Assembly (NCBI RefSeq): GCF_003367235.1
Contig: NZ_QRGP01000001.1
Span: 1,488,001 to 1,552,000 of the forward strand
Direction: 5' to 3'
Length of the DNA: 64,000 nucleotides
From: Sphingorhabdus pulchriflava
GTDB lineage: Bacteria > Pseudomonadota > Alphaproteobacteria > Sphingomonadales > Sphingomonadaceae
The notes under the pieces were generated by a model. It saw only the letters and a program-made list of their open reading frames with translations, was not told the DNA's origin and ran no database searches. Shown piece by piece: positions 1 through 64,000 of the stretch; position 1 is the stretch's first letter, and each line of letters opens with the position of its first letter. The translations under genes were made by a program, and so were the position numbers.

Positions 1-2
1 TG

Positions 3-356
3 AAGGACCTTTCGGCTCCCGATCCGCTTACTCCGATCAACCTGTTCGGCCTTCTGCCATTCACGCCCCCGGCATTTCTGGCCATTGGTATCCTGCCCAT
101 CCTGCTCGGCATCACAATGTGGCTGATGCAGCGGCTGAATCCGCAGCCAATGGACGAAGTGCAGAAGCAGGTCTTTGCGATCATGCCCTGGTTCCTGATG
201 TTCATCATGGCACCGTTCGCGGCTGGCCTGCAGCTCTACTGGGTAGTGTCGAACCTGATTTCGATCGGTCAGCAGAAATGGCTCTATTCCAAGCATCCAA
301 TCCTGAAAGAGCAGATGGCGAAGGAAGAAGCCGAAAAGAAGAAGGCGAAGGCTTAA
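3..356 (+). CDS. yidC: Membrane protein insertase YidC, C-terminal part
   Basis: C-terminal 117 residues of the YidC/Oxa1/Alb3 insertase, which inserts and folds inner-membrane proteins with or beside SecYEG. The frame is already open at the window edge, so the start and the periplasmic domain lie upstream. Visible are the block LPFTPPAF, a hydrophobic segment, the linker MQRLNPQP, then the membrane core with APFAAGLQLYW and NLISIGQQ, which are strongly conserved in YidC. The protein ends in a Lys/Glu-rich cytoplasmic tail (EEAEKKKAKA), as usual. yihA follows after 150 nt on the same strand, the order expected for alphaproteobacteria. Confidence 0.95.
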   Translation, partial: KDLSAPDPLTPINLFGLLPFTPPAFLAIGILPILLGITMWLMQRLNPQPMDEVQKQVFAIMPWFLMFIMAPFAAGLQLYWVVSNLISIGQQKWLYSKHPILKEQMAKEEAEKKKAKA

Positions 357-366
357 TATACAACAA

Positions 367-505
367 CTCTCCCCTTCCGGGGGAGAGGATAGCAAGGCTT
401 GCTGCTCCTGCAGCTAGCCGCACTTGGAGAGGGGGCCCTCACCGACTGCGACTAGGCCTTGCGATGCAAGGCCTAGTCTCGTTGCCTCTCCCCTGAAGAG
501 GAGAG
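367..505. repeat. Extragenic palindromic repeat cluster between yidC and yihA
   Basis: The spacer holds several nested inverted repeats. The clearest is a perfect 13-bp inverted repeat with a 3-nt loop at 450-478 (GACTAGGCCTTGC / GCAAGGCCTAGTC). It is flanked by CTCTCCCC/GGGGAGAG-type hairpins at about 367-388 and 484-505. It looks like a REP/BOX-type extragenic element. On transcription it would fold tightly between yidC and yihA, so it may act as an attenuator or RNA-stability element. The purine-rich right end (GAGGAGAGG) doubles as the ribosome binding site of yihA. Confidence 0.7.
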
Positions 506-506
506 G

Positions 507-1136
507 ATGAAAGAGGCAAAGTTTATGGACGCAAAAATTTTCTCAGGCCCGGTCAACTTTCTGAAGTCGGCCCCTGGTCTCGAATTCCTGCCCGATGCAG
601 ATGTTCCCGAAATCGCCTTTGCTGGCCGTTCGAACGTCGGCAAATCGAGCCTCATTAATGCACTGGTCAACCGGAATGGTTTGGCGCGCGCATCAAACAC
701 GCCGGGGCGCACGCAAGAGCTGAACTTCTTTGATGTCGGCGAACCGCCCATCTTCCGCATCTGCGACATGCCCGGCTATGGCTATGCCAAGGCTCCGCTG
801 AAAACAGTGCAGAAATGGCGCTATCTGGTGAATGATTATCTGCGCGGGCGTCAGGTGCTGAAACGCGCCTTCCTCCTCATCGACAGCCGTCACGGGATCA
901 AAGAAGTCGACCGCGAAATCATGAAGATGCTCGATGGTGCTGCCGTCAGCTATCGTATCGTGTTGACCAAGACGGACAAGATCAAGGCCAGCGAACTCGC
1001 AGCAGTTGAGGCCGCGACTCTGGACGAATTGCGCAAGCACAGCGCCGCCTTCCCGGTGATTTCGGCTACCTCTGCGGAAAAGAAGGGCGGGATTGATGCC
1101 CTGCGCGAGGCGGTGCTAGAAGCCATTGCGAGTTAG
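507..1136 (+). CDS. yihA: Ribosome biogenesis GTP-binding protein YihA/YsxC (EngB)
   Basis: TRAFAC-class GTPase needed for late assembly of the large ribosomal subunit. All G motifs are present: G1 GRSNVGKSS (residues 40-48), the switch I region around NTPGRTQ, G3 DMPGYG (87-92), G4 TKTD (154-157) and G5 SATS (186-189). The length of 209 aa is usual for the family. The ATG at 507 follows GAGGAGAGG closely; an alternative ATG at 525 (MDAKIF) would shorten the N-terminus by six residues and cannot be excluded. It lies downstream of yidC with a palindromic spacer. Confidence 0.95.
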   Translation: MKEAKFMDAKIFSGPVNFLKSAPGLEFLPDADVPEIAFAGRSNVGKSSLINALVNRNGLARASNTPGRTQELNFFDVGEPPIFRICDMPGYGYAKAPLKTVQKWRYLVNDYLRGRQVLKRAFLLIDSRHGIKEVDREIMKMLDGAAVSYRIVLTKTDKIKASELAAVEAATLDELRKHSAAFPVISATSAEKKGGIDALREAVLEAIAS

Positions 1137-1147
1137 AAAACCGGAGC

Positions 1148-1203
1148 CCTGAGCTTGTCGAAGGGCGGCTTAAGGCCTAGAGACGTCCTTCGACAGGCTC
1201 AGG
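1148..1203. repeat. Extragenic inverted repeat (CCTGAGCNTGTCGAAGG type)
   Basis: Two 17-bp arms, 1148-1164 (CCTGAGCTTGTCGAAGG) and 1187-1203 (CCTTCGACAGGCTCAGG), are inverted copies with one mismatch around a 22-nt centre. The arm sequence is a dispersed repeat that I know from sphingomonad and other alphaproteobacterial genomes. It separates yihA from the GST gene and may serve as transcript end for yihA, but there is no T-tract. Confidence 0.65.
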
Positions 1204-1221
1204 ACTTACGGTGATATTTCA

Positions 1222-1893
1222 ATGACCCTCAAACTCATCATCGGTAACAAAGCCTATTCGAGCTGGTCGCTGCGGGGCTGGTTGGCGTGCAAACAGTCCG
1301 GCTTGCATTTTGACGAGATGACCGTGCCCCTCTATGATGCGACATGGGACGAGCGGAAGCGTGAGGAAGACCTCGCCCCATCGTCTGGCAAGGTTCCGAT
1401 ATTGTGGGACGGCGATGCGGTCATCTGGGACAGCCTCGCTATCCTCGAATATCTCGCCGACAAGGTCGGGCGCGAGCGGTTCTGGCCCAAGGATGAGGTT
1501 GCGCGCGGCATGGCGCGGGCGATGGCCGCCGAGATGCACTCCGGCTTCCTGCCCTTGCGTCGCGAATGTCCGATGAACCTGCGCAAGACCTATGAAGGCA
1601 TGACGATCAGCGAGGAAACGCGCAATGATGCGCTGCGTATCCTAGGCCTCTGGGCGGAAGCGCGCGCGCGTTTCGGCAAGGAAGGGCCATATTTGTTCGG
1701 CACCTACAGTGCCGCAGACATTATGTACGCGCCGATCGTTTCGCGCTTTGTGACCTATGGCTTCACTCTTCCAGGCTTTGCGCAAAGCTATATCGAAGCT
1801 GTACTTGCCCATCCATGGATGCAGGAGTGGTACCAGTCGGCCCAGAATGAAGAATGGGTGATCGAAAAGTTCGAGAACGAGCCGGGGAAGTGA
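1222..1893 (+). CDS. Glutathione S-transferase family protein
   Basis: 223-aa soluble protein with GST architecture: an N-terminal thioredoxin-like domain (about residues 1-80) opening with KLIIGNKAYSSWSLRGW, where the Ser-rich stretch is the expected glutathione-activating site, then the SLAILEYLADK helix typical of GST domain 1, and an all-helical C-terminal domain containing YLFGTYSAADIMYAPIV, the N-capping box region. The specific substrate cannot be told from sequence. It is transcribed alone between two dispersed repeats, with no strong Shine-Dalgarno sequence before the ATG. Confidence 0.88.
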   Translation: MTLKLIIGNKAYSSWSLRGWLACKQSGLHFDEMTVPLYDATWDERKREEDLAPSSGKVPILWDGDAVIWDSLAILEYLADKVGRERFWPKDEVARGMARAMAAEMHSGFLPLRRECPMNLRKTYEGMTISEETRNDALRILGLWAEARARFGKEGPYLFGTYSAADIMYAPIVSRFVTYGFTLPGFAQSYIEAVLAHPWMQEWYQSAQNEEWVIEKFENEPGK

Positions 1894-1896
1894 CCC

Positions 1897-1984
1897 GTCT
1901 CCCCGGCGTAGGCCGGGGCCGCAGGAAATTTCTACTGCGCTGCCTGCGAAAACCGACCGCAGCCCAGGCCTACGCCGGGGAGAC
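1897..1984. repeat. REP-like palindrome, terminator position between convergent genes
   Basis: Perfect 18-bp inverted repeat: arm 1897-1914 (GTCTCCCCGGCGTAGGCC) and arm 1967-1984 (GGCCTACGCCGGGGAGAC), with a 52-nt centre. It sits exactly between the convergent stops of the GST gene (1893) and the cupin gene (1988), so it could act as a bidirectional transcript end. The arms belong to the same family as the palindrome inside the smr gene at 4009-4087. Confidence 0.75.
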
Positions 1985-1987
1985 GCG

Positions 1988-2452
1988 CTATTTCAGCCTC
2001 TTCGTCGGGTACAGCGTGCCATCCTTGTGGTAATAATGTTCCTCGCTGAACATCATGTCGATATCCGAATAGCCGCCACCAGTCGAGCGATCACCCACGC
2101 CGATTGCGATGAAACTGCAGTCTGCATCGCTTCGATTGATCATATGATGGCCATTGCGCACGCCCGCTGGCCAGGCTGCCACGTCGCCGGTACGCATGAC
2201 AGTCTCCCCATCATCCTCGATCAGTAACGCCTCGCCCGAGAGCATGATGACCATCTCGTCCTCGCTTTCGTGCCAGTGGCGATGCGACGACCAGCCACCG
2301 GGTTTTAGGACTACATGGCTTGCGCCCATCAGCGTCAAGCCAGCGGCAGGCGCCAGCCTGCGCCACCAACGCCCCTCAACCTCCTTGTCGAATGGCTCCG
2401 GATAGCCGGTGGCATTCGATTTCGGGATGGCTTCAATGTCTAATTTGGGCAT
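1988..2452 (-). CDS. Cupin-domain protein
   Basis: 154-aa single-domain cupin. Motif 1 is GGWSSHRHWHESEDEMV (about residues 52-68), with the metal-ligand pattern HxHxxxxxE slightly varied; motif 2 is GDVAAWPAGVRNGHH (89-103). Such small cupins range from sugar isomerases to dioxygenases and sensors, and nothing here fixes the role. It is divergent from dapE with only a 50-60 nt spacer, so the two promoters must overlap or be very short. Confidence 0.82.
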   Translation of the reverse strand: MPKLDIEAIPKSNATGYPEPFDKEVEGRWWRRLAPAAGLTLMGASHVVLKPGGWSSHRHWHESEDEMVIMLSGEALLIEDDGETVMRTGDVAAWPAGVRNGHHMINRSDADCSFIAIGVGDRSTGGGYSDIDMMFSEEHYYHKDGTLYPTKRLK

Positions 2453-2508
2453 AATGTTCCCGTTCAGAATTTATGGACAAAACATAGCGCGATTGCCATG
2501 CGGTGCAA

Positions 2509-3648
2509 ATGACAGACAGCCTTGCCCTGGACTATGCCCAACGCCTGATGGCCTGCGAAAGCATTTCGCCGGCACGCGGCAGCGTGTTCGATACGATGGA
2601 AGCGATGCTGGTGCCCTTGGGCTTTTCCGTGGAGCGCTTCATTGCCGGCGCGGATGATGCCGATCCGGCGCATGGCGGGCCCGTGGAAAACCTGTTCGCA
2701 ATCCGTGGAAAAGGCAGACGCCATTTCGCCTTTGCCGGGCATTTGGACGTAGTCCCTCCTGGCGAAGGCTGGTCCAGCGGACCTTTTGAACCTGTCATCA
2801 AAGGCGATCTGCTTTACGGGCGCGGCGCGGTCGACATGAAGGGCAGCATCGCTGCGTTTGTAGCGGCCTTGCACGAAATTCCAGAAGAGGCCGGTACGAT
2901 CAGTCTGATCATAACTGGCGACGAGGAAGGCCCTGCAATCCACGGCACCCGTGCGCTCATCGACCATATGCAGGCGCGCGGTACCGTGCCCGACCTGTGC
3001 CTTGTCGGCGAACCCACCAGCGTCGATCGACTGGGCGACATGATGAAGGTGGGGCGGCGTGGATCGGTGAACATGTGGATCACCGTTGAAGGCACACAGG
3101 GCCATGTCGCTTACCCGCATCTGGCCGATAATCCGATTCCGCGGCTGGTGGCGATCCTTGCGCAGATCAAGGCAGTGGCGCTCGATGAAGGCACCGAATT
3201 TTTCCAGCCGAGCAATATCGAGATTACCGAACTGCACACCGGCAATCCGGCTACCAATGTCATCCCCGCCAGGGCGCTGGCGCGGCTGTCGATCCGCTTC
3301 AACGATCTCCACAGCGGCGAAAGCCTGGTCGAATTGATCCGCGGAATTGTTGAGCCAGGCGGCGGTACGTTGAAAGCGATGATTTCGGGCGAGGCATTCC
3401 TGACGCCGCCGGGCGAACTGTCGGCAACGATGGCGGCCGAAGTAGAAGAAGTGACCGGAATTGTCCCAGAAGCCTCAACCACCGGCGGCACATCGGATGC
3501 CAGGTTCCTATCGAAACTTTGCCCAGTCGTCGAATTCGGCCTCTGTAATGCAACCATGCACAAGCTGGACGAGGCGGTCGCCATTGCCGATCTTGATGCG
3601 CTGACAGAGATTTATCGGCGGGTAACGCTGCGTTTGCTCAACGCCTAG
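2509..3648 (+). CDS. dapE: Succinyl-diaminopimelate desuccinylase
   Basis: M20 zinc peptidase-family enzyme that hydrolyses N-succinyl-L,L-diaminopimelate to L,L-diaminopimelate and succinate in lysine and peptidoglycan-precursor synthesis. Metal ligands and catalytic residues are visible: FAGHLDVVPPG (His78, Asp80), GRGAVDMKGS (bridging Asp109), TGDEEGPA (Glu139/Glu140) and the C-terminal histidine in NATMHKLDE. The length of 379 aa fits DapE. I chose the ATG at 2509; a GTG two codons upstream (2503) is possible, and neither has a clear ribosome binding site. dapB is also in this window (22744) but not linked. The stop overlaps the end of the convergent smr gene by four bases. Confidence 0.94.
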   Translation: MTDSLALDYAQRLMACESISPARGSVFDTMEAMLVPLGFSVERFIAGADDADPAHGGPVENLFAIRGKGRRHFAFAGHLDVVPPGEGWSSGPFEPVIKGDLLYGRGAVDMKGSIAAFVAALHEIPEEAGTISLIITGDEEGPAIHGTRALIDHMQARGTVPDLCLVGEPTSVDRLGDMMKVGRRGSVNMWITVEGTQGHVAYPHLADNPIPRLVAILAQIKAVALDEGTEFFQPSNIEITELHTGNPATNVIPARALARLSIRFNDLHSGESLVELIRGIVEPGGGTLKAMISGEAFLTPPGELSATMAAEVEEVTGIVPEASTTGGTSDARFLSKLCPVVEFGLCNATMHKLDEAVAIADLDALTEIYRRVTLRLLNA

Positions 3649-4199
3649 CGTTTCAGCACAATATACAGGGCCCCATCTCCACCGTGGCGCGGGTGGGCCT
3701 GCCGGACAGCGGCTATGTGAGACGAATGGCGTGAAGCCGCCAACCAATCACGCACCACAGCAGCAATCGCGCCCCGGCCCGCGCCGCTCGTACGGTCGTG
3801 CGCGCGCGCTTTTCCTGTTACGAGCAGCACCACACGCAGCCGCTGATGAATGGCTTGCTCAAGTGTGTAATCGAGCCTTGCATGCGCACCGGCCAGCCCC
3901 TGCCCGTGTAAATCAATGCTGATATCTGGGATTACCGCGCCTTTATGAAAGCGCCGATCCCAGTGCGAATCAAGATTGCTGTCGATGGCTTTAGGCTGTT
4001 TGGAAATCGCGTCGCCCTGGCGAAGGCCAGGGCCGCTGGAGGTTCGCGCTTTGCTGGAAGCGGCCCCGGCCTTCGCCGGGGCGACGCTTTCGTCGACCGG
4101 ATGCGGGTGCAGCGCCACCTTTACGGGATGCAAGGGCTTCACCGTTTCAACCACGCGGTTCCAAAGCGACCGCTCCTCCGGATGGAGGCGGCGGGCCAT
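3645..4199 (-). CDS. Smr-domain protein with a palindrome-derived linker
   Basis: 184-aa Smr/MutS2-C family protein, a predicted nuclease or nicking domain. The N-terminal helix (RLHPEERSLWNRVVETVKPL) and the Smr core (residues 90-184: DISIDLHGQGL, VTGKARAH, HPRHGGDGALYIVLKR) are standard. The conserved core carries DLHG and the terminal GGDGALYV-type motif. Between them, residues 38-64 (starting VAPAKAGAASSKART) are encoded by a REP-like inverted repeat at 4009-4087, so the linker is lengthened by a mobile palindrome kept in frame. It is last in a Tim44-mltA-smr operon and its ATG overlaps the mltA stop by one base. Confidence 0.88.
   Translation of the reverse strand: MARRLHPEERSLWNRVVETVKPLHPVKVALHPHPVDESVAPAKAGAASSKARTSSGPGLRQGDAISKQPKAIDSNLDSHWDRRFHKGAVIPDISIDLHGQGLAGAHARLDYTLEQAIHQRLRVVLLVTGKARAHDRTSGAGRGAIAAVVRDWLAASRHSSHIAAVRQAHPRHGGDGALYIVLKR
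4009..4087. repeat. REP-like palindrome inside the smr coding region
   Basis: 29-nt arms at 4009-4037 and 4059-4087 are inverted copies with two mismatches around a 21-nt centre. The core CCCCGGCG(A/T)AGGCCGGGGCCGC is the same as in the intergenic element at 1897-1984. Here the element lies wholly within an intact reading frame and encodes residues 38-64 of the Smr protein. Confidence 0.85.
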
Positions 4200-5434
4200 T
4201 ATTCGGCGGGGATCAGGCGCGCGACCGCAGCCTTAGGCAGGAACAGCAACGCGCTTCCACGAGCCGACATGCCACCGGCAATTGCCCGGGCACGGTCACC
4301 TGCCCCCCAGAAACTGTCGAAGCGGTTTGCGCCCTTGATCGCGCCACCAGTATCCTGCGCGACCCAGACGCCATTGGGTTCAGCCCGGTCGAGCGACAGC
4401 CAGACTGGCGCGCCAAGCGGCACATATTTGGGATCGACGGCAACGCTCGCCTCGCCCACTACCGGATAGCCCATAGCACCGAGCGGCCCTGCCCCGGTCA
4501 ATTCGCGGAAGAAGACGAAGCTTTTGTTTTCGTTCATGATCTTCTTCCCCTCTTCAGGGTTTTCGCGCAGATATTTGACGATGCCCTGCATCGATCCATC
4601 GGTAATCAGGCCGCGATCCTTCATCAGCCTGCCTATGCCGGTATAGCCGCGCCCATTCTGGCTTTCATAGCCGATACGCATCACCCCGCCATCGGGAAGA
4701 CGCAACCGACCTGACCCCTGGATCTGCAGGAAGAAAAATTCGATTGGGTCCGCCGCCCAGGCAATTTCGAGCCCACGCCCAGCCAGCGAGCCATCGACGA
4801 TCGCGGCGCGCTCGTCATAGGGGATGAACTTCGTCCCCTGCACCTTGCCACGGATGGACTTACCCTTCAGTTCATCCGAAAACAGACCAAGATCGACGTC
4901 GATCAGATCGGATGGGCGTTTGTAGATCGCAATGTCATAGCCGGGTTGCTTGGTGCGCGAACCGGCAATTTCGGGTTCGAAATAGCCGGTGACAAAGGCC
5001 TTGCCCTCCCCGACCTGCACGGCATCCATATAGGTCGCAAAGAAGGAGATCGCATCGCCCGTCCATGTCTTCACCGCGTCACAAGCATCCTGCCAGTCGC
5101 TGCCCTGCGTCAAACCGGAATTGTCCGTGCGCTTGAGCAGGCCTGGGCACGATGTACGGAAAGAGGCCAGCGCCAGATTGGTTTTGCGCGGATCTACACT
5201 CAAGCCACCAATGGCTGGCCCTCGAACTAGCCCCGCACTGGCTGCGTTCAGGATTTCACCTGTAGCCGCAGCCGCAGCTATGGGCGGCACGGGCGTTGAC
5301 GGAACCGGCTTAGCGGCCACATCCGGCGCAGGCGTTGTCGAAGGGGCAGATGCGCCGCCCTTCGGAATAATCCCGCCCGAACAAGCGGAAAGCAACAGGG
5401 TCGGCAGCGCAAGCGCGAAGATGGGGCTTTTCAT
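4199..5434 (-). CDS. mltA: Membrane-bound lytic murein transglycosylase A
   Basis: 411-aa lipoprotein transglycosylase that cleaves the MurNAc-GlcNAc bond of peptidoglycan with formation of 1,6-anhydro-MurNAc. The start MKSPIFALALPTLLLSAC gives a lipoprotein signal with Cys18; frames extending further upstream lack a signal and overlap the preceding gene. The MltA core contains QGSGRLRLPDG, and the C-terminal 3D domain contains WVAQDTGGAIKGANRFDSF, with the DTGGAIKG catalytic-Asp motif. A Pro/Ala-rich linker follows the lipobox. It is second in the operon, 13 nt after the Tim44-like gene and overlapping smr by one base. Confidence 0.93.
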   Translation of the reverse strand: MKSPIFALALPTLLLSACSGGIIPKGGASAPSTTPAPDVAAKPVPSTPVPPIAAAAATGEILNAASAGLVRGPAIGGLSVDPRKTNLALASFRTSCPGLLKRTDNSGLTQGSDWQDACDAVKTWTGDAISFFATYMDAVQVGEGKAFVTGYFEPEIAGSRTKQPGYDIAIYKRPSDLIDVDLGLFSDELKGKSIRGKVQGTKFIPYDERAAIVDGSLAGRGLEIAWAADPIEFFFLQIQGSGRLRLPDGGVMRIGYESQNGRGYTGIGRLMKDRGLITDGSMQGIVKYLRENPEEGKKIMNENKSFVFFRELTGAGPLGAMGYPVVGEASVAVDPKYVPLGAPVWLSLDRAEPNGVWVAQDTGGAIKGANRFDSFWGAGDRARAIAGGMSARGSALLFLPKAAVARLIPAE

Positions 5435-5447
5435 GCCCCGGGATGAA

Positions 5448-6110
5448 TCAGACCGAGTCGGTTTCGTCAAGCTTCCAGTTGCGGTCGCCTGATTTAACAT
5501 CGCGGAAGAAGGTCCACACATCGTGCGTTTCAACCGCATCCGTCATAGAACCGCCAATGACGCGGCCCTCGGAATCCTTGATCAGCGCAGCGATATCGGC
5601 ATCAAAGCGAACCGTAATCCGCGCCATGGGATGATCATAGCTGGCGTCGACAATGCGCGCTTCTTCAATCCGCACGAGGCGATTTTCCAACGTTTCACCG
5701 CGCGATGCGCGGTCGTCAATAACCGCTGAAAAGCTATCATAAACATCATCATCGCAGAGAAAGCGAAGCTTCTCCCTCTCCCCCTTCCAGAATGCTTCGA
5801 GGATCATGCCATAGGCCGATTTCGCACCTTCAACGAACAGAGGTGCATCGAACTGACGGTCTGCATTTGCGATAGCGCGCAGCCCGCTTTGCGCCGCGCT
5901 GTCATAAAGCGGACTGTCGAATATGGGGGTTGACGCTGTGGATTCGGGTTGGCCGACGGGCGTACGCACGATTGCTGGCTTGCGATCTTCCATCGCCGGA
6001 CGGACAACGGGTTCCTGCTCATGACCGGTACGTTTGCCCAGCACCGAGTAAAGCCGCAAGCCCAGAAAAGCCGCAACCATTGCCAGCAAAATGATTTCAA
6101 ACGTCACCAT
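5448..6110 (-). CDS. Tim44/TimA-domain membrane-anchored protein
   Basis: 220-aa protein beginning MVTFEIILLAMVAAFLGLRL, an N-terminal membrane anchor followed by a charged, disordered stretch and a Tim44-like domain (about residues 80-215: FVEGAKSAYGMILEAFWKGE, FLCDDDVYDSFS, ITVRFDADIAALI, THDVWTFFRDVKS, WKLDETD). Bacterial TimA proteins are relatives of the mitochondrial import-motor subunit Tim44; their bacterial role is not well defined. The start was chosen at the ATG giving the membrane anchor; the frame stays open 61 codons upstream without homology. The gene is first in the operon with mltA and smr and divergent from secB, an arrangement common in alphaproteobacteria. Confidence 0.88.
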   Translation of the reverse strand: MVTFEIILLAMVAAFLGLRLYSVLGKRTGHEQEPVVRPAMEDRKPAIVRTPVGQPESTASTPIFDSPLYDSAAQSGLRAIANADRQFDAPLFVEGAKSAYGMILEAFWKGEREKLRFLCDDDVYDSFSAVIDDRASRGETLENRLVRIEEARIVDASYDHPMARITVRFDADIAALIKDSEGRVIGGSMTDAVETHDVWTFFRDVKSGDRNWKLDETDSV

Positions 6111-6380
6111 GAACTTGCCTTTACCACTGCGCAGGGACTTCACCCTGATATCGCAAAAAAACAAAGCCGGGGTTAATGGCGGTTGAACGGCTAAAAATGC
6201 CCAGCTTCCAATACCTACATAGGCATTTACCAAGCGAGATTCAAATAGCTTGGCGCAAAAGTTTTTCGGCCGCTTGCAAATATCACTACCCATTGCCCTT
6301 TGTCTGCCCCCCTGCTAGGCGCACCGCCAACATCAGGGCCGTGAGGGACGGCCCGAAAAAGCAAGGAAAGCCCGACAAAA
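6111..6380. other. Divergent promoter region between the Tim44-like gene and secB
   Basis: 270 bp carrying the promoters of two divergent transcription units. It is somewhat AT-richer than the flanks. I see no convincing -35/-10 pair, operator palindrome or RNA gene in it. Confidence 0.4.
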
Positions 6381-6890
6381 ATGGCCGAAGAAGAAGGCAA
6401 CATCGTATCTGACATGTTAAAAGCCAATGGCGAAGATACAGCGCCAGCTGTCGGCATGCTCAATCAATATGTGAAAGACCTTTCGGTCGAAAACCCGAAT
6501 GCGCCCCACAGCTATGGATGGGAAGGCGCGCCACAGATTGACGTTCAGGTCAATATCGAGGTGAACCCGGTCAACGAGGAAGTGCATGAAGTCAGCCTGA
6601 AGCTTGGCGTCAAAGCAGCTGCCGACCAGGGCGTGCATTTCAATGTCGAACTCGAATATGCAACTTTGTTCGGACTGCGCAACATTGATGAAGGTCAGGC
6701 ACACCAGTTTCTTTTCGGAGAGGCGCCGCGTCTGATGTTCCCCTTTGCCCGCCGTGTTGTTGCCGATGCAATCCGCGATGCAGGTTATCCGCCGCTCGTC
6801 CTCGACCCCATCGACTTCAACGCGCTGTATATCCAGCAGCTGACACAGGCACAGGCAATGGCCGAACAGCAGCCGGCTGGCGAGGCGTAA
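6381..6890 (+). CDS. secB: Protein-export chaperone SecB
   Basis: 169-aa cytoplasmic chaperone that holds secretory precursors unfolded and passes them to SecA. The family signature LNQYVKDLSVENPNAP is at about residues 26-41, followed by the beta-sheet core (QIDVQVNIEVNPVNEEVHEV) and the helix-rich C-terminal part with LMFPFARRVVADAIRDAG and PPLVLDPIDF, both highly conserved. The C-terminal tail is acidic/Gln-rich. murJ starts 25 nt downstream on the same strand. Confidence 0.96.
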   Translation: MAEEEGNIVSDMLKANGEDTAPAVGMLNQYVKDLSVENPNAPHSYGWEGAPQIDVQVNIEVNPVNEEVHEVSLKLGVKAAADQGVHFNVELEYATLFGLRNIDEGQAHQFLFGEAPRLMFPFARRVVADAIRDAGYPPLVLDPIDFNALYIQQLTQAQAMAEQQPAGEA

Positions 6891-6914
6891 GCCCATCCAT
6901 TTGGGGGACGGGCG

Positions 6915-8513
6915 ATGAGCCTGCTCAAACACACCTCTACCATCGCCGGTTTCACGGTGATCAGCAGAATATTCGGTTTTGTCCGTGATATCCTGCTGGC
7001 GCGGGTGTTGGGGGCGGGGCTAGCGGGCGACGCCTATCAATTGGCTTTCACCCTGCCCAATACCTTTCGCCGCCTGTTTGCGGAAGGGGCCTTTTCGGTA
7101 GCCTTTGTACCGATGTATTCGCGAAAGCTGGCTGGTGAAGACGGTGAAGCAGATGCAGCCCGTTTCGCCGACGACGTGCTTTCGGTTTTTATTTGGATTT
7201 TGTTAGGATTCTCAGCACTGGCGATGATCGTGATGCCGATTATCGTTTACGGCCTCGCGAGCGAATACCAGTCGGTACCGGGCAAGTTTGAACTTTCGGT
7301 GCTCCTCAGCCGGGTCACTTTTCCCTACCTGTTTTTCATCAGTCTGGTTGCAATGCTGACCGGCCTACTCAATGCCCGTTCGCGCTTCGCACCGGGCGCG
7401 ATTGCCCCGATATTGTTCAATATCGTGCTGATTGGGGGAATTGTCGGTGGATATTATTGGCGCGGAAACAGCGGCGATGACCGCTTCGTCGTTTACGCCC
7501 TAAGTGCTGCGGTATCGCTGTCCGGGTTGGTTCAGTTTATTTATCTCTGGTGGGCAGTGCGCCGCGCTGGTTTGAAACTCCATGTGCGACGTCCGAAAAT
7601 GACTCCCGAAGTCAAGCAACTCGGTATGGTCATTCTGCCCGCAACTTTCGGTGCCGGAATTTACCAGATAAGCCAGTTCGTCGATACTTTCTTTGCGACT
7701 TCGCTTCCGCAAGGCTCCTTGACACTATTGAAGATGGCAGACCGGTTAAACCAGATGCCATTGGGGATTGTCGGTATCGCGCTTGGCACCGCAATTTTGC
7801 CTATGCTGTCGCGTCATATCCAGAATGGCCATGCGGATCGCGCACATTGGCTGCAATCCGAAGCATTTGAAACAGCAACGCTTTTGACACTTCCGGCGGC
7901 CGCTGCTTTGGCAATCTGTGCACCGGCCTTTGTCACTGCATTTTTCGTCGGCGGTAAGTTTACTATCGCAGACGGTCAGATCATGGCGCAGATTACGATG
8001 GCGCTGGTCGCTGGGCTTCCCGCCTATGTTATTGTCAAAATCTTGAATCCGGGCTTTTTCGCTCGTTCCGATACACGCACTCCGGTTTATACAGCGCTCG
8101 CCTCACTGATTTTCAACATAGCCCTCAATCTGTACGTGGTAAGCCGTTATGGTATCGTCGGACTTGCAGGCGCGACGGCGGCATCGGCGACGTTTAACTG
8201 TCTGCTGCTCTACATTGTGTTGCACCGGCGCGGCTGGTTCCATTTCAGCGCCCAGCTTGGCAGCAGGATATTCCGCCAACTTATAGCAACGGCGTTCATG
8301 TCAGCGCTGTTATGGTGGATGATGGGCTGGATGATGCCCTATTTCTCCGACGACATCCTGACACGTATTGCGGCACTGACGATACTTGTTGGCGGTGGCC
8401 TGTTTACCTATTTTGCCATTGGCTATTCCGTCGGTGCAGTCGACAGAGACCGTATCAACAGGTTGCTGCGTCGCAATCGGCTTACTGAAACCGCAAACCA
8501 ACAGGAAAACTGA
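6915..8513 (+). CDS. murJ: Lipid II flippase MurJ
   Basis: 532-aa polytopic membrane protein of the MOP superfamily that flips the peptidoglycan precursor lipid II across the inner membrane. The N-terminus [19 protein letters not shown] and the motif [13 protein letters not shown] are diagnostic. About 14 hydrophobic segments are distributed along the chain, with conserved polar or charged residues in the first helices (SR, RD). The length is usual. An upstream GGGGGACGGGCG serves as ribosome binding site. It is followed after 2 nt by trpS, so the two are almost certainly cotranscribed. Confidence 0.95.
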
Positions 8514-8515
8514 TC

Positions 8516-9514
8516 ATGCGTGTCGTATCGGGCATCCAGCCCACCGGAAATTTGCATCTCGGCAATTATCTGGGAGCGATCAGGAACTGGGTGAAAATGC
8601 AGGATCAGGGCGAATGCCTGTTCTTCCTCGCCGATCTGCACGCGATCTCGCAGCCGCATGTGCCTGCCGAACTCACCGCCAACACACGCGAGATGGCGGC
8701 GGCGCTGATAGCCTGCGGCATCGATACCGACAAGTCGATCCTGTTCAACCAGACGCAGGTGCCCGCGCACAGCCAGTTGCAATGGTTGCTGAACGGCACC
8801 GCGCGGATGGGTTGGCTCAATCGCATGACGCAGTGGAAAGACAAGGCCGGCAAAAACCGCGAAGGCGCTTCGGTTGCGCTGTTCACCTATCCGGTGCTGC
8901 AGGCCGCTGATGTCCTGCTCTATCAGGCAACCCATGTGCCGGTTGGTGAAGATCAGAAACAGCATCTGGAACTGGCGCGCGATATCGCGCAGAAGTTCAA
9001 CAATGATTTTGGTAATGGCGAAGAGATCTTCACCCTGCCCGAACCGATCATTCCTCCCGAAGCGGCGCGTATCATGTCGCTGCGCGATGGCAGCGCCAAG
9101 ATGAGCAAGTCCGATCCTTCGGACATGAGCCGCATCAACCTGACCGATGATGCCGACACGATCATGCAGAAGGTGCGCAAGGCCAAAACCGACCCCGAAC
9201 CGCTACCAGGCGAAAAAGACGGTCTGGCGGGCCGCCCTGAAGCCGAAAATCTGGTGGGCATTTATGCTGCCCTGGAAGGCAGCAGTGTCGACGCTGTACT
9301 GACGCAATTCGGCGGACAAGGCTTTGGCTCGTTCAAGCCGGCACTGGGCGAGTTGCTGGTCAGCAAACTTGCGCCGATTGCCGAGCGGTTCAATGCACTG
9401 CGCAGCGACACAGCAGCGATCGACGCTGCGTTGCAGAGCGGTGCCGAGAAGGCAAGGAAGCTGGCAGAACCGACCCTCGCCCGCGCCTATCAGGCGTTGG
9501 GGCTTCTGCGCTGA
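8516..9514 (+). CDS. trpS: Tryptophanyl-tRNA synthetase
   Basis: 332-aa class I aminoacyl-tRNA synthetase charging tRNA-Trp. The HIGH-type signature is [17 protein letters not shown] (residues 5-21, with HLGN at 14-17) and the KMSKS loop is at 195-199. Other family blocks are present: [30 protein letters not shown] and the helical C-terminal anticodon region. Its length matches bacterial TrpRS. The start codon lies 2 nt past the murJ stop. Confidence 0.97.
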
Positions 9515-9625
9515 CAATTTGTTACATGTCCTGTGGCTGAACACAGTTCCGTTCAACCACAGTTCAGCGCTTTTCAGATAGATATCACCGCAAGCCCGCC
9601 TATATTGGCGGAAATGGAGGTAATT

Positions 9626-10318
9626 ATGTCGATGCGTAAAGCTGCTACAATACTGGCTCCTGCACTGCTGTTGACGCTCGGGGCCTGTGCGACGCCGTTC
9701 AAGGCCGATGTATCGCGTTTCCAGCAAATGCCTGCACCCCAAGGCCAGACTTTCACCGTCAAAGCCGCGGATTCAACGCAAGAAGGTGGGATCGAATTTG
9801 GCCAATATGCCGCGATGGTATCCGCGGAGATGACCAAGGTCGGTTACGTCCCGGCAGCGCCCGGCGCACCTGCTGATCTGACCGTCAAATTCGGTTATGG
9901 TGTCGATGACGGAAAGGAACGCACCGTCGTCTATGACGACCCCTTTTACGATCCATTCTGGGGCTATGGTCGCTATGGTTTCGGTCGGGGCTATTACCGT
10001 CCCTATATCGTCCGCACGCCGCGTGGTGCCCGTTATGTCTATGGCTGGCATGACCCGTTTTTATACGGCCCAGGCTTTGGCCGTGGCTATGACGTGCGCA
10101 GCTACACCGTTTACACCAGCGGCATAGAGATGCAGATTGAAAACAGCACCACTGGCGAACGCCTGTTCGAAGGCAAGGCCGAGGCCAAATCGCGCTCTAA
10201 TCGCCTTCCCTATCTGGTCCCCAATCTGGTAACAGCCATGTTCACCGGCTTTCCGGGAAATGGCGGGGAAACCGTACGCATTTCGGTCGCACCAGAGGAT
10301 AGCGGCAAGAAGAAATAG
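9626..10318 (+). CDS. DUF4136-type lipoprotein
   Basis: 230-aa predicted lipoprotein: MSMRKAATILAPALLLTLGAC gives a lipobox with Cys21. The mature part fits the DUF4136 fold (envelope proteins of unknown role) and has a strongly aromatic, Gly-rich middle segment with repeated DPF/FWGYGRYGFGRGYY. The start is fixed by GGAGG at 9616-9620, six bases before ATG 9626; the frame is open further upstream without homology. It stands alone, with a rho-independent terminator 28 nt after the stop. Confidence 0.82.
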   Translation: MSMRKAATILAPALLLTLGACATPFKADVSRFQQMPAPQGQTFTVKAADSTQEGGIEFGQYAAMVSAEMTKVGYVPAAPGAPADLTVKFGYGVDDGKERTVVYDDPFYDPFWGYGRYGFGRGYYRPYIVRTPRGARYVYGWHDPFLYGPGFGRGYDVRSYTVYTSGIEMQIENSTTGERLFEGKAEAKSRSNRLPYLVPNLVTAMFTGFPGNGGETVRISVAPEDSGKKK

Positions 10319-10345
10319 GCTGGTCGAACAGCTCAAAGGACGCAT

Positions 10346-10375
10346 TGCCCCGCCTGGTATCACCTTGGCGGGGCA
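10346..10375 (+). terminator. Rho-independent terminator
   Basis: A 9-bp perfect GC-rich stem (TGCCCCGCC / GGCGGGGCA) with a 12-nt loop, followed by TTTATTTATTT. It lies between the convergent DUF4136 gene and the zinc-ribbon gene, and probably ends the former. Confidence 0.8.
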
Positions 10376-10388
10376 TTTATTTATTTGT

Positions 10389-11606
10389 TCAGACTCCGCA
10401 GGTCAGATCAGACTTGCCGAATTTATTCCCTTCAGCCTGCGTGTTGGCGATGCCTGCATACAGATCGCTGCTCGCGAACTGGCCGTCTTTACCAATCTTA
10501 TAACCTTTCGACCGGAACACTTCGATCACTTTGGTGGCAGGTTCGGCAAAGTAGACCGACTGCGATTCATAATGCTGCGCAATTCCAGTGACGGTCAGCC
10601 CTTCATAGCTGCGCTGAAGTTTTTCGAAAGTGCTTTTGCCTTCGGAAGCGACAAGCGCCTTGGCCCGCGCTTCTTCGCTTGGGAAATCTTTATTCTCCAG
10701 TGCTTTGTAGCCCGCGCGGATACGATCCCCCATCGAGCTGAACATGGCATCAATTTCCGGACCAAAGCTGCAGCTGTTGGGATTGAATGCGATCGCGATA
10801 GGTTTGCCATTGGCTAGGGAAGCAATCCGCGCTCCATCCGCAAGATAGGCAACCCCGCCTTTTTTCAGTTTTACTTCGATGAAATCATTGGCGGTGAGAC
10901 CAAAAAGCGACAGCGTAGTTCCCGCAGCAACGCGATCAACCAGTGTGGAAGCCGTATCGGGTTGCGACCATAGCTCGACAGGCTTGTCGACGACCCATGC
11001 TTTATCCCCCAATGACTTGACGATTTCGGGCGGCTGGGTTTCGGACAGATTCACAGTCGCGATAAAGCCCTTGCCATCGGCAAGCTCCAGCCAATCGCTG
11101 GTCCCATCTTCACCCAAAATCACTTTACCACTTGCAGTGGCACCGCGCGCGAGTTTGCCCAAAACGGTGCTGCCCTGTGCCGTCGCCTTGTCGCGGATAT
11201 TCGCGTCAGCAACTGCATAATATTGTTTTTCTACAGCGACTTCTTCGACGGCCGGCGACTGCTGAACCCGGTCTTCCAGACCATTGCCTGTCATATCATC
11301 GTGCAGGAACAGGAAATAATAGAGCAGGAGCAAAGCGAGAATGCCGACGCCACCCCCTATCAACAGCCAATTTGGCCCTTTCGTTTCGTCCCTTAAAGCT
11401 TCGGATGCATAACTCTGCGGCTCGATACCTGAAGAAACGGGTTCTGGTGCCGGGGGAGTTGCAATCGGCGCTGCAATTGGTTCAAAAGACGAAGCAGGTG
11501 GCGATGGCGGACCGGCGTCACCGCTTGGCACAACCGCACCGCAACTGCCGCAGAAGCGTGCGCCATCATTCAGGGCACTGCCACATTGGATGCAGAATTT
11601 AGCCAT
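10389..11606 (-). CDS. Zinc-ribbon, single-TM, SH3-like protein
   Basis: 405-aa protein with modular design: an N-terminal zinc ribbon (Cys5, Cys8, Cys19, Cys22 in MAKFCIQCGSAL and FCGSCG), a Pro/Ala-rich linker, one membrane segment (about residues 80-101), then two bacterial SH3-like repeats outside (YAVADANIRDKATAQGS..., WVVDKPVELWSQPDTAS...) and a C-terminal domain I do not recognise. Zinc ribbons of this sort usually face the cytoplasm and SH3b repeats often bind cell wall, so it may link the two. The start at 11606 follows GGGAGG. Its ribosome binding site lies partly inside a stem-loop (11615-11639). It is downstream of dnaA on the same strand. Confidence 0.72.
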   Translation of the reverse strand: MAKFCIQCGSALNDGARFCGSCGAVVPSGDAGPPSPPASSFEPIAAPIATPPAPEPVSSGIEPQSYASEALRDETKGPNWLLIGGGVGILALLLLYYFLFLHDDMTGNGLEDRVQQSPAVEEVAVEKQYYAVADANIRDKATAQGSTVLGKLARGATASGKVILGEDGTSDWLELADGKGFIATVNLSETQPPEIVKSLGDKAWVVDKPVELWSQPDTASTLVDRVAAGTTLSLFGLTANDFIEVKLKKGGVAYLADGARIASLANGKPIAIAFNPNSCSFGPEIDAMFSSMGDRIRAGYKALENKDFPSEEARAKALVASEGKSTFEKLQRSYEGLTVTGIAQHYESQSVYFAEPATKVIEVFRSKGYKIGKDGQFASSDLYAGIANTQAEGNKFGKSDLTCGV

Positions 11607-11614
11607 CAAGAACC

Positions 11615-11639
11615 TCCCGAGTCCATCTTGCACTCGGGA
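11615..11639 (-). promoter_or_regulatory. Stem-loop that can hide the ribosome binding site of the zinc-ribbon gene
   Basis: On the minus strand the perfect 8-bp stem TCCCGAGT / ACTCGGGA with a 9-nt loop ends in GGGA, which is part of the GGGAGG Shine-Dalgarno sequence (11613-11618) of the gene starting at 11606. Folding would mask most of the ribosome binding site. There is no T-tract, so a terminator is less likely than translational control. Confidence 0.5.
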
Positions 11640-11682
11640 TAGTCTGCTGTTCCCTCCAAGGGAAGGCGCTTATGTAACTAGT

Positions 11683-13083
11683 TCAGGCCTCTAGCTGGCG
11701 GAGCAAGGCACGGACATCATTGTCCATGTCATTGTCCATCCGGCGCAGGTCTTCGACCAGACGTACAGCATGGATGACTGTCGAATGGTCACGACCGCCG
11801 AATTTGCGCCCGATTTCCGGATAGCTGCGCGGTGTCATCACCTTTGCGAGATACATCGCAACCTGACGCGGACGAACCACGGCGCGTGCGCGGCGCTTCG
11901 ACGACATTTCGCTGCGGTCGATGCGATAATATTCACAGACTGCACGCTGGATTTCGTCGATCGTGATGCGGCGGCGGCAAGCGCTGAGAATATCTTTCAG
12001 CTGCTCTTCAGCCAAAGTGCGCGTAATCGGCTTTCCGGTCAGCTGCGAATAGGCGATCAGCTTGTTAAGACCGCCTTCGAGTTCGCGGACATTGCGGCTG
12101 ATCGTGCGCGCGAGAAACTCTATCACATCTTCGCCTACCTGCGTTTCGGGCATGTTGGCGAGACGCTGGTTGAGGATAGAGCGACGCAGTTCCAGATCAG
12201 CGGGCTGGATGTCGGCAACAAGCCCCATCGACAGGCGCGACAGGATGCGCTGGTCGACACCGTCCAACGCCTGTGGCGCACGGTCTGCGGCAACGACAAG
12301 GCGCTTGCCGGCACCGATGATGGCGTCAACCGTGTGTAGGAACTCTTCCTGGGTTGAAACCTTTCCTATGATGAACTGGATATCGTCGATCAGCAGGACA
12401 TCGACAGCACGCAAGCGCGCCTTGAATTCCATCACTTCCTTACGACGCATGGCGGAGACGAACTCCATCATGAATTTTTCCGCCGACATATAGAGAATTT
12501 GCGCATCCGGGTTCACCTCGGCATAGGCATGGCCGATCGCGTGCATCAGGTGGGTCTTGCCCTGACCGGTTGCAGCTTGCAGATAAAGCGGGTTGAACAG
12601 CGGGCGTTCGACCGCAGCAACACGTTCGGCCGCGCTCAAAGCCAGTGCGTTGGTCTGGCCCTTGACGAAATTCGCAAAAGTCATGCGCGGGTCAAGCTGG
12701 CTGCGCACCGGCAGTGCTTCAGCGCTATGGACCGCCGCGGGACGCTCGGCGAGCCCATTGCCTTGCAGCATCTCGACGCGCGCTGCACCCGGCTTGGTCC
12801 GGATTTTCAATTGGCGGACGGCAGGATTGATGCTCGACCAGGCCAAACGAATCCGATCAGCATAGTGATCTGACACCCAGCTCGCTGAAAAGTCGGAAGG
12901 CGTCAGCAGTTCCAGCGTGCCGGTGAGTTCACAGAAATCACCAAGTGCGATCGAACGAATCCACTGACCATAAATCTGGGCCCCCAGATCACGGCGCAAG
13001 CGCGATGCTACATTTTGCCAATCAGATTCAAAAGCGGAGCCACCCATATTTTCTTGCTCCGACCGCACGACTTTCAGCGTCAC
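11683..13083 (-). CDS. dnaA: Chromosomal replication initiator protein DnaA
   Basis: 466-aa AAA+ initiator that binds DnaA boxes at oriC and opens the duplex. Domain I is at residues 18-95, followed by a short variable linker. The AAA+ module has Walker A ATGQGKTHL (GQGKTH at 173-178), Walker B VLLIDDIQF and sensor motifs. The C-terminal DNA-binding domain carries GRDHSTVIHAVR, the DnaA signature. The first ATG (13083) gives a 12-residue extension before MGGSAF; either may be used. It lies next to rpsT, transcribed the same way, with a long AT-rich spacer. Confidence 0.97.
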   Translation of the reverse strand: MTLKVVRSEQENMGGSAFESDWQNVASRLRRDLGAQIYGQWIRSIALGDFCELTGTLELLTPSDFSASWVSDHYADRIRLAWSSINPAVRQLKIRTKPGAARVEMLQGNGLAERPAAVHSAEALPVRSQLDPRMTFANFVKGQTNALALSAAERVAAVERPLFNPLYLQAATGQGKTHLMHAIGHAYAEVNPDAQILYMSAEKFMMEFVSAMRRKEVMEFKARLRAVDVLLIDDIQFIIGKVSTQEEFLHTVDAIIGAGKRLVVAADRAPQALDGVDQRILSRLSMGLVADIQPADLELRRSILNQRLANMPETQVGEDVIEFLARTISRNVRELEGGLNKLIAYSQLTGKPITRTLAEEQLKDILSACRRRITIDEIQRAVCEYYRIDRSEMSSKRRARAVVRPRQVAMYLAKVMTPRSYPEIGRKFGGRDHSTVIHAVRLVEDLRRMDNDMDNDVRALLRQLEA

Positions 13084-13451
13084 TTAGCCACCCCTTTCAC
13101 CCCAACCAGCGACGGCTATTTTTGTTGCGCTCACACCTCTCCCATCGCCTGACACAGGCCCACCGTATCCCCACATCTGGTGCAGAGATCCTTTACATGT
13201 CATTCTCGATTGAGACAGATGCGACGTTGATCGCACGCTGCTGGAACCTGTTGTTTAGCCATGCGGCTTTGAGTCGATCAAGGGGCCGACTGCAAAAAAA
13301 GTGAAATAAATCGCATTGACTCTATTCAAGCGCTGAAATTGCGTAGAATTTTTTTTAACACTTTGTTTTATAACATTTCTTCTACTTAATCCACTGTCAA
13401 CACATGCCGAATCGCGGGAAATGCGCACTTTGCTGCATCGCAACGATCAGG
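13084..13451 (-). promoter_or_regulatory. AT-rich region upstream of dnaA
   Basis: About 370 bp without a gene. On the minus strand a perfect -35 hexamer TTGACA is at 13395-13400; the best -10 candidate is TGTTAT at 13370-13375, a long 19-nt spacing, so the promoter call is tentative. If it is real, the dnaA leader is about 280 nt. I found no cluster of TTATCCACA-type DnaA boxes, so this does not look like an origin. A run of eight T on the plus strand lies at about 13349-13356. Confidence 0.4.
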
Positions 13452-13452
13452 C

Positions 13453-13484
13453 AAAAAAGAAGGCCCGCCAAGCAAGGGCGGGCC
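13453..13484 (-). terminator. Rho-independent terminator of rpsT
   Basis: On the minus strand the perfect 8-bp stem GGCCCGCC / GGCGGGCC with a 7-nt loop is followed by TTCTTTTTT. It is 54 nt after the rpsT stop, in the right orientation, and isolates rpsT from dnaA. Confidence 0.88.
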
Positions 13485-13538
13485 GTTAACTTTGTTTACA
13501 GCAGCAAGGGTGGATTTCACCCCCGCGAAAAGACCGAA

Positions 13539-13802
13539 TCAGGCGAGCGCAGCAACCCGCTTGGTGAGGCGGCTGAACTTGCGTGATGCCATATTCTTGT
13601 GCAGCACGCCTTTCGACACGCCGCGCGCCAGTTCGGGCTGGGCAGCGACTAGCGCAGCGGCAGCGGCCGTCTTGTCACCCGCTTCAAGAGCGGCTTCGAC
13701 CTTCTTCACGAAGGTACGGATACGGCTGACGCGGTTGCCGTTGATTTCGTTGCGACGCGCGTTGCGACGGATACGCTTTTTTGCTTGCGGCGTATTGGCC
13801 AT
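13539..13802 (-). CDS. rpsT: 30S ribosomal protein S20
   Basis: 87-aa basic protein of the small ribosomal subunit, binding 16S rRNA early in assembly. It begins [14 protein letters not shown], the hallmark of S20, and continues with a Lys/Arg-rich helical hairpin ending [20 protein letters not shown]. The start was set at this Met; four more codons are open upstream but do not belong to the family. It has its own terminator and a likely promoter at 13880-13908. Confidence 0.97.
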
Positions 13803-13879
13803 TTCAGTCCTCAAAAAATCAGATAGTTACGGGCATCCAGAACCGGAGAAAAATCTCGACCGGACCCGATGAAGCGCCG

Positions 13880-13908
13880 CCCTTAGCCATGCTTCACAGA
13901 TTCGTCAA
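13880..13908 (-). promoter_or_regulatory. Candidate promoter of rpsT
   Basis: On the minus strand TTGACG (13903-13908) is followed after exactly 17 nt by TAAGGG (13880-13885). The -35 matches five of six consensus positions; the -10 is weak. It is about 78 nt before the rpsT start. Confidence 0.35.
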
Positions 13909-13923
13909 CCGCGAATTGCCGCA

Positions 13924-14736
13924 CTAACGCTGACATTTCGGGCAATAAAAGGTCGAACGGCCCGAATCGACCCGCCGCTGAACGATAGCACTGCAGTGGC
14001 AGGATTCGCCCTCACGGCCGTAGACCAGCCAGTCCTTCGCGAAATAGCCCAGCTCACCGTCGGGTGCCGCAAAGTCGCGCAATGTAGAACCGCCAGCCTT
14101 GATAGCCGCAGCCAGAACATCCTTTATGGCAACGACCAGCCTTTCCACGCGAGGCCTGCTGACTGCGGTCGCAGCAGTGACCGGCGAAATCCCTGCCATA
14201 TGCAGCGCTTCGCAAACGTAGATGTTACCTAGCCCTGCCACGATCGACTGGTTGAGCAGCATTGCCTTGATAGGTGCCTTGCGCCCTTTAAGCGCCGCGT
14301 GCAGCACCTTTGCATCGAACGCATCATCCAGCGGCTCTGGTCCCATCGTAACGAAATGACGGAAGGTATCGATTTCATCACGCCGCACAATGTCGAGCGA
14401 ACCAAAGCGGCGATGGTCATTGAGCGCAACCAACCTGCCCGACCCCGTTTCAAGAATGAAATGATCATGCTTCTCGATTTCCACCGGATCGACCCGCCAA
14501 CGCCCCGACATGCCGAGATGGAAAATCAGCGTATCATCGCGATCGGTGTGGATAAGGCCATATTTCGCACGCCGCCCGAGCCCGGTCACCCGCGCTCCAG
14601 TCAGGCGCTGGCGGATATCGACGGGTATCGGCCAGCGCAGATCGGCCCGGCGCGGTTCGGCCCGAACAATCACCTCGCCATCCAACACGGCACGCAGGCC
14701 AGCAACGGTGGTTTCGACTTCGGGAAGCTCTGGCAT
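13924..14736 (-). CDS. mutM: Formamidopyrimidine-DNA glycosylase (Fpg)
   Basis: 270-aa bifunctional DNA glycosylase/AP lyase that removes 8-oxoguanine and formamidopyrimidines. The N-terminus MPELPEVETT gives the catalytic Pro (residue 1 after Met removal) and Glu. The helix-two-turn-helix region has NQSIVAGLGNIYVCEALH and the C-terminus carries the zinc finger with RVDSGRSTFYCPKCQ. The first half of the finger reads GESCHCSA, that is C-x-C instead of the common C-x2-C. Length is normal. It is transcribed towards rpsT and separated from ubiE by the hydroxylase/TetR pair. Confidence 0.95.
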   Translation of the reverse strand: MPELPEVETTVAGLRAVLDGEVIVRAEPRRADLRWPIPVDIRQRLTGARVTGLGRRAKYGLIHTDRDDTLIFHLGMSGRWRVDPVEIEKHDHFILETGSGRLVALNDHRRFGSLDIVRRDEIDTFRHFVTMGPEPLDDAFDAKVLHAALKGRKAPIKAMLLNQSIVAGLGNIYVCEALHMAGISPVTAATAVSRPRVERLVVAIKDVLAAAIKAGGSTLRDFAAPDGELGYFAKDWLVYGREGESCHCSAIVQRRVDSGRSTFYCPKCQR

Positions 14737-14815
14737 TTGGCGTAGCTAGTTAATTGACCTGCATTTGGCTAGCGGTTGCGAGCGAATCTGACCTTTTAGG
14801 CTGTTTGATTCTCGA

Positions 14816-15718
14816 TCAACGAAATGGCAATGCAAGCACGGTGCCCGTCCTGTCATAATCTGGCAGTCCGCTGTCCGGCATCACGCCCAGATCGCGCGGC
14901 GGAACGCCAGGTCGATAGACAAAAGTGCCAAATAGTTGATCGAAAATCGATAGCGTCGCGCCATAATTCTTGCACTCGTCGGCGCGCGCGCTGTGATGAT
15001 AACGGTGCAGCTCCGGGCCAACAAAAAGATAGTTCGCCCAACCCATCCGCATATCGACATTGAAATGGCTGATCACGCCATGCAGGCTCAGAATCATGCC
15101 GAACATCGCAACCACGATCTGGTCATACCCCATGATCCAGATCGGAACGACGATCGCCACAACGCGAATGATGATGGCATTGATCGGGTGAAAGACTGCA
15201 TGCATGACCAAATACAAGCGCGGCGGCAGATGGTGCGCCGCGTGCACCTTCCACAGCCAATTACCTAACCTCCCGGGCATTTCGTGCATGGCGCGGTGGA
15301 TAGCGTAGTTTAGACCCTCATAAATCAGCAGGGCGGCCGTGAGCTGAACCGCTATCGGCCAATTGCTTGCAGGTCCGGAAAGACTGGCCGAAGCCTTGAT
15401 CCCCAAATAGGCCAGTACGAAGCCCAAAGCGTAGAGCGTAAGGCCGTTCGGAACGACAAATTTGAAATCGGACCACAGGCTGCGCCAAGTCATCCCCCAG
15501 CGCTTTTCGTAAGGATAAACCAGTTCCAGCGCCAAACAGAGGATGAAGACGAAAGCAGCGCTCATCGATGACAAATTTTCCGGCGCGATGTCGGTGTGCC
15601 AGAGAAGATAGAAAGTTCCGAGCTTGACCGTCCACAAAAACGGATAAAGCCCCAACCGGACGATTATCCGTCCCAAACTATCCCTGCCATCGGCTTGTTC
15701 CGCGATAATGCTCGCCAT
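14816..15718 (-). CDS. Fatty acid hydroxylase / sterol desaturase family protein
   Basis: 300-aa integral membrane di-iron oxygenase of the FA_hydroxylase superfamily. The histidine clusters that ligate the two irons are visible: AIHRAMHE, HAAHH plus VMHAVFHP, and HRYHHS. Several hydrophobic segments surround them. Members hydroxylate or desaturate fatty acids, sterols or carotenoids; the substrate here is unknown. It is divergent from a TetR-family gene, with repeated GGACA/TGTCC half-sites in between, and so is probably under its control. The pair separates mutM from ubiE. Confidence 0.87.
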   Translation of the reverse strand: MASIIAEQADGRDSLGRIIVRLGLYPFLWTVKLGTFYLLWHTDIAPENLSSMSAAFVFILCLALELVYPYEKRWGMTWRSLWSDFKFVVPNGLTLYALGFVLAYLGIKASASLSGPASNWPIAVQLTAALLIYEGLNYAIHRAMHEMPGRLGNWLWKVHAAHHLPPRLYLVMHAVFHPINAIIIRVVAIVVPIWIMGYDQIVVAMFGMILSLHGVISHFNVDMRMGWANYLFVGPELHRYHHSARADECKNYGATLSIFDQLFGTFVYRPGVPPRDLGVMPDSGLPDYDRTGTVLALPFR

Positions 15719-15737
15719 TTGTCGATCTCCATTTTCT

Positions 15738-15838
15738 GGACATTTGTTCGAAAATGAACTTATGTCCGCTTGTGGAGAGACACCATCGACAGCAGATCAT
15801 ATGATGTCCGTTATTGGACAAATGGAGTGATTTTGTCC
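15738..15838. promoter_or_regulatory. Operator region with GGACA/TGTCC half-sites
   Basis: Five copies of one pentamer in both orientations: GGACA at 15738 and 15816, TGTCC at 15763, 15805 and 15834. The tightest palindrome is TGTCC-N6-GGACA (15805-15820); GGACAT-N19-TATGTCC-like (15738-15767) and GGACAAA-N11-TTTGTCC-like (15816-15838) pairs flank it. This is the pattern expected for binding of a dimeric TetR regulator between two divergent genes. Confidence 0.5.
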
Positions 15839-16381
15839 GGAAAGCAGCCCGACCGCCGCATCGGCAAAACGCGCGACGCGCTCGCCAATGCAATGTTCGC
15901 ACTCATTCAGCGTGAGGACTGGAACGCGATTACGATCCAGTCGATCTGTGCGGAAGCGAATGTGGCGAGGGCTTCCTTCTACGCCCATTTTGACAGCAAG
16001 GTCGGGCTTCTCGATTTTATGATCGAACGCAATCTCGGAGGATTGGCGGCTCATCTTACTTCGATGGGCGGCAGCGCAGTCGCAATATTAGGTTGGTTTG
16101 TTGAACATGTTGCTTCAGACCGGTCTCGATTTGCTAAAATTGTTTTGACCCCCGATGCGCATCCAGCAATGGCCCGGTTCACCAACGTCGTGCGTGACCA
16201 ATATCGTGCGGCGCTGAAAGCTGAAGGAGTGGATGCGCGCGACGCCGAAATCGACTTCATCATGGGCGGCACGATGGAACTGATCATGAACTGGTCAAAG
16301 ACATGGCGGATGCAGCAAGTACCCATGCTCAGAGAAAATGTGCTGGAATTTGCACGCAGAATATTGGCCCAAGGCAATTAA
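15827..16381 (+). CDS. TetR/AcrR family regulator
   Basis: About 184-aa one-component repressor. The N-terminal helix-turn-helix (KTRDALANAMFALI then ITIQSICAEANVARASFYAHF) is typical TetR/AcrR; the ligand-binding C-terminal part ends with a TetR_C-like helix (MELIMNWSKTWRMQQVPML). Start is uncertain: the ATG at 15770 would place the palindromic half-sites inside the gene, while the GTG at 15827, preceded by AATGGA, gives a normal N-terminus, so I prefer the GTG. It probably represses itself and the divergent hydroxylase gene. Confidence 0.82.
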   Translation: MILSGKQPDRRIGKTRDALANAMFALIQREDWNAITIQSICAEANVARASFYAHFDSKVGLLDFMIERNLGGLAAHLTSMGGSAVAILGWFVEHVASDRSRFAKIVLTPDAHPAMARFTNVVRDQYRAALKAEGVDARDAEIDFIMGGTMELIMNWSKTWRMQQVPMLRENVLEFARRILAQGN

Positions 16382-16482
16382 ATTTTGCTGCCAACGAGAT
16401 TTGCATCTGGCGCAAGACCAACGACCGCTTTTGCTCGTAACACCCTTTGCGGGCGGCACAACTATCGGCTAGGGCGCTCTTC

Positions 16483-17214
16483 ATGACTGAGACCGTCTCC
16501 TTTGGCTATGAACAGGTTAGCCCCGAAGAAAAGACCCAGCGCGTGCGCGGCGTCTTTTCGAGCGTTGCCAACAAATATGACATGATGAACGATGCCATGT
16601 CGGGCGGGATGCACCGACTGTGGAAGGACCAGTTCGTGCGCCGCGTGAAACCGCGTGCCGGCGAGGACATTCTCGATATGGCAGGCGGCACCGGCGACAT
16701 TGCCTTTCGCATGGAAAAGGCAGGGGCCAATATCACCGTCAGCGACATCAATCCGGATATGCTCGCCGTCGGCATGGAACGCGCGGTCGAGCGCGGCATT
16801 GATACGCTGGTGTGGAGTGAGCAGAATGCCGAGCAACTGACTTTTCCCGACAGGCATTTCGACGCTTACACAATTGCCTTTGGTATTCGGAACGTCACCG
16901 ATATCCCCGCAGCCCTTCGCGAAGCCCATCGCGTATTGCGTTATGGCGGGCGTTTTTTCTGTCTCGAATTCTCGACCGTCGAATGGCCGGGGCTTTCGAA
17001 AGTCTATGATGTCTATTCACATCACCTGCTTCCCAAAATGGGCAAGGTGATTGCAGGCGATGAAGACAGCTATCGCTATCTGGCCGAATCGATCCGCAAA
17101 TTCCCCCCGATGCCGCAGTTCGAGCGTATGATCCGCGAAGCAGGATTCGTACAGACCAAGGTCGAACCGATACTAGGCGGACTGGTGGCGATCCACAGCG
17201 GGTGGAAGGTTTGA
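16483..17214 (+). CDS. ubiE: Ubiquinone/menaquinone biosynthesis C-methyltransferase
   Basis: 243-aa SAM-dependent methyltransferase that C-methylates the benzoquinol ring in ubiquinone synthesis. The signature YDMMNDAMSGGMHRLWKD is at about residues 31-48, the SAM-binding motif LDMAGGTGDIAF follows, and RVLRYGGRFFCLEFS and the C-terminal block (PQFERMIREAGF ... GGLVAIHSGWK) are conserved. I start at MTETVSFGYEQ; twelve more codons are open upstream. ubiB follows after 10 nt. Confidence 0.96.
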   Translation: MTETVSFGYEQVSPEEKTQRVRGVFSSVANKYDMMNDAMSGGMHRLWKDQFVRRVKPRAGEDILDMAGGTGDIAFRMEKAGANITVSDINPDMLAVGMERAVERGIDTLVWSEQNAEQLTFPDRHFDAYTIAFGIRNVTDIPAALREAHRVLRYGGRFFCLEFSTVEWPGLSKVYDVYSHHLLPKMGKVIAGDEDSYRYLAESIRKFPPMPQFERMIREAGFVQTKVEPILGGLVAIHSGWKV

Positions 17215-17224
17215 CGCCGACCCC

Positions 17225-18769
17225 ATGACGCGCCCGACCACGCATATCCTTCGCCTGCTCAAATGGGGTCGCATTTTGGCGCGCCATGGGGCGTTGCGCG
17301 GGATCGAAAAGGACCGGAATACACCGCCGCAGGTGAAGCGGTTGTGCCGGATTGCACGTCTGGGAACGATCCAGCCGAAAGTCCCTGATTATGCAGGCGC
17401 ATTCCGCGAAATCGGCCCTGCCGCAATTAAGCTAGGGCAGACACTTGCCACCCGCCCCGATCTGGTGGGTGAGGAAGCGGCGCACAATTTGCTGACATTG
17501 CAGGACTCGTTACCGCCCGAAAAATTCGAGCGGATCTATGACGAGATCGACCACAGCCTGAACAAACCCGCCGCCGAGATGTTCGAATATGTCGATCCCG
17601 AGCCGGTAGGCGCGGCCTCGATCGCGCAGGTACACCGGGCACGCACCTCCGATGGCCGCGACGTCGCGGTCAAGGTGCTCCGCCCCGGCATTCGCGAACA
17701 ATTTGCGCGCGACATCGAAACCTATGAATGGGCGGCAGCGCATCTGGAGGCGCTGGGCGGTGAAGCGGCGCGATTGCGCCCGCAACTTGTCATCGCCAAC
17801 CTAAAGCGCTGGACCTTGCGCGAGCTGGACCTGAGGCGAGAGGCTGCTTCGGCTTCCGAACTCAAGGAAGCGATGGCGGCGGTCGAGGGCTATCATATTC
17901 CGGCAATAGACTGGGATCGCACCGCTGGCCGCGTCCTGACGCTCGAATGGGTCGATGGCATCAAAATCTCGGACGTCGATGCCCTGAAGGCCGCCGGGCA
18001 TGACACCGGCAAGATTGCTGAGCGTCTGGTCCTCACCTTCCTGCGGCAAGCGATCTCCGAAGGCTTTTTCCACGCCGACATGCACCAGGGCAATCTCTTC
18101 GTTCGCCCCGATAGCAGCATCGTCGCGATTGATTTCGGCATTATGGGCCGGATCAACCGGCAGGCACGCTTGTGGCTGGCCGAAATTCTCTATGGCCTGA
18201 CCACCGGCAATTACCGACGCGTCGCCGAAATCCATTTCGAGGCGCAATATGTGCCCAGCTATCACAATGTCGACGAATTCGCGACCGCGCTGCGTGCCGT
18301 GGGCGAGCCGACGCGCGGCAAGCCGGTGAGCGAATTGTCGGTGGGGCAGATGCTCGACAGCCTGTTTGCGATTACGCGTGATTTCGACATGCAGACCCAG
18401 CCGCATCTGCTGCTGCTGCAAAAAACGATGGTGATGGTCGAAGGTGTCGCCACCAGCCTGAACCCCGCGATCAATATGTGGGATGTCGCCGCCCCCTATG
18501 TCGGCGAATGGATTCGCGGCGAACTGGGGCCCGAAGCCGCACTCGCCGATGGTCTGCGCGACCGCATGAAAACGCTCGCGCTGATCCCCGACCTCATCAA
18601 GCGGCTTGACGATCAGCTTCCCAAGAAAGGCGGCGCCCCGCCGCCGCCTCCGCTGCCCGAGATCGAACTGATCTGGGAGAAACGCAAAGGCGGAAATGCC
18701 TGGCGCTACACCGCAATCGCCATCCTTGCCGCTGCGGCTGGCGCTGCAGGCATGTGGGCGCTAGGATAG
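17225..18769 (+). CDS. ubiB: Ubiquinone biosynthesis protein UbiB (ABC1/ADCK family)
   Basis: 514-aa atypical kinase-like ATPase needed for coenzyme Q synthesis. The UbiB-specific KxGQ motif is in IKLGQTLATRPD; the Ala-rich loop is AAASIAQVH-like (GAASIAQVHRA), the kinase Lys is in VAVKVLRPG, the catalytic region is FFHADMHQGNLFV and the metal-binding DFG is in AIDFGIMGRI. The C-terminus ends with a hydrophobic membrane segment after a Pro-rich stretch, as in the family. It sits in the ubiE-ubiB-coaBC-dut-moeB-like cluster with very short spacers. Confidence 0.95.
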   Translation: MTRPTTHILRLLKWGRILARHGALRGIEKDRNTPPQVKRLCRIARLGTIQPKVPDYAGAFREIGPAAIKLGQTLATRPDLVGEEAAHNLLTLQDSLPPEKFERIYDEIDHSLNKPAAEMFEYVDPEPVGAASIAQVHRARTSDGRDVAVKVLRPGIREQFARDIETYEWAAAHLEALGGEAARLRPQLVIANLKRWTLRELDLRREAASASELKEAMAAVEGYHIPAIDWDRTAGRVLTLEWVDGIKISDVDALKAAGHDTGKIAERLVLTFLRQAISEGFFHADMHQGNLFVRPDSSIVAIDFGIMGRINRQARLWLAEILYGLTTGNYRRVAEIHFEAQYVPSYHNVDEFATALRAVGEPTRGKPVSELSVGQMLDSLFAITRDFDMQTQPHLLLLQKTMVMVEGVATSLNPAINMWDVAAPYVGEWIRGELGPEAALADGLRDRMKTLALIPDLIKRLDDQLPKKGGAPPPPPLPEIELIWEKRKGGNAWRYTAIAILAAAAGAAGMWALG

Positions 18770-18772
18770 GGA

Positions 18773-20008
18773 ATGACCCAGAAACGCATCCTCCTGATCG
18801 TCGGCGGCGGTATCGCTGCCTATAAGGCGTGCGAGCTGGTGCGGACGATCCGCAAGGCAGGGCATGCCGTGCGCTGCGTCCTGACCAAGGGCGGTTCGCA
18901 GTTCGTTACACCGCTGACATTAGGGGCGTTATCCGAGGACAAGGTGTATACCGACCTGTTCGACCTGAAGGATGAGGCCGAAATGGGGCACATTCAGCTT
19001 TCGCGTCAGGCAGACTTGGTCGTCGTCTGCCCCGCAACTGCCGACCTGCTCGCCAAAATGCATGCAGGCATTGCTGACGATCTGGCTACCACCCTGCTGC
19101 TGGCCACCGACAAGCCGGTGCTGGCTGTTCCGGCGATGAATGTCCGCATGTGGCAACATCCAGCGACACGCCGCAATGTGGCGGGCTTGCGCGCTGATGG
19201 CGTGCATGTGATGGATCCGGATGCGGGCGAAATGGCGTGCGGTGAATTCGGCCCGGGCCGCTTGCCCGAAATCGAGCGCATCTTTGCAGAGATCAGTCAC
19301 CATTTGGCGACAGCGACGCCCGTGATGGCCGCTCAACCCGATTTTGCCGATCCAGCGCACCGCCCGCTTTTCGGCAAACGCGTGCTGGTGACGGCAGGAC
19401 CCACGCATGAGCCGATCGATCCGGTGCGCTATATCGCCAACCGCTCCTCGGGACGGCAGGGCTTTGCTATAGCGCAGGCCGCGGCGGAATTGGGTGCGGA
19501 CGTCACGTTGATTGCTGGCCCTGTGCATCTGACGACGCCTCCCGGCGTCATCCGTATCGATGTGGAAAGTGCGCGCGAAATGCTGGCGGAGGTCGAAAAA
19601 GCCCTGCCCGCCGACGTCGCGATCATGGTGGCAGCCGTTGCCGACTGGCGCGCTGCGGACGAAGCCGAGCAGAAGATCAAGAAGGATGGCAAGGCCGTTC
19701 CACCGCTCGAACTCGCCGAAAATCCGGATATTCTAGCCATGCTCGGCAAGCATAAGCAGCGCCCTGCCCTTTTGATCGGCTTTGCCGCCGAAACCGAGAA
19801 GGTGGTCGAGCATGCCCAAGCCAAGCTTGCCAAAAAAGGCTGCGACTGGATTGTTGCCAACGACGTCTCGGGCGATGTCATGGGTGGCGCAAACAATGCG
19901 GTGCATATAGTCACCAAGGATGGCGTCGAAAGCTTGGCCGACGCACCCAAGGACGTAATTGCCCGCAAATTGATGGAGAAGGTCGCCAATGCCGTCGGAC
20001 AAGATTGA
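18773..20008 (+). CDS. coaBC: Bifunctional phosphopantothenoylcysteine decarboxylase / synthetase
   Basis: 411-aa flavoprotein catalysing two steps of coenzyme A synthesis. The N-terminal CoaC part (residues 1-180) has [14 protein letters not shown], the catalytic His in [17 protein letters not shown] and the active-site Cys in [14 protein letters not shown]. The C-terminal CoaB part begins [20 protein letters not shown] and carries ISNRSSG-type [11 protein letters not shown] and the late VANDVSG motif. It is 3 nt after ubiB and overlaps dut by 20 nt. Confidence 0.96.
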
Positions 20009-20438
20009 AATCAGGGTCAAGCGGCTGAACAACGGCGCGGGATTACCACTGCCCGTCTATGCCAGCGCGGGGGCTGCAGGCATGGATATCTGCGCAGCCG
20101 AGGCAATCACCCTGAAACCCGGCAAACGCGCGGCAGTGCCGACGGGTTTCGCCTTTGCCATCCCGCATGGCTATGAAATCCAGGTCCGCCCGCGCTCGGG
20201 CCTTGCGCTCAAGCATGGCATCACCTGCCTCAACACACCGGGCACGATCGACTGCGACTATCGCGGCGAAGTGAAAGTCATTCTCGCTAATTTGGGCGAA
20301 GAGGAAGTCAGCTTCGAACGCGGTGACAGGATCGCCCAATTGGTGGTCGCCGCAGCACCGCAAGCCAAAATAAGCGAGGTCGACGCGTTGGATGATACCG
20401 CGCGTGGTGCGGGCGGGTTCGGCTCAACCGGGGTATGA
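19989..20438 (+). CDS. dut: dUTP diphosphatase
   Basis: 149-aa trimeric dUTPase that hydrolyses dUTP to dUMP and pyrophosphate. All five motifs are visible: [43 protein letters not shown] and the C-terminal [10 protein letters not shown]. The ATG lies inside the end of coaBC (20-nt overlap), which suggests translational coupling, and its stop overlaps the next ATG by four bases. Confidence 0.96.
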
Positions 20439-21190
20439 CGCTCAGCGACGCGCAACTTGATCGCTACGCCCGCCATATCGTCCTGCGCGATATCGGTGGC
20501 CCGGGCCAGAGTAAATTGCTCGAAAGCCATGTGCTGCTGATCGGGGCGGGTGGCATCGGTTGTCCGGCCATCCAGTATCTGGCGGCCGCCGGTGTCGGTA
20601 CGATCAGCGCAGTCGATGACGACGATATTTCCCTATCCAATTTGCAACGCCAGGTGCTTTTCAGCGAAGCGCAGATCGGCCAGCCGAAGGTGGACGCGGC
20701 GGCCCAAGCTGTTGCACGCCTGAATCCCGATGTGACCTTTCATGCTATAAAAGAGCGTATTACAGCGCAAACTTCAAAACAGTTATTGGAAGATGTGGAT
20801 GTCGTGATCGACGGCAGCGACAATTTTGCCACCCGCCTGATCGTCAACGACCTATGCATTGCCGCACAAGTGCCCTTGGTGAGCGCGGCCATTGGCCAGT
20901 TCCACGGCCAGATCGGTACTTTCCGCGGCTGGGAAGCGGACGCCCCCTGCTATCGCTGTTTTGTCGGCGACGCCCACGACCCCGATGATTGCGACGATTG
21001 CGCAACGCAAGGGGTGCTCGGCGCGATGTGCGGCCTGATGGGCAGCTTTGCCGCGATGGAGTCTATCCGTACCCTCACCGACTTTGGCGACGAAACAAAG
21101 GGCAAGTTGCATATTTTCGATGGCTTGAAACCGGCGATGCGGACGATCAACATGCCGAAAGATCCGGAGTGCGCGAGTTGCGGCCGCTAG
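20435..21190 (+). CDS. MoeB/ThiF/HesA-family adenylyltransferase
   Basis: 251-aa E1-like enzyme that adenylates the C-terminal Gly-Gly of a sulfur-carrier protein (MoaD or ThiS). It opens with [16 protein letters not shown], has the nucleotide-binding loop [13 protein letters not shown], the DGSDNFATR block and two C-x2-C pairs (CYRC, CASC) for zinc. There is no C-terminal rhodanese domain. MoeB and ThiF cannot be separated from sequence alone. It is last in the ubiE-to-dut cluster, overlapping dut by four bases, and faces a convergent gene with overlapping stops. Confidence 0.88.
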
Positions 21191-22002
21191 CGCGGATGCA
21201 GGCGACGGAATTCTTCGGCAAGAACTGGTAGGCAAGCCAGCATCCGAAGCGCCGCTAATTGCGGCGTAATCTTTATTTGAACCGCTTTCGCTTCGATAGC
21301 TTTTTCGCGCGCGCTACGCTTCGCGCCCCCTTTCCCGAGAAGCAAGTTATACATGCTATCGCCGTCCCGGTCGCTATGCAGATAATCGGCATAGTCATGA
21401 TATTCTGACGATTTCTGGCCGATAAGATCATAAGCAAGGCAGGTGTCAACGTCAGGCAAAGAAATGGGTGTGGCGCTGACCGCCGTCAGCACTTCTTGTA
21501 GATGGTCGTCACGGGCGGCATTGAATATGGCACCGCATTTAGGGGCGATTGCTTTGCGGAAAGCTTCCTTACGCGCGATGTCTTCGGCGCTACCTTCCCA
21601 ACTGGGTGTCATCCGCCACATCAGTGATCCGAACAAATCGTAAGCGACAGCTTCATCGCCTACATCGCTTGCAAGCCGGATAATGACGGCATTTTTCAAC
21701 CGCTCGGCATCCGCCTTGCTTAGAAATTCGTCAAACTGGTTTTCCGACGCAGGAGGCGTGTTGATATTCCTATCGCCGGTCGGAGCATCTTCCGCTGCTT
21801 CAGCGTCAGCAATGTCTATGATGTCGGTTTCCTGAAACGGCAGATATGCTAGCGCAGCACAATCTGCTTCCTGACGCCGTTCGCTACCGAGCAAAATCGA
21901 ACGTCCGAAAGCTGGATTCGCCAACCCGCTGAAATCAGAGGCGGCTGCTGGCGATATCAGTGGCAGTGTGAGAAGCAGCGTAAGGCCGAGCTTCCAATTC
22001 AT
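21187..22002 (-). CDS. Secreted protein of unknown function
   Basis: 271-aa protein with a clear signal peptide (MNWKLGLTLLLTLPLISPAAA). I do not recognise a family. The mature part is mixed charged, includes an acidic stretch before residue 100 (DAEAAEDAPTGD), a central block on RLASDVGDEAVAYDLFGSLMWRM, and ends with a basic region (KRSAREKAIEAKAVQIK). The start overlaps the sirtuin stop as ATGA, so the two are translationally coupled, which hints at a shared regulation rather than a shared function. Confidence 0.65.
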   Translation of the reverse strand: MNWKLGLTLLLTLPLISPAAASDFSGLANPAFGRSILLGSERRQEADCAALAYLPFQETDIIDIADAEAAEDAPTGDRNINTPPASENQFDEFLSKADAERLKNAVIIRLASDVGDEAVAYDLFGSLMWRMTPSWEGSAEDIARKEAFRKAIAPKCGAIFNAARDDHLQEVLTAVSATPISLPDVDTCLAYDLIGQKSSEYHDYADYLHSDRDGDSMYNLLLGKGGAKRSAREKAIEAKAVQIKITPQLAALRMLACLPVLAEEFRRLHPR

Positions 22003-22715
22003 ACGAGAAGCTCCTCGACCCAATCCGGCACCACTTCAGTTGCTGGTCCGTATCGCGCCTCGTCAAAAAAATGGCTACCCTGTGACGGCTCCAGATTGAG
22101 TTCGAGGGTCTTTGCCCCCTGTTGCTTCGCATCGCGGACAAAACCCGCCGCCGGATAGACGGCACCCGAGGTACCGATGCTGACAAAAAGGTCGGCGGTG
22201 CGGATTGCCGCGTAGATTTCCGGCATATGATAGGGCATTTCGCCGAACCAGACCACGTCGGGACGTAAAGATGGGGTGCCGCAAATCGGGCAAGGCGGCC
22301 GATGCTGCATCGGATCGCGCCAGTCGCTGCGGATCTCACAGGCCATGCACAGCGCCTTCAGATGCTCGCCATGCATGTGCAGCAGACGCTCGGCCCCTGC
22401 CCGCTCATGCAGGTCGTCAACATTCTGGGTGACGATCAGCAGATTGCGATCATCGCCGCGCCAGTGCCGGTCAAGCTCGGCGAGCGCAAAATGCGCGTCA
22501 TTGGGCTCCTTGGTCTGGATCGCCGCGCGGCGCATGTCGTAGAAACGGTGCACCAGATCGGGGTCGCGCTCGAACGCCTCGGGCGTCGCGACATCCTCCA
22601 CCCGGTGCTTTTCCCAAAGCCCGCCTGCATCGCGGAAAGTGTCGATCCCACTTTCGGCGCTCACACCTGCTCCGGTGAGGATTACGATATTGCGAATATT
22701 GGTCATCTCGCCCAT
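21999..22715 (-). CDS. cobB: NAD-dependent protein deacylase (class III sirtuin, CobB-like)
   Basis: 238-aa sirtuin that removes acyl groups from protein lysines using NAD. NAD-binding motifs GAGVSAESGIDTFRD and TQNVDDLHERAG, catalytic His115 in HMHGE, and the zinc ligands Cys123, Cys126, Cys142 and Cys145 are all present. FYDMRRA supplies Tyr59 and Arg62, the Y-x-x-R pair that in SIRT5 and CobB marks binding of acidic acyl groups (succinyl, malonyl). Start could be Met1 or Met4. It overlaps the following secreted-protein gene by four bases and is divergent from dapB. Confidence 0.93.
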   Translation of the reverse strand: MGEMTNIRNIVILTGAGVSAESGIDTFRDAGGLWEKHRVEDVATPEAFERDPDLVHRFYDMRRAAIQTKEPNDAHFALAELDRHWRGDDRNLLIVTQNVDDLHERAGAERLLHMHGEHLKALCMACEIRSDWRDPMQHRPPCPICGTPSLRPDVVWFGEMPYHMPEIYAAIRTADLFVSIGTSGAVYPAAGFVRDAKQQGAKTLELNLEPSQGSHFFDEARYGPATEVVPDWVEELLV

Positions 22716-22743
22716 GAAGCAGCAAATTCAAAGGCACGCAACT

Positions 22744-23472
22744 ATGGCAAAAGTCGGTATCATTGGCAGCAAGGGCCGCATGGGTCAGGCGTTGGTAGAC
22801 GCCATCAACGAAGCAGGGCTTGAACATGCAGGCGGGGTCGACAAGGGTGACGATATCGCAGGCCTTGCTGCGGCATCCGATGTGCTGGTCGATTTCTCCA
22901 GCCCACATGCGCTGGAAACCAATCTGGCGGCCTGCAATTTTGCCAAGAAACCGATTGTTATTGGCACTACAGGACTTGAAGAGCGGCATCACTGGCTGAT
23001 TGACGATGCCGCGCAGGACATCGCCGTACTGCAGACCGGCAACACCTCACTCGGTGTCACCATGCTCGCCGCACTGGTGAAAGAGGCCGCATCGCGGCTG
23101 GGAGCCGACTGGGACATCGAAATCGTCGAAATGCATCACCGGATGAAGGTTGATGCTCCGTCGGGCACAGCCCTGCTACTGGGTGAAGCCGCCGCTGCCG
23201 GACGCTATGTTGATCTTGCCGACAATAGCGAGCGAGGCCGCGACGGCATTACAGGTGCGCGCAAGGAAGGCGCGATCGGCTTTGCTTCGCTGCGCGGTGG
23301 CACGGTGGCGGGCGATCATAGTGTGATACTGGCGGGCAATGAGGAAAGCATCACCCTGTCACACCGTGCCGAAAACCGGATGATCTTTGCCCGTGGCGCG
23401 GTGAAAGCGGCGATCTGGTTGATGCAGCAAAAGCCCGGGCGATATAATATGCCCGAAGTGCTCGGGCTCTAG
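22744..23472 (+). CDS. dapB: 4-hydroxy-tetrahydrodipicolinate reductase
   Basis: 242-aa NAD(P)H-dependent reductase of the lysine/diaminopimelate pathway. It begins MAKVGIIGSKGRMGQAL with the dinucleotide-binding GxxGxxG pattern, followed by VDFSSPHALE, IGTTGL, the catalytic EMHHRMKVDAPSGTAL and late GDHSVILAG. A longer frame upstream runs into the divergent sirtuin region and is not used. Only about 28 nt separate the two divergent start codons. Confidence 0.96.
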   Translation: MAKVGIIGSKGRMGQALVDAINEAGLEHAGGVDKGDDIAGLAAASDVLVDFSSPHALETNLAACNFAKKPIVIGTTGLEERHHWLIDDAAQDIAVLQTGNTSLGVTMLAALVKEAASRLGADWDIEIVEMHHRMKVDAPSGTALLLGEAAAAGRYVDLADNSERGRDGITGARKEGAIGFASLRGGTVAGDHSVILAGNEESITLSHRAENRMIFARGAVKAAIWLMQQKPGRYNMPEVLGL

Positions 23473-23478
23473 CGCTAG

Positions 23479-24486
23479 CTAGCTGCCCCGCCGCACCAAT
23501 TGCACCGGTACACGTTGATGGGTCAGGGGTTCACCTGATATGCGATTCAAAACATTCTGGACCAGAAGGTCACCCGCCTGTTCGAAATCCGGCTCGATCG
23601 TCGTCAGCGGCGGTGACGAATAATTGCCGGCCCGGATCCCGTCAAAACCGATGACCGACACCCGCTCAGGAACCGATATCCCGCTTTCGGAAAGCGCCCG
23701 CAAAACACCTAGCGCGGTCAGATCACAGGCAGCAAATATGCCGTCAAAAGGCTGACCGGACTGGAGCAAAGTCCGAACGGCCTCGACGCCTTGCTCCTCA
23801 CGCGACAGGCTTTCGTCGACCTCGATCGCGGGCGCTGATAGCCCCGCAGTGCGCAGCTCTTCGGCAAATCCGTCATAGCGTTCGCCAAACTGGCGTTGTT
23901 GGGAGGCACGAGCGCCGATGAAAACCGGATGCTTTCGTCCGGATTCAAGCAAGTAGCGTGCCGCGATCCGACCACCACCCTCATTCTCGCTGCGCACCCA
24001 GCGCAGATCATCATCGGGCGCGCCCCAGCACACCCAGGCCTTGTCCGCATGGTCAAGTCCGCGGAAATAGGCCCAGGCTTCCGGATTTTGCGTCGTGCCG
24101 ATGACAATCATCCCGTCGGCCTGACGGGCATCATCATATTGGCCAAAGAAATTTCCAGGGCTGTCCTGAAAGGACACCAGCAAATTATAGCCTTTGGCGG
24201 CGGCGGCAGCGGCAACGCTGCCCAGCAAGGAGAAGTAGAAGGGATTGGTCTCGGTGGCACTCTCCCCCGCCCGGCCGATCAGTACCACCGCCAATGTCAT
24301 CGTCTCGCCACGCCGGAGCCGCGTGGCATTCTGGTTGATGACATAGCCCAGTTCCTGTGCGGCCTGCAGCACCTTGGCGCGCGTTTCATCGCTGACCTTC
24401 GGGCTGCCGTTCAAGGCGCGCGATACGGTAGGCTGGGTAACGCCGGCGCGCTGAGCGACGTCAAATGCGGTGACCCGAAATGCCAT
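23479..24486 (-). CDS. LacI-family transcriptional regulator
   Basis: 335-aa repressor with an N-terminal helix-turn-helix and hinge helix (TAFDVAQRAGVTQPTVSRAL, then SPKVSDETRAKVLQAA) and a periplasmic-binding-protein-like sensor domain that binds a small ligand, commonly a sugar or nucleoside (VIGFDGIRAGNYSSPPLTTI near the C-terminus). The ligand is not evident. It lies 45 nt downstream of a metallo-beta-lactamase-fold gene on the same strand. The divergent TonB-dependent receptor beyond that gene is a plausible target, but I could not identify a CG-centred operator. Confidence 0.92.
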   Translation of the reverse strand: MAFRVTAFDVAQRAGVTQPTVSRALNGSPKVSDETRAKVLQAAQELGYVINQNATRLRRGETMTLAVVLIGRAGESATETNPFYFSLLGSVAAAAAAKGYNLLVSFQDSPGNFFGQYDDARQADGMIVIGTTQNPEAWAYFRGLDHADKAWVCWGAPDDDLRWVRSENEGGGRIAARYLLESGRKHPVFIGARASQQRQFGERYDGFAEELRTAGLSAPAIEVDESLSREEQGVEAVRTLLQSGQPFDGIFAACDLTALGVLRALSESGISVPERVSVIGFDGIRAGNYSSPPLTTIEPDFEQAGDLLVQNVLNRISGEPLTHQRVPVQLVRRGS

Positions 24487-24531
24487 AAATGCCTCTCCCC
24501 GATTTTCAGCCTATTACACGCGTCGAGGGGA

Positions 24532-25608
24532 TTACATCAACTCCTGTCGGCTGATTGCCTTGGAGCCCGCCGGCAGGCTGAAGAGCATGCCGTCCTCACC
24601 GACCACAATTTCGCCTTTGAAGCGTTTGGGGGCGTCGCCCAAAAAGGCCGGATTAAAGAAACGCGACGGAAAAGGCGGAACGATGTGGGTGAACACAAGT
24701 TGGCCCACACGCGCTTTACGCGCACTGTCCGCAGCTTCCTCTGGCGAGGCATGATAATCCAGAATATCCTTGGTTATCTTGGCTGTGTTGCCCAATCCTT
24801 TTTTGTCGAGCGCCGCCGTCATCTTGGTGACCAGTTTCGGTTGGAGCGCTTCGTGCAACAGCAAGTCTGCGTCCTTTGCCACGCGTTCCAAAACTGCCGA
24901 TTTGGCTGTGTCGCCGCTGACGACAACCGACCGCCCCTTATAATCGAAACGGTATCCGACCGCAGGCGAAACCGGGTCATGATCAACCTTGAAGGCAGTG
25001 ACGGTCAGGCCGTCTTTTTCAAGAACCACTGTACTGTCGCCATCCACGGCAAATGGCATTGCGGTTGCCCCTGCTCCAGACGGCGGTACGATATCCTCTC
25101 CATGGTGAGCGATGCGATAGCTGTTATCCTGCGCATAAGCCGCGTTGAAACCTGCAATCACCGCTTCGACGCCGGTAGGGCCATAGACTGCTAAGGGAGC
25201 CTTGGCCGAACTGCCCGTCCACCGAAGCAACATCATCGGACCCAAGCCGTCCATATGATCGGAATGGAAATGCGTCAGGAACAGGCCCGCGATTTTTCCA
25301 TTGGGTATTCCCATCAAAGAGATATTGCGCGCCCCACCTTCACCTGCGTCGACAACAAAAATCCGTTTACCGGCAATAATAACGGTACAGGCCCCTGCCC
25401 GGTCGGCGTTTGGCAAAGGTGAGCCAGTTCCACACAACCCGACATGCAAACCGTCAGGCAGTGACGCCATGACGTCACGACCCACACGATTATTGACGGC
25501 GCGCTCGAAAAGCGAAAGCCCGATCTGTTCCTGAAAATGCCTTATCCCGACTGCACCGATTGCAGCCACCCCAAGCAACGCCAACAGCCATTTTGCAGAT
25601 TTTCGCAT
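24532..25608 (-). CDS. Exported metallo-beta-lactamase-fold hydrolase
   Basis: 358-aa protein with an N-terminal membrane/signal segment (KWLLALLGVAAIGAVG) and an MBL-fold domain. The metal motif THFHSDHMDGL is at about residue 115, with later VSGDTAKS (bridging Asp) and a C-terminal FTHIVPP His. It resembles the RNase Z/arylsulfatase-like branch, and here is probably periplasmic. The start at 25608 is set by GGGGAGGG just upstream; the open frame further upstream has no signal. Probably cotranscribed with the LacI gene. Confidence 0.85.
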   Translation of the reverse strand: MRKSAKWLLALLGVAAIGAVGIRHFQEQIGLSLFERAVNNRVGRDVMASLPDGLHVGLCGTGSPLPNADRAGACTVIIAGKRIFVVDAGEGGARNISLMGIPNGKIAGLFLTHFHSDHMDGLGPMMLLRWTGSSAKAPLAVYGPTGVEAVIAGFNAAYAQDNSYRIAHHGEDIVPPSGAGATAMPFAVDGDSTVVLEKDGLTVTAFKVDHDPVSPAVGYRFDYKGRSVVVSGDTAKSAVLERVAKDADLLLHEALQPKLVTKMTAALDKKGLGNTAKITKDILDYHASPEEAADSARKARVGQLVFTHIVPPFPSRFFNPAFLGDAPKRFKGEIVVGEDGMLFSLPAGSKAISRQELM

Positions 25609-25868
25609 GCTGCCCTCCCCCCAAAAACAAAATCGAACACTGTTCCCGCGACGGATTGTTACAAATTGTGGCAATTTTGCCGCGTTTATCAAAGATTTTA
25701 CGTTAGCACATCTAAGCAGATTGCGGGCTGCAATCGGACTGGTTACAGCCGCAACCAGTGCAGAATGCACCATAAAAAAGATAAGACAAGGATGGTTTAC
25801 CATCCCCACTCCCAAGGAAGTTCGCCGATTTCCGGCACATTTGTGATGATCAAGTGGAGAGTTATATT
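25609..25868. other. Divergent promoter region before the TonB receptor
   Basis: 260 bp of AT-rich DNA between the MBL-fold gene and the receptor. Small inverted repeats such as GATTGC-N5-GCAATC and TGGTT-N8-AACCA lie around 25720-25760, but none is a convincing LacI-type site. No promoter is clear enough to call. Confidence 0.35.
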
Positions 25869-28481
25869 ATGAAGTTTGCACATGCTGCAGTGCGTGCCGC
25901 ACTGCTGTCGACCATTAGTGTCGCCTCAATCGGGCTCGCCTCGGCCGCTCAGGCTCAGGATGAAAGTGTCGAAGCTGCCGAAGCGACAGCCGAAGAAGAC
26001 GTCGCTTTCGACGAAATCATCGTCACTGCAACGCGTCGCGACCAGGCTGCGCAGGACGTTCCCCTTGCAGTCAGCGTTGTCGCTGGCGAGCAGCTTGCCA
26101 ATGCCGGTATCGTCGATATCCGTGGCATCCAGCAGCTCGCCCCCTCGCTGAAGACCACCACAGGCCAGTCATCAGCTACCGGCGCTGTGCTGACCATTCG
26201 TGGGATCGGTACCGCTGGGGACAACCCGGGCTTTGAACCCGCCGTCGGCGTGTTCATCGACGGCGTTTTCCGCGCGCGCGCAGGCGTTGCACTAGCTGAG
26301 CTGCCCCCGATCGATCGTGTCGAAGTGCTGCGCGGCCCGCAGGGTACGCTTTTTGGTCGCAACACCTCGGCAGGTGCCCTGAACATCACCACCACCAAGC
26401 CGAAGTTCGAACTCGGTGGCTATGCTGAACTCAGCTATGGCAATCTCGATGAAATCGAAGCCAAAGCTGGCGTGACCGGCCCGGTTTCAGAGCAGGTCGC
26501 GCTGCGTCTGGATGGCGGCTATCACAAGCGTGACGGCTACATCAAGCTCGCCAACGAAGATGGCCGCGTCAACAACATCAACCGCTGGTTCGCCCGTGGT
26601 CAGGCCTATTTCGAAAATGACGACATCAACTTCCGCCTGATTGCGGATGTCGCCAAGACCAACGAAGATTGCTGTGGCGCATTGAACACCGGAAGCGGTT
26701 TCTCGCTGCCGCTGACCAGTACCAACAACGCCATCGCCTTCATCGGCAGCAACGCGATCGAAGCTTTGTCCGCCAATCCGCTGGCGGGCGGCGCAGTCGG
26801 CCGTGACGGCATCGTCCGTCCGTTCGACGCCAAGGGTCGCGTCATGGCAACTACACCGGGTCGCGGCTTGACCGAAAAGGTCGATGAATGGGGCGTTTCG
26901 GGCGAATTCAACTGGGACTTCGGCGGCGCAACGCTGACCTCGATCACCGCCTATCGTGACTGGAAAGCGCTGCGCGACCAGGACATCGATTTTTCGGGTC
27001 TCGATCGTGCTTATCGCGACGATTACCGCACCGGCATGAAGGATTTCACCCAGGAAATCCGCCTGCAGGGTTCGGCATTTGACGACAAAGTCGACTGGCT
27101 GGTTGGCGCATTCTACATGAACGAAAAGCTTACCATGACCGATACGATCCGTTTCGGCGCACAGGCTGACCAGTATACCGATGCCGTGATCAACGGCCTG
27201 ACCCGTTCAACCGCACTACCTTCTGGCTTGCAGTTGTTTGGTACACTTGGCCCCGCAGTTCCGCTGTTCGGTCAGGTCGCACTTGCAACCAATCCGACGC
27301 TGCTTGCAGCCGCGCTCGGCAACCCGGCATTGTTCGCCCTGTTTAACAGCCCGCTGCCGCGTACACCCGCCGGAGCCGGACAGGTTGCGGACAAATATCG
27401 TGTCGATACCAACGCAATTGCGCTGTTCACGCACAACATCATCAACATCAGCGACAATCTGTCGCTAACGCTGGGTCTGCGTTACAATTATGAAAAGAAG
27501 AGCATTGATACCGACCTGAACGCGGTTGTTCCGGCCTGTTCCTTCTTCCAGAACCCGGCCACGCTGCCTTATCGTCAGGCTTTACAGGCAGCGAACCTGT
27601 TCGGCGGTGCATATCTGCTCGGCTGCAACCCGGCGGTGAACAGCGAATTCAACGGCATCCAGTCGGACAAGCGCAGTGAAAGCGAATTCACTGGCACAGC
27701 ACGTATCGCCTATAAGGTGAATGACGATGTGCTGCTGTTCGGTGGTTATGACCGTGGCTATAAGTCGGGCGGTTACAACCTCGACCGCGCTGGTTTCGAC
27801 TCGGTTCTGCTCGGTGGCAACGGCGCGCAGCTCACCGACCTCGAATTCGGCAATGAATCGGTTGACGCGTTCGAAGTCGGCCTGAAAACTAACTTCACCC
27901 GCGAATTCCAGTTCAACGCTTCGCTCTTCTATTCGAAGTTCAAAAACTATCAGTCGAACCGCTTCCTCGGAAACAACTTCGTAGTGCTGAACTACGACAA
28001 GCTGGTTTCGCAGGGTGTCGAGCTGGAAAGCATCATCCGTCCGCATCCCGATTTCGTCATCAACATGGGCTACACCTATCTTGATGCGAAAGTCAGCGAC
28101 CCGGCGGCAGGCACCGACAATGGGCAGCAGGCATCAAACCAGCCCAAGCATGCGATCACCGGCGGCATCACTTGGACGCCGCAGATCAGTGATGGTGTTA
28201 ATGGTCTCATCCACGCCGACTGGCGCTACAACAGCGATCACTATCCGATTAACGACCCAGTTGGAAAGCCGTTCACCGGCAATGACGGCTTCGGCATCGT
28301 CAACCTGCGGGCAGGCGTCAACTTCGGCGATGGCAAGTATAGCGTTGAAGGCTATGTCGAAAACCTCTTCAACACCTATTACAACATCACCGCCTTCCCG
28401 ATCCCGGAACAGGGCAGCAGCTTCGCTGTCTACCCCGCCCCGCCGCGTTTCTACGGCGTTAAGCTGGGCGTGAAGTTCTGA
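25869..28481 (+). CDS. TonB-dependent outer-membrane receptor
   Basis: 870-aa active transporter of the outer membrane. Signal peptide at residues 1-30 (ending SAAQAQ), then DEIIVTATRRDQAAQDVP as TonB-box/plug start, the plug with VEVLRGPQGTLFGRNTSAG, and a 22-stranded-type barrel ending YGVKLGVKF with the terminal Phe. The sequence style is that of the large sphingomonad receptor family, whose substrates are often plant-derived or aromatic compounds and carbohydrates; which one is unknown. The ATG at 25869 follows GGAGAG. A terminator follows at 28532. MBL-fold and LacI genes are divergent. Confidence 0.95.
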   Translation: MKFAHAAVRAALLSTISVASIGLASAAQAQDESVEAAEATAEEDVAFDEIIVTATRRDQAAQDVPLAVSVVAGEQLANAGIVDIRGIQQLAPSLKTTTGQSSATGAVLTIRGIGTAGDNPGFEPAVGVFIDGVFRARAGVALAELPPIDRVEVLRGPQGTLFGRNTSAGALNITTTKPKFELGGYAELSYGNLDEIEAKAGVTGPVSEQVALRLDGGYHKRDGYIKLANEDGRVNNINRWFARGQAYFENDDINFRLIADVAKTNEDCCGALNTGSGFSLPLTSTNNAIAFIGSNAIEALSANPLAGGAVGRDGIVRPFDAKGRVMATTPGRGLTEKVDEWGVSGEFNWDFGGATLTSITAYRDWKALRDQDIDFSGLDRAYRDDYRTGMKDFTQEIRLQGSAFDDKVDWLVGAFYMNEKLTMTDTIRFGAQADQYTDAVINGLTRSTALPSGLQLFGTLGPAVPLFGQVALATNPTLLAAALGNPALFALFNSPLPRTPAGAGQVADKYRVDTNAIALFTHNIINISDNLSLTLGLRYNYEKKSIDTDLNAVVPACSFFQNPATLPYRQALQAANLFGGAYLLGCNPAVNSEFNGIQSDKRSESEFTGTARIAYKVNDDVLLFGGYDRGYKSGGYNLDRAGFDSVLLGGNGAQLTDLEFGNESVDAFEVGLKTNFTREFQFNASLFYSKFKNYQSNRFLGNNFVVLNYDKLVSQGVELESIIRPHPDFVINMGYTYLDAKVSDPAAGTDNGQQASNQPKHAITGGITWTPQISDGVNGLIHADWRYNSDHYPINDPVGKPFTGNDGFGIVNLRAGVNFGDGKYSVEGYVENLFNTYYNITAFPIPEQGSSFAVYPAPPRFYGVKLGVKF

Positions 28482-28531
28482 TATCCAGACGGCAGCGAAC
28501 CGGCCTTACCGGTTCCGTTGAACTAAAGAGA

Positions 28532-28560
28532 GGCCCTCGCAGCGATGCGGGGGCCTTTTT
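28532..28560 (+). terminator. Rho-independent terminator of the TonB receptor gene
   Basis: A 9-bp stem GGCCCTCGC / GCGGGGGCC with one G-T pair, 6-nt loop, then TTTTT. It lies 50 nt after the stop codon. A second, weaker inverted repeat (GAACCGG / CCGGTTC) lies just before it. Confidence 0.82.
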
Positions 28561-28622
28561 ACTATTGCAGCGCAGCTGCCCACCACCGCCCATTCATATT
28601 GATCGAACAGATTCGCGCTTCT

Positions 28623-29903
28623 TCAAAAAGTGATGCGAAAGTGCGCCCCTTGACCATTTTTGGTCTCGCCAGCGGACAGGCCGATCGCCGCGGCGGCACA
28701 CAGGCGTCGGGAAATATCGAGGCCCAGGCCGCTGCTACTGCTGTTTTCGCCCTTGGTAAATGCTGTGAAAGGGTCGCCGTCAGTTTCAAAGCCGGGGCCG
28801 TCATCGGAAATGGACAGGCAGCCATCTTCAAAATCGACCATAAGCTGTCCGGTTCCTACATGCTGGAAACAATTTCCAATCAGATTGTTTAGCACAAGTT
28901 GCAAAGAGGTAGGATGGACCAAGACCGCAATGCGATCGTCGATTTTGGTGGAGACCGCGATCGCACTTTTGGGATAACGCACTTTGGCCCAATCAATGGC
29001 CTTGTCCATCATCGGCCGCAGCAGCACCATCTCTTTGGCAACGCCATCGCTCTCACGCGCCAAAGCGAGCAACTGATCAAGAGCAAGTGTCATGTCCGTG
29101 GTTGCCGTTTCGATGCGGCGAAGAGGTTCTGCGAAGTCGGAAGGCAGATCGCGATTGAGCGCGATGACTTCCGCTGCGCCGCGAATGACAGCGAGCGGCG
29201 TTCGCAATTCGTGACTGGCGTCGCGGGTAAAAATACGCTCCCTGTCAACAAATCCGCGAATGCGCGCAAAGGCTTGCTCAAGAGTTTCCGCCAGCGTTCC
29301 AATTTCATTGGCCGGATAGTTGGTTGGATCAATAATCGGTATAGTGGATTCTGCTTTGGAAACATCGCGCGCAAGATCACTGAGCGGCTTCATTGCTCGA
29401 TAGGCGAGCCACCACCCAAACAGTGCCATAAGTATCGCAATACACAGGCTCATCCCGACCAGCAGCGTGATGATCGAATCCCTATAGGGACGAACGAGCA
29501 AGTCCCGGCTAACTTCGATAACGGCGACTGCAGGTGCAGGCCCGATGTCCGGTCGGCCTTCATTCAGATTGAAGCGCTGGATATGATAATGGCGGCCTTG
29601 GCGACCGAAAAATTCGGTCTGCCCGGGATTTTCGGCCAATTCCCTCCCAATGTCGGGAGGAAGTAGCTGGCCGCCCCGATATACTGCTGAATTGGTGCTT
29701 TTGGGGGCCGCCAGTGCACCGGTGCGCTGCCAACTGGTTTTCTGGTGCGCCACTTCTTCCGCCAACGCTCGCTGGAACAAGCGATCTTCCATCGTATACG
29801 CTATGGTAAATGCCGCGAGGCCAAAGATCAGGCTGGTTGCAATCACGCTGCCGATGATCGTGACAACAATCCGACCGCGCAAGCTATGCCGTCCCGGCCT
29901 CAT
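28623..29903 (-). CDS. Sensor histidine kinase
   Basis: 426-aa inner-membrane kinase. Two membrane segments (about residues 12-34 and 143-165) flank a periplasmic sensor region; a HAMP-like linker follows. The dimerization/phosphoacceptor helix reads ASHELRTPLAVIRG with His231. The ATPase domain has the N box NLIGNCFQHVG, the G1 motif SDDGPGF and G2 SSSGLGLDISRR. It overlaps the response regulator gene by four bases, forming a cognate pair. The stimulus is not evident from the sensor domain. Confidence 0.93.
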   Translation of the reverse strand: MRPGRHSLRGRIVVTIIGSVIATSLIFGLAAFTIAYTMEDRLFQRALAEEVAHQKTSWQRTGALAAPKSTNSAVYRGGQLLPPDIGRELAENPGQTEFFGRQGRHYHIQRFNLNEGRPDIGPAPAVAVIEVSRDLLVRPYRDSIITLLVGMSLCIAILMALFGWWLAYRAMKPLSDLARDVSKAESTIPIIDPTNYPANEIGTLAETLEQAFARIRGFVDRERIFTRDASHELRTPLAVIRGAAEVIALNRDLPSDFAEPLRRIETATTDMTLALDQLLALARESDGVAKEMVLLRPMMDKAIDWAKVRYPKSAIAVSTKIDDRIAVLVHPTSLQLVLNNLIGNCFQHVGTGQLMVDFEDGCLSISDDGPGFETDGDPFTAFTKGENSSSSGLGLDISRRLCAAAAIGLSAGETKNGQGAHFRITF

Positions 29904-30616
29904 CGCTCGACTTTCAAGCGAAATCCAACGCTGTGCACGGTTTCGATGATGGGAAGGTCAAATGGTTTATCCACCACTTGGCGCAGCAGGTGCAAATGTG
30001 CCCGCAGTGAATCGGATGACGGTGGCTCATCTCCCCATAGTCGCCGAGTCACTTCGTCGCGGCTAACAGGATTTGGCCATGCTTCAACCAGCAGCAACAG
30101 TAAATCCCAAAGAAGCGGCGTCAAACGAAGCGGGCGTCCCTCTCGTGTCGCGGCTCTAGCTTGCCGGTCTATGGCCAAAGGGCCGATCGAAATATAATGT
30201 GGTTGCCCCAAATGTGTGCGCTGGGCGAGCGCCATGACCCGTGCCGCAAGTTCCGCCAGCGAAAAGGGTTTGACCAGATAATCGTCAGCACCATTGGCAA
30301 AACCCGCGAGCTTGTCATCCAATGTGTCGCGCGCGGTTAGCATCAAGATGGGCACACGACGATCTGCGCGGCGACGTAACTCGGCACAGACGCTCAATCC
30401 ATCGCGGTTCGGCAGTGCGAGGTCGAGCAGTATGATATCAACTCGGCTGAGCAATGCTTCCCGCAAGCCAGCCTCGCCGTCCGCAGCGTAATGCAGCCGA
30501 TGACCGAGCGCCTCCAGATAATCGATGATATTGCTGGCGAGATCCGGATTATCCTCCACCAATAATATGTCAAAGCTGTCGCTCAAATGCACTTTCCCGG
30601 ATTGTTGCTGCCGCAA
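29900..30616 (-). CDS. OmpR/PhoB-family response regulator
   Basis: 238-aa two-domain regulator. Receiver: acidic pocket VEDNPD, phosphoacceptor Asp65 in ILLDLALPNRDG, Thr94 and Lys116 in YLVKPFS. The C-terminal winged helix (LRLTPLLWDLLLLLVE, VSRDEVTRRLWGDE, VRAHLHLLRQVVDKP-like block, VGFRLKV) is OmpR type, which binds direct repeats. It is divergent from the DJ-1 family gene; GTCAAAA direct repeats 11 nt apart lie in the spacer. A GTG at 30592 is an alternative start. Confidence 0.93.
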   Translation of the reverse strand: MRQQQSGKVHLSDSFDILLVEDNPDLASNIIDYLEALGHRLHYAADGEAGLREALLSRVDIILLDLALPNRDGLSVCAELRRRADRRVPILMLTARDTLDDKLAGFANGADDYLVKPFSLAELAARVMALAQRTHLGQPHYISIGPLAIDRQARAATREGRPLRLTPLLWDLLLLLVEAWPNPVSRDEVTRRLWGDEPPSSDSLRAHLHLLRQVVDKPFDLPIIETVHSVGFRLKVER

Positions 30617-30631
30617 ACTGGCGCGCTCGTT

Positions 30632-30704
30632 GTCAAAAGAACGTCAAAATGGGTTTAACATCCATATGACACCTCCTGTGTGAAGGACGCCAGCATTGTC
30701 AAAC
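30632..30704 (+). promoter_or_regulatory. Direct repeats, candidate response-regulator site
   Basis: GTCAAAA occurs at 30632-30638 and 30643-30649, starts 11 bp apart, one helical turn as OmpR-family dimers prefer. A related GTCAAAC is at 30698-30704, near the DJ-1 start (30722). The block lies in the divergent spacer between the two-component operon and the secreted DJ-1 gene. Confidence 0.45.
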
Positions 30705-30721
30705 ATTGGAAAGGTTAGAAG

Positions 30722-31765
30722 ATGCAGTTCCGGATAACAACGATGCTGTCGTGCACGCTTGCTTTGCTGATTGTTGCGCCCGCAAATGCGGAGGCAAGAG
30801 ACAGTGATCGCGTCCTCCTCGTCGTTAGCGGCTACGGAGCCGACGATGGTAAGACACGCCCTGGTTTCGAAATGGACGAGTTGTCACAGGCCTATGCTGT
30901 GTTCTCGGACAATGGTCTTCAGGTTGATATCGCCAGTCCGTCCGGCGGTGCCGTTGTGGCCGACAAGTTCAATCGCAACAAGCCCTATAACAGTCGTTTC
31001 CTTAGCGATTCCAATGCTGTAGCAAAACTGACAAGCACGCGAGCAATCTCCAATCTGGGTAACGAAAAATACGCAGCGATCTTCGTTATTGGCGGCAAAG
31101 GTGCGATGTTCGATTTGCCCGTCAGCGCTGATCTCAAGGCGCTGCTGGCGAGAACTTACGAAGAAGGCGGCGTTATTGGCGCTGTATGCCATGGCCCGGC
31201 CGTGTTGATGAACCTACCACTCAAAAATGGTAGCTCGCTGTTGGAAGGGCGAGCGGTTACCGGGTTCTCAAACGAGGAAGAAGCCCTTTTCGGCAAGGGC
31301 TGGGCCCCTTCATTTCCTGTCCTGCTAGAAAGCGGATTACGAGGTTCGGGCGCAAAATTCAGCGAGGCACCCATGATGCTCAACCATGTGGTCACCGATG
31401 GCAGGTTGGTGACCGGACAAAACCCCTATTCCACAGCGGATGCGGCCGAAGCTGTGGTCAAGGCGATGGGACGCCCGCTTGCACCGCGCCAGCCATGGGC
31501 CGATGAACGAAGCGTGGAGCTGATTTCGCAGATGCTCAGCGGTGATAAAGGGAATGCGCGCGCGTCATTCAACGCCGATCCTACACTCTACGATGTCCCA
31601 CTGATTGCCATGTGGGGATTCTTCCGGGCACAATCGGCGGGGTCGGATCGCGAAGCACTGACGAATGCGGTTGAAGTGATGGAATTGGCATTGCCGCATT
31701 TTAGCAGGCCGGAACTGGTTGCCGGAATCGCAGAAGCCCGAAGCAAGCTGTCAAAAATGCAATAA
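30722..31765 (+). CDS. Exported DJ-1/PfpI-family protein
   Basis: 347-aa protein with a signal peptide (cleavage after about residue 23, PANA). The DJ-1/PfpI fold follows (residues 30-250) with the nucleophile Cys156-His157 in GAVCHGP and the elbow Glu in GFEMDEL, the arrangement of glyoxalase/chaperone-like members. A C-terminal extension of about 95 residues is helical and unfamiliar. Export of this family to the periplasm is uncommon. Divergent from the two-component system and likely its target. Confidence 0.83.
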   Translation: MQFRITTMLSCTLALLIVAPANAEARDSDRVLLVVSGYGADDGKTRPGFEMDELSQAYAVFSDNGLQVDIASPSGGAVVADKFNRNKPYNSRFLSDSNAVAKLTSTRAISNLGNEKYAAIFVIGGKGAMFDLPVSADLKALLARTYEEGGVIGAVCHGPAVLMNLPLKNGSSLLEGRAVTGFSNEEEALFGKGWAPSFPVLLESGLRGSGAKFSEAPMMLNHVVTDGRLVTGQNPYSTADAAEAVVKAMGRPLAPRQPWADERSVELISQMLSGDKGNARASFNADPTLYDVPLIAMWGFFRAQSAGSDREALTNAVEVMELALPHFSRPELVAGIAEARSKLSKMQ

Positions 31766-31772
31766 AGCGATC

Positions 31773-31811
31773 ACAGATAGGCGGACGTTTTGTAAGCGTC
31801 CGCCTATCTGT
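31773..31811. repeat. Perfect 15-bp stem-loop after the DJ-1 gene
   Basis: ACAGATAGGCGGACG (31773-31787) and its exact inverse (31797-31811) enclose a 9-nt loop, 7 nt after the DJ-1 stop. There is no T-tract, so it may be a factor-dependent or processing-stabilising hairpin. Confidence 0.6.
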
Positions 31812-31953
31812 CGCGCCGCGTTTTCCCGGCGAAGCAGTCCGGAATTGGCTCGCGGTTGTGCGTGTCGCCACGCAGCCGCCGGTTAGCCCCCCCCCTTTCA
31901 ACTTCGCTCGACATCGTCTCGGAGGCTGGTCTGCGAAGCGACAGGAATACATT

Positions 31954-32613
31954 ATGCAAGATACAATCGAGCTAAAAAGTATCAGCCATCATTTCGATAC
32001 GGCCAGCGAACGGATCGACCTTTTTCGCGATCTTTCATGCACCATTCGGGCGGACGAAACGCTGGCAATCATTGGTCCCTCGGGAACGGGAAAGTCCAGC
32101 CTGCTGTCGATCGCGGCGGGCCTCGAAATACCGACTGGCGGAGATGTGTCTTTCACCATAGACGGTGTCCAGGTCGACGCGCTGACGATGCGCGCCAATT
32201 CCGGTTTCATTTTCCAGCAGTTTCACCTGATGCCGGAACTTGACGCCATCGGCAATCTGGCGTTGCCGCTTCGCCTGAAGGGCAATCGAGACGCGTTCGA
32301 AATCGCCGCCCTCTGGCTTGAAAAGGTTGGGCTGGAAGATCGTGCCAGGCACCGCCCCCACCAATTGAGCGGAGGTGAGCAACAGCGCGTTGCAGTGGCG
32401 CGCGCCTTTGTAACCGGCCCACGTTTCATCTTTGCAGATGAGCCCACCGGCAATCTGGATATGCACACATCCGAAAACGTGGCCGGGCTCATGTTTGACT
32501 GCGCCCGAGAGACCGGTTGTGGACTGGTTGTCGTCACCCACAGCCGGCAGTTGGCCTCGCTTGCGGACAGGTGCCTTCTGCTGGAGACCGGACAGCTGAA
32601 AGCAACGTCATGA
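31954..32613 (+). CDS. ABC transporter ATP-binding protein (LolD/YbbA type)
   Basis: 219-aa ATPase of the MacB/LolD/YbbA subfamily. Walker A GPSGTGKSS (41-49), Q-loop FQQFHLMPEL, signature LSGGEQQRVAVARA, Walker B FIFADEPTGNLD and H-loop VVTHSR are intact. The start was chosen at MQDTIELKSI; the longer open frame is AT/C-tract spacer including a run of nine C at about 31887-31895. It overlaps the permease gene by four bases (ATGA), so the two form one transporter. Confidence 0.93.
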   Translation: MQDTIELKSISHHFDTASERIDLFRDLSCTIRADETLAIIGPSGTGKSSLLSIAAGLEIPTGGDVSFTIDGVQVDALTMRANSGFIFQQFHLMPELDAIGNLALPLRLKGNRDAFEIAALWLEKVGLEDRARHRPHQLSGGEQQRVAVARAFVTGPRFIFADEPTGNLDMHTSENVAGLMFDCARETGCGLVVVTHSRQLASLADRCLLLETGQLKATS

Positions 32614-35087
32614 ACAGATTGAAACTGATGCTCGAGAATTGCTTGCGTGATCTCAAGGGCAGCGACGGCAGCATCAGCATGGCTACGCAAACTGTCCTGC
32701 TTTTATTCCTTTTGACACTGACGCTTACCAGCGCGTCGATCCAACACTATCTCGCCGACAATCTTAATCAGATGCTTGGTTCGGATCTGGTGGTTGAAAG
32801 CCATGCTCCACTAAAGCACGACGCCGAAGTCGCGCTTCGGTCCCTGGCACCACGCTTATCGGTGACGCAGTTGAACGACATTACCCTTACTCATATGGGC
32901 AAATGGGCGCGCGTTCGATTGAAGCTTATCGATGACGCCTACCCGTTGCAGGGCAATCTTCAGATTGGCGACACCCCCGTAGCGACCCAACGCGCCGTCG
33001 ATCAGGGCCCAAAGGTCGGCGAGATTTGGATCGATTCCCGGCTCGCTACCATGCTGCGTACGCAAGTCGGCGACACTCTCACCATCGGTGGCACGGACTT
33101 GCGAGTCAGCGCCATTCTGTTTCATGAACCCGACCGCATCATGGAAGGTCATAGCACAACCCAGAGAGCTATGGTGCACACCAATAGCCTCAATGACGCA
33201 TCAATCGACAACAGCGTTAGGCGCACGCGCTATCTGGTTACCGCGGATGCAAGCCAGCAAAGGGCGATAGAAAACTGGGCACGCACCGCCCTGCCCGGCG
33301 CAAGTGTGATCAAGAAAATCGGCGGACAACACCCTCTCGCAAACTTCTGGCAGCGGACAGAAAATTTCATTGGGCTGGCGTCCGTAATCCTGTTTTTCAT
33401 GGGCGCTGTGGCTCTCGACATGACCAACCGCCGCTGGCTTGCTAAAATGCGCTATCGGCTCGCAATCTATGCAAGCTTCGGAACCCGCACACGCACCGGC
33501 ATGTTGATGGCGCTTGGAGAATGGCTGGCCGGCTTTATCCTGTCTGCCGTCCTCGCCACTATACTGGCCACGCTAGCCTTCATCTTGATCGTTGGCCAAT
33601 TGCAAAGCTATTTCCCGGGAATTGAAACGGCATGGCATTGGTGGCCTGCGTCGAAGACGATCGGATTGGTTTTTCTACTGCTGCTCACACTGCAGGTTCC
33701 CAGCTTCATTCAGCTGTCCCGCGCCTCGCTTCTTGCGCTCATTCGCAATGCTTCCGAAAGCAGCCACGTGTGGCATCGGTTATTCTTGAGCGTTACATCA
33801 GTAGCGCTACTCGCCGCTGCCTATTCCGACAATTGGCTGCTGACCGGGATGACGCTCGCCGCCATCACTGCTGCGCTTATTCTAATGGTGGCTCTGACCT
33901 GGACCGTCATTCGGCTAGGTGATCTGTGGGGACGCCGACGCACCGGTCTGCTGCCATTCGCCTTTTTCATGATGCGCCAGCGTCTGTTTGCCAAATCGGC
34001 GCAGGTTCTGGGGCTGGGTCTGTGCGGGCTACTCCTGCTCTTCACGCTAATGCTGATGCGCGATCTGGGCTCGACGATGGAAGGCTATAGCCGCAGCCAT
34101 GATGGCAACCTTCTGATCTCGGAAGCCCAAACAGAGCAGATTGACGCAATCAATCGTTGGGCTGAAATAACTGGCAGCAGTGTCCGTTCGCTGCGCCCTT
34201 TTATGCCTGCTCAGCTTGTTGCCGTAAATGGCAAAACCCTTGCAGACCATGCCCGGAATCCCAGCGACACACTTACCACACTCAAAGATCCGATCCGGCT
34301 AAGCTGGACAGAAACCATACCTGCAAACAACCGTCTTGCCGGCGGCACCTGGTGGTCGGCGGGCGTAGGCGATTGGCGCCAGATTTCCGCCGAATCCGAA
34401 GTCATGACTGACATGGGGCTGCGCTATGGTGATAAACTAACCTACCAGATCCGCGGCAAGACCTACGACTTTACCCTAGTGGCAAGCCACACTTACCAGC
34501 CAGGCGCTGGATCGATCACTTTCTGGTTCCAGGTTCCTTTGTCAGCCAGGGCGCATATTGATGCCCCAACGCGTTACATGGGAAGCATGGAACTGCCAGA
34601 ACATGCATGGGATGCGCTTGCTGGCCTGTGGCAGCAATATCCGACTCTCTCGCTTGTACCGCTTCGGGAACTGACCGAACGATTTGACCGAACACTTGGG
34701 ATCGTCACGAAATTAACAAGCGGCTATGCGGCCATGGTGCTATTGTTGGCGCTCTTTGTGCTCGCTGCGTCAGTAAGTGGTTTCAGCGCCGATGACCGGC
34801 AGAAAAATGGCCTGCTGATGAGCATGGGATTTAGGGAAACAGATTGCCTGCTGCTGAATTTCCATGATTGGGGCGTGACCGCCCTGATCGCCGCCGCTGG
34901 TGCTATTGCAGGCACTTGGAGCGCGGGATTGCTGATCTATCAAGCCCAGTTCAATCTGACATACAACCCGGACATTTCGTGGGTCGTGGGGATGGTCTTT
35001 GCAATGGTCGTGACCGTGTGCCTTGTGGGCTATATCGCTTGTCGCCAAAGCCTGAAGGTCTCGGTTCGGGATCTGCTGGCTACATAG
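32610..35087 (+). CDS. FtsX-like ABC permease (YbbP type)
   Basis: 825-aa inner-membrane protein with the double-FtsX topology of YbbP: TM1 near the N-terminus, a large periplasmic domain, clusters of membrane segments in the middle (about residues 250-480) and at the C-terminus (about 700-820). The C-terminal FtsX domain contains LVLAASVSGFSADDRQKNG and SMGFRETDCLLL. This class couples ATP hydrolysis to mechanical work on envelope lipids or lipoproteins rather than substrate translocation. Function here is unknown; it is coupled to the preceding ATPase. Confidence 0.87.
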   Translation: MNRLKLMLENCLRDLKGSDGSISMATQTVLLLFLLTLTLTSASIQHYLADNLNQMLGSDLVVESHAPLKHDAEVALRSLAPRLSVTQLNDITLTHMGKWARVRLKLIDDAYPLQGNLQIGDTPVATQRAVDQGPKVGEIWIDSRLATMLRTQVGDTLTIGGTDLRVSAILFHEPDRIMEGHSTTQRAMVHTNSLNDASIDNSVRRTRYLVTADASQQRAIENWARTALPGASVIKKIGGQHPLANFWQRTENFIGLASVILFFMGAVALDMTNRRWLAKMRYRLAIYASFGTRTRTGMLMALGEWLAGFILSAVLATILATLAFILIVGQLQSYFPGIETAWHWWPASKTIGLVFLLLLTLQVPSFIQLSRASLLALIRNASESSHVWHRLFLSVTSVALLAAAYSDNWLLTGMTLAAITAALILMVALTWTVIRLGDLWGRRRTGLLPFAFFMMRQRLFAKSAQVLGLGLCGLLLLFTLMLMRDLGSTMEGYSRSHDGNLLISEAQTEQIDAINRWAEITGSSVRSLRPFMPAQLVAVNGKTLADHARNPSDTLTTLKDPIRLSWTETIPANNRLAGGTWWSAGVGDWRQISAESEVMTDMGLRYGDKLTYQIRGKTYDFTLVASHTYQPGAGSITFWFQVPLSARAHIDAPTRYMGSMELPEHAWDALAGLWQQYPTLSLVPLRELTERFDRTLGIVTKLTSGYAAMVLLLALFVLAASVSGFSADDRQKNGLLMSMGFRETDCLLLNFHDWGVTALIAAAGAIAGTWSAGLLIYQAQFNLTYNPDISWVVGMVFAMVVTVCLVGYIACRQSLKVSVRDLLAT

Positions 35088-35201
35088 ACACGCGTAATGA
35101 CTCTATTCAATTCGGCAATTCTCGAATTTGGCATGAGAGCATGGCTCTGTTGGAAAAGTTTGCTATGAGAGGCCTAACGGGAGAATGTGAAGGAGCGGGA
35201 T

Positions 35202-35684
35202 GTGTCGATTAGCCTGAATGTGAATGGTAAAGCGGTGTCTGTAGACGCCGAACCTGATACCCCGCTGCTTTGGGTTTTGCGCGAAGATGTTGGCCTGACC
35301 GGCACAAAATTCGGCTGCGGCGTGGCAGCCTGCGGAGCTTGTTCGGTTCATGTAGATGGCGAGATCACCCGTTCGTGCAGCATTGCCATTGCCGATGTCG
35401 CGGGCAAAAATGTCACCACGATCGAAGGTCTGAAGTCCGCCGACGGAACGCTCCACAAGGTGCAGCAAGCGTGGATCGACGTTCAGGTTCCGCAGTGCGG
35501 CTATTGCCAGTCGGGCCAGATCATGGCCGCAGTCGCGCTCATCCAGCAGACCGGCCGCCCCACCGATGCGCAGATTGACGAGGCGATGACCAATATCTGC
35601 CGCTGCGGCACCTATCCCCGCATCCGAAAAGCGATCCGCGCGGCCACTGGTCAGGCAGCGGCGGCGGTGAAGGGAGCAGCATGA
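35202..35684 (+). CDS. iorA: 2Fe-2S subunit of a molybdenum hydroxylase (IorA-like)
   Basis: 160-aa electron-transfer subunit of an aldehyde/isoquinoline oxidoreductase. The plant-type 2Fe-2S Cys set (Cys39, Cys44, Cys47, Cys59 in [14 protein letters not shown] and the following TRSC) and the second cluster (Cys100, Cys103, Cys134, Cys136 in QCGYCQSGQ and NICRCGTY) are complete. I start at GTG 35202, preceded by AAGGAG at a good distance; an earlier GTG at 35187 is in frame. It is coupled to the large subunit by ATGATG overlap. Confidence 0.9.
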
Positions 35685-37933
35685 TGGCAGACAATCCCAA
35701 TCCAGCCGTTGAAGAAACTACCGCCGCTCCTGCCGAGAAAAAGGGCGTCAAACGCCGCGCCTTCCTGATCGGTGGTGTCGCCGTTGTCGGTGCCGGGCTT
35801 TTCGGCATCAAGCTGGCGGACAGTAATGCCGCCAAAAAAGCAGTCGCGCTGACACAGGGTGAAGGCGAGCATGTGTTCGCGACCTGGCTGAAAATCGCTG
35901 AAGACGACCAGATCACAATCTACTCGCCGCATACCGATATCGGGCAAGGGTCAAACACCGGCCTCGCCCAGATGCTCGCCGAGGAACTCGATGCGGCATG
36001 GGACAAGGTCAAGCTGGTATCGGCCCCGGCCGAACCGTCCTTTGCCAATACCGGTCTTGGGCGCGGTTTCCTTGCCGAGATGACCGGACAGCCGGGCATT
36101 GTTGAGGGCATTCCGCAATCCTTCCTCTCCTTCATCGCGCGTTCGATGAACCTGCAGATCACCGGCGGGTCGTCGGCGCTGCGCTTTACCGGGCAAAAAA
36201 CTTTCCAGATGGTCGGCGCGGCGACACGCGCGGCGCTGGTCGAGGTGGCAGCCAAGCGGCTGGCTGTGCCTGCGGGCGAACTGTCCACGGCAGACAGTAG
36301 GGTGCTCCATGCCAAATCGGGCAAGTCGCTGCGCTATGGTGAATTGGCGGCAGAGGCAGCGACGCTGTCGCAAGATAGCGATCCGAAGCTCAAAAACCCC
36401 AAAAATTACCGAATAATGGGCCAATCGATGCCACGGCTGGATTTGCCCGCCAAGGTCGATGGCAGCGCACAATATGGCATGGACTTCACCGTCCCCGACA
36501 TGCGCATTGCGACGATCATGGCCGCACCGGTGCGCGGCGGCAAACTGACCTCGGTAGATGCAGCCCCCGCAATGGCTGTGAAGGGCGTCGAGAAGGTCAT
36601 CAAACTCGACAATGCCGTGGCGGTGGTCGCCAAGGGCTATTGGCCCGCACTTTCCGGCCTGCGCTCGCTCTCGCCGCAGTTCAGCGATGGCGGCAATGCC
36701 GGTTTCTCGACCACGTCAATCTTCAAGGCCTATGACGACCTGATCGCCAAGGGCGAACCCGATGGCGAGGCGGGCGAAGGCGATGTCAAGGCAGCACTCG
36801 GCGCGAAACCCATTGAAGCCAAATATCAGGTGCCCTTCCTCCACCATGCGATGATGGAGCCCTTTGCGCTCACCGCGCATCACAGGGATGGCAAGCTCGA
36901 TATTTGGGGCGGGATGCAAGATCCACTGGCTTCAAAGATGCTTGCGGCAGAGGTTTCGGGTCTTGATGCCGACAATGTCACCTTCCACTCGATGCTGATC
37001 GGCGGCAGTTTCGGCCGACGTCTGCCCATGTATATGGAAATCGTCGAACAGGTGACCAAGCTGGCGATGCAGCTGCCCTATCCGGTCAAGCTGATCTGGA
37101 GCCGTGAGGAAGAGGTGCAGCAAGGCGCCTATCGCCCGCAAAGCGCCGCGGTGCTCAAAGCCGCGATTGGCAAGGACGGCAAGATTGCCGCTTTCCTCAA
37201 CGACTATGCACAGACCGAGAGTGCGGAAAGCGAAACGACCTTTATCTATGACCTGCCCGTGGTGGCGCGGCGGCATTATGAATATGCATCGAACCAGCAG
37301 ACCGGTGCATGGCGCTCGGTCAATTCGACCCAGCAAGGCTTTTACAATGAAAGCTTCATGGACGAACTGGCGTATGCCGCGAAGGTCGATCCGGTCGAGT
37401 TCCGCCGCCGTCACCTAAAACCGGGCTCACGCCACCTGAAAGTGCTCGACGAGGTAGCCAAGCGTAGCGGTTGGGGTACGTCAACGCCCGAGGGCGTCGG
37501 CCGAGGGGTGGCGATTGTCGAAAGCTTCAAGACCATCGTCGCGCATGTGATTGAGGCATCGGTCAAGGAAGATGGCAGCCCCAAGGTGCTCAAAGTGACG
37601 ACGGTTGTCGACGCAGGCAGCATCGTCAATCCTGATGGCGCGGCGGCGCAGATCGAGGGCGGTACGATCATGGGCCTGTCATCGGCGATTGGAGAGGCAA
37701 TCACGCTCGACAAGGGCGTGGTGCAGCAAAGTAACCTCACCGACTATCCGATCCTGAAGCTGGCTGATGCACCCCCGGTGCACGACATCCATTTCATCGA
37801 AAGCGGCGCGCCTATGGGCGGTATGGGGGAGCCGGGAGTTCCACCGGCGGCACCGGCATTGGCCAATGCACTGTTTGCGTTGACGGGTAAGCGGATCAGG
37901 TCGCTGCCGATCTTAACACAGGCGAAAGTTTGA
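35681..37933 (+). CDS. iorB: Molybdopterin-binding subunit of a xanthine dehydrogenase-family enzyme (IorB-like)
   Basis: 750-aa catalytic subunit carrying the molybdenum cofactor. The N-terminus has a twin-arginine-like sequence ([19 protein letters not shown]), suggesting Tat export or an anchor, as in IorB-type enzymes. MCD contacts are visible: [22 protein letters not shown] and the C-terminal catalytic Glu in [11 protein letters not shown]. Together with IorA it forms a two-subunit hydroxylase without an FAD subunit. The substrate, likely an N-heteroaromatic or aldehyde, is unknown. Start at 35681 or 35684; both ATG codons are adjacent. Confidence 0.9.
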
Positions 37934-38604
37934 TCCAGCTGCACAGCAAGGCACTGAACAACTGGTCGGCGATAGTCCTTGCAGCGGGCAGCAGCAGACG
38001 TTTTGGCGAGCATAAGCTGTTGGCCGATCTAGTCGGGGAGCCGGTATTGCGGCGAACCACAACTGCGGTCTGTGCCGCCGAATTCTGCGAAACGATAATT
38101 GTAGTCGGCGCAGATTATGATGCGGTTGGTGCCACGCTCCAAGGATTGCCGTGCAGAGTGGTTCATGCCTCCGATTGGATGGAAGGTGTTTCAGCCTCCA
38201 TCCGCGTCGGGATCCAGGCATTGCGGCATGACGCGGAAGGGCTGTTCCTGTTCCTTGGCGATATGCCGCTGGCTCCTATCGGACTTTGTGACGAATTGGC
38301 CGAACTCGCCAAAAGGTCAGGCTACGCCGCCCGCCCCTTTCTTGACGATTTTCCCGGGCATCCAGTCGCCTTTGTAGACACAGCCCTGCCCGATTTGCTG
38401 GCGTTAACAGGCGATGAGGGAGCGGGGTCGATTCTGCGCGGGATTGGTCCAAAGCTTGGCTATCTACCAACTACTGACGAAGGCGCGATACTGGATATAG
38501 ACACGCCCTCCGATCTGGCGCGTGCTGAACGGCTGTGGAAGTCCCGCTTGACCTCAGACATGATTGACAGTGCAATGTCACGTGGCGATTTGCCAAGGCC
38601 GTAA
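37930..38604 (+). CDS. MobA/MocA-like molybdenum cofactor nucleotidyltransferase
   Basis: 224-aa NTP transferase that would attach CMP (MocA) or a related nucleotide to the molybdenum cofactor. N-terminal IVLAAGSSRRFGEHKLL, the metal-binding LFLGDMPL and the late ILDIDTPSDLARAE are typical. It starts with TTG at 37930, overlapping the stop of iorB (TTGA), so it belongs to the hydroxylase operon. Its 3' end overlaps the convergent xdhC-like gene by 145 nt. Confidence 0.85.
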   Translation: MIQLHSKALNNWSAIVLAAGSSRRFGEHKLLADLVGEPVLRRTTTAVCAAEFCETIIVVGADYDAVGATLQGLPCRVVHASDWMEGVSASIRVGIQALRHDAEGLFLFLGDMPLAPIGLCDELAELAKRSGYAARPFLDDFPGHPVAFVDTALPDLLALTGDEGAGSILRGIGPKLGYLPTTDEGAILDIDTPSDLARAERLWKSRLTSDMIDSAMSRGDLPRP

Positions 38605-39566
38605 AGCCCAATTGGCGCGCGTAACCGTTGAATGGCCGCTGCACTAACGCCGTATTGCTGTAATCGCTCAACGCGGCTTTGCAGCCGACTGCGTGCACCA
38701 ATGGCACCCACATAAAAGGCGTCCGACGACAATGCAGCTGCCAGCATACTCTCGTCACTGTCCCGGTCATGGGTAACCACAGCGACTGCCGTCCATCGAT
38801 CGAGCGGAAGAGCTTCGACTGTGGTTGAACGCAGGTAAGCCAAACCGGCAAAGGGGGCACTCATAGGCCCTCCCGGATCCACCAGCACCGTTTCTGTTTC
38901 AAGATGCAATGCAAGCCCTGCAAGTGCCAATGCGGTTGCATCGCCGCCAATGATGACCAGCCTCAACGGTGGCTCAAAAACTGCGGAGAAGCAGCTGCCA
39001 TCCCAAGCGGGCAAGGGTGGGATGGCATTATCGAAAAAACGGGCGTTGCGGGTTTTGCCGTCGCTTTGCCAAAGGACGGGTTTCCGGTCGCGATATCCTG
39101 ACAGAAGCGTTGAAATAGCAGGATCATCAATTCTCGCGGACTCTACCAGAATCGAAATACCCGCACCGCAGGCCAGTTTGATATCAAACCATGGGCTGCC
39201 TTCGCCATAGCGCAGCAAGCGATGCTTGTCGGTCTCGATAACCTCGCCGCCATGGCGAGCGACGTCATCTTCCACGCAACCGCCGGAGAGAAACCCCCAG
39301 CGTTGCTGCTCGGTAATCAGCATCTGTGCGCCGATATCGCGCGGCGAAGGGCCATCTACCGCCACCAAGGTCGCTATGGCAAAGCGATGCGGGCTGGATA
39401 ACTGGCCCGACAATAGCGGACGGATATCATCAGCAACATCTTCTTGGCGGCAATGTGTCAAAGCTGGAAGACCCCTCGTCGGATGCAAGATGCTGATGCT
39501 TACGGCAAACGGGGTTGCTGTCCAGTCGTCAGTGTTGGGCGGAATTATTTTGAGAAACTGCGGCAA
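38460..39566 (-). CDS. XdhC/CoxI-family maturation protein
   Basis: About 368-aa protein of the XdhC/CoxI family, which delivers or sulfurates the molybdenum cofactor for hydroxylases. The N-terminal half has VAVDGPSPRDIGAQML and SGGCVEDDVARHG with its Cys; the Rossmann half has RLVIIGGDATALALAG, VTHDRDSDESML and YVGAIGARSR. Start is uncertain: the first possible codon is TTG at 39566 and another TTG lies at 39488; residues 1-45 do not look like the family. It overlaps the MobA-like gene by 145 nt at the 3' end and clearly serves the adjacent iorAB enzyme. Confidence 0.8.
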   Translation of the reverse strand: MPQFLKIIPPNTDDWTATPFAVSISILHPTRGLPALTHCRQEDVADDIRPLLSGQLSSPHRFAIATLVAVDGPSPRDIGAQMLITEQQRWGFLSGGCVEDDVARHGGEVIETDKHRLLRYGEGSPWFDIKLACGAGISILVESARIDDPAISTLLSGYRDRKPVLWQSDGKTRNARFFDNAIPPLPAWDGSCFSAVFEPPLRLVIIGGDATALALAGLALHLETETVLVDPGGPMSAPFAGLAYLRSTTVEALPLDRWTAVAVVTHDRDSDESMLAAALSSDAFYVGAIGARSRLQSRVERLQQYGVSAAAIQRLRAPIGLYGLGKSPRDIALSIMSEVKRDFHSRSARARSEGVSISSIAPSSVVGR

Positions 39567-40324
39567 GGAGGCATGGCAGTTAGCCGGATCTTTTAAGGTT
39601 GACGATCTTGCGGGACATGGACGTAGTTGGATTATCGCCTTTCTCGAAGAGCTTCATGGGGTGTTTTTCCATTAAACGCTCCATGGGGGTCGGTTGAAGT
39701 TGTAGAAGTTTTCCCATTCGCTGAGTTTGGCCTCGAGATCGACTTCGCCTTGCCTATCGGCAATGGGAAAGATGTCCCGCACGTCCGTACGGTTCTACAT
39801 AGCTGCCACCTTCACTCGCTAGCAGCCTTGGCGATGCTCCGGATCAAAGAGGCCAGTTGGGGAGCTGCAACTGGAGTGCGCGCTGCCAGAAGGCGGCTCG
39901 GCATTCCCGAGCACAAATCATAATGCTCCATTTGTGAGGAGCAACTGCGTCAAAGCAACGGTGTGATGAAGCTACCCGTCCGATTTCCACTTTTGAATAC
40001 ATTTTACAAATTGGTCAGCGTTTCCGTTGGAGGACCGTCAAACATAATCCGCCGATTTGATGCCCCTTTCGATGACACCCAACGTCGCTTCTGACAACAG
40101 ATATGAAATCACGGCCCAATCAATATGCCAAAGCGAGTATCCGCTGGCTAATTTACCCACGTAGTTTCCGTGCCCGTTCTTTGCCATTTCGCAACATCGC
40201 AACGCCGTGACGCTACTATCAAAAGAGTGTCCGGAGAAAACGGGCAGAACAGGGTATCCAGTCATGTGCCCAAGACGACTCTGCGCAGACGACTGGATTG
40301 CCCCATTTGAAACGGAGACGACCC
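39567..40324. other. Gene-poor spacer with a transposase remnant
   Basis: About 760 bp between xdhC and the fibre-protein gene. It holds one recognisable remnant, the IS481-type transposase tail at 39632-39794. The rest has short open frames with no homology that I can support. The right end (40170-40324) must carry the promoter of the gene at 40325, but no clear -35/-10 or Crp/FixK-type site stands out. Confidence 0.5.
39632..39794 (-). pseudogene. C-terminal remnant of an IS481/IS3-type transposase
   Basis: Read on the minus strand up to a TAA at 39632-39634, the frame gives a tail containing DLEAKLSEWENFYNFNRP followed by HGAFNGKTPHEALRERR. The pattern WExFYNxxRPHGAxxGKTPxEALR is the end of the rve integrase domain in IS481-family transposases. 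Upstream the frame is broken (in-frame TAG at about 39795) and no catalytic DDE or inverted repeats are seen, so this is a decayed fragment. Confidence 0.75.
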
Positions 40325-40933
40325 ATGAAACTCAAGACTATCCTTGCCGCGTCGGCAATCGTCATCGCAATGTCGGCTACGCCATCATTTGCGCAAATCA
40401 CTACAGATACCGATGCCGGTCCGACCACAGGCGGTATCGGAATTGGCAACACTGCCACTTCGACCAGCACGTCGACCGATCTGCAAGTCCAGGATTCGGG
40501 CAACGACAATTCGCAGAACGCGCTAGCTTCGTTCAATACACTCGGTTCGAACAACACTGACAACAGTGACAATTCGGACAACAGCGACAATTCGCTTAAT
40601 CTTAACGATGTGGCAAATGACAAGTCGCAGACCGCGCTTGCCTCGTTCAACACCATCGGTTCGGGCAACACCGACAGCAATCATGACAATGGCAATGACA
40701 GTTCTTCGGTGGTTGCCGATCAGGAACTCAATGCTTCGGTCACAAATGCTCCGGTTCTGGCACTCGCCGGTGTTTCGGCTGTGAACAGCAACAGCGGCAA
40801 CAACTCGGTCGAAGGTAGCGCCTTTGCTGCCTTCTCCGGTATCTTGAACCAAGGCTGGAACAACGGCCAAGGCTCCAACGCTCAGGCAGCGACCAACATT
40901 GCTGCACGCGGCTCGGTCAGCTTCAGCCAATAA
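40325..40933 (+). CDS. Secreted Asn/Ser/Thr-rich repeat protein, candidate fibre subunit
   Basis: 202-aa protein with a Sec signal peptide (MKLKTILAASAIVIAM...PSFAQ, cleavage after about residue 24). The mature part has no cysteine, is rich in Asn, Ser, Thr, Asp and Gln, and holds two imperfect repeats 38 residues apart: NDNSQNALASFNTLGSNNT (residues 60-78) and NDKSQTALASFNTIGSGNT (98-116). A DNS run (about 79-90) lies between them. This composition is that of extracellular amyloid or fibre subunits such as FapB/FapC. It heads a plus-strand cluster with a C39-like peptidase; a stem-loop follows its stop, as often seen after the major subunit gene. Start is supported by CGGAGA upstream. Confidence 0.75.
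   Translation: MKLKTILAASAIVIAMSATPSFAQITTDTDAGPTTGGIGIGNTATSTSTSTDLQVQDSGNDNSQNALASFNTLGSNNTDNSDNSDNSDNSLNLNDVANDKSQTALASFNTIGSGNTDSNHDNGNDSSSVVADQELNASVTNAPVLALAGVSAVNSNSGNNSVEGSAFAAFSGILNQGWNNGQGSNAQAATNIAARGSVSFSQ
40559..40594 (+). repeat. 18-nt tandem repeat in the fibre-protein gene
   Basis: GACAACAGTGACAATTCG at 40559-40576 is followed directly by a copy with one change (40577-40594). Each unit encodes DNSDNS. In-frame repeats like this can change copy number by slippage and so alter the linker between the two protein repeats. Confidence 0.8.
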
Positions 40934-40948
40934 GCTGGTTCGGGATTT

Positions 40949-40982
40949 GGGAGCCGCCAGCCGGTCGCGGCCGACGGCTCCC
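40949..40982 (+). terminator. Stem-loop after the fibre-protein gene
   Basis: GGGAGCCG (40949-40956) and CGGCTCCC (40975-40982) form a perfect 8-bp stem with an 18-nt GC-rich loop that can pair further. No T-tract follows. It probably attenuates or stabilises the transcript so that the first gene is expressed more than those behind it. Confidence 0.5.
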
Positions 40983-41016
40983 GATACTCCCCTACGAAAT
41001 GTGACAGGAGGAGAAA

Positions 41017-41454
41017 ATGCTTAAGCCATTTTACTTTGTGCCGATTACGATCCTAACCGTTGGCGGATTTTCGAACACTGCATTCGCGCAAGAAATCGCA
41101 CCGGTGGAACCCGATTTGATCGAGAATATCGCGCAGGAAGATGGGCCGATATTGTTGGTTGCAGAAGCTGTCATTGTCGATTTGCCTGAACCGGTCATTC
41201 TAGAAAATGATGGCAATCTTTCGGATGAGGAATTGGATTCCGCCCGCGGAGGTGCAACGATCGTCGTCGGCAACCAAACACTGAACGCTGTTAACAGCGG
41301 CGGTGTAATCAACGGCGATTTTTCCGCCGGATCTATCAGCCTTGCCGATAATGCGCTCACAAATTTCAACGGTTTTGGCAACCTGGTGATCAACACAGGT
41401 GCGCAAAACAACCTGCAATCGGGCATGAATGTGACGATCAATTTCGCCAATTAG
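41017..41454 (+). CDS. Sec-exported protein with double-glycine propeptide (substrate 1)
   Basis: 145-aa cysteine-free protein. Signal peptide about residues 1-25 (TAFAQ), an acidic propeptide (residues 26-79) ending LSDEELDSARGG (Gly78-Gly79), then a 66-residue product starting ATIVVGNQ. The propeptide end matches the double-glycine leader pattern LSxxELxxxxGG cleaved by C39 peptidases. The product is rich in Asn and Gly and ends with NLVINTGAQNNLQSGMNV, beta-strand-like and reminiscent of amyloid subunits. A strong AGGAGG precedes the ATG. It is 47 nt upstream of the C39-like peptidase gene. I know no named family for it. Confidence 0.72.
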   Translation: MLKPFYFVPITILTVGGFSNTAFAQEIAPVEPDLIENIAQEDGPILLVAEAVIVDLPEPVILENDGNLSDEELDSARGGATIVVGNQTLNAVNSGGVINGDFSAGSISLADNALTNFNGFGNLVINTGAQNNLQSGMNVTINFAN

Positions 41455-41500
41455 AAATCGTCTATTGCGTGATCTGAAACGAACTCAGGAGTATTCAGCA

Positions 41501-42235
41501 ATGCGTGCGAAAATCGCCTTGATGGCGGTTGTCTGTGCTGTGACAACGAGCCCTTTGGTTGCCGGCACGGTCGGACTGACCCCTGATACGGCGGGTGCCA
41601 ACTACCGCATACGCACCATGAGCTGGGCCGAAATCCCGTTCCGTTCGGTGATCCGCCAGCAATATGATTTCAGCTGCGGTTCTGCTGCCGTGGCGACGCT
41701 TTTGACCTATCACTACGGCATCAAAACCCCCGAGATCGACAGCTTCAAGGCAATGTGGGCAAAGGGTGACCAAGGCAAGATCCGTCAACTCGGGTTTTCC
41801 ATGCTCGACATGAAAAGCTACCTTCAAACCCGTGGTCTGAAAGCGCAAGGCTATCGATTCAAAGTGGCCGACATCGCCAAGGCCAACCAACCTGGCATTG
41901 CCCTTATCGATCTGCGCGGATTCAAGCATTTCGTCGTTGTGAAAGGCGTTCGCGGAAGCCGCGTGTTGGTAGGTGATTCAATATTGGGGCTCACCGAATA
42001 TTCGGCGCAAGATTTCGACAAGATGTGGAATGGCATCTATTTGGCAATCGGCAACCCCGAAGACGACCGCCGTCCCGCTTTCAATCTAGCGAGCGATTGG
42101 GGCCCTTGGTCTAAAGCGCCGCTCGAAGAAAATGTGCTTACCGCTTCGGCAGCGGACGCCACACGCGGTATTCCACCGATCTACCAGTTGAGACCGGAAA
42201 TCCTGCTCGATGTCAGGGTTGGCACGGTTCAATAG
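41501..42235 (+). CDS. Exported C39-like cysteine peptidase
   Basis: 244-aa stand-alone peptidase of the C39 type with an N-terminal signal peptide (KIALMAVVCAVTTSPLVAG) and no ABC transporter part. The catalytic region RQQYDFSCGSAAVATLL gives Gln54 (or Gln53) and Cys59; FKHFVVVKGV gives His143 and VGDSILG gives Asp159. C39 enzymes cut after Gly-Gly of leader peptides; FapD of the Pseudomonas Fap system is of this class. The genes on each side encode exported proteins with GG sites, the probable substrates, so cleavage would take place in the periplasm. I start at MRAKIALM after CAGGAG; twelve more codons are open upstream. Confidence 0.85.
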   Translation: MRAKIALMAVVCAVTTSPLVAGTVGLTPDTAGANYRIRTMSWAEIPFRSVIRQQYDFSCGSAAVATLLTYHYGIKTPEIDSFKAMWAKGDQGKIRQLGFSMLDMKSYLQTRGLKAQGYRFKVADIAKANQPGIALIDLRGFKHFVVVKGVRGSRVLVGDSILGLTEYSAQDFDKMWNGIYLAIGNPEDDRRPAFNLASDWGPWSKAPLEENVLTASAADATRGIPPIYQLRPEILLDVRVGTVQ

Positions 42236-42246
42236 GAGCAAATTCT

Positions 42247-42870
42247 ATGCGCATCTCAACCCTTATCATCGCCTTTGCCAGCGGCTGTTGCGCGCTGGCC
42301 ACGAAGGCAGAGGCCAACGAAATCCAGCCATTGCGAGAGGCAGCCGAAACCCCCGACCGGGTCGCAGAGCCGTTCGCGTTAGCCGAAACGGTCAGCGATG
42401 AGCTGCTCGATCAGCAGCGCGGCGGTTTTGTAATCCATGGGATGAACGTCAACCTCGGCGCCGACATCCGTACCTACATCAATGGCGAGCTGATGCTGCG
42501 CACCACCGTAAGTTGGACCGATGCCGGTGTGCTGAAGGAACAGTTCGCGGCACAGGGAATTTCATCCGCAAATGCCGCCAGTCTGAACGCGTCGGCGCTT
42601 GCCAATGGCAAGATCAGCATGGACGTAGGCGGGACGCCGGTGTTCGCGGCAAATGATGGCCAGACGATGTTGGTCCACCGCGTCGAAAACGGTTTGCAGA
42701 ACATATTGGTCAACACCGCAAGTAACCTCGACATCATCCAACAGGTCGACGCATCGGTTGAGCTCGGCGGATATGAAGCCTTTCATGACAGCATCATGTC
42801 CAACCGTTTATCCGACAGCATCAGTTCGGCCATCGGCGCGATGACCATTGGTGCCGCTTTTGGGCAGTAA
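42247..42870 (+). CDS. Sec-exported protein with double-glycine propeptide (substrate 2)
   Basis: 207-aa protein: a signal peptide (about residues 1-23, ending TKAEA), a propeptide of about 36 residues ending VSDELLDQQRGG (Gly59-Gly60), then a 147-residue product starting FVIHGMN. Its only cysteines are in the signal peptide. The C-terminal half has NGLQNILVNTASNLDIIQQ, which lines up with the NLVINTGAQNNLQ motif of the protein from 41017. So the two share both the leader motif and a mature-region motif while differing in size, as minor and major subunits might. AGGAG lies at good distance from the ATG. It is 11 nt after the peptidase gene. Confidence 0.72.
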   Translation: MRISTLIIAFASGCCALATKAEANEIQPLREAAETPDRVAEPFALAETVSDELLDQQRGGFVIHGMNVNLGADIRTYINGELMLRTTVSWTDAGVLKEQFAAQGISSANAASLNASALANGKISMDVGGTPVFAANDGQTMLVHRVENGLQNILVNTASNLDIIQQVDASVELGGYEAFHDSIMSNRLSDSISSAIGAMTIGAAFGQ

Positions 42871-42931
42871 AGTCGGGCGTACTTATCAAGGTCGCAGTGC
42901 ACCCTGAATTGCATCGGGCCACAATGATCGG

Positions 42932-42968
42932 ACACCCGTGGATCTACTGAATGTATATCCACGGGTGT
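42932..42968. terminator. Hairpin between the convergent substrate-2 and outer-membrane pore genes
   Basis: ACACCCGTGGAT (42932-42943) and its exact inverse (42957-42968) form a 12-bp stem with a 13-nt loop. It lies in the 138-nt gap between convergent stops and probably ends both transcripts. Confidence 0.7.
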
Positions 42969-43008
42969 TCGTTGCATTTCGCGTAAGCCTATATCGAGGC
43001 GAGCAATC

Positions 43009-44322
43009 TTAAAATGTGATTGGCAATCTCAGTACAACCGACATACCCGGTGCATCGGCGGTTGCGCCCAGTTGCAGGCCGAAGTTGATCGATTGGCGCT
43101 CGTTCAGCCGGTAGGACATGCCAAAGGCAAAGGTGCCGCTCTGCAAATGTGTCGACCGCTGTTTGGTTCCGCCGATGATCTGCTCGGTGGGGAAAATATA
43201 GGTGTGATTGTAGCCCAGCGAGAAGGAAAAGCGGGGATTGAGAGCGAAGCCAAATCCTATGTTGGCGCTCGCCGCATCGCCGGGGTTTACCCGGCCGACA
43301 AGGACGTCGCCGACGATCCGATCGACATTTTTAGGCAAGTGATAGAGGAAGCTCATTCCGCCATAGATCACCACCGGATCGGAAGGTAAAAGGAAGCTTA
43401 AACCGGGCTGGATGCCCCAAAAACCTGAACCCGTCGGCAAACCGGTTGCAACACCAAAGGAATCAAAACCTACGTCAAAGGGGCTTTTTCCTGTCGCGCT
43501 TTTGACCCGCAGGCTGGCGATACCGATCATCCGGTTTTGTTCGGTCGGCGCGTTGACCTGGTATCGCAGCGCTATTTCGGCGTCGCCTATATCCGACTCT
43601 TCGAGTTTGAGCGTACGGACGATACCTTCGTCGCGAAGTTGTGTGACCTTTATCCGGTCGTGACGGTACATCACCGGCATACGGCCCTCTATTTCCAACC
43701 GGTCGGTAATGCCGTACCGCAGCGCGACGGTGCCAACCAAGGCATCGCGATCAACGTCGCTGGCCTCGATCAACCCGACCTGAAGCCCGGGAATCAGTTC
43801 AAATCCCCTGAAGACCAGCCTGTTCGCGGAAGAGTTGGTATATTCGAACGATGTATCAAGAGTCAGCCTGCCTTTTGGAGTGAGCACACCCTGCCCTTCC
43901 GGAACCGCCGCCACCATAGCCTCGACCGCCGGTTCGGGCGGAGGCGCTTCACCTACCGGGGCACCCGGGAGCGGATCGGTGGAGTCCAAATATGCAGAAG
44001 CCGGCATCTGGTCGATTCCTGTGCCTCTCAACTGCGCCAGATCAAAATCGCCGGAAGTGCGATTGAGGAGTGTCTCGATCGCTGCTTGTTGGCGGGCGAT
44101 GGTTTCATTTTGAACTTTGATCATTTCGCGCTGCGCGCTGATCTCTGCCCGCATCAGTTTCAATTGCTCGGCGACGCTTGGCTCGGAAACAACATCACCC
44201 GGGCTTTCCGCATCTCCGTCCAGATCAAACGCCACGGCCTTTGTGGGTATCGTAATCGCTGTCACCGATACGGCACAACCCAAAGCAGCGCGAATGCTGC
44301 GTCCTGAAAATGTGCGGGTCAC
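43009..44322 (-). CDS. Outer-membrane barrel with N-terminal coiled coil (FapF-like pore)
   Basis: 437-aa protein. Signal peptide residues 1-31 (ends KAVA), coiled coil about residues 49-88 (heptads in VAEQLKLMRAEISAQRE and IKVQNETIARQQAAIETLL), a Pro/Ala-rich linker (about 104-145), and a beta barrel from GVLTPKGRLTLDTSF to the terminal Phe. The design coiled coil-linker-barrel is that of FapF, the trimeric pore that exports amyloid subunits in Pseudomonas, and of related outer-membrane transporters. It starts with GTG 44322 after GGGAGA, 3 nt downstream of the Crp/Fnr-type gene, so the two are cotranscribed. Convergent to the fibre/peptidase genes. Confidence 0.8.
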   Translation of the reverse strand: MTRTFSGRSIRAALGCAVSVTAITIPTKAVAFDLDGDAESPGDVVSEPSVAEQLKLMRAEISAQREMIKVQNETIARQQAAIETLLNRTSGDFDLAQLRGTGIDQMPASAYLDSTDPLPGAPVGEAPPPEPAVEAMVAAVPEGQGVLTPKGRLTLDTSFEYTNSSANRLVFRGFELIPGLQVGLIEASDVDRDALVGTVALRYGITDRLEIEGRMPVMYRHDRIKVTQLRDEGIVRTLKLEESDIGDAEIALRYQVNAPTEQNRMIGIASLRVKSATGKSPFDVGFDSFGVATGLPTGSGFWGIQPGLSFLLPSDPVVIYGGMSFLYHLPKNVDRIVGDVLVGRVNPGDAASANIGFGFALNPRFSFSLGYNHTYIFPTEQIIGGTKQRSTHLQSGTFAFGMSYRLNERQSINFGLQLGATADAPGMSVVLRLPITF

Positions 44323-44325
44323 TGC

Positions 44326-45039
44326 TTATCTCCCAAAAGCTGTTGCGGGAGCCATAGCCAAAGTCGGACAGTCCAAAGCGCCTATCTGGTCCTTTTGCTC
44401 GTGTGACGAGTCTCGGCCCTCTCCATCGGCAAGCAATCGCAGCAGCTGCGGGTTGCAGATCGTAATCGACTGCGGCCCGTTGAGGTTTATGATCTCGCGT
44501 CGCGCCAGTTCGGACAAGGTGCGGCTTACCGTATGGATAGTCAAACCCAGATGGTCGGCGATGTCGGCGCGCGTCATCGGCAGGTTCAGTGAGTCGCGAC
44601 CACCGATGCGCCAAGCAGTCGCCAAAAGGAAAGCCGCCACACGCTCGTTCGCGGTTCTCCGCCCGAGAAGCGAAATACAGGATTGTGCGTGGTTCAAAGC
44701 GCTTTGCAGAATGCTGCTCGCTTCGGGAATTTGCTCTGCCGGAATTGCAAAACCTATCGCCTTGCTTCTCCGGGTTAATGTCACAGGAGTCACAGCCTCG
44801 GCAGAGGAGCGAAACTTTTCTGCTTCAATGCCGAATACGTCGCCGCCATAATAGAAACCAGTCAACTGCCGATGCCCGTCGCGATACAGAAAACATGTTC
44901 GCACCGTGCCGGAAACCACTTGATACCAGTCGCTTGCAGGGTCTCCCTGAGCGTAGATGATCTCGCCTTTGCGAAATTTCAGGGTTGTTTGTGTATGACG
45001 TGCAGCCGGATTGGCTGTTTGACCGCTAAGCCTGAGCAT
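44326..45039 (-). CDS. Crp/Fnr-family regulator (FixK-like)
   Basis: 237-aa one-component regulator: a cyclic-nucleotide-binding-type beta barrel (FRKGEIIYAQGDPASDWYQV, FYYGGDVFGIEAE), a long dimer helix, and a winged helix with MTRADIADHLGLTIHTVSRTL, which is close to the FixK/FnrN recognition helix. It has none of the N-terminal Fe-S cysteines of Fnr. FixK-type proteins bind TTGAT-N4-ATCAA sites. It is cotranscribed with the outer-membrane pore. A perfect palindrome at 45172-45190 lies upstream. Confidence 0.9.
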   Translation of the reverse strand: MLRLSGQTANPAARHTQTTLKFRKGEIIYAQGDPASDWYQVVSGTVRTCFLYRDGHRQLTGFYYGGDVFGIEAEKFRSSAEAVTPVTLTRRSKAIGFAIPAEQIPEASSILQSALNHAQSCISLLGRRTANERVAAFLLATAWRIGGRDSLNLPMTRADIADHLGLTIHTVSRTLSELARREIINLNGPQSITICNPQLLRLLADGEGRDSSHEQKDQIGALDCPTLAMAPATAFGR

Positions 45040-45171
45040 TTTACATTCCCTTTGCTGGCGCGGCCCGTTTTTTTTGTTTTTGGGGTACGCTGGCTAGCCT
45101 AAACAACGGAGGAATTGCTGGCTATTGCATGGATTTCGCAGGTGCTTTGCCATTGAGGGAAACATGTGGGT

Positions 45172-45190
45172 AAATTCACTGAGTGAATTT
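45172..45190. promoter_or_regulatory. Perfect palindrome between two divergent regulator genes
   Basis: AAATTCACT-G-AGTGAATTT: perfect 9-bp arms around one base, lying 133 nt upstream of the Crp/Fnr gene and 120 nt upstream of the LuxR-type gene. It looks like an operator. It does not match the FixK (TTGAT-N4-ATCAA) or Crp (TGTGA-N6-TCACA) consensus exactly, so the binding protein is open. Confidence 0.55.
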
Positions 45191-45309
45191 TACAATTGGG
45201 TTTAACTTAGGATATATGCTAGATGATGAGGTGAGGTTGACGGGGCAAAATTTATCGTCAATTTCACACGCAACAGAGGGCAAGATAGAAGCAGCGCCCG
45301 TTCGGGGAT

Positions 45310-45651
45310 TTGCCTGAACTGAATTTAGAGCTGCAAGCTGAAAACATTTGGGTTGCAAACGGTTTTACTGGTCGCGTCAGTTTCGATGACGAAGAGGATA
45401 ATACTGTGTTGCACATCGATCCGCAAAGCGGAGTCCCGGCCCTTACTGCCCGGGAACAACAGGTTTTGGAATTAGTATCGCAGGGGTTGTCAGCTAAAGA
45501 GACGGCGCAGGAAATCGCAATAGCGCCCCGCACGGTTGAGCGTCACATCGAAAATGTCAGATTGAAATTGCGGGCAAGAAATCGCACGCATATGGTGACT
45601 TTGGCACTCGAACTGGGTTTATTGCATTTCGACAGCGCGGAAGCTGCTTAA
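45310..45651 (+). CDS. LuxR-type helix-turn-helix protein without sensor domain
   Basis: 113-aa protein with a GerE/LuxR DNA-binding domain in its C-terminal two thirds (LTAREQQVLELVSQGLSAKE, IAPRTVERHIENVRLKL). The N-terminal 45 residues are acidic and too short for a receiver or autoinducer domain. It starts with TTG at 45310; a GTG at 45406 is possible but would leave almost only the HTH. Divergent from the FixK-like gene across the 45172-45190 palindrome. Confidence 0.75.
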   Translation: MPELNLELQAENIWVANGFTGRVSFDDEEDNTVLHIDPQSGVPALTAREQQVLELVSQGLSAKETAQEIAIAPRTVERHIENVRLKLRARNRTHMVTLALELGLLHFDSAEAA

Positions 45652-45993
45652 AATGCGTTAGCGCGATCATGATCTTTGCAGCAATAGCGCTAGGTAGAAG
45701 TCGGAACAGTCTGTTCAACGTGCTATCTTTACCCGAAAGGGCCGGCACCTCACATTTAACGTGCATACGGGGCCAAACTAATAGTCCAACAAAATTCAAA
45801 AAATCGTTCAATACATCGGTAACCGCAGGCAAACCGCTGATCCGAAATTCGACAGTTTGTTCACGGCATCAGCAGGTCGGTAGACGAATGAGTTAAGCCC
45901 GATTTCCAATTGAGTCCTGCAAATCCGCTCGACATACTGAGAATTCCACATCTGCGTGAATAGCGCTGATCCGGGTCAGGAGACAGGGATAAA
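45652..45993. other. Intergenic region before the unknown gene at 45994
   Basis: 342 bp, AT-rich at its left end. I see no RNA gene, terminator with T-tract, operator or convincing promoter. Short open frames here have no support. Confidence 0.4.
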
Positions 45994-47004
45994 ATGGAAC
46001 AGGAACGAGCGAACGACGACATTCTGCTCCTCGACAACGCACTGATCTGCCCCACAGAGTCGGGAGGAGAGAGCGCCATAGAGTCTGAACAAAATGTCCT
46101 TTTGCTTTGCAATGTGGTGCCACCAGAACCGGTGGTCAAAAAAATCGATGTCGGCCCGCGAATTTCTGGTTTCGAGCTGACCGCGGCTCGGGCCGAACCC
46201 AGTCGCGCAACTGATATCGGAAACGCGACGGAATGGAGCATCATAAAGTCACCTGCACAAGGCAATAATCCTGCCACAGAGCCAACGCGGTCGCCCACCC
46301 CTGTCTTTGTGATGGGCAAAAACACGCCAAAGCTAGCTGCTTTGGACAATTTCGCACAGCCGAGTTCGGGCGTTGCCGGGGCGGCGGACCTGGCGCATTT
46401 GCTTGCCGAGGCACGGGCCTTCGCGTCTGATTATGGCGTGATGAACGCGCGCACCCGCAAGGCACTTTATACCGCTCTGGGGCCAACTTACGATCTCACA
46501 TTTTATGCAGATCACCAGCCTGAGGCCTATGCGCGGCTAATCGAAGAGGCCGGACTGACAATTCAGGATCGAGCGCCCTATACGCCGATCATAAAGCTGG
46601 TCTTCGGCGCAGACTATGACAAAGCGCGCGTCACCGAATTTGCCGCCGCGATCGCTTATGGCCGGCGCAAAAACCTGCCGGTCGGGACTTTTTCCGATTT
46701 CCTGGCCACTTTCGATGGCGGCGTGAAAGCCATGGTCGCTCTGGAACGTTTGATCCGCAATAGTGGAGATCGCGCCGGAGCCGATAGCGCGCGCAATGAA
46801 GCCCGCCCTGCGGTAGCCCGCAAGTTGCGGAACATTACGATGCAAACTTGGGAAGCTCTTTCGAACGAGGGGGACGAATTCGCCCTGTTAATCGCCCGCC
46901 GTTTGCCCGACGGCAGAATCGCCATGTTGGGTGAAGTTCCCCGCGATGTTGCGCTACTGGAAAAAGCGGCGCGCAAACTGTTGGCGAATCTGGAACGTAT
47001 CTAG
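45994..47004 (+). CDS. Protein of unknown function
   Basis: 336-aa soluble-looking protein without signal peptide or membrane segment. The first 125 residues are low complexity and rich in Glu, Ser, Pro and Asn; the rest (about 130-336) is a compact helical domain with DLAHLLAEARAFASDYG, RLIEEAGLTIQDR, AAIAYGRRKNLPVGTFSDFL and an Arg/Ala-rich C-terminus. I do not recognise a family. Codon use is like that of the neighbours, and the frame is long and intact, so it is likely real. It sits between the fibre cluster and the exopolysaccharide locus, 229 nt before the aminotransferase gene; membership in either is unproven. Confidence 0.65.
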   Translation: MEQERANDDILLLDNALICPTESGGESAIESEQNVLLLCNVVPPEPVVKKIDVGPRISGFELTAARAEPSRATDIGNATEWSIIKSPAQGNNPATEPTRSPTPVFVMGKNTPKLAALDNFAQPSSGVAGAADLAHLLAEARAFASDYGVMNARTRKALYTALGPTYDLTFYADHQPEAYARLIEEAGLTIQDRAPYTPIIKLVFGADYDKARVTEFAAAIAYGRRKNLPVGTFSDFLATFDGGVKAMVALERLIRNSGDRAGADSARNEARPAVARKLRNITMQTWEALSNEGDEFALLIARRLPDGRIAMLGEVPRDVALLEKAARKLLANLERI

Positions 47005-47233
47005 GAAGCTCAGGCCCGATAACAGGGTTATTATGCTGAAGGGGTAATACTGCCGCTTTGCCATGGCTAGTCACGCAGTGCCCGTCCAATCGGTCTAATA
47101 TACTCATCGGCTGCCCAATTTCCTTGCCGGGACGGCTATGCTCGATTCAGCAACAAACCGTTCGCAAGCAATCTCAAGCACATACCGACGGACGAGCTAG
47201 GGCAATTGGATCAGGAAGGCTGCGACAAGGACG

Positions 47234-48421
47234 ATGAGCAAACCAGGTTTCAGAGAGTGGCTTGCAGTTGGCAAGGCGTTGCGCGGCAAAAACCTGCTCC
47301 GCCACGAGGGGCCATACCAGTTAACAACCGGATTCGAGCGACATTTTGCCGAACACATGGGATCAAGCCACGCATTGGCACTGACCAGCGGTACTGTGGG
47401 ATTGCACGCTGCGATGACGGCGATCGGGGTCGGCCCGGGCGATGAAGTGATTGTTCCAGCCTACACTTGGATTGCCACCGCGGCGGCCCCGGCGCTTGCA
47501 GGTGCAGTGCCCGTATTGGCCGACATCGACGAGACGCTGACGATCGATCCAGTCGATCTTGAACGCAAGATAACCCCAAACACCAAAGCGATTATTCCCG
47601 TCCACATGGTCAACGCGCCCTGCAACATGGACGCGATCATGGACATCGCCCGGCGACATTCGCTGATGGTGGTAGAGGATGCCTGCCAGGCAGTTGGGGT
47701 CGAGTATAAAGGCCGCAAGTGCGGCTCCTTTGGCAAAGTGGGAGTGTACAGTTTCAACCACTACAAGAATATGACGATTGGAGAGGGCGGTGCAGTTGTG
47801 ACCGACGATCCGGCGCTTTTTTCGAGGCTAATGAATTTTCACGATCTGGGGATTTGGGCCCGTGACGGCTATGAGGCAGGTAACACCCCCGCATTCCTTG
47901 CATCCCACTCGCGGGTAACCGAGGTCCAAGGGGCGATGCTTGACGTGCAGCTTTCTAGGTTGTCGCGCAGTATCAAGCGGATCAAGCGCAACCGGAAGGC
48001 AATCGAGCAGGTTTTGCGAGACTCCGGAGAATTCCGGATATCGCCTCATAATGATCCGGACAATGCAGCAACAATGACCGTCAGTTTCGAAACCGAGGCC
48101 GAGGCCGAGGCGTTTGCCCAACGTCCGGGTGTGCATCGGATTTATGACAATTCCAAGCATGTCTACACGAACTGGGATCCGATCCTCAATCAGCGAACCG
48201 CGCACCCCGCGATGAACCCGTGGGCCTGGGCCAGACGTCACATCAGCTATGACGAACATTCTTGCACGCGCACGCTGGATATCATGCGGCGCACTTGCCG
48301 TATTACGATCAATCCTGGCTGGTCGACGATAGTTGCGCGCACATTGGCGAAGAATCTTTGGACGCCAAACGCCCAAGCGAGAACAGCCTACGGCATTATC
48401 GCCAGACTCAAGGGTGCATAG
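47234..48421 (+). CDS. DegT/DnrJ/EryC1/StrS-family aminotransferase
   Basis: 395-aa PLP enzyme of the family that aminates nucleotide-linked keto sugars. Family blocks: ALTSGTVGLHAAM, GDEVIVPAYTWIATA, PVHMVNAPCNMDAI, VVEDACQAVG and the PLP lysine Lys178 in FNHYKNMTIGEGG. The C-terminal part (residues 290-395) departs more from the family, so the product may be an amino sugar or a cyclitol amine. It heads the plus-strand half of the exopolysaccharide locus. The GMC oxidoreductase starts 7 nt after it. Confidence 0.87.
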   Translation: MSKPGFREWLAVGKALRGKNLLRHEGPYQLTTGFERHFAEHMGSSHALALTSGTVGLHAAMTAIGVGPGDEVIVPAYTWIATAAAPALAGAVPVLADIDETLTIDPVDLERKITPNTKAIIPVHMVNAPCNMDAIMDIARRHSLMVVEDACQAVGVEYKGRKCGSFGKVGVYSFNHYKNMTIGEGGAVVTDDPALFSRLMNFHDLGIWARDGYEAGNTPAFLASHSRVTEVQGAMLDVQLSRLSRSIKRIKRNRKAIEQVLRDSGEFRISPHNDPDNAATMTVSFETEAEAEAFAQRPGVHRIYDNSKHVYTNWDPILNQRTAHPAMNPWAWARRHISYDEHSCTRTLDIMRRTCRITINPGWSTIVARTLAKNLWTPNAQARTAYGIIARLKGA

Positions 48422-48428
48422 GCAGGCC

Positions 48429-50183
48429 ATGACGGTGACACGGCTTTCGGGCCGGGACGGCGGCGCGACAATCGAAGCCGATCTTGTGATAGTCGGTGGA
48501 GGTCCCGTTGGCCTCGCTATCGCTGACCGCTGCGCTCGCAAGGGAATCGATGTGTTGCTGCTCGAAAGCGGGCTTGAGCAGCAGGATCAAGCGCATGAGG
48601 CGCTCAACGAGGTTCTAGCGGCCGACGACATGCAGCATCCCGACTTGGCCGCACACCGAACTGGCTTTCACGGCGGCCAAGCACTGCTTTGGAATGCCCA
48701 GCGTCAGGCCTATGGCGTGCGTTGCCGCGGGCTGGGTGGATCGACCCAAGCCTGGGCCGGAAAGGTCGCGCCATTTGATAAAATCGACTTTGCCAAACGC
48801 GATTGGATTCCGGATTCGGGTTGGCCGATCGGGCGCGAGGAACTGAACGCCTCTCTCGATCAAGCGCGTGAACTGCTGGGGCTTTGCCCTGCTGCCCCGG
48901 AGCCGCGCTTTTCGGAGGCGGGCTTACGCTCCTGCTATTGGCAGTTCGCACGTTCGAGAACGGACCGCCTGGATGTCATGCGTTTTGGTCGCGACTTCGC
49001 GCCCGGGCTGCCACCCAAGGTGCGGGTCCTGCTCGATGCGACCGTGACCAGGCTGGGATTCGATCCGGTTTCGCAAATTGCCAATGAACTGGAAGTTGCC
49101 AGTCTTTCTGGCGCATCGGTAATCATTAAGCCGCGCCGCGTCGTGCTTGCAGCGGGTGCTATCGAAAATGCGCGGTTGATGCTTGTTTCGAACGACGTCG
49201 AACCGGGCGGAATTGGCAACCATCACGATCTGGTCGGACGCTATCTGATTGATCACGCAGGGATAAGATTGGGTGAGGTAAAGGGTTCAAAAAATATTGT
49301 GCAACTTGCCCGCACATTTGGATTTTATGGGCAGAGCCACACGGGTCGCTCGCATATGTTTATGCACGGCCTCACGCTTTCACCCGAAGTTCAGGAGCAG
49401 GATGGATTGCTCAATGCAGCTATCTATTTTGCGCCGTTGCGGGCGGTTGACGACCCTTTCGACGCGCTCAAGCGACTGCTGCGCCGCCAGAGCGGCGCCA
49501 AATTTCACGATGTGGTGGCAGTTATGAAGGGGATTGGATTCATAGCGCGAGGTATGGGAACGAGGATGCTAACGTCGCCGCACATTCCGCAATGGTCGAA
49601 GGACATGATCGTCGGGTCAGCAATCCGGTTTGCACCCAATTTGGTAGCTGATGAATTTGCCAGTGGCGGTATCCCGCACAAGTTGACGGGTCTTGGTATC
49701 GAGGCAATCACTGAGACCGCCCCCAACCGAGATAATCGGATTATGCTCGCCGAGAAACTGGACCCGCTGGGCATCAGACGTGCAGCAGCACATTGGCGTA
49801 CCGGCGCAATCGAAGCTCGAACTATCAGGACTCTTGCCGTTCGCCTTAATCGCGCCTTTGGGGCGGCGGGTTATGCAGCGCCCGACCTGGCCGACTGGGC
49901 AAGCGATGACAATTGTCCTTTGCCCGATCCGGTCGACCTCGCCCATATGATGGGAACAACGAGAATGGCAAATGATCCCGAAAACGGCGTGGTTGACAGC
50001 AACTGCCGTGTGTTCGGTACCAACAATCTCTACATTGCCGGAGGGTCAGTATGTCCGACCGGGGGGCATGCAAATCCGACATGGATGTTCCTCGCCCTCG
50101 CCTTGCGACTAGCCGACCATTTGGCAACTGGACAGAGCCGTAGCAACGCAACCGTCCTGTGCAAAACTTCTGCCTTCACCTGA
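48429..50183 (+). CDS. GMC-family FAD oxidoreductase
   Basis: 584-aa flavoprotein. The FAD-binding motif DLVIVGGGPVGLAIADRC opens the protein, GLGGSTQAWAGK is the second cofactor block, and the C-terminal NNLYIAGGSVCPTGGHANPT carries the His/Asn region of GMC oxidoreductases. No signal peptide. Such enzymes oxidise alcohols or sugars, and an exopolysaccharide setting together with an aminotransferase suggests a two-step alcohol-to-keto-to-amine conversion of a sugar or cyclitol. Start chosen at MTVTRLSGRDG; a longer frame upstream overlaps the aminotransferase. Confidence 0.85.
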   Translation: MTVTRLSGRDGGATIEADLVIVGGGPVGLAIADRCARKGIDVLLLESGLEQQDQAHEALNEVLAADDMQHPDLAAHRTGFHGGQALLWNAQRQAYGVRCRGLGGSTQAWAGKVAPFDKIDFAKRDWIPDSGWPIGREELNASLDQARELLGLCPAAPEPRFSEAGLRSCYWQFARSRTDRLDVMRFGRDFAPGLPPKVRVLLDATVTRLGFDPVSQIANELEVASLSGASVIIKPRRVVLAAGAIENARLMLVSNDVEPGGIGNHHDLVGRYLIDHAGIRLGEVKGSKNIVQLARTFGFYGQSHTGRSHMFMHGLTLSPEVQEQDGLLNAAIYFAPLRAVDDPFDALKRLLRRQSGAKFHDVVAVMKGIGFIARGMGTRMLTSPHIPQWSKDMIVGSAIRFAPNLVADEFASGGIPHKLTGLGIEAITETAPNRDNRIMLAEKLDPLGIRRAAAHWRTGAIEARTIRTLAVRLNRAFGAAGYAAPDLADWASDDNCPLPDPVDLAHMMGTTRMANDPENGVVDSNCRVFGTNNLYIAGGSVCPTGGHANPTWMFLALALRLADHLATGQSRSNATVLCKTSAFT

Positions 50184-50403
50184 TATTTGGCACCGTTGGC
50201 CCATATGCGCTGGCCGCTACCGCCTAAATATGAAATTCTACCCACTTGAAACAAAACTACCCCCTGACAATGCCCGTTTGCGCCACACGCGGAAACGATG
50301 GGTTACCGCCCTGTTCATGGCGCGCAGAACTCTTAAGAGACTCTGATTGCAACTACGTTCCGTCTGGGTCGGGGGTTTGCCGGGCAATGTGTCGACATCG
50401 TAT

Positions 50404-50685
50404 ATGACTGATCGAAAAGACAGACTTTTCTGGTTTCTGGACGACTCCGTAGAGCCGCTCATTGATCATGAGTCACCCCACTTCCGTGAGTTTCAGGCGG
50501 TGTCGGAGGAGTTCCTGAAGGGATACCGGCGATTCGTTGATCTTGGCTTTCCGCCCGAGACGATAGGGCTGGCAATGCTGGGTGCGACAATAAACATGTA
50601 TTCCATTCTCGAAATTCAAAAAGAGCTGCCCGATCTGTTCCGCAAGCTGGCGGACAAGATCGAAATGGAAGCAAAGCTGCATTAG
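50404..50685 (+). CDS. Small protein of unknown function
   Basis: 93-aa protein starting MTDRKDRLFWFLDD, with a helical body (FREFQAVSEEFLKGYRRFV, TIGLAMLGATINMYSIL, LPDLFRKLADKIEME) and no signal peptide. I do not recognise it. It lies within the exopolysaccharide locus between the GMC oxidoreductase and a glycosyltransferase. A 38-codon open frame of basic sequence (50230-50346) precedes it but cannot be supported. Confidence 0.55.
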   Translation: MTDRKDRLFWFLDDSVEPLIDHESPHFREFQAVSEEFLKGYRRFVDLGFPPETIGLAMLGATINMYSILEIQKELPDLFRKLADKIEMEAKLH

Positions 50686-50881
50686 GCCTCCACCGGGTCT
50701 TCCCCAAATCAGCGACCAATACAGCGCATTCAGAACCGGCGGGTAACCCTATCGGGTTGAATCCAATGCTTCCTAACTCCGTTGCACCTGATGCGCTAGA
50801 TTACGGCTGTTAACCGCAAGCATGGCTGAACTGCGTGACCGACAGTCACAGCTAAGGCCCAAGCAAGCTGAAGGTAGTGTA

Positions 50882-51748
50882 ATGCGAATCCATGCCGTCA
50901 TCGCCACCACCGGGCGCCCTGATATCGTCAGGCGAGTCGTTTCACGCTTGGGCGAACAATCGCGGCCGCCCGATGGCGTGCTGGTGGTTGGGGCATCGCC
51001 GGATGACATTGTCGGACTGGATGGGGCCTGCGCCAACCTCGAAGCGCTGGTCGCACGCCGAGGGCTATGCCGGCAACGCAACGCCGCATTGGATCATCTC
51101 GGTGACAGCACCGATGTCGTCGCCTTTTTCGACGATGATTTTGTTCCCGCGCATGATTTTCTTGCCCGACTCGAGACCTTGCTCACCGAACAGCCAAAGG
51201 TGGTAGGCGCAACAGGGGTATTGGTTGCTGATGGCGCTCAAAGCCAGCCAATCGGTTTTGATGACGCCGTCAGTCGCCTCGACGGTTTGGGCGACCGACC
51301 GACGCCGAGCAAAAGCGATTGCCTCTCGCTATATGGCTGCAACATGGCCATTCGCCTTTCGGCAGCCGAAGGGCTTCGGTTCGACGAGAAACTGCCGCTT
51401 TATGGCTGGCAGGAAGATGTCGATTTCACGCATCAGTTGAGTTGGCGTGGACGGCTGGTCAAGACCAGCGAGCTGACCGGGATTCACATGGGTGCGCGCA
51501 GCGGAAAAACCTCCGGCAAGCGGCTCGGTTATTCACAGATCGCCAACATCATCTATCTCTGGCGCAAGGGGACGATGTACCCTTGGCTTGGCGAACGGCT
51601 GCTGTTCCAGAACATCGCCTCAAATGTCGTGCGCAGCATTTGGCCAGAACCTGACATAGACCGGCGCGGTCGGCTGGTCGGCAACTTGCTCGCCCTGCGC
51701 GATTTGGTCACCGGCAGGATCGATCCCGAACGGATAGAGGCGCTATGA
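50882..51748 (+). CDS. Family 2 glycosyltransferase
   Basis: 288-aa cytoplasmic glycosyltransferase of GT-A fold. It begins MRIHAVIATTGRPDIVRRVV, has the nucleotide-sugar site RRGLCRQRNAAL and the metal-binding FFDDDFVPAHDFL, and the acceptor-side GWQEDVDFTHQLSWRG with the ED motif. It probably adds one sugar of the repeat unit. Start at 50882; the upstream frame is open but lacks family sequence. Confidence 0.9.
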   Translation: MRIHAVIATTGRPDIVRRVVSRLGEQSRPPDGVLVVGASPDDIVGLDGACANLEALVARRGLCRQRNAALDHLGDSTDVVAFFDDDFVPAHDFLARLETLLTEQPKVVGATGVLVADGAQSQPIGFDDAVSRLDGLGDRPTPSKSDCLSLYGCNMAIRLSAAEGLRFDEKLPLYGWQEDVDFTHQLSWRGRLVKTSELTGIHMGARSGKTSGKRLGYSQIANIIYLWRKGTMYPWLGERLLFQNIASNVVRSIWPEPDIDRRGRLVGNLLALRDLVTGRIDPERIEAL

Positions 51749-51809
51749 TCGCAACTGCATCTTGCCCCTTGCCAATGTTACCATCCAGCGGTTTTGACAG
51801 GGACAAGAC

Positions 51810-53303
51810 ATGAGCCTGCGGCATGGTGTGCTCCGAGGAGCTATCTCGCTCGGTTCGGCACGCATGGCGATGAGCCTGCTCAACGCCGCAAGCATCATCA
51901 TATTGGCGCGTATCCTGTCGCCGGACGATTTCGGCATCGTTGCAATCGCGATGGCAGTTGTCAGCGTGATAGCTGCGGTGACCGAAGCCTCGCTCCACCA
52001 ATCATTGGTGCAATGCGATGAACCGACACAGGACCATATCGACACCGTCTGGACCATGTCTTGCCTCCGTGCAGGGCTGATTTTTACGGTAATCGCGCTC
52101 GCCGCCTGGCCGTTATCGCTTGTTTATGGTGACGAGCGGCTAGGCGCAGTCTTTCTGGTGGCAGGCGTCGGCGGTGCCTTCATGGAGTTTTACAATCCGC
52201 TGCTGACGATGGCGACACGTGAAATGCGCTTCGGTCCGTTCGCAGCATTCCAGATCGGTCAAAAGGCCGCCGGACTAGGCCTCGCTATTGGCCTTGCGCT
52301 CGCTCTGGGTAATTTTTGGGGGATCATAATCGGCAATGCTCTGGGCGCGGTGTTTGCATCGCTGGCAAGCTACCTGATCATCCCCTATCGCCCTTCTTTT
52401 ACCTTGTCGCGCGTAAGCGAAATATGGGGCTTTTCGGGCTGGATGTCGCTCCATCAGCTCTGTGAGACGATCAACTGGCGCTTTGATCAGCTTGCACTAG
52501 GCGTTGCTGTTAGCAAGGTAGAGCTAGGCCAATATTCGGTAGCAGACAGTGTCGCAGTCATACCCACGCGCGAACTGTCCTTTCCGCTGCGTAACGCGCT
52601 GTTCCCGGGGTTCGCGCAAATTTCCGCACAGCCTGCGAAGCTGCGCGAGGCGTTTCTCGAGGCGCAGTCGGGGGTCGCGCTGGTCACCGCACCGGCCGCC
52701 GTCGGTCTGGCCTTGTTGGCTTATCCTACAGTCGACCTCTTGCTGGGTGCCCGATGGATAACAATCGTACCTCTGTTGCAGTTGCTCGCAATTACCTATG
52801 CTTTTGACACGTTCATCACGGTCATCCGACCATTGGGGATGGCGATGGGGGCAACCAAACTTCTGTTCCTGCGCCAGCTTTTAGGGCTGTTCGTCCGGAT
52901 TCCATTAATCATTGGCGGGTTGGCGCTGGGCGGGCTTGTCGGCGCAGCCGCCGGCCGGGCATTGAGCAGCCTCGTCAATTGCCTGATCAGCTTCATGCTG
53001 GCCAAGCAGCTGGTATCTGTTGGCGTCTGGGAACAGGTTCGTGCGCATGGCATGACGTTGACGTGCCTGCTGGCGATGTCCGCTGCGGTTATAGCTGCCC
53101 AAACGGCACTTCCGCCTGCCATTGCTAACCAGCCACTTTTCCAGATTCCTGCGCTGATGCCGATCGGAGCACTGACTTATGCGGGATCAGCATTCGGGCT
53201 CTGGCACGTGACCGGTCGCCGGTCAGGGCCAGTGAAGGAATTGCTCAGGATAAGTATGCGGGTGTCTGACTTGGCCGTTTTCCGGCACCTGCGGCGGACA
53301 TGA
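51810..53303 (+). CDS. Wzx-type polysaccharide flippase (MOP family)
   Basis: 497-aa polytopic protein with about 12-14 membrane segments, N-terminal RGAISLGSARMAMSLLNAA and ARILSPDDFGIVAIAM, the standard start of polysaccharide-repeat flippases. It would flip lipid-linked repeat units across the inner membrane. With the Wzy-like protein (55267-56703) it fits a Wzx/Wzy route. It overlaps the GH16 gene by four bases (ATGA). Confidence 0.9.
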   Translation: MSLRHGVLRGAISLGSARMAMSLLNAASIIILARILSPDDFGIVAIAMAVVSVIAAVTEASLHQSLVQCDEPTQDHIDTVWTMSCLRAGLIFTVIALAAWPLSLVYGDERLGAVFLVAGVGGAFMEFYNPLLTMATREMRFGPFAAFQIGQKAAGLGLAIGLALALGNFWGIIIGNALGAVFASLASYLIIPYRPSFTLSRVSEIWGFSGWMSLHQLCETINWRFDQLALGVAVSKVELGQYSVADSVAVIPTRELSFPLRNALFPGFAQISAQPAKLREAFLEAQSGVALVTAPAAVGLALLAYPTVDLLLGARWITIVPLLQLLAITYAFDTFITVIRPLGMAMGATKLLFLRQLLGLFVRIPLIIGGLALGGLVGAAAGRALSSLVNCLISFMLAKQLVSVGVWEQVRAHGMTLTCLLAMSAAVIAAQTALPPAIANQPLFQIPALMPIGALTYAGSAFGLWHVTGRRSGPVKELLRISMRVSDLAVFRHLRRT

Positions 53304-54217
53304 ACGCTAAATTCTCTTCGTTAAAGCTCTCCGCACTGGCACTTCCGCTGGCCGTCTATACGGGGTGCTCGTCAGGCAGTACTGATTCCACCGAGCGAAT
53401 CAATTTGTGTGACTACGAACTTCATTTCGCTGACGAATTTGACGATCTGGCGATCGCGCCGCGTAAGCTCGAAAATGGCGCTCGCTGGACAGCACATACC
53501 CCATGGAACGGTGACTTTGGTGACGCACCATTTTCCGATCCGCGACCCGAAGGGCCATTCGCGATTGCGCATGGCGTAATGCAAATTACGGCGCACCGGG
53601 ATGAGAAAGGCCGCTGGCGTTCCGGCTTGATCGCTGCCGCGGAAGGTTCGGGAAAAGGCCATGGCGTGCAATATGGATATTTCGAAGCACGAATGAAATT
53701 CCCCCCTGGCCCGGGCACTTGGCCTGCCTTCTGGTTGATGAGCCTGCAACCAGCCCAGCAAACACCCAAGATCGAAATCGACGTCGTCGAATATTACGGG
53801 CACATGACCGACAAATATTTCGTAACGGGTCATGTTTGGTATGGCGGCGCGGAAGAGCATCGCACCCGTCGCGATGGCAAGAGCCTGTCGGTTCCTGCCG
53901 GATCGCTGACTGGCGGGTTCCACCGCTACGGCGTTCGCGTTGACGCAAAACATATCACCTATTTCCTGGACGGCGAGGCGGTGTGGCAACAGCCGACGCC
54001 CGAAGAGCACCGAGCACCGCTTTATCCGCTGGTCAATCTCGCGCTCGGCTCAGGCTATCCGATCGACAAGACGCCCAATCCGTCGACTTTGGAAGTGGAC
54101 TATGTCCGGGTCTATCGCCCGCAGCAGGATGGTCGAATGGACACATGTGACACCAAACATGGCATCGCCGATCAGCTTAAACCCCAATTGCCGTCAGTAT
54201 CTGCGCAGCAACGATAG
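53300..54217 (+). CDS. Glycoside hydrolase family 16 lipoprotein
   Basis: 305-aa predicted lipoprotein (lipobox VYTGC, Cys23). The GH16 catalytic motif E-x-D-x-x-E is present as Glu159-Ile-Asp161-Val-Val-Glu164 in KIEIDVVEYYG, with FADEFDDL near the N-terminus and WPAFWLM before it. Enzymes of this family cut beta-1,3 or beta-1,4 glycans. Coupled to the flippase by overlap, it probably trims or depolymerises the exopolymer, like ExoK/ExsH in succinoglycan synthesis. Its 3' end overlaps the convergent GNAT gene by 24 nt. Confidence 0.9.
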   Translation: MNAKFSSLKLSALALPLAVYTGCSSGSTDSTERINLCDYELHFADEFDDLAIAPRKLENGARWTAHTPWNGDFGDAPFSDPRPEGPFAIAHGVMQITAHRDEKGRWRSGLIAAAEGSGKGHGVQYGYFEARMKFPPGPGTWPAFWLMSLQPAQQTPKIEIDVVEYYGHMTDKYFVTGHVWYGGAEEHRTRRDGKSLSVPAGSLTGGFHRYGVRVDAKHITYFLDGEAVWQQPTPEEHRAPLYPLVNLALGSGYPIDKTPNPSTLEVDYVRVYRPQQDGRMDTCDTKHGIADQLKPQLPSVSAQQR

Positions 54218-55270
54218 CATGGCCTGTCGACTATCGTTCAGCAGAGCGAGTGCGCCGGAAGGTCGAAAGGGGTAGGTTGCGACCCGAAAATCTTCGGTCA
54301 CCTCATGCGGCCAATTGTGCTGCCAGTCTTCGTACACACCGAGGAAGGAAAACGACGTGGCACCGATCCGGCATGATTCACGCAGCGATTCGTGCGACAG
54401 AAGAATTCCTGGTGTAAAACGACGAAATTCCTCGTCAAATCCGATCTTGATCGCGAACCCGCCTGTCTGCTGCCAAAGGAGCAAACGGCATGCTGCATCT
54501 CGCCCGCCAATCTTGAGAAAGGCGAACTCAATCGACCCGTCTTGGGCAAACGCGCTGGCCATTTGCGACACAAAGCACCCCATTCGGTGGTCGGCAGAAA
54601 GCGCGGTTCCCGATCGTTGCTTCCAACCCGAACCTTCCAAGGCCATGAAGCGCCCCATCAGCACCGGTAGGTCGCCGGACTCCGGCGTTACAAATTCGGT
54701 CACGACTTCACCATGTTCGCGCGTTGCTGCGCGCCACTTGTTCCGGATGGCAGACAGGCGCTTGCGCGACATAGACGCTTCGAACGTTTCGAAATCGGCC
54801 GGTAGCTGAGTGGTCGCGCTGGTGTACCGCGGCTTGCAGTAAACGGCAGCCTTTGAACGCAGCGCTGAAGAAAGCACCGCCAAATCGGTTTCGCTGGATT
54901 GCAGTCGCCTAAACAGGATTGGCCGCTTCAGCCGCGCGCACGCATGCGAGAGTAAGGCGAGCGATTCAGGGTCGCGATACAGCAGCCGAAATGGCTCGCC
55001 AGCGAAGGCGTCAATCGGAACTAGCCGGGCAGGCGTCAGCATTTTGTCGAGCATTAGCGGTGCCGCCGCGATCAAAATTTCACCATTCCAGATGAGTACG
55101 ACCGAAAGTTCGAACATGTGCTGTTGCAATGCAGCGAGCGCGGCCATGTACCAGGCATGGCGCGCCAAAGGGGTTGCAAGGTGAACGGCTAACGCGTCCC
55201 ACTCTTTGGACAAGGCGGTAAACCGCTGAGTATCTCGCACGATCTCTGTTTTCAGAACTGCTTCGGTCAT
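54194..55270 (-). CDS. GNAT/CelD-like acetyltransferase-fold protein
   Basis: 358-aa cytoplasmic protein with the Acetyltransf_6 (CelD/BcsL) fold often seen in polysaccharide loci: WDALAVHLATPLARHAWYMAAL near the N-terminus, RKRLSAIRNKWRA in the middle and, in the second GNAT half, ALEGSGWKQRSGTALSAD, VYEDWQHNWPHE. Proposed to transfer an acyl or aminoacyl group to the repeat unit; the specific reaction is unknown. The start overlaps the preceding Wzy-like gene as ATGA. Confidence 0.82.
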   Translation of the reverse strand: MTEAVLKTEIVRDTQRFTALSKEWDALAVHLATPLARHAWYMAALAALQQHMFELSVVLIWNGEILIAAAPLMLDKMLTPARLVPIDAFAGEPFRLLYRDPESLALLSHACARLKRPILFRRLQSSETDLAVLSSALRSKAAVYCKPRYTSATTQLPADFETFEASMSRKRLSAIRNKWRAATREHGEVVTEFVTPESGDLPVLMGRFMALEGSGWKQRSGTALSADHRMGCFVSQMASAFAQDGSIEFAFLKIGGRDAACRLLLWQQTGGFAIKIGFDEEFRRFTPGILLSHESLRESCRIGATSFSFLGVYEDWQHNWPHEVTEDFRVATYPFRPSGALALLNDSRQAMLSLLRRY

Positions 55271-56703
55271 TGAGCTACCGTAGTCGCAGAAACTGGAGTT
55301 TCAGCTCGTCTGAACGGATCAATGCGGCGTGCGAGATCGAATGGTCGCAGCGCCAGCGAGGCACTGGCCAAGATTACAAAAGTCACCCCTGGAACAGCGG
55401 TCGGCGAATTAACGGCTGCAGGGATCAGGCTGAGTAAGGCAGCACTTCCCAACGCGCCGCCCAGATTTTCAGCGGGTATCGCGGATTCGGTCCAACTTGA
55501 CCTGCGCCAAGGCTGGAATGCTGCGATGAGATAGCTCAGGAATGAGAGGATACCAATGACACCCATCGAACCGAGCATTGCAAAGAAAATACTCGATGAG
55601 CGGAAGCTGCCTGGACCAACGCCAAGGCCATACGAATGCCGGAACAGATCCCAGCCCTGTTGCGCCCAGTAGAGCCGCTGCATGCCTGAGTCACTCGATG
55701 ATTTCTCGATTGTCATGCGCTTGACGACGTCGACCACCCCTTCGACCAACGCCGGAGAAGCAATGAATAGTAACGCAGAAAGGAATATGATCGAGCCGAT
55801 CGCTGCAAAGGCAGTCTTCGCCTTGGCAAAATTCGTGGCACCCGGCAGGGCAAAGATCCGCAACGCAAAGAACAGGCCATAAATAGCAAGGCCGAGATAG
55901 GCAGTAGAAGACGTGCTGAAGAACAGTACCGTTCCCATTACCAGTGTAGCAAGACCAGTCGCGGTGCTACGGATCGATCTATACCACATCTCTGAATTTG
56001 CAACGAACAGGACAAATCCAAGCGTCGCATAGGCTGACGATTCGGGAAATATTCCGCGAATGCGTACAAATCCGCCTATGGCATCATCCATCTGCACATA
56101 AGCCGAATTTCGAAACAGTTCGAACACTGCGTCCACAGATGTACCGCGAATGGCGATGCCAGCCAGACCCAGAATGGAATGCACCCACGCCATGACGATT
56201 AAAGTGCCAACCATAGTTGCAGCGGCATCTGTCCTTCGGCAGGCGATCCAGACGACTATGGCTGACAGCAAAGATCCGAGCAGGTAAAAAGCTGCTGTCA
56301 GATTCTGGGATGTGGGCTCAAGCGGTACTGTCGCGAACAGGTCCGCCACGTCGTTAAATTGCATCGGATAAACGTTAACCGAGCCTGCAAAAATGCGCGG
56401 CAAGATGAATGCTGTTGCAATACCGTAAAACGAAAACAGAGCTAACATGCGATTGGCCTTGAGAGCTTCTGGGAGGTCGCCAATCGCTGCGCTTCCAGGC
56501 ATCAGAATTCGCAGGAATACAAAAGCCAGAGCAAATTGGATTGGCGGTATCGATGAACCGCCCAGCGCAGGAAGCAGGATCGCGGCTGACCCATTGAACA
56601 GAGCCGAGGCCATCAACAGCATCAACGCGTGGCGCATGTTTCCGGCGATGACGACCAACATGCCAAGGACAATCTGTGCATAACCAATGAAGGTCAGTTC
56701 CAT
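55267..56703 (-). CDS. O-antigen ligase/polymerase-family (Wzy-like) membrane protein
   Basis: 478-aa polytopic protein with about 10-12 membrane segments and a larger soluble loop near the middle of the second half (VEGVVDVVKRMTIEKSSSDSG). The following WAQQGWDLFRHSYGLGVGPGSF resembles the GxGxGxF signature of Wzy/O-antigen ligase (Wzy_C) proteins. It would polymerise flipped repeat units in the periplasm. Downstream of the GT4 gene with a 12-nt gap and coupled to the GNAT gene. Confidence 0.85.
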   Translation of the reverse strand: MELTFIGYAQIVLGMLVVIAGNMRHALMLLMASALFNGSAAILLPALGGSSIPPIQFALAFVFLRILMPGSAAIGDLPEALKANRMLALFSFYGIATAFILPRIFAGSVNVYPMQFNDVADLFATVPLEPTSQNLTAAFYLLGSLLSAIVVWIACRRTDAAATMVGTLIVMAWVHSILGLAGIAIRGTSVDAVFELFRNSAYVQMDDAIGGFVRIRGIFPESSAYATLGFVLFVANSEMWYRSIRSTATGLATLVMGTVLFFSTSSTAYLGLAIYGLFFALRIFALPGATNFAKAKTAFAAIGSIIFLSALLFIASPALVEGVVDVVKRMTIEKSSSDSGMQRLYWAQQGWDLFRHSYGLGVGPGSFRSSSIFFAMLGSMGVIGILSFLSYLIAAFQPWRRSSWTESAIPAENLGGALGSAALLSLIPAAVNSPTAVPGVTFVILASASLALRPFDLARRIDPFRRAETPVSATTVAQ

Positions 56704-56715
56704 CGATCCGTCCCT

Positions 56716-57858
56716 TCAAATGTCTGCGATCAACCGGCTGATCCGCTGGTCGAAAAACTCGGGCGCAAACCGGCTGGCCTCAGCAACGGCATGGCGCGGA
56801 TCGAAATGGCGCAGGAATAATTCCATCTCCTCTACCGCCGCAATCAGGTACTCTATTTCCTGTCGGTCAAAGAAGACCCCCGTTCGGTCAGGCACGACTG
56901 TGTCCAGAGCACCGCCGCGCCCATAGGCGACGACCGGGCGCCCCGATGCCATTGCTTCGACCGGTGCTATGCCGAAATCTTCCTCTGCGGTAATGACGAA
57001 AGCCCGCGCACGCGCATAAGCGCGACGCAGGGCGTTAAAATCCAACCTGTCAACGAAACGGATATTGGGCCCAGCACGCGCCTTGAGCTGCCGGAGCATG
57101 CTGCCCTGCCCGACCATCAGTAGCGGTCGGCCATTGGCGGTGAACGCATCGACCGCCACATCGGGTCGCTTGTATGGCACCATGGCGCCAACCCATAGAT
57201 AATAGTCATCGATCTCGTTGGAGGGCGTAAACAGCGATGTCTCTACCGGCGGATGGATCACCTCCGCGTCTCTTCGCCAGACCTTGGCGATGCGACGACG
57301 GACGAACTCGGAGTTTGCAGCCAGTCTGTCGATCCGCGCGCTCGAGCTGACATCCCATTGCCGCAGCCAGTGATAGATCGGTGGCATTGCCAATCGGCTC
57401 AAGGGGTTAGCGGCGTTCCGGTACTGATGATAATGATCCCACAAATAACGCATTGGCGAATGGCAGTAACAGACATGCAGACTGTCCGGCGTCGTGATCA
57501 CCCCCTTCGCCGGACCCGATTCGCTGCTGATCACCAGATCGTATTCAGACAGATCGAGTTGCTCGAGCGCCATCGGCATCAGCGGAAGATAATATTGATA
57601 GAATCTTCTAGAACCCGGAAGCCGGTTGATGAAACTGGTGGTTACTTTTGCTTTTGAGATAGTCGCAGAAACCAGATCCGGATTGTAAACATGGGTAAAT
57701 ATGTCTGCCTGCGGATACAAACCCAGCAGTCGTTCGACCACCCGCTCTCCACCCCGCATCGACACGAACCAATAATGCACCAGCGCAACCCGCGGCTCCG
57801 AAAAGCGGCTAGGGCTAGCGTGGTAGACCGGTCCGCGTTGCGGAGAAATCGCGTTCAT
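56716..57858 (-). CDS. Family 4 glycosyltransferase
   Basis: 380-aa GT-B glycosyltransferase. N-terminal VALVHYWFVSMRGGERVVERL contains the acceptor-binding GG loop; the C-terminal donor-binding domain has NEIDDYYLWVGAMVPYKRPD, LLMVGQGSM and the EX7E-type EDFGIAPVEAMASGRPVVA. It would add a sugar from a nucleotide donor to the lipid-linked repeat. Its ATG overlaps the Wzc-like gene stop by four bases. Confidence 0.92.
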   Translation of the reverse strand: MNAISPQRGPVYHASPSRFSEPRVALVHYWFVSMRGGERVVERLLGLYPQADIFTHVYNPDLVSATISKAKVTTSFINRLPGSRRFYQYYLPLMPMALEQLDLSEYDLVISSESGPAKGVITTPDSLHVCYCHSPMRYLWDHYHQYRNAANPLSRLAMPPIYHWLRQWDVSSSARIDRLAANSEFVRRRIAKVWRRDAEVIHPPVETSLFTPSNEIDDYYLWVGAMVPYKRPDVAVDAFTANGRPLLMVGQGSMLRQLKARAGPNIRFVDRLDFNALRRAYARARAFVITAEEDFGIAPVEAMASGRPVVAYGRGGALDTVVPDRTGVFFDRQEIEYLIAAVEEMELFLRHFDPRHAVAEASRFAPEFFDQRISRLIADI

Positions 57859-59996
57859 GAATAATAGTCACGATATTGCTTGTAGTAGAAGGAAGGATCG
57901 CCGCGTTCGAAATAGGCCCGGCGGCGCATATCAACTTGGTTGAGTGCCAAACCGACCAGATTGACCTGGTCAGCTGGCAAGCGCTTGAGCGCCGCCCGCA
58001 ACGCAAAGCGCGAAGTTTTGCGCCAGCGCGTGGTCATGACAGTCGCGTCTGCCCGGCTGGCCAGTATAGGTGTCGAAGCAATCGGTAGTACCGGGGGTAG
58101 ATCGAGAATGATATGGTCGAACCGGGTCCGCAATTCATCAAGCAAGCGGATAAAGGCATCGCCGGTCAACAGGTGATCGGGCTGCTCATTGCTCGGGCGA
58201 AGCGGTAGCACGCAAAAAATTCGTTGATCCGACAAATCATCGAAATTGATGTCTGTCTTACCGTCGAGATATTCGATCAGCCCGTGATCATGCTCTCGCA
58301 TGTCAAGCAAACGGCTCATCCCAGCGCGACGCAGGTCGCAATCGATCAATATGGTTTTCTTACCGCTCTGTGCCAGAACATAGGACAGACAACAGGAAAC
58401 AACGGTTTTACCCTCATCGGGCAAGGCGGAGGTGATCGCGATCACCTGATTTCTGCCGTGGGTGGCTTGGCTGATCGCGGTGTCAAGCGCCCGAAAAGAT
58501 TCGGCGAAGCCCGAATTGGGCGAATGCTGCATGGCAGTCACTGCGTGGCGGATTTTCGGCTCTACCGATTTCAGCAGGGGTATCGAAGTAAGGTAATTCC
58601 CGCCCGATGCCCTTTCGAGCTCGTCCGGTGTCGAAACGCCGTGGAATATGGCTTCAGCGATATAGGCCGCAATCACTCCCAGGCCCAGCCCGACAACCAG
58701 CGACAATATGATGGTCATTGGGATGTTGGGGCTCTCTGGCCATGCCGGAACGCTGGCAAGCGTAAGAATTTTTGCATTGGGCCGCTCGCTTCCCTCAGCA
58801 GCCAGCAACTCCTTGTAGCGATTAAGATAGGCCTCGTAGATGCCCTGCGATGCTCCGGCCGCCCGCTCAAGGTCGCTGAGACCAACCATCGCCGAATTAT
58901 TCTGCGTCAGCTGGCCGCGCGCCGATGCAAGGCTGCCCGAAAGCGAAGCCATGCGCTGCTGAGAAACATCGCGTTTGGCGCGGAGATTGGAAATGACCCG
59001 ACCGATCTCCGCCTGGATCTGTGCACGCACTTCTACCAATCTGCTCTGCGCCTGGATCAACTGCGGATGGTTCGCACCATATTTGCTGCCTAGATTGGCA
59101 ACTTCTCCAGCAGCTTCGGCCTCCTGCGCTCGAAGCGACGAGATCACTGTCGAACCGAGAGCTTCGCCTACATCATCGCCCGATGAACCGGAACGGAGTT
59201 GGGCAAGCGCCGTTTGCAATCGTGCTTCGTCCTCAGCCGCGGCAGCCCGCGCGCCCGCTACCTCTTGATTATAGTTGGAAATCTCCTGCTCGGTTAACGA
59301 AGCCCCCGAGGTACTTAACAGGTTATTGGCGATGCGATATTGCTGCAAAGCCGTGGTGTCGGCCTGTGCCTGCGCGCGCAACTCGCCGAGCCGCTGCTGA
59401 ACTAAAGTCAGCGATTCCGCATGATTTTCCTTGTTGCTGCGTAATTCCCACCCGGCGAATTGGCGGGCGAATTCATTGGCAATGGTAGCAGAAGCCTCCG
59501 CTTCGGTGGCCGAATAGGAAATTGCAAGCGCGTAACTGTTTCCGGTCCGCTCAGCAGACACTTCGCGCTCCAGCTCATCAATCACATTGCGTAGCGCGTC
59601 ACTATTCAATCCCCTGCCCATCCCCAATGCCCCGGCAACGCGTTCGGCCATTGTCCGCGATGTGATGATTTCAACCTGGGTATCGACCAGTTCGTTGCTT
59701 AGCACTTGGCGGCTTTCAGGCCGATCCGCCGCACGAATTTTTTCGGCCGCGTTGTCGGTCAGCATTACGGTGGCTTTGGCGGTATATATTTTGGGCGCCA
59801 GCATAGCGTAGGCCAGACCAGCGATTAGGCAAAGCGCCAGAACGCCCAATATCAGCGTAAACCTGCGACGAAAAAAGGCGACGCTTTCGGTCAAATCGAG
59901 CCGATCCGCTGTAGCCGGCAGAAAAGTCTCGTGGCGGGTTGAGGGCGGGCCTGCCGACGCGGGTGTCACCGGAACAAGCTGGTTGGATTCAGTCAT
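57855..59996 (-). CDS. Wzc-like polysaccharide copolymerase / tyrosine autokinase
   Basis: 713-aa inner-membrane protein. Wzz domain with TM1 (about residues 51-71), a long periplasmic coiled-coil region (about 180-400), TM2 around residues 430-450, then the BY-kinase domain: Walker A DEGKTVVSCCL (Lys530), Walker A' ILIDCDLRRAGM and Walker B IILDLPP. The C-terminal tail is Tyr-rich (RAYFERGDPSFYYKQYRDYY), the autophosphorylation cluster. It controls chain length and export. Start at MTESNQLV; the open frame upstream overlaps the outer-membrane gene and is not credible. Confidence 0.94.
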   Translation of the reverse strand: MTESNQLVPVTPASAGPPSTRHETFLPATADRLDLTESVAFFRRRFTLILGVLALCLIAGLAYAMLAPKIYTAKATVMLTDNAAEKIRAADRPESRQVLSNELVDTQVEIITSRTMAERVAGALGMGRGLNSDALRNVIDELEREVSAERTGNSYALAISYSATEAEASATIANEFARQFAGWELRSNKENHAESLTLVQQRLGELRAQAQADTTALQQYRIANNLLSTSGASLTEQEISNYNQEVAGARAAAAEDEARLQTALAQLRSGSSGDDVGEALGSTVISSLRAQEAEAAGEVANLGSKYGANHPQLIQAQSRLVEVRAQIQAEIGRVISNLRAKRDVSQQRMASLSGSLASARGQLTQNNSAMVGLSDLERAAGASQGIYEAYLNRYKELLAAEGSERPNAKILTLASVPAWPESPNIPMTIILSLVVGLGLGVIAAYIAEAIFHGVSTPDELERASGGNYLTSIPLLKSVEPKIRHAVTAMQHSPNSGFAESFRALDTAISQATHGRNQVIAITSALPDEGKTVVSCCLSYVLAQSGKKTILIDCDLRRAGMSRLLDMREHDHGLIEYLDGKTDINFDDLSDQRIFCVLPLRPSNEQPDHLLTGDAFIRLLDELRTRFDHIILDLPPVLPIASTPILASRADATVMTTRWRKTSRFALRAALKRLPADQVNLVGLALNQVDMRRRAYFERGDPSFYYKQYRDYYS

Positions 59997-60054
59997 GACA
60001 TTGCCTCGGTTGCGGAACGGGTTGGATCGTCCTGTTTTTGGTGCTGGCGGACCA

Positions 60055-61329
60055 TCAGAACCGGGCCCTGACGCCAAGGGTAACGGTGATGCCCGCATAG
60101 TCGCGCCCCAAGGCATTGCCGTCCTGTTTTCGCCAGCCGACGCCGGCGACCAGCCCCACATTGTCAATCAGGCGATAATGTGCCCTGGCAGATGCATGAA
60201 ATCGCATGTCTTTGCGGCCACTGCCCTGATACTTTTCATCGCTGATACCCAATTCAGCGGAGACAAGCGTGCGGTCGCCAAGTGCCTTGCGGGCTTCGAG
60301 AGAAAAATCGCTATGCACGATAGCCGGCGCATCGAGGCGAAAGCTGGGGTCGATTACCCTGTCGGCAGCTGCGGTGATCTGCCAGTCCGCACGCGGCGTC
60401 CATTCGACCTGCAAATGGAAATTGACGTCGCTGACATCCTTGACCGACGGATTGTCGAACTTCTGGCGCATATAACCCACGCCGACTTCCAGATTTACCA
60501 AGCTGGTCAACCGCAGCAGCATGCCGGCGAGCACACCATAGCCATCGGAGTCGCGCTGTGTTGGAAGCGAATTCGAATAGTCGACCTTGTTGATCGAGGC
60601 TTCCACGAACACTCGTGAATAATGGCTGGTGGGCGCGCTACTGCGGATCCGGGCACGCGTCACCGTCGAATCTCTCTCGGAAAGGTCGAATGGCAGCCCA
60701 TTGATCTTCGTATCCCGGTACCGCGTTTCTGCGATCCGTCCTTCTGCCATCAGTTCGAGAAAACCGCCCTCTCGCCGTACCCTCAATCCGCCAAACTTCC
60801 GATTGAAAGCCACTGGCTCGTCGGTCAGAAACTGGTCGCCCGCAGTCCCGCGCTGTTCGATGCCGCGGCGGAGGCCAGCATCTACAATGACTTCGGTGCG
60901 CTCGGCCAGATCGAACCTTCCCTTGCCCTGAATATCGAACTGCTCGCTATTCTCACCTTTGATATCGGCATAACGGCGAATATCCGCTCCGCTGGTCAGG
61001 CTAAACTCATGCCGCTGCAAATCGGTTCGAATAGTGGACCGTGGCCGGAATGAGAGAACCAGATCGTCCAATTTTGACTGGCTGTTGTTGTAAACATTAT
61101 CATCGTAGGTCGCATCGCTCTCGATCGACGGGAAAAATAGCAGGTTGGGGCTTATCCGAATGCCCTCGCCGCGTTCGGGCTCGAACAGATCGAAAGGAGT
61201 GACGATCTCTTCGCTTTGCGCAAAGGCTGGCCGCGACACCAATGTGCACAGAAGAACCGCTATCGGCCCCAGTTGTTTGGGTTTTGTCCTGACCTGCCCG
61301 GGCAGTGGCTTGATCCGGATCGCGCGCAC
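60055..61329 (-). CDS. Outer-membrane beta-barrel protein of the exopolysaccharide locus
   Basis: About 424-aa protein with a signal peptide (RTKPKQLGPIAVLLCTLVSRPAFAQ) and a mature part made of alternating strands ending GITVTLGVRARF, a barrel with terminal Phe (BBP2/BcsC-like outer-membrane family). It may be a polymer exporter or a surface anchor. The start is uncertain: the GTG at 61329 gives a proper signal peptide but no ribosome binding site; the frame is open to 61680, but its upstream part overlaps a small plus-strand gene (61526-61657). Same strand as wzc, 58 nt upstream of it. Confidence 0.8.
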   Translation of the reverse strand: MRAIRIKPLPGQVRTKPKQLGPIAVLLCTLVSRPAFAQSEEIVTPFDLFEPERGEGIRISPNLLFFPSIESDATYDDNVYNNSQSKLDDLVLSFRPRSTIRTDLQRHEFSLTSGADIRRYADIKGENSEQFDIQGKGRFDLAERTEVIVDAGLRRGIEQRGTAGDQFLTDEPVAFNRKFGGLRVRREGGFLELMAEGRIAETRYRDTKINGLPFDLSERDSTVTRARIRSSAPTSHYSRVFVEASINKVDYSNSLPTQRDSDGYGVLAGMLLRLTSLVNLEVGVGYMRQKFDNPSVKDVSDVNFHLQVEWTPRADWQITAAADRVIDPSFRLDAPAIVHSDFSLEARKALGDRTLVSAELGISDEKYQGSGRKDMRFHASARAHYRLIDNVGLVAGVGWRKQDGNALGRDYAGITVTLGVRARF

Positions 61330-61525
61330 CGTCTGCGGTTTGAGCGACGAGAATGCGTCAAAGGTCAAGGCCGAGATTTCGGAAAGAATGTCAAAAATGC
61401 TGGTGACGCTCGATTTAAAGGGGATAGCGACCCGGCCACAAGTGCGTACACTGCCAGCCTGGCTCTTGCGTCCAGGCATATTCGAAAGTATCAGTCGCCT
61501 ACCTAATGGTGATAAGGCCATCTGA

Positions 61526-61657
61526 ATGATAGAGTTGCCGCCCGGCTCTGGTGTTGAAGAACATGCGCGTAACGAAGAGCGGAGCTTTGCCCGCGGGCTG
61601 ATGGTGGCACTACCGCTCGCGCTCGTTGCGTGGCTGCTAGTGACCTTGTTTATCTGA
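61526..61657 (+). CDS. 43-codon single-helix membrane protein
   Basis: Small intact frame: ATG at 61526, TGA at 61655-61657. The product starts MIELPPGSGVEEHARNEERS and continues with a basic edge (FARG) and one hydrophobic helix (LMVALPLALVAWLLVTLF). AAGG lies about 9 nt before the ATG. It is on the strand opposite to the flanking genes. The arrangement soluble acidic N-terminus, Arg-Gly edge and terminal helix is like other small membrane proteins in sphingomonads. No homology can be proven here. Confidence 0.45.
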   Translation: MIELPPGSGVEEHARNEERSFARGLMVALPLALVAWLLVTLFI

Positions 61658-61682
61658 TAGGATCCCCGGTTCGGCATCACAA

Positions 61683-62534
61683 TTACCTGTTGCCGACGAG
61701 TACAGCTGGGACGGTGGCTAACAATATTTTGAAATCAAACGCCAATGTCCGGTTTTGTACATAGAGCACATCGGTCGCGACCCGTCGCCGATAACTTGTT
61801 CTGGCATTCCGCGTGACTTGCCAAAGTCCGGTCAATCCCGGCCTGACACTGGTGTAAAACGCCGCGTAACGCCCGTAGCGGCGCATCTCATCCTCGACGA
61901 TCGGTCGCGGCCCGACCAGGCTCATTTCGCCACGTAGGACATTGATCAACTGGGGAAGCTCATCAAGCGATGTGTTGCGAAGAATACGCCCGAACCTGGT
62001 CACGCGCGGATCACAAACAAGCTTTTGTGTATTGACCCATTCGCGCAGCAGCGCATCATCATTCGCGAGCAACCGGACCAACCGCTGGTCGGCATCAACA
62101 CACATTGTACGGAATTTAAGGCATTCGAAAATCTTGCCACCAAGGCCTACGCGCCGATGCGCAAAAAATACGGGACCGCGTTCGAACAATAGCAAGAAAA
62201 TCGTAATGAAGGCCAATACCGGAAGCAGCACGACAAGCAGGGCAGCGGCGGCGATGACATCCACTATCCTGCTAGCCGAGGGCAAAATTTGTTTTGGCCG
62301 CTCCGCGTGGTCGGGATAGACGCCAACCTGTGTTTCGCTTTGGATAAGCGCCGCGTCTGCAGCACTTACATCGTTAGATGCTACCAACGGCCGTGTATCG
62401 CCAATGTCCAAATAGAGCGAGCGGTCGGCAATCGGTTCGAGGCGCTCTGCCTCCGCGGTCATGATTTCGATTCCTGCTTCGGTGGAATTACGCATTTGCT
62501 CCAACATTTTCATTGCCCCGGTTTGCGCGACCAC
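61683..62534 (-). CDS. Polyprenyl-phosphate sugar-1-phosphate transferase (initiating enzyme)
   Basis: 283-aa monotopic enzyme of the bacterial sugar transferase family that starts each repeat unit on undecaprenyl phosphate. A membrane helix (VIAAAALLVVLLPVLAFITIF) is followed by KIFECLKFRTM, LRNTSLDELPQLINVLRGEM, SLVGPRPIVEDE and RPGLTGLWQV, all conserved. Start at 62534 (MVAQTG) or at an internal Met; residues 1-80 are variable and not conserved. Divergent from the OPX gene, with about 210 bp between. Confidence 0.92.
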   Translation of the reverse strand: MVAQTGAMKMLEQMRNSTEAGIEIMTAEAERLEPIADRSLYLDIGDTRPLVASNDVSAADAALIQSETQVGVYPDHAERPKQILPSASRIVDVIAAAALLVVLLPVLAFITIFLLLFERGPVFFAHRRVGLGGKIFECLKFRTMCVDADQRLVRLLANDDALLREWVNTQKLVCDPRVTRFGRILRNTSLDELPQLINVLRGEMSLVGPRPIVEDEMRRYGRYAAFYTSVRPGLTGLWQVTRNARTSYRRRVATDVLYVQNRTLAFDFKILLATVPAVLVGNR

Positions 62535-62747
62535 GCTCGGCTTTTCTGACCGTTCAACTAGTAAGGAAAACTGCTCAAAAACCGAGGCAGATACAAACGG
62601 TCAAAGGTTGTAACCCGAGTCTATCCCGATGGACTAAGAACCGGCGAATTGGTTCGGGATCCCATTCCCCTACTTAGTAATGGCGCGCGCAAGCCATCCA
62701 TTTTATGCATTGGACATATGGGCTGATTGAGCAACTGCACCCAAGCT

Positions 62748-63386
62748 ATGGACGACAATATGATTGACATGAACGACGCTTCTTTCCGCAAAATCGCATT
62801 TCTGGCGGTTTCCAGATTTGTACCTCCTTTGTCTGCGATCGGAGCTGGTTTGCTTCTGGCATCCTGCGCGACGTCAGATTTACCCCGGGTGTCGGTTGCA
62901 GATGCCAATGCCGGACTGGTCCAGGGTTATCGCATTGCAGGCGGCGACAAGCTCAAAGTGACCGTGTTCGACGAGCCGACCCTGACCGGTGAATTCAGTG
63001 TCGGATTGGATGGCAGCCTGTCGCTGCCGCTGATTAATGCCATGCAAGCCAGCGGGCAGACGCCTGGCGAACTTTCAGCCAAGATAACGTCCGCACTCGC
63101 AGCAGGAGGTTATGTGCTTTCACCGCGCGTTTCGGTTGAGGTCGCGCAGCATCGGCCATTTTACATATTGGGCGAAGTAAATGCTCCGGGCGAATATCCC
63201 TATATCGGTGACCTGACGGTTGAGCAGGCAATTGCCAAGGCGCAAGGCTATTCTGCACGAGCTAACAAGTCGGAAGTGGTGTTGCGACGCCAAGGTTGGG
63301 CTGAAGGCCGTAAAGTGCGGCTTGGTTCAACGCCGCTGTTGATCGCTCCCGGTGACACGATCACGGTTCAGGAAGCGTTTTTCTGA
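62748..63386 (+). CDS. Polysaccharide export (OPX/Wza-like) lipoprotein
   Basis: 212-aa outer-membrane export protein. Signal with lipobox LLLASC, then the Poly_export domain (GDKLKVTVFDEPTLTGEFSV, DGSLSLPLINAM) and an SLBB-type segment (RPFYILGEVNAPGEYPYIGD, LTVEQAIAKAQGY). Short OPX proteins of this kind are typical of sphingomonads. It pairs with the Wzc-like kinase. Start at 62748; a start at 62760 is possible. An inverted repeat GATGCCG-CAGT-CGGCATC at 63395-63412 follows the stop and may be a weak terminator. Confidence 0.92.
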   Translation: MDDNMIDMNDASFRKIAFLAVSRFVPPLSAIGAGLLLASCATSDLPRVSVADANAGLVQGYRIAGGDKLKVTVFDEPTLTGEFSVGLDGSLSLPLINAMQASGQTPGELSAKITSALAAGGYVLSPRVSVEVAQHRPFYILGEVNAPGEYPYIGDLTVEQAIAKAQGYSARANKSEVVLRRQGWAEGRKVRLGSTPLLIAPGDTITVQEAFF

Positions 63387-63670
63387 CCGATATAGATGCC
63401 GCAGTCGGCATCAATTTCGCGCAAGGCTACCTATGGTTTTTGTAAGGATTAATCCATTTTGACTATGCCATTCGGCATGTTGACTCGGTTGTAAACCAAG
63501 GTTAGGCTCCAAATTGTTAATGCTTTGTTTAGGTTATCGCGCCGTCAGAGTCGCTAGCCACTAGCTTGCCCAGAACAGGCTTTTCGAGTCGCCAAAGCTG
63601 CATCGAACTTCGGCTTAATTGCTGAGCTTCATTGCTAACATGTGGTGACTAGGAAACTTTGGGGGCAAAA
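63387..63670. promoter_or_regulatory. Upstream region of the response-regulator gene
   Basis: 284 bp, AT-rich. Contains the inverted repeat at 63395-63412. A possible promoter is TTGACT (63480-63485) with TAGGCT after 17 nt (63503-63508), a weak -10. A small inverted repeat ATGCC-N4-GGCAT lies just before it. Confidence 0.3.
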
Positions 63671-64000
63671 TTGCGGATAGATGTGTGTCTGATTAGTTCG
63701 AACGACATTTCCAGAGAGGGGATGACGTTGATTCTCGAAAAGGATGGCTTCAACGTCGTCCATTCTTGGGAATCGATTGACGAACTTGAACCGGTAAAAT
63801 CCTCCAATGATTTTATCACTATCCTCGATTGCGGTTCGTCGGCCAGCCAGGTTGACGCAGTCGAACGCGCCAGGAACACCCTCCCCAGTTCCCGCTTGGT
63901 AGTTGTGTCCGAACAATTTGATCTGAAGACGGTGATAGATTGCTTCAGCGCGGGGGTACAAGGCTACATTATCAAATCTGGAAGATCGACGCGGATGCTG
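63671..64000 (+). CDS. NarL/LuxR-type response regulator, N-terminal part
   Basis: 110 codons of an open frame that leaves the window. It starts with TTG 63671 after GGGGG. The sequence is a receiver-like domain: LISSNDISREGMTLILEKDG, an acidic position Asp53 in ILDCGSS (phosphoacceptor place), VVVSEQFD and Lys in GVQGYIIKSG. The acidic pair near residue 10 is replaced by Ser-Asn-Asp, so phosphorylation is possible but not certain. A DNA-binding LuxR domain is expected beyond the window. Such regulators commonly flank exopolysaccharide loci. Confidence 0.75.
   Translation, partial: MRIDVCLISSNDISREGMTLILEKDGFNVVHSWESIDELEPVKSSNDFITILDCGSSASQVDAVERARNTLPSSRLVVVSEQFDLKTVIDCFSAGVQGYIIKSGRSTRML

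Follow-up and report, generated by a model that had tools for sequence, protein, structure and literature searches.

The Fap system of Pseudomonas (fapABCDEF), which makes amyloid fibres at the cell surface and is the closest described counterpart of the locus reported here, is built from Sec-exported parts, the C39 protease FapD and the barrel FapF with its N-terminal coiled-coil region. According to one study, FapD acts in the periplasm, its target is unclear, canonical C39 sequences are missing from the Fap proteins, and FapE is the only one among them without N-terminal peptides (PMC5557850); a 2025 review describes FapD as "thought to process" FapE and FapF (PMC12822426). A C39 fold and double-glycine leaders are also combined in peptidase-containing ABC transporters, which have an ABC domain. 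The Fil system (FilB/FilC, the "putative pilus system" of NCBIfam) occurs in Acinetobacter, and its C39 peptidase adjoins a FapF-like barrel.

We herein describe a cluster of Sphingorhabdus pulchriflava which, with reasonable probability, represents a divergent Fap-type fibre export system. It lies at positions 40325-45039 of the window, by which we mean the whole 64,000-nt stretch analysed (GCF_003367235.1, contig NZ_QRGP01000001.1, positions 1,488,001-1,552,000, forward strand). The original prediction had placed here an exported Asn/Ser-rich protein, two exported proteins with GG leaders, an exported C39-like peptidase between them, a convergent outer-membrane barrel and a FixK-like regulator beside the barrel gene; an ORF check confirmed all of these placements, and the proteins have the characters assigned to them. 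Signal peptides were called by eye together with a hydrophobicity rule rather than by a trained predictor. The order of subunit genes, fapD, fapE position and fapF is that of Fap, as are the exported Asn-rich protein upstream and a leader of the FapE type. Unlike Fap, the window cluster carries full double-glycine leaders on two proteins, has a single protein A and a small protein B in place of the amyloid repeat subunits FapB/FapC, gives no match to the chaperone FapA, contains a convergent fapF, and scores far below the NCBIfam equivalog cut-offs.

ORF C (41501..42235, + strand; 244 aa) encodes a stand-alone C39 cysteine peptidase with a signal-peptide-like start. Profile searches bear out its proposed relationship to both peptidase C39 (PF03412 Peptidase_C39, 4.9e-16) and FapD (NCBIfam, E 2.7e-42), and its 144.6 bits do not reach the equivalog cut-off of 330; on these profiles, ORF C is a true FapD homologue, albeit far under that cut-off. 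Within its 244 residues, Pfam gives no domain beyond C39, and an ABC transporter domain is absent, in contrast to the peptidase-containing ABC transporters, whose substrates also differ from B and D in that the latter bear a Sec-type start besides the leader. Q53, C59, H143 and D159 are invariant across an alignment of 13 homologues, and we take them to be catalytic from the C39 family at large, with C59/H143/D159 as the triad-type residues. A FapD-type search of the source genome returned one match at E <= 0.001.

ORF E (43009..44322, - strand; 437 aa) is a FapF-type outer-membrane barrel at about residues 144-437, preceded by an N-terminal region that aligns with that of FapF and is coiled-coil-like by this comparison. 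Residues 144-436 match the solved FapF barrels 5o65, 5o67 and 5o68 (E 1.9e-28 to 1.6e-27), the NCBIfam FapF model matches at E 9.4e-34 (116.9 bits; equivalog cut-off 700 not reached), and the PTG motif is present within LPTGSGFW. The expected relationship to FapF thus holds, and by its profiles ORF E is a true FapF homologue, far under the equivalog cut-off. A barrel alignment with FapF of locus L102 was set aside as circular, L102 having contributed to that alignment. In its linker, residues 90-102 (44017..44055, - strand) form a leader-like site, SGDFDLAQLRGTG, with p 0.015 under the full leader matrix and 0.079 without the glycines. Among homologous FapF linkers of at least 60 aa, p <= 0.05 was reached in 19/51 and p <= 0.01 in 10/51; in FapF of FapE-type loci the same matrix gave p <= 0.01 in 0/19 and p <= 0.05 in 2/19. 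The linker site is a possible third FapD site.

A stem-loop directly follows the stop codon of ORF A (40947..40984, + strand; window z -2.2), and structure at z <= -2 is found in 65/74 homologous A-B junctions versus 23/106 regions after the ORF B stop (mononucleotide shuffles); as a possible attenuator or mRNA stabiliser, it would raise the yield of A relative to B-D. The strong hairpin between the convergent ORFs D and E (42929..42971; z -3.6 over 42871-43008, mononucleotide shuffles) is likely a bidirectional terminator. Across loci, fapF lies downstream in 89 of 94, convergent in 54 of these and co-oriented in 35. The Crp/FixK-type regulator (44326..45039, - strand) stands 3 bp upstream of fapF and matches NCBIfam FixK at 1.5e-44 (151.8 bits; cut-off 300). 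Of the loci retrieved, 24 have a Crp/FixK-type homologue no farther than 3 kb from fapF, a rough spacing because some fapF starts are over-extended. FNR/FixK boxes with at most one mismatch number 3 in the window against 6.6 expected, none of them in 40000-46000. A divergent neighbour, the LuxR-type HTH regulator at 45310..45651 (+ strand; PF00196, 7.5e-17), is probably associated with the cluster as well, and 18 loci have homologues of it (19 matches in all) at up to 3 kb from fapF.

The candidate major fibre subunit is ORF A (40325..40933, + strand), a 202-aa protein rich in N, S, D and T with a Sec-type start ending PSFA|Q. No convincing double-glycine leader was found in a scan of ORF A (p 0.32 with the full matrix, 0.038 with the matrix without glycines), so most of the fibre mass probably escapes FapD processing. 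ORF B (41017..41454, + strand) is a small exported protein of 145 aa whose Sec-type start ends TAFA|Q and is followed by the leader segment LSDEELDSARGG (residues 68-79; 41218..41253, + strand), leaving residues 80-145 as the predicted mature part. In its AF2 model, a poor one (mean pLDDT 60.3), the sole helix covers residues 70-77. The last ~70 aa of A are homologous to mature B (family hhalign, probability 95.9 and E 5.5e-9, against E 0.54 for the reversed control), which suggests that A and B are paired fibre subunits. An exported N/D/S-rich ORF stands upstream in 69/81 GG-type loci, as against 0/66 and 0/62 same-strand far regions.

The NCBIfam models for FapA, FapB, FapC and FapE gave no match at E <= 1 to A, B or D, and Pfam none at E <= 0.01 to 28 members of the ORF B family. 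A FapB/FapC repeat profile found nothing at E < 0.1 among 107 B and 105 D proteins; sequence profiles therefore do not support assigning B and D to the FapB/FapC repeat proteins, the only sign being a weak match of B to the FapB profile (probability 35, E 4e-4). The match of A to the FapC profile (probability 85) covers the signal-peptide end only. B was also rejected as a FapA homologue (hhalign probability 0.3 with the B family); FapA has a conserved ELSDxDFAxxxSG-like stretch that looks leader-like, with matrix p <= 0.01 in 0/16 and p <= 0.05 in 2/16.

ORF D (42247..42870, + strand; 207 aa) occupies the fapE position. Its Sec-type start is followed by the leader segment VSDELLDQQRGG (residues 49-60; 42391..42426, + strand), of which R58, G59 and G60 are invariant in 17 homologues, and residues 61-207 form the predicted mature part. 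The AF2 model is poor (pLDDT 61.6), with a helix at 51-57, and a fold search against the PDB gave no match at E <= 0.001. The D family aligns with FapE over 41 columns, namely the leader and the following ~25 aa (hhalign probability 97.2, E 3.8e-11). Without the leader, no significant D-FapE alignment was obtained (probabilities 0.7 and 1.9), and B reached probability 93 against FapE when signal peptide and leader were included, so that these two elements alone can drive such scores. Full-length homology of D to FapE is unsupported, the profiles without the leader failing to match significantly. The NCBIfam FapE model matches the RGG-type D of one other locus, L114, at 1.2e-4, and does not match ORF D of the window. 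The two GG proteins, first taken together as precursors, are better separated: D stands in the FapE position with a FapE leader, whereas B has a domain in common with A and appears the likelier fibre subunit of the two.

Leader significance was assessed by the best-site score under a leader matrix in 1999 composition shuffles per protein. The scores of B and D were matched by 0/1999 shuffles each (p 0.0005 for both, with a matrix trained on their own family), which supports the claim of two proteins carrying a leader suited to a periplasmic C39 protease. When B and D, but not FapE, supplied the training set of the matrix, all 26 of 26 FapE proteins scored at p 0.002 (14.0-24.0), although members of one family do not yield independent shuffle p-values, as seen from FapB, which reached p <= 0.01 in 10/26 at an internal site. 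The FapE leader sits near the signal peptide and has RG[R/K] where B and D have RGG. Around FapD in 95 loci, ORFs with a leader and a hydrophobic start numbered 33 in the kilobase bin upstream, 50 in the one downstream and 6 in the central bin, against a total of 32 in the remaining 18 bins; leader-filtered ORFs lay within 2.5 kb of FapD in 69/95 loci, on both sides. At the -1 position of the ORF B site, GG (41/106 by regular expression) alternates with GR (25/106), GA, GS and others, which places the GR form of FapE within the family's range. Such variation is more than one would expect of a strict protease, and non-cutting C39-like domains are described in PMC5557850, so the leader might serve for docking only, with the FapD homologue escorting its substrates uncut, like the inactive C39-like domains of some type I exporters. 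We judge this unlikely, given the invariant triad-type residues of the 13 homologues and, as reported in that same study, the block of secretion in a cysteine mutant of Pseudomonas FapD (PMC5557850).

Among 296 genomes of the order Sphingomonadales, 42 carry a FapD-type gene and exactly these 42 also carry one of FapF type, and all 43 FapD-FapF pairs lie within 3.7 kb. D is present in 27 of these 42 genomes and in 0/254 others, so the predicted co-occurrence of barrel and GG protein holds elsewhere. In the FapD tree, the window locus falls in a supported group (95/94) that spans Alpha-, Beta- and Gammaproteobacteria and is apart from the FapE-type group (99/99). The original prediction of a Fap-like but distinct system in an alphaproteobacterium thus stands as to distinctness from canonical Fap, with the system being one member of a broad FapD group that reaches beyond a single alphaproteobacterium. 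The locus would be a canonical Fap locus diverged in sequence, the distinction being taxonomic only, if the shared gene order and the leader common to D and FapE were decisive; the separate FapD groups, the misses of the FapA, FapB, FapC and FapE models and a genome (G125) in which both types occur make this improbable. Fil forms a separate, long-branched group, three rows of the tree, and the window proteins remain below the FilB/FilC cut-offs (111.8 bits against a cut-off of 475 and 57.9 bits against 630). No leader-bearing exported same-strand ORF within 5 kb exceeded the set scores in eight Fil-type loci (L122-L129, an assignment checked by NCBIfam at L126) and the unassigned L014 and L141. 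Finally, B and D could be C39-matured effector or bacteriocin-like peptides exported by the barrel without any fibre, since B is small and double-glycine leaders with C39 peptidases are a hallmark of bacteriocin export (PMC5557850), but the signal-peptide-like start and missing ABC domain of the peptidase, the homology of mature B to the end of A, and the N/D/S-rich exported ORF in 69/81 loci render this quite unlikely.

Under the preferred reading of a divergent Fap-type exporter, all five proteins (A-E) would cross the inner membrane by Sec, as their signal-peptide-like starts suggest, and B and D would then retain a second leader, L-x-D-x-E-L-x-x-x-R-G-G. The C39 peptidase would dock on this leader in the periplasm and cut after the glycines; the leader itself may keep B and D inert and deliver both to a trimeric FapF pore. 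The FapF linker site may also be cut, freeing plug or coiled coil, to which the linker scores lend weak support. A, possibly produced in excess, would travel through the pore together with mature B and build a fibre at the surface, in which A would make up the bulk and B would nucleate or cap, while D would take the role of FapE, either to initiate secretion or to anchor the fibre. Canonical FapE would be cut at the RG of L-x-D-x-E-L-A-x-L-R-G-[RK], close behind the signal peptide.

More generally, we propose, as a reading on which we are evenly divided, a broad sister group of Fap in which Sec substrates carry a second double-glycine leader cut in the periplasm, the same leader, worn to RG[R/K], marking FapE as a FapD substrate and many FapF linkers having additional sites. 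The textbook double-glycine leader of the relatives makes the degenerate FapE form readable, and because FapE is a suspected FapD substrate, its leader provides an exact, testable cleavage site. The leader rule thereby suggests what FapD cuts in the known Fap system too, and names the predicted FapE site. If true, FapD would act in the periplasm as a leader peptidase whose recognition rule is common to amyloid exporters, and Fap-type export would extend to loci of Alpha-, Beta- and Gammaproteobacteria that score under the curated Fap cut-offs.

The five open reading frames of the cluster, encoding an exported Asn/Ser-rich protein (ORF A), two exported proteins with double-glycine leaders (ORFs B and D), a peptidase (ORF C) and a barrel (ORF E), were found where the original prediction had placed them (40325–45039), as was the Crp/FixK-type gene directly upstream of ORF E. 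The peptidase matches Pfam Peptidase_C39 (4.9e-16), NCBIfam FapD (2.7e-42; 144.6 bits, cut-off 330) and FilB (3.6e-32). The barrel matches NCBIfam FapF (9.4e-34; 116.9 bits, cut-off 700) and FilC (1e-15), and its residues 144–436 match FapF chains of known structure (best E 1.9e-28). ORFs A, B and D gave no convincing family match in Pfam and NCBIfam searches; Pfam likewise gave no match at E ≤ 0.01 for any of the 28 B homologues aligned. The genome belongs to a sphingomonad, as indicated by a FapD fragment from a Sphingorhabdus MAG (L038) that is 91% identical to the FapD homologue of the window. Co-localised fapD and fapF homologues have been reported in five further phyla, according to the accessible text of PMC6173800; because that survey may include such loci, no priority is claimed for finding the FapD/FapF pair. 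Neither a shared FapE leader nor double-glycine substrates beside FapD are described in the titles and abstract openings among the papers listed by searches of the openly accessible literature.

Relatives were collected by a degenerate-pattern scan of named genomes; at least 590 were confirmed and the best 80 kept, a choice that weights the sample towards near relatives of the sphingomonad-seeded alignment. Of 296 genomes of the order drawn separately, 67 contained a C39 match at E ≤ 0.001. FapD-type genes, defined by E ≤ 1e-35, numbered 43 in 42 genomes; the strongest match below this set reached 1.9e-15, and the remaining matches lay mostly in frames of about 700 residues, the size of peptidase-ABC transporters. 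A FapF search (E ≤ 1e-10) returned the identical 42 genomes, with all 43 FapD/FapF pairs within 3.7 kb from match start to match start. ORF D matches (E ≤ 0.001) occurred in 27 genomes, every one among these 42 and each match no more than 1.3 kb from FapD, two of them being weak (G238 and G310, 7.6e-4 and 9.6e-4). Neither FapF nor D was found at these thresholds in the other 254 genomes. Of the 42 FapD/FapF genomes, 15 lack a D match, among them some with a canonical-like FapE (L131, L132) and some of more distant types (G054, G295, G198). One genome of the order (G125) carries both the GG type, marked by an ORF D family match, and the FapE type, and one genome of the window's genus (G021, L013) carries the FapE type. 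One FapD-type match (G139:C1:687959-688651) contains an in-frame TGA, which lies either beyond the true gene or in a broken one.

In a FapD tree of the 83 of 150 loci left after redundancy removal, where GG-type denotes an ORF D family match regardless of the −1 residue, the GG-type group comprises 67 rows (64 GG, two without D match, one FapE-labelled; support 95/94), the FapE-type group nine loci (99/99) and the Fil-type group three (99/100). The GG-labelled L140 joins the FapE-type group at 82/81. The tree was rooted at its midpoint for display only, and any sister relationship is thus inferential. Members of the GG group come from Alpha-, Beta- and Gammaproteobacteria and from Geotalea (Thermodesulfobacteriota), together with possibly misbinned MAGs labelled Myxococcota and Chloroflexota. 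Two genomes (L126, G382; L127, G467) each carry an above-cut-off canonical FapD and a second FapD/FapF-like pair, which in L126 matches FilB/FilC best, under their cut-offs.

Double-glycine leaders are concentrated around FapD. All six-frame ORFs of 95 loci, with six peptidase-ABC-type loci left out and near-identical loci kept in, were filtered for a hydrophobic start followed by [LIVMF][STADEN]xxx[LMIV]xxxxGG. Within 2.5 kb of FapD, 92 ORFs passed, in 69 of the 95 loci, including a few on the opposite strand and two that are FapD itself; the −1, 0 and +1 kilobase bins contained 33, 6 and 50 ORFs, respectively, and the 18 remaining bins 32 together. A strict GG leader is present in 42/83 B and 64/84 D proteins of the redundancy-reduced families. 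Residues −2/−1, read by regular expression in one member per locus, were GG 74, GA 9, GS 4, GR 2, GK 2 and unassigned 13 in D (n = 104); GR 23, GK 8 and GG 1 in FapE (n = 32); and GG 41, GR 25 and other or unassigned 40 in B (n = 106), where the first match was taken and some sites may be misplaced. In L114:4924-9370 (G459), the B-fapD-D cassette occurs twice, 2.86 kb apart, next to a single fapF, the two copies being identical in score and in the sequence displayed; this is likely a recent tandem duplication. A shorter FapD/FapF-like pair (L014:1058-2981) is accompanied by a small exported ORF with LDDVQLDALTAG, perhaps a further leader variant.

Leader-like sites occur in some FapF linkers, counted after exclusion of near-identical rows and of those in which no barrel start could be recognised, some starts being over-extended. 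Among GG-type linkers of at least 60 residues, 19/51 had a site at p ≤ 0.05 and 10/51 at p ≤ 0.01, typically LxxLRG[TGA]; shorter ones had none (0/8), and FapE-type linkers two of 16 (L089, L131). For the site in the window itself, p is 0.015. Cutting by FapD at the FapF junction has already been proposed on other grounds, in the accessible text of PMC5557850.

As for the putative subunits, roughly 70 C-terminal residues of A-family proteins align with mature B (probability 95.9, E 5.5e-9; reversed control 0.54), and mature B matches a FapB repeat weakly (35, E 4e-4; reversed control 0.65). A C-terminal stretch is common to B and D (96.4 full-length, 45 for mature parts only). Of the 81 GG-type loci whose flank is long enough, 69 have an exported N/D/S-rich ORF upstream, compared with 0/66 and 0/62 same-strand and 1/66 on both strands in control far regions. 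A stem-loop (z ≤ −2, inflated by mononucleotide shuffles) follows A in 65/74 junctions versus B in 23/106; its frequent presence after the Asn/Ser-rich gene (window 40947–40984 and 74 homologous junctions) suggests unequal expression within the operon. In the fap loci analysed, mature FapE weakly matches the end of FapB (hhalign probability 55.7, E 1.2e-4), hinting that FapE may contain a subunit-like repeat.

The same type of leader is predicted in canonical FapE. The FapE of L102, a locus encoding FapA to FapF, each above its NCBIfam cut-off, was the phmmer query (E ≤ 1e-3, 33 matches); 26 FapE remained once L089, which has RGG, was put aside and near-duplicates were removed. A matrix trained on 106 B and D leaders was applied to them minus its last two glycines. 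The best site was significant in 26/26, members of one family not being independent (p 0.002, 499 shuffles; scores 14.0–24.0). In proteins with a reliably placed start codon it lay at residues 28–48, just past the signal peptide, e.g. LKDQELATLRGR. Other Fap proteins scored at most 12.5. At p ≤ 0.01, hits in FapB (10/26, mostly at a conserved internal segment that lacks RG), FapD (2/21) and FapC (1/20) count against a leader reading; FapA (0/16) and FapF of FapE-type loci (0/19) had none. FapA (L102:8562-8999 and 20 others) has a conserved ELSDxDFAxxxSG-like stretch behind a variable N-terminus, which resembles a worn C39 leader and is not significant by the matrix.

In the accessible text of PMC5557850, Pseudomonas FapE is the sole Fap protein without peptides from its first 70 or so residues, which fits a cut there without locating the site. 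D and FapE family profiles align in a region made up of the leader and the next 25 or so residues (probability 97.2, E 3.8e-11; 18 and 0.0013 for a lone FapE against D), with no significant match once the leader is removed. The evidence thus shows a leader common to D and FapE at a common gene position, rather than full homology.
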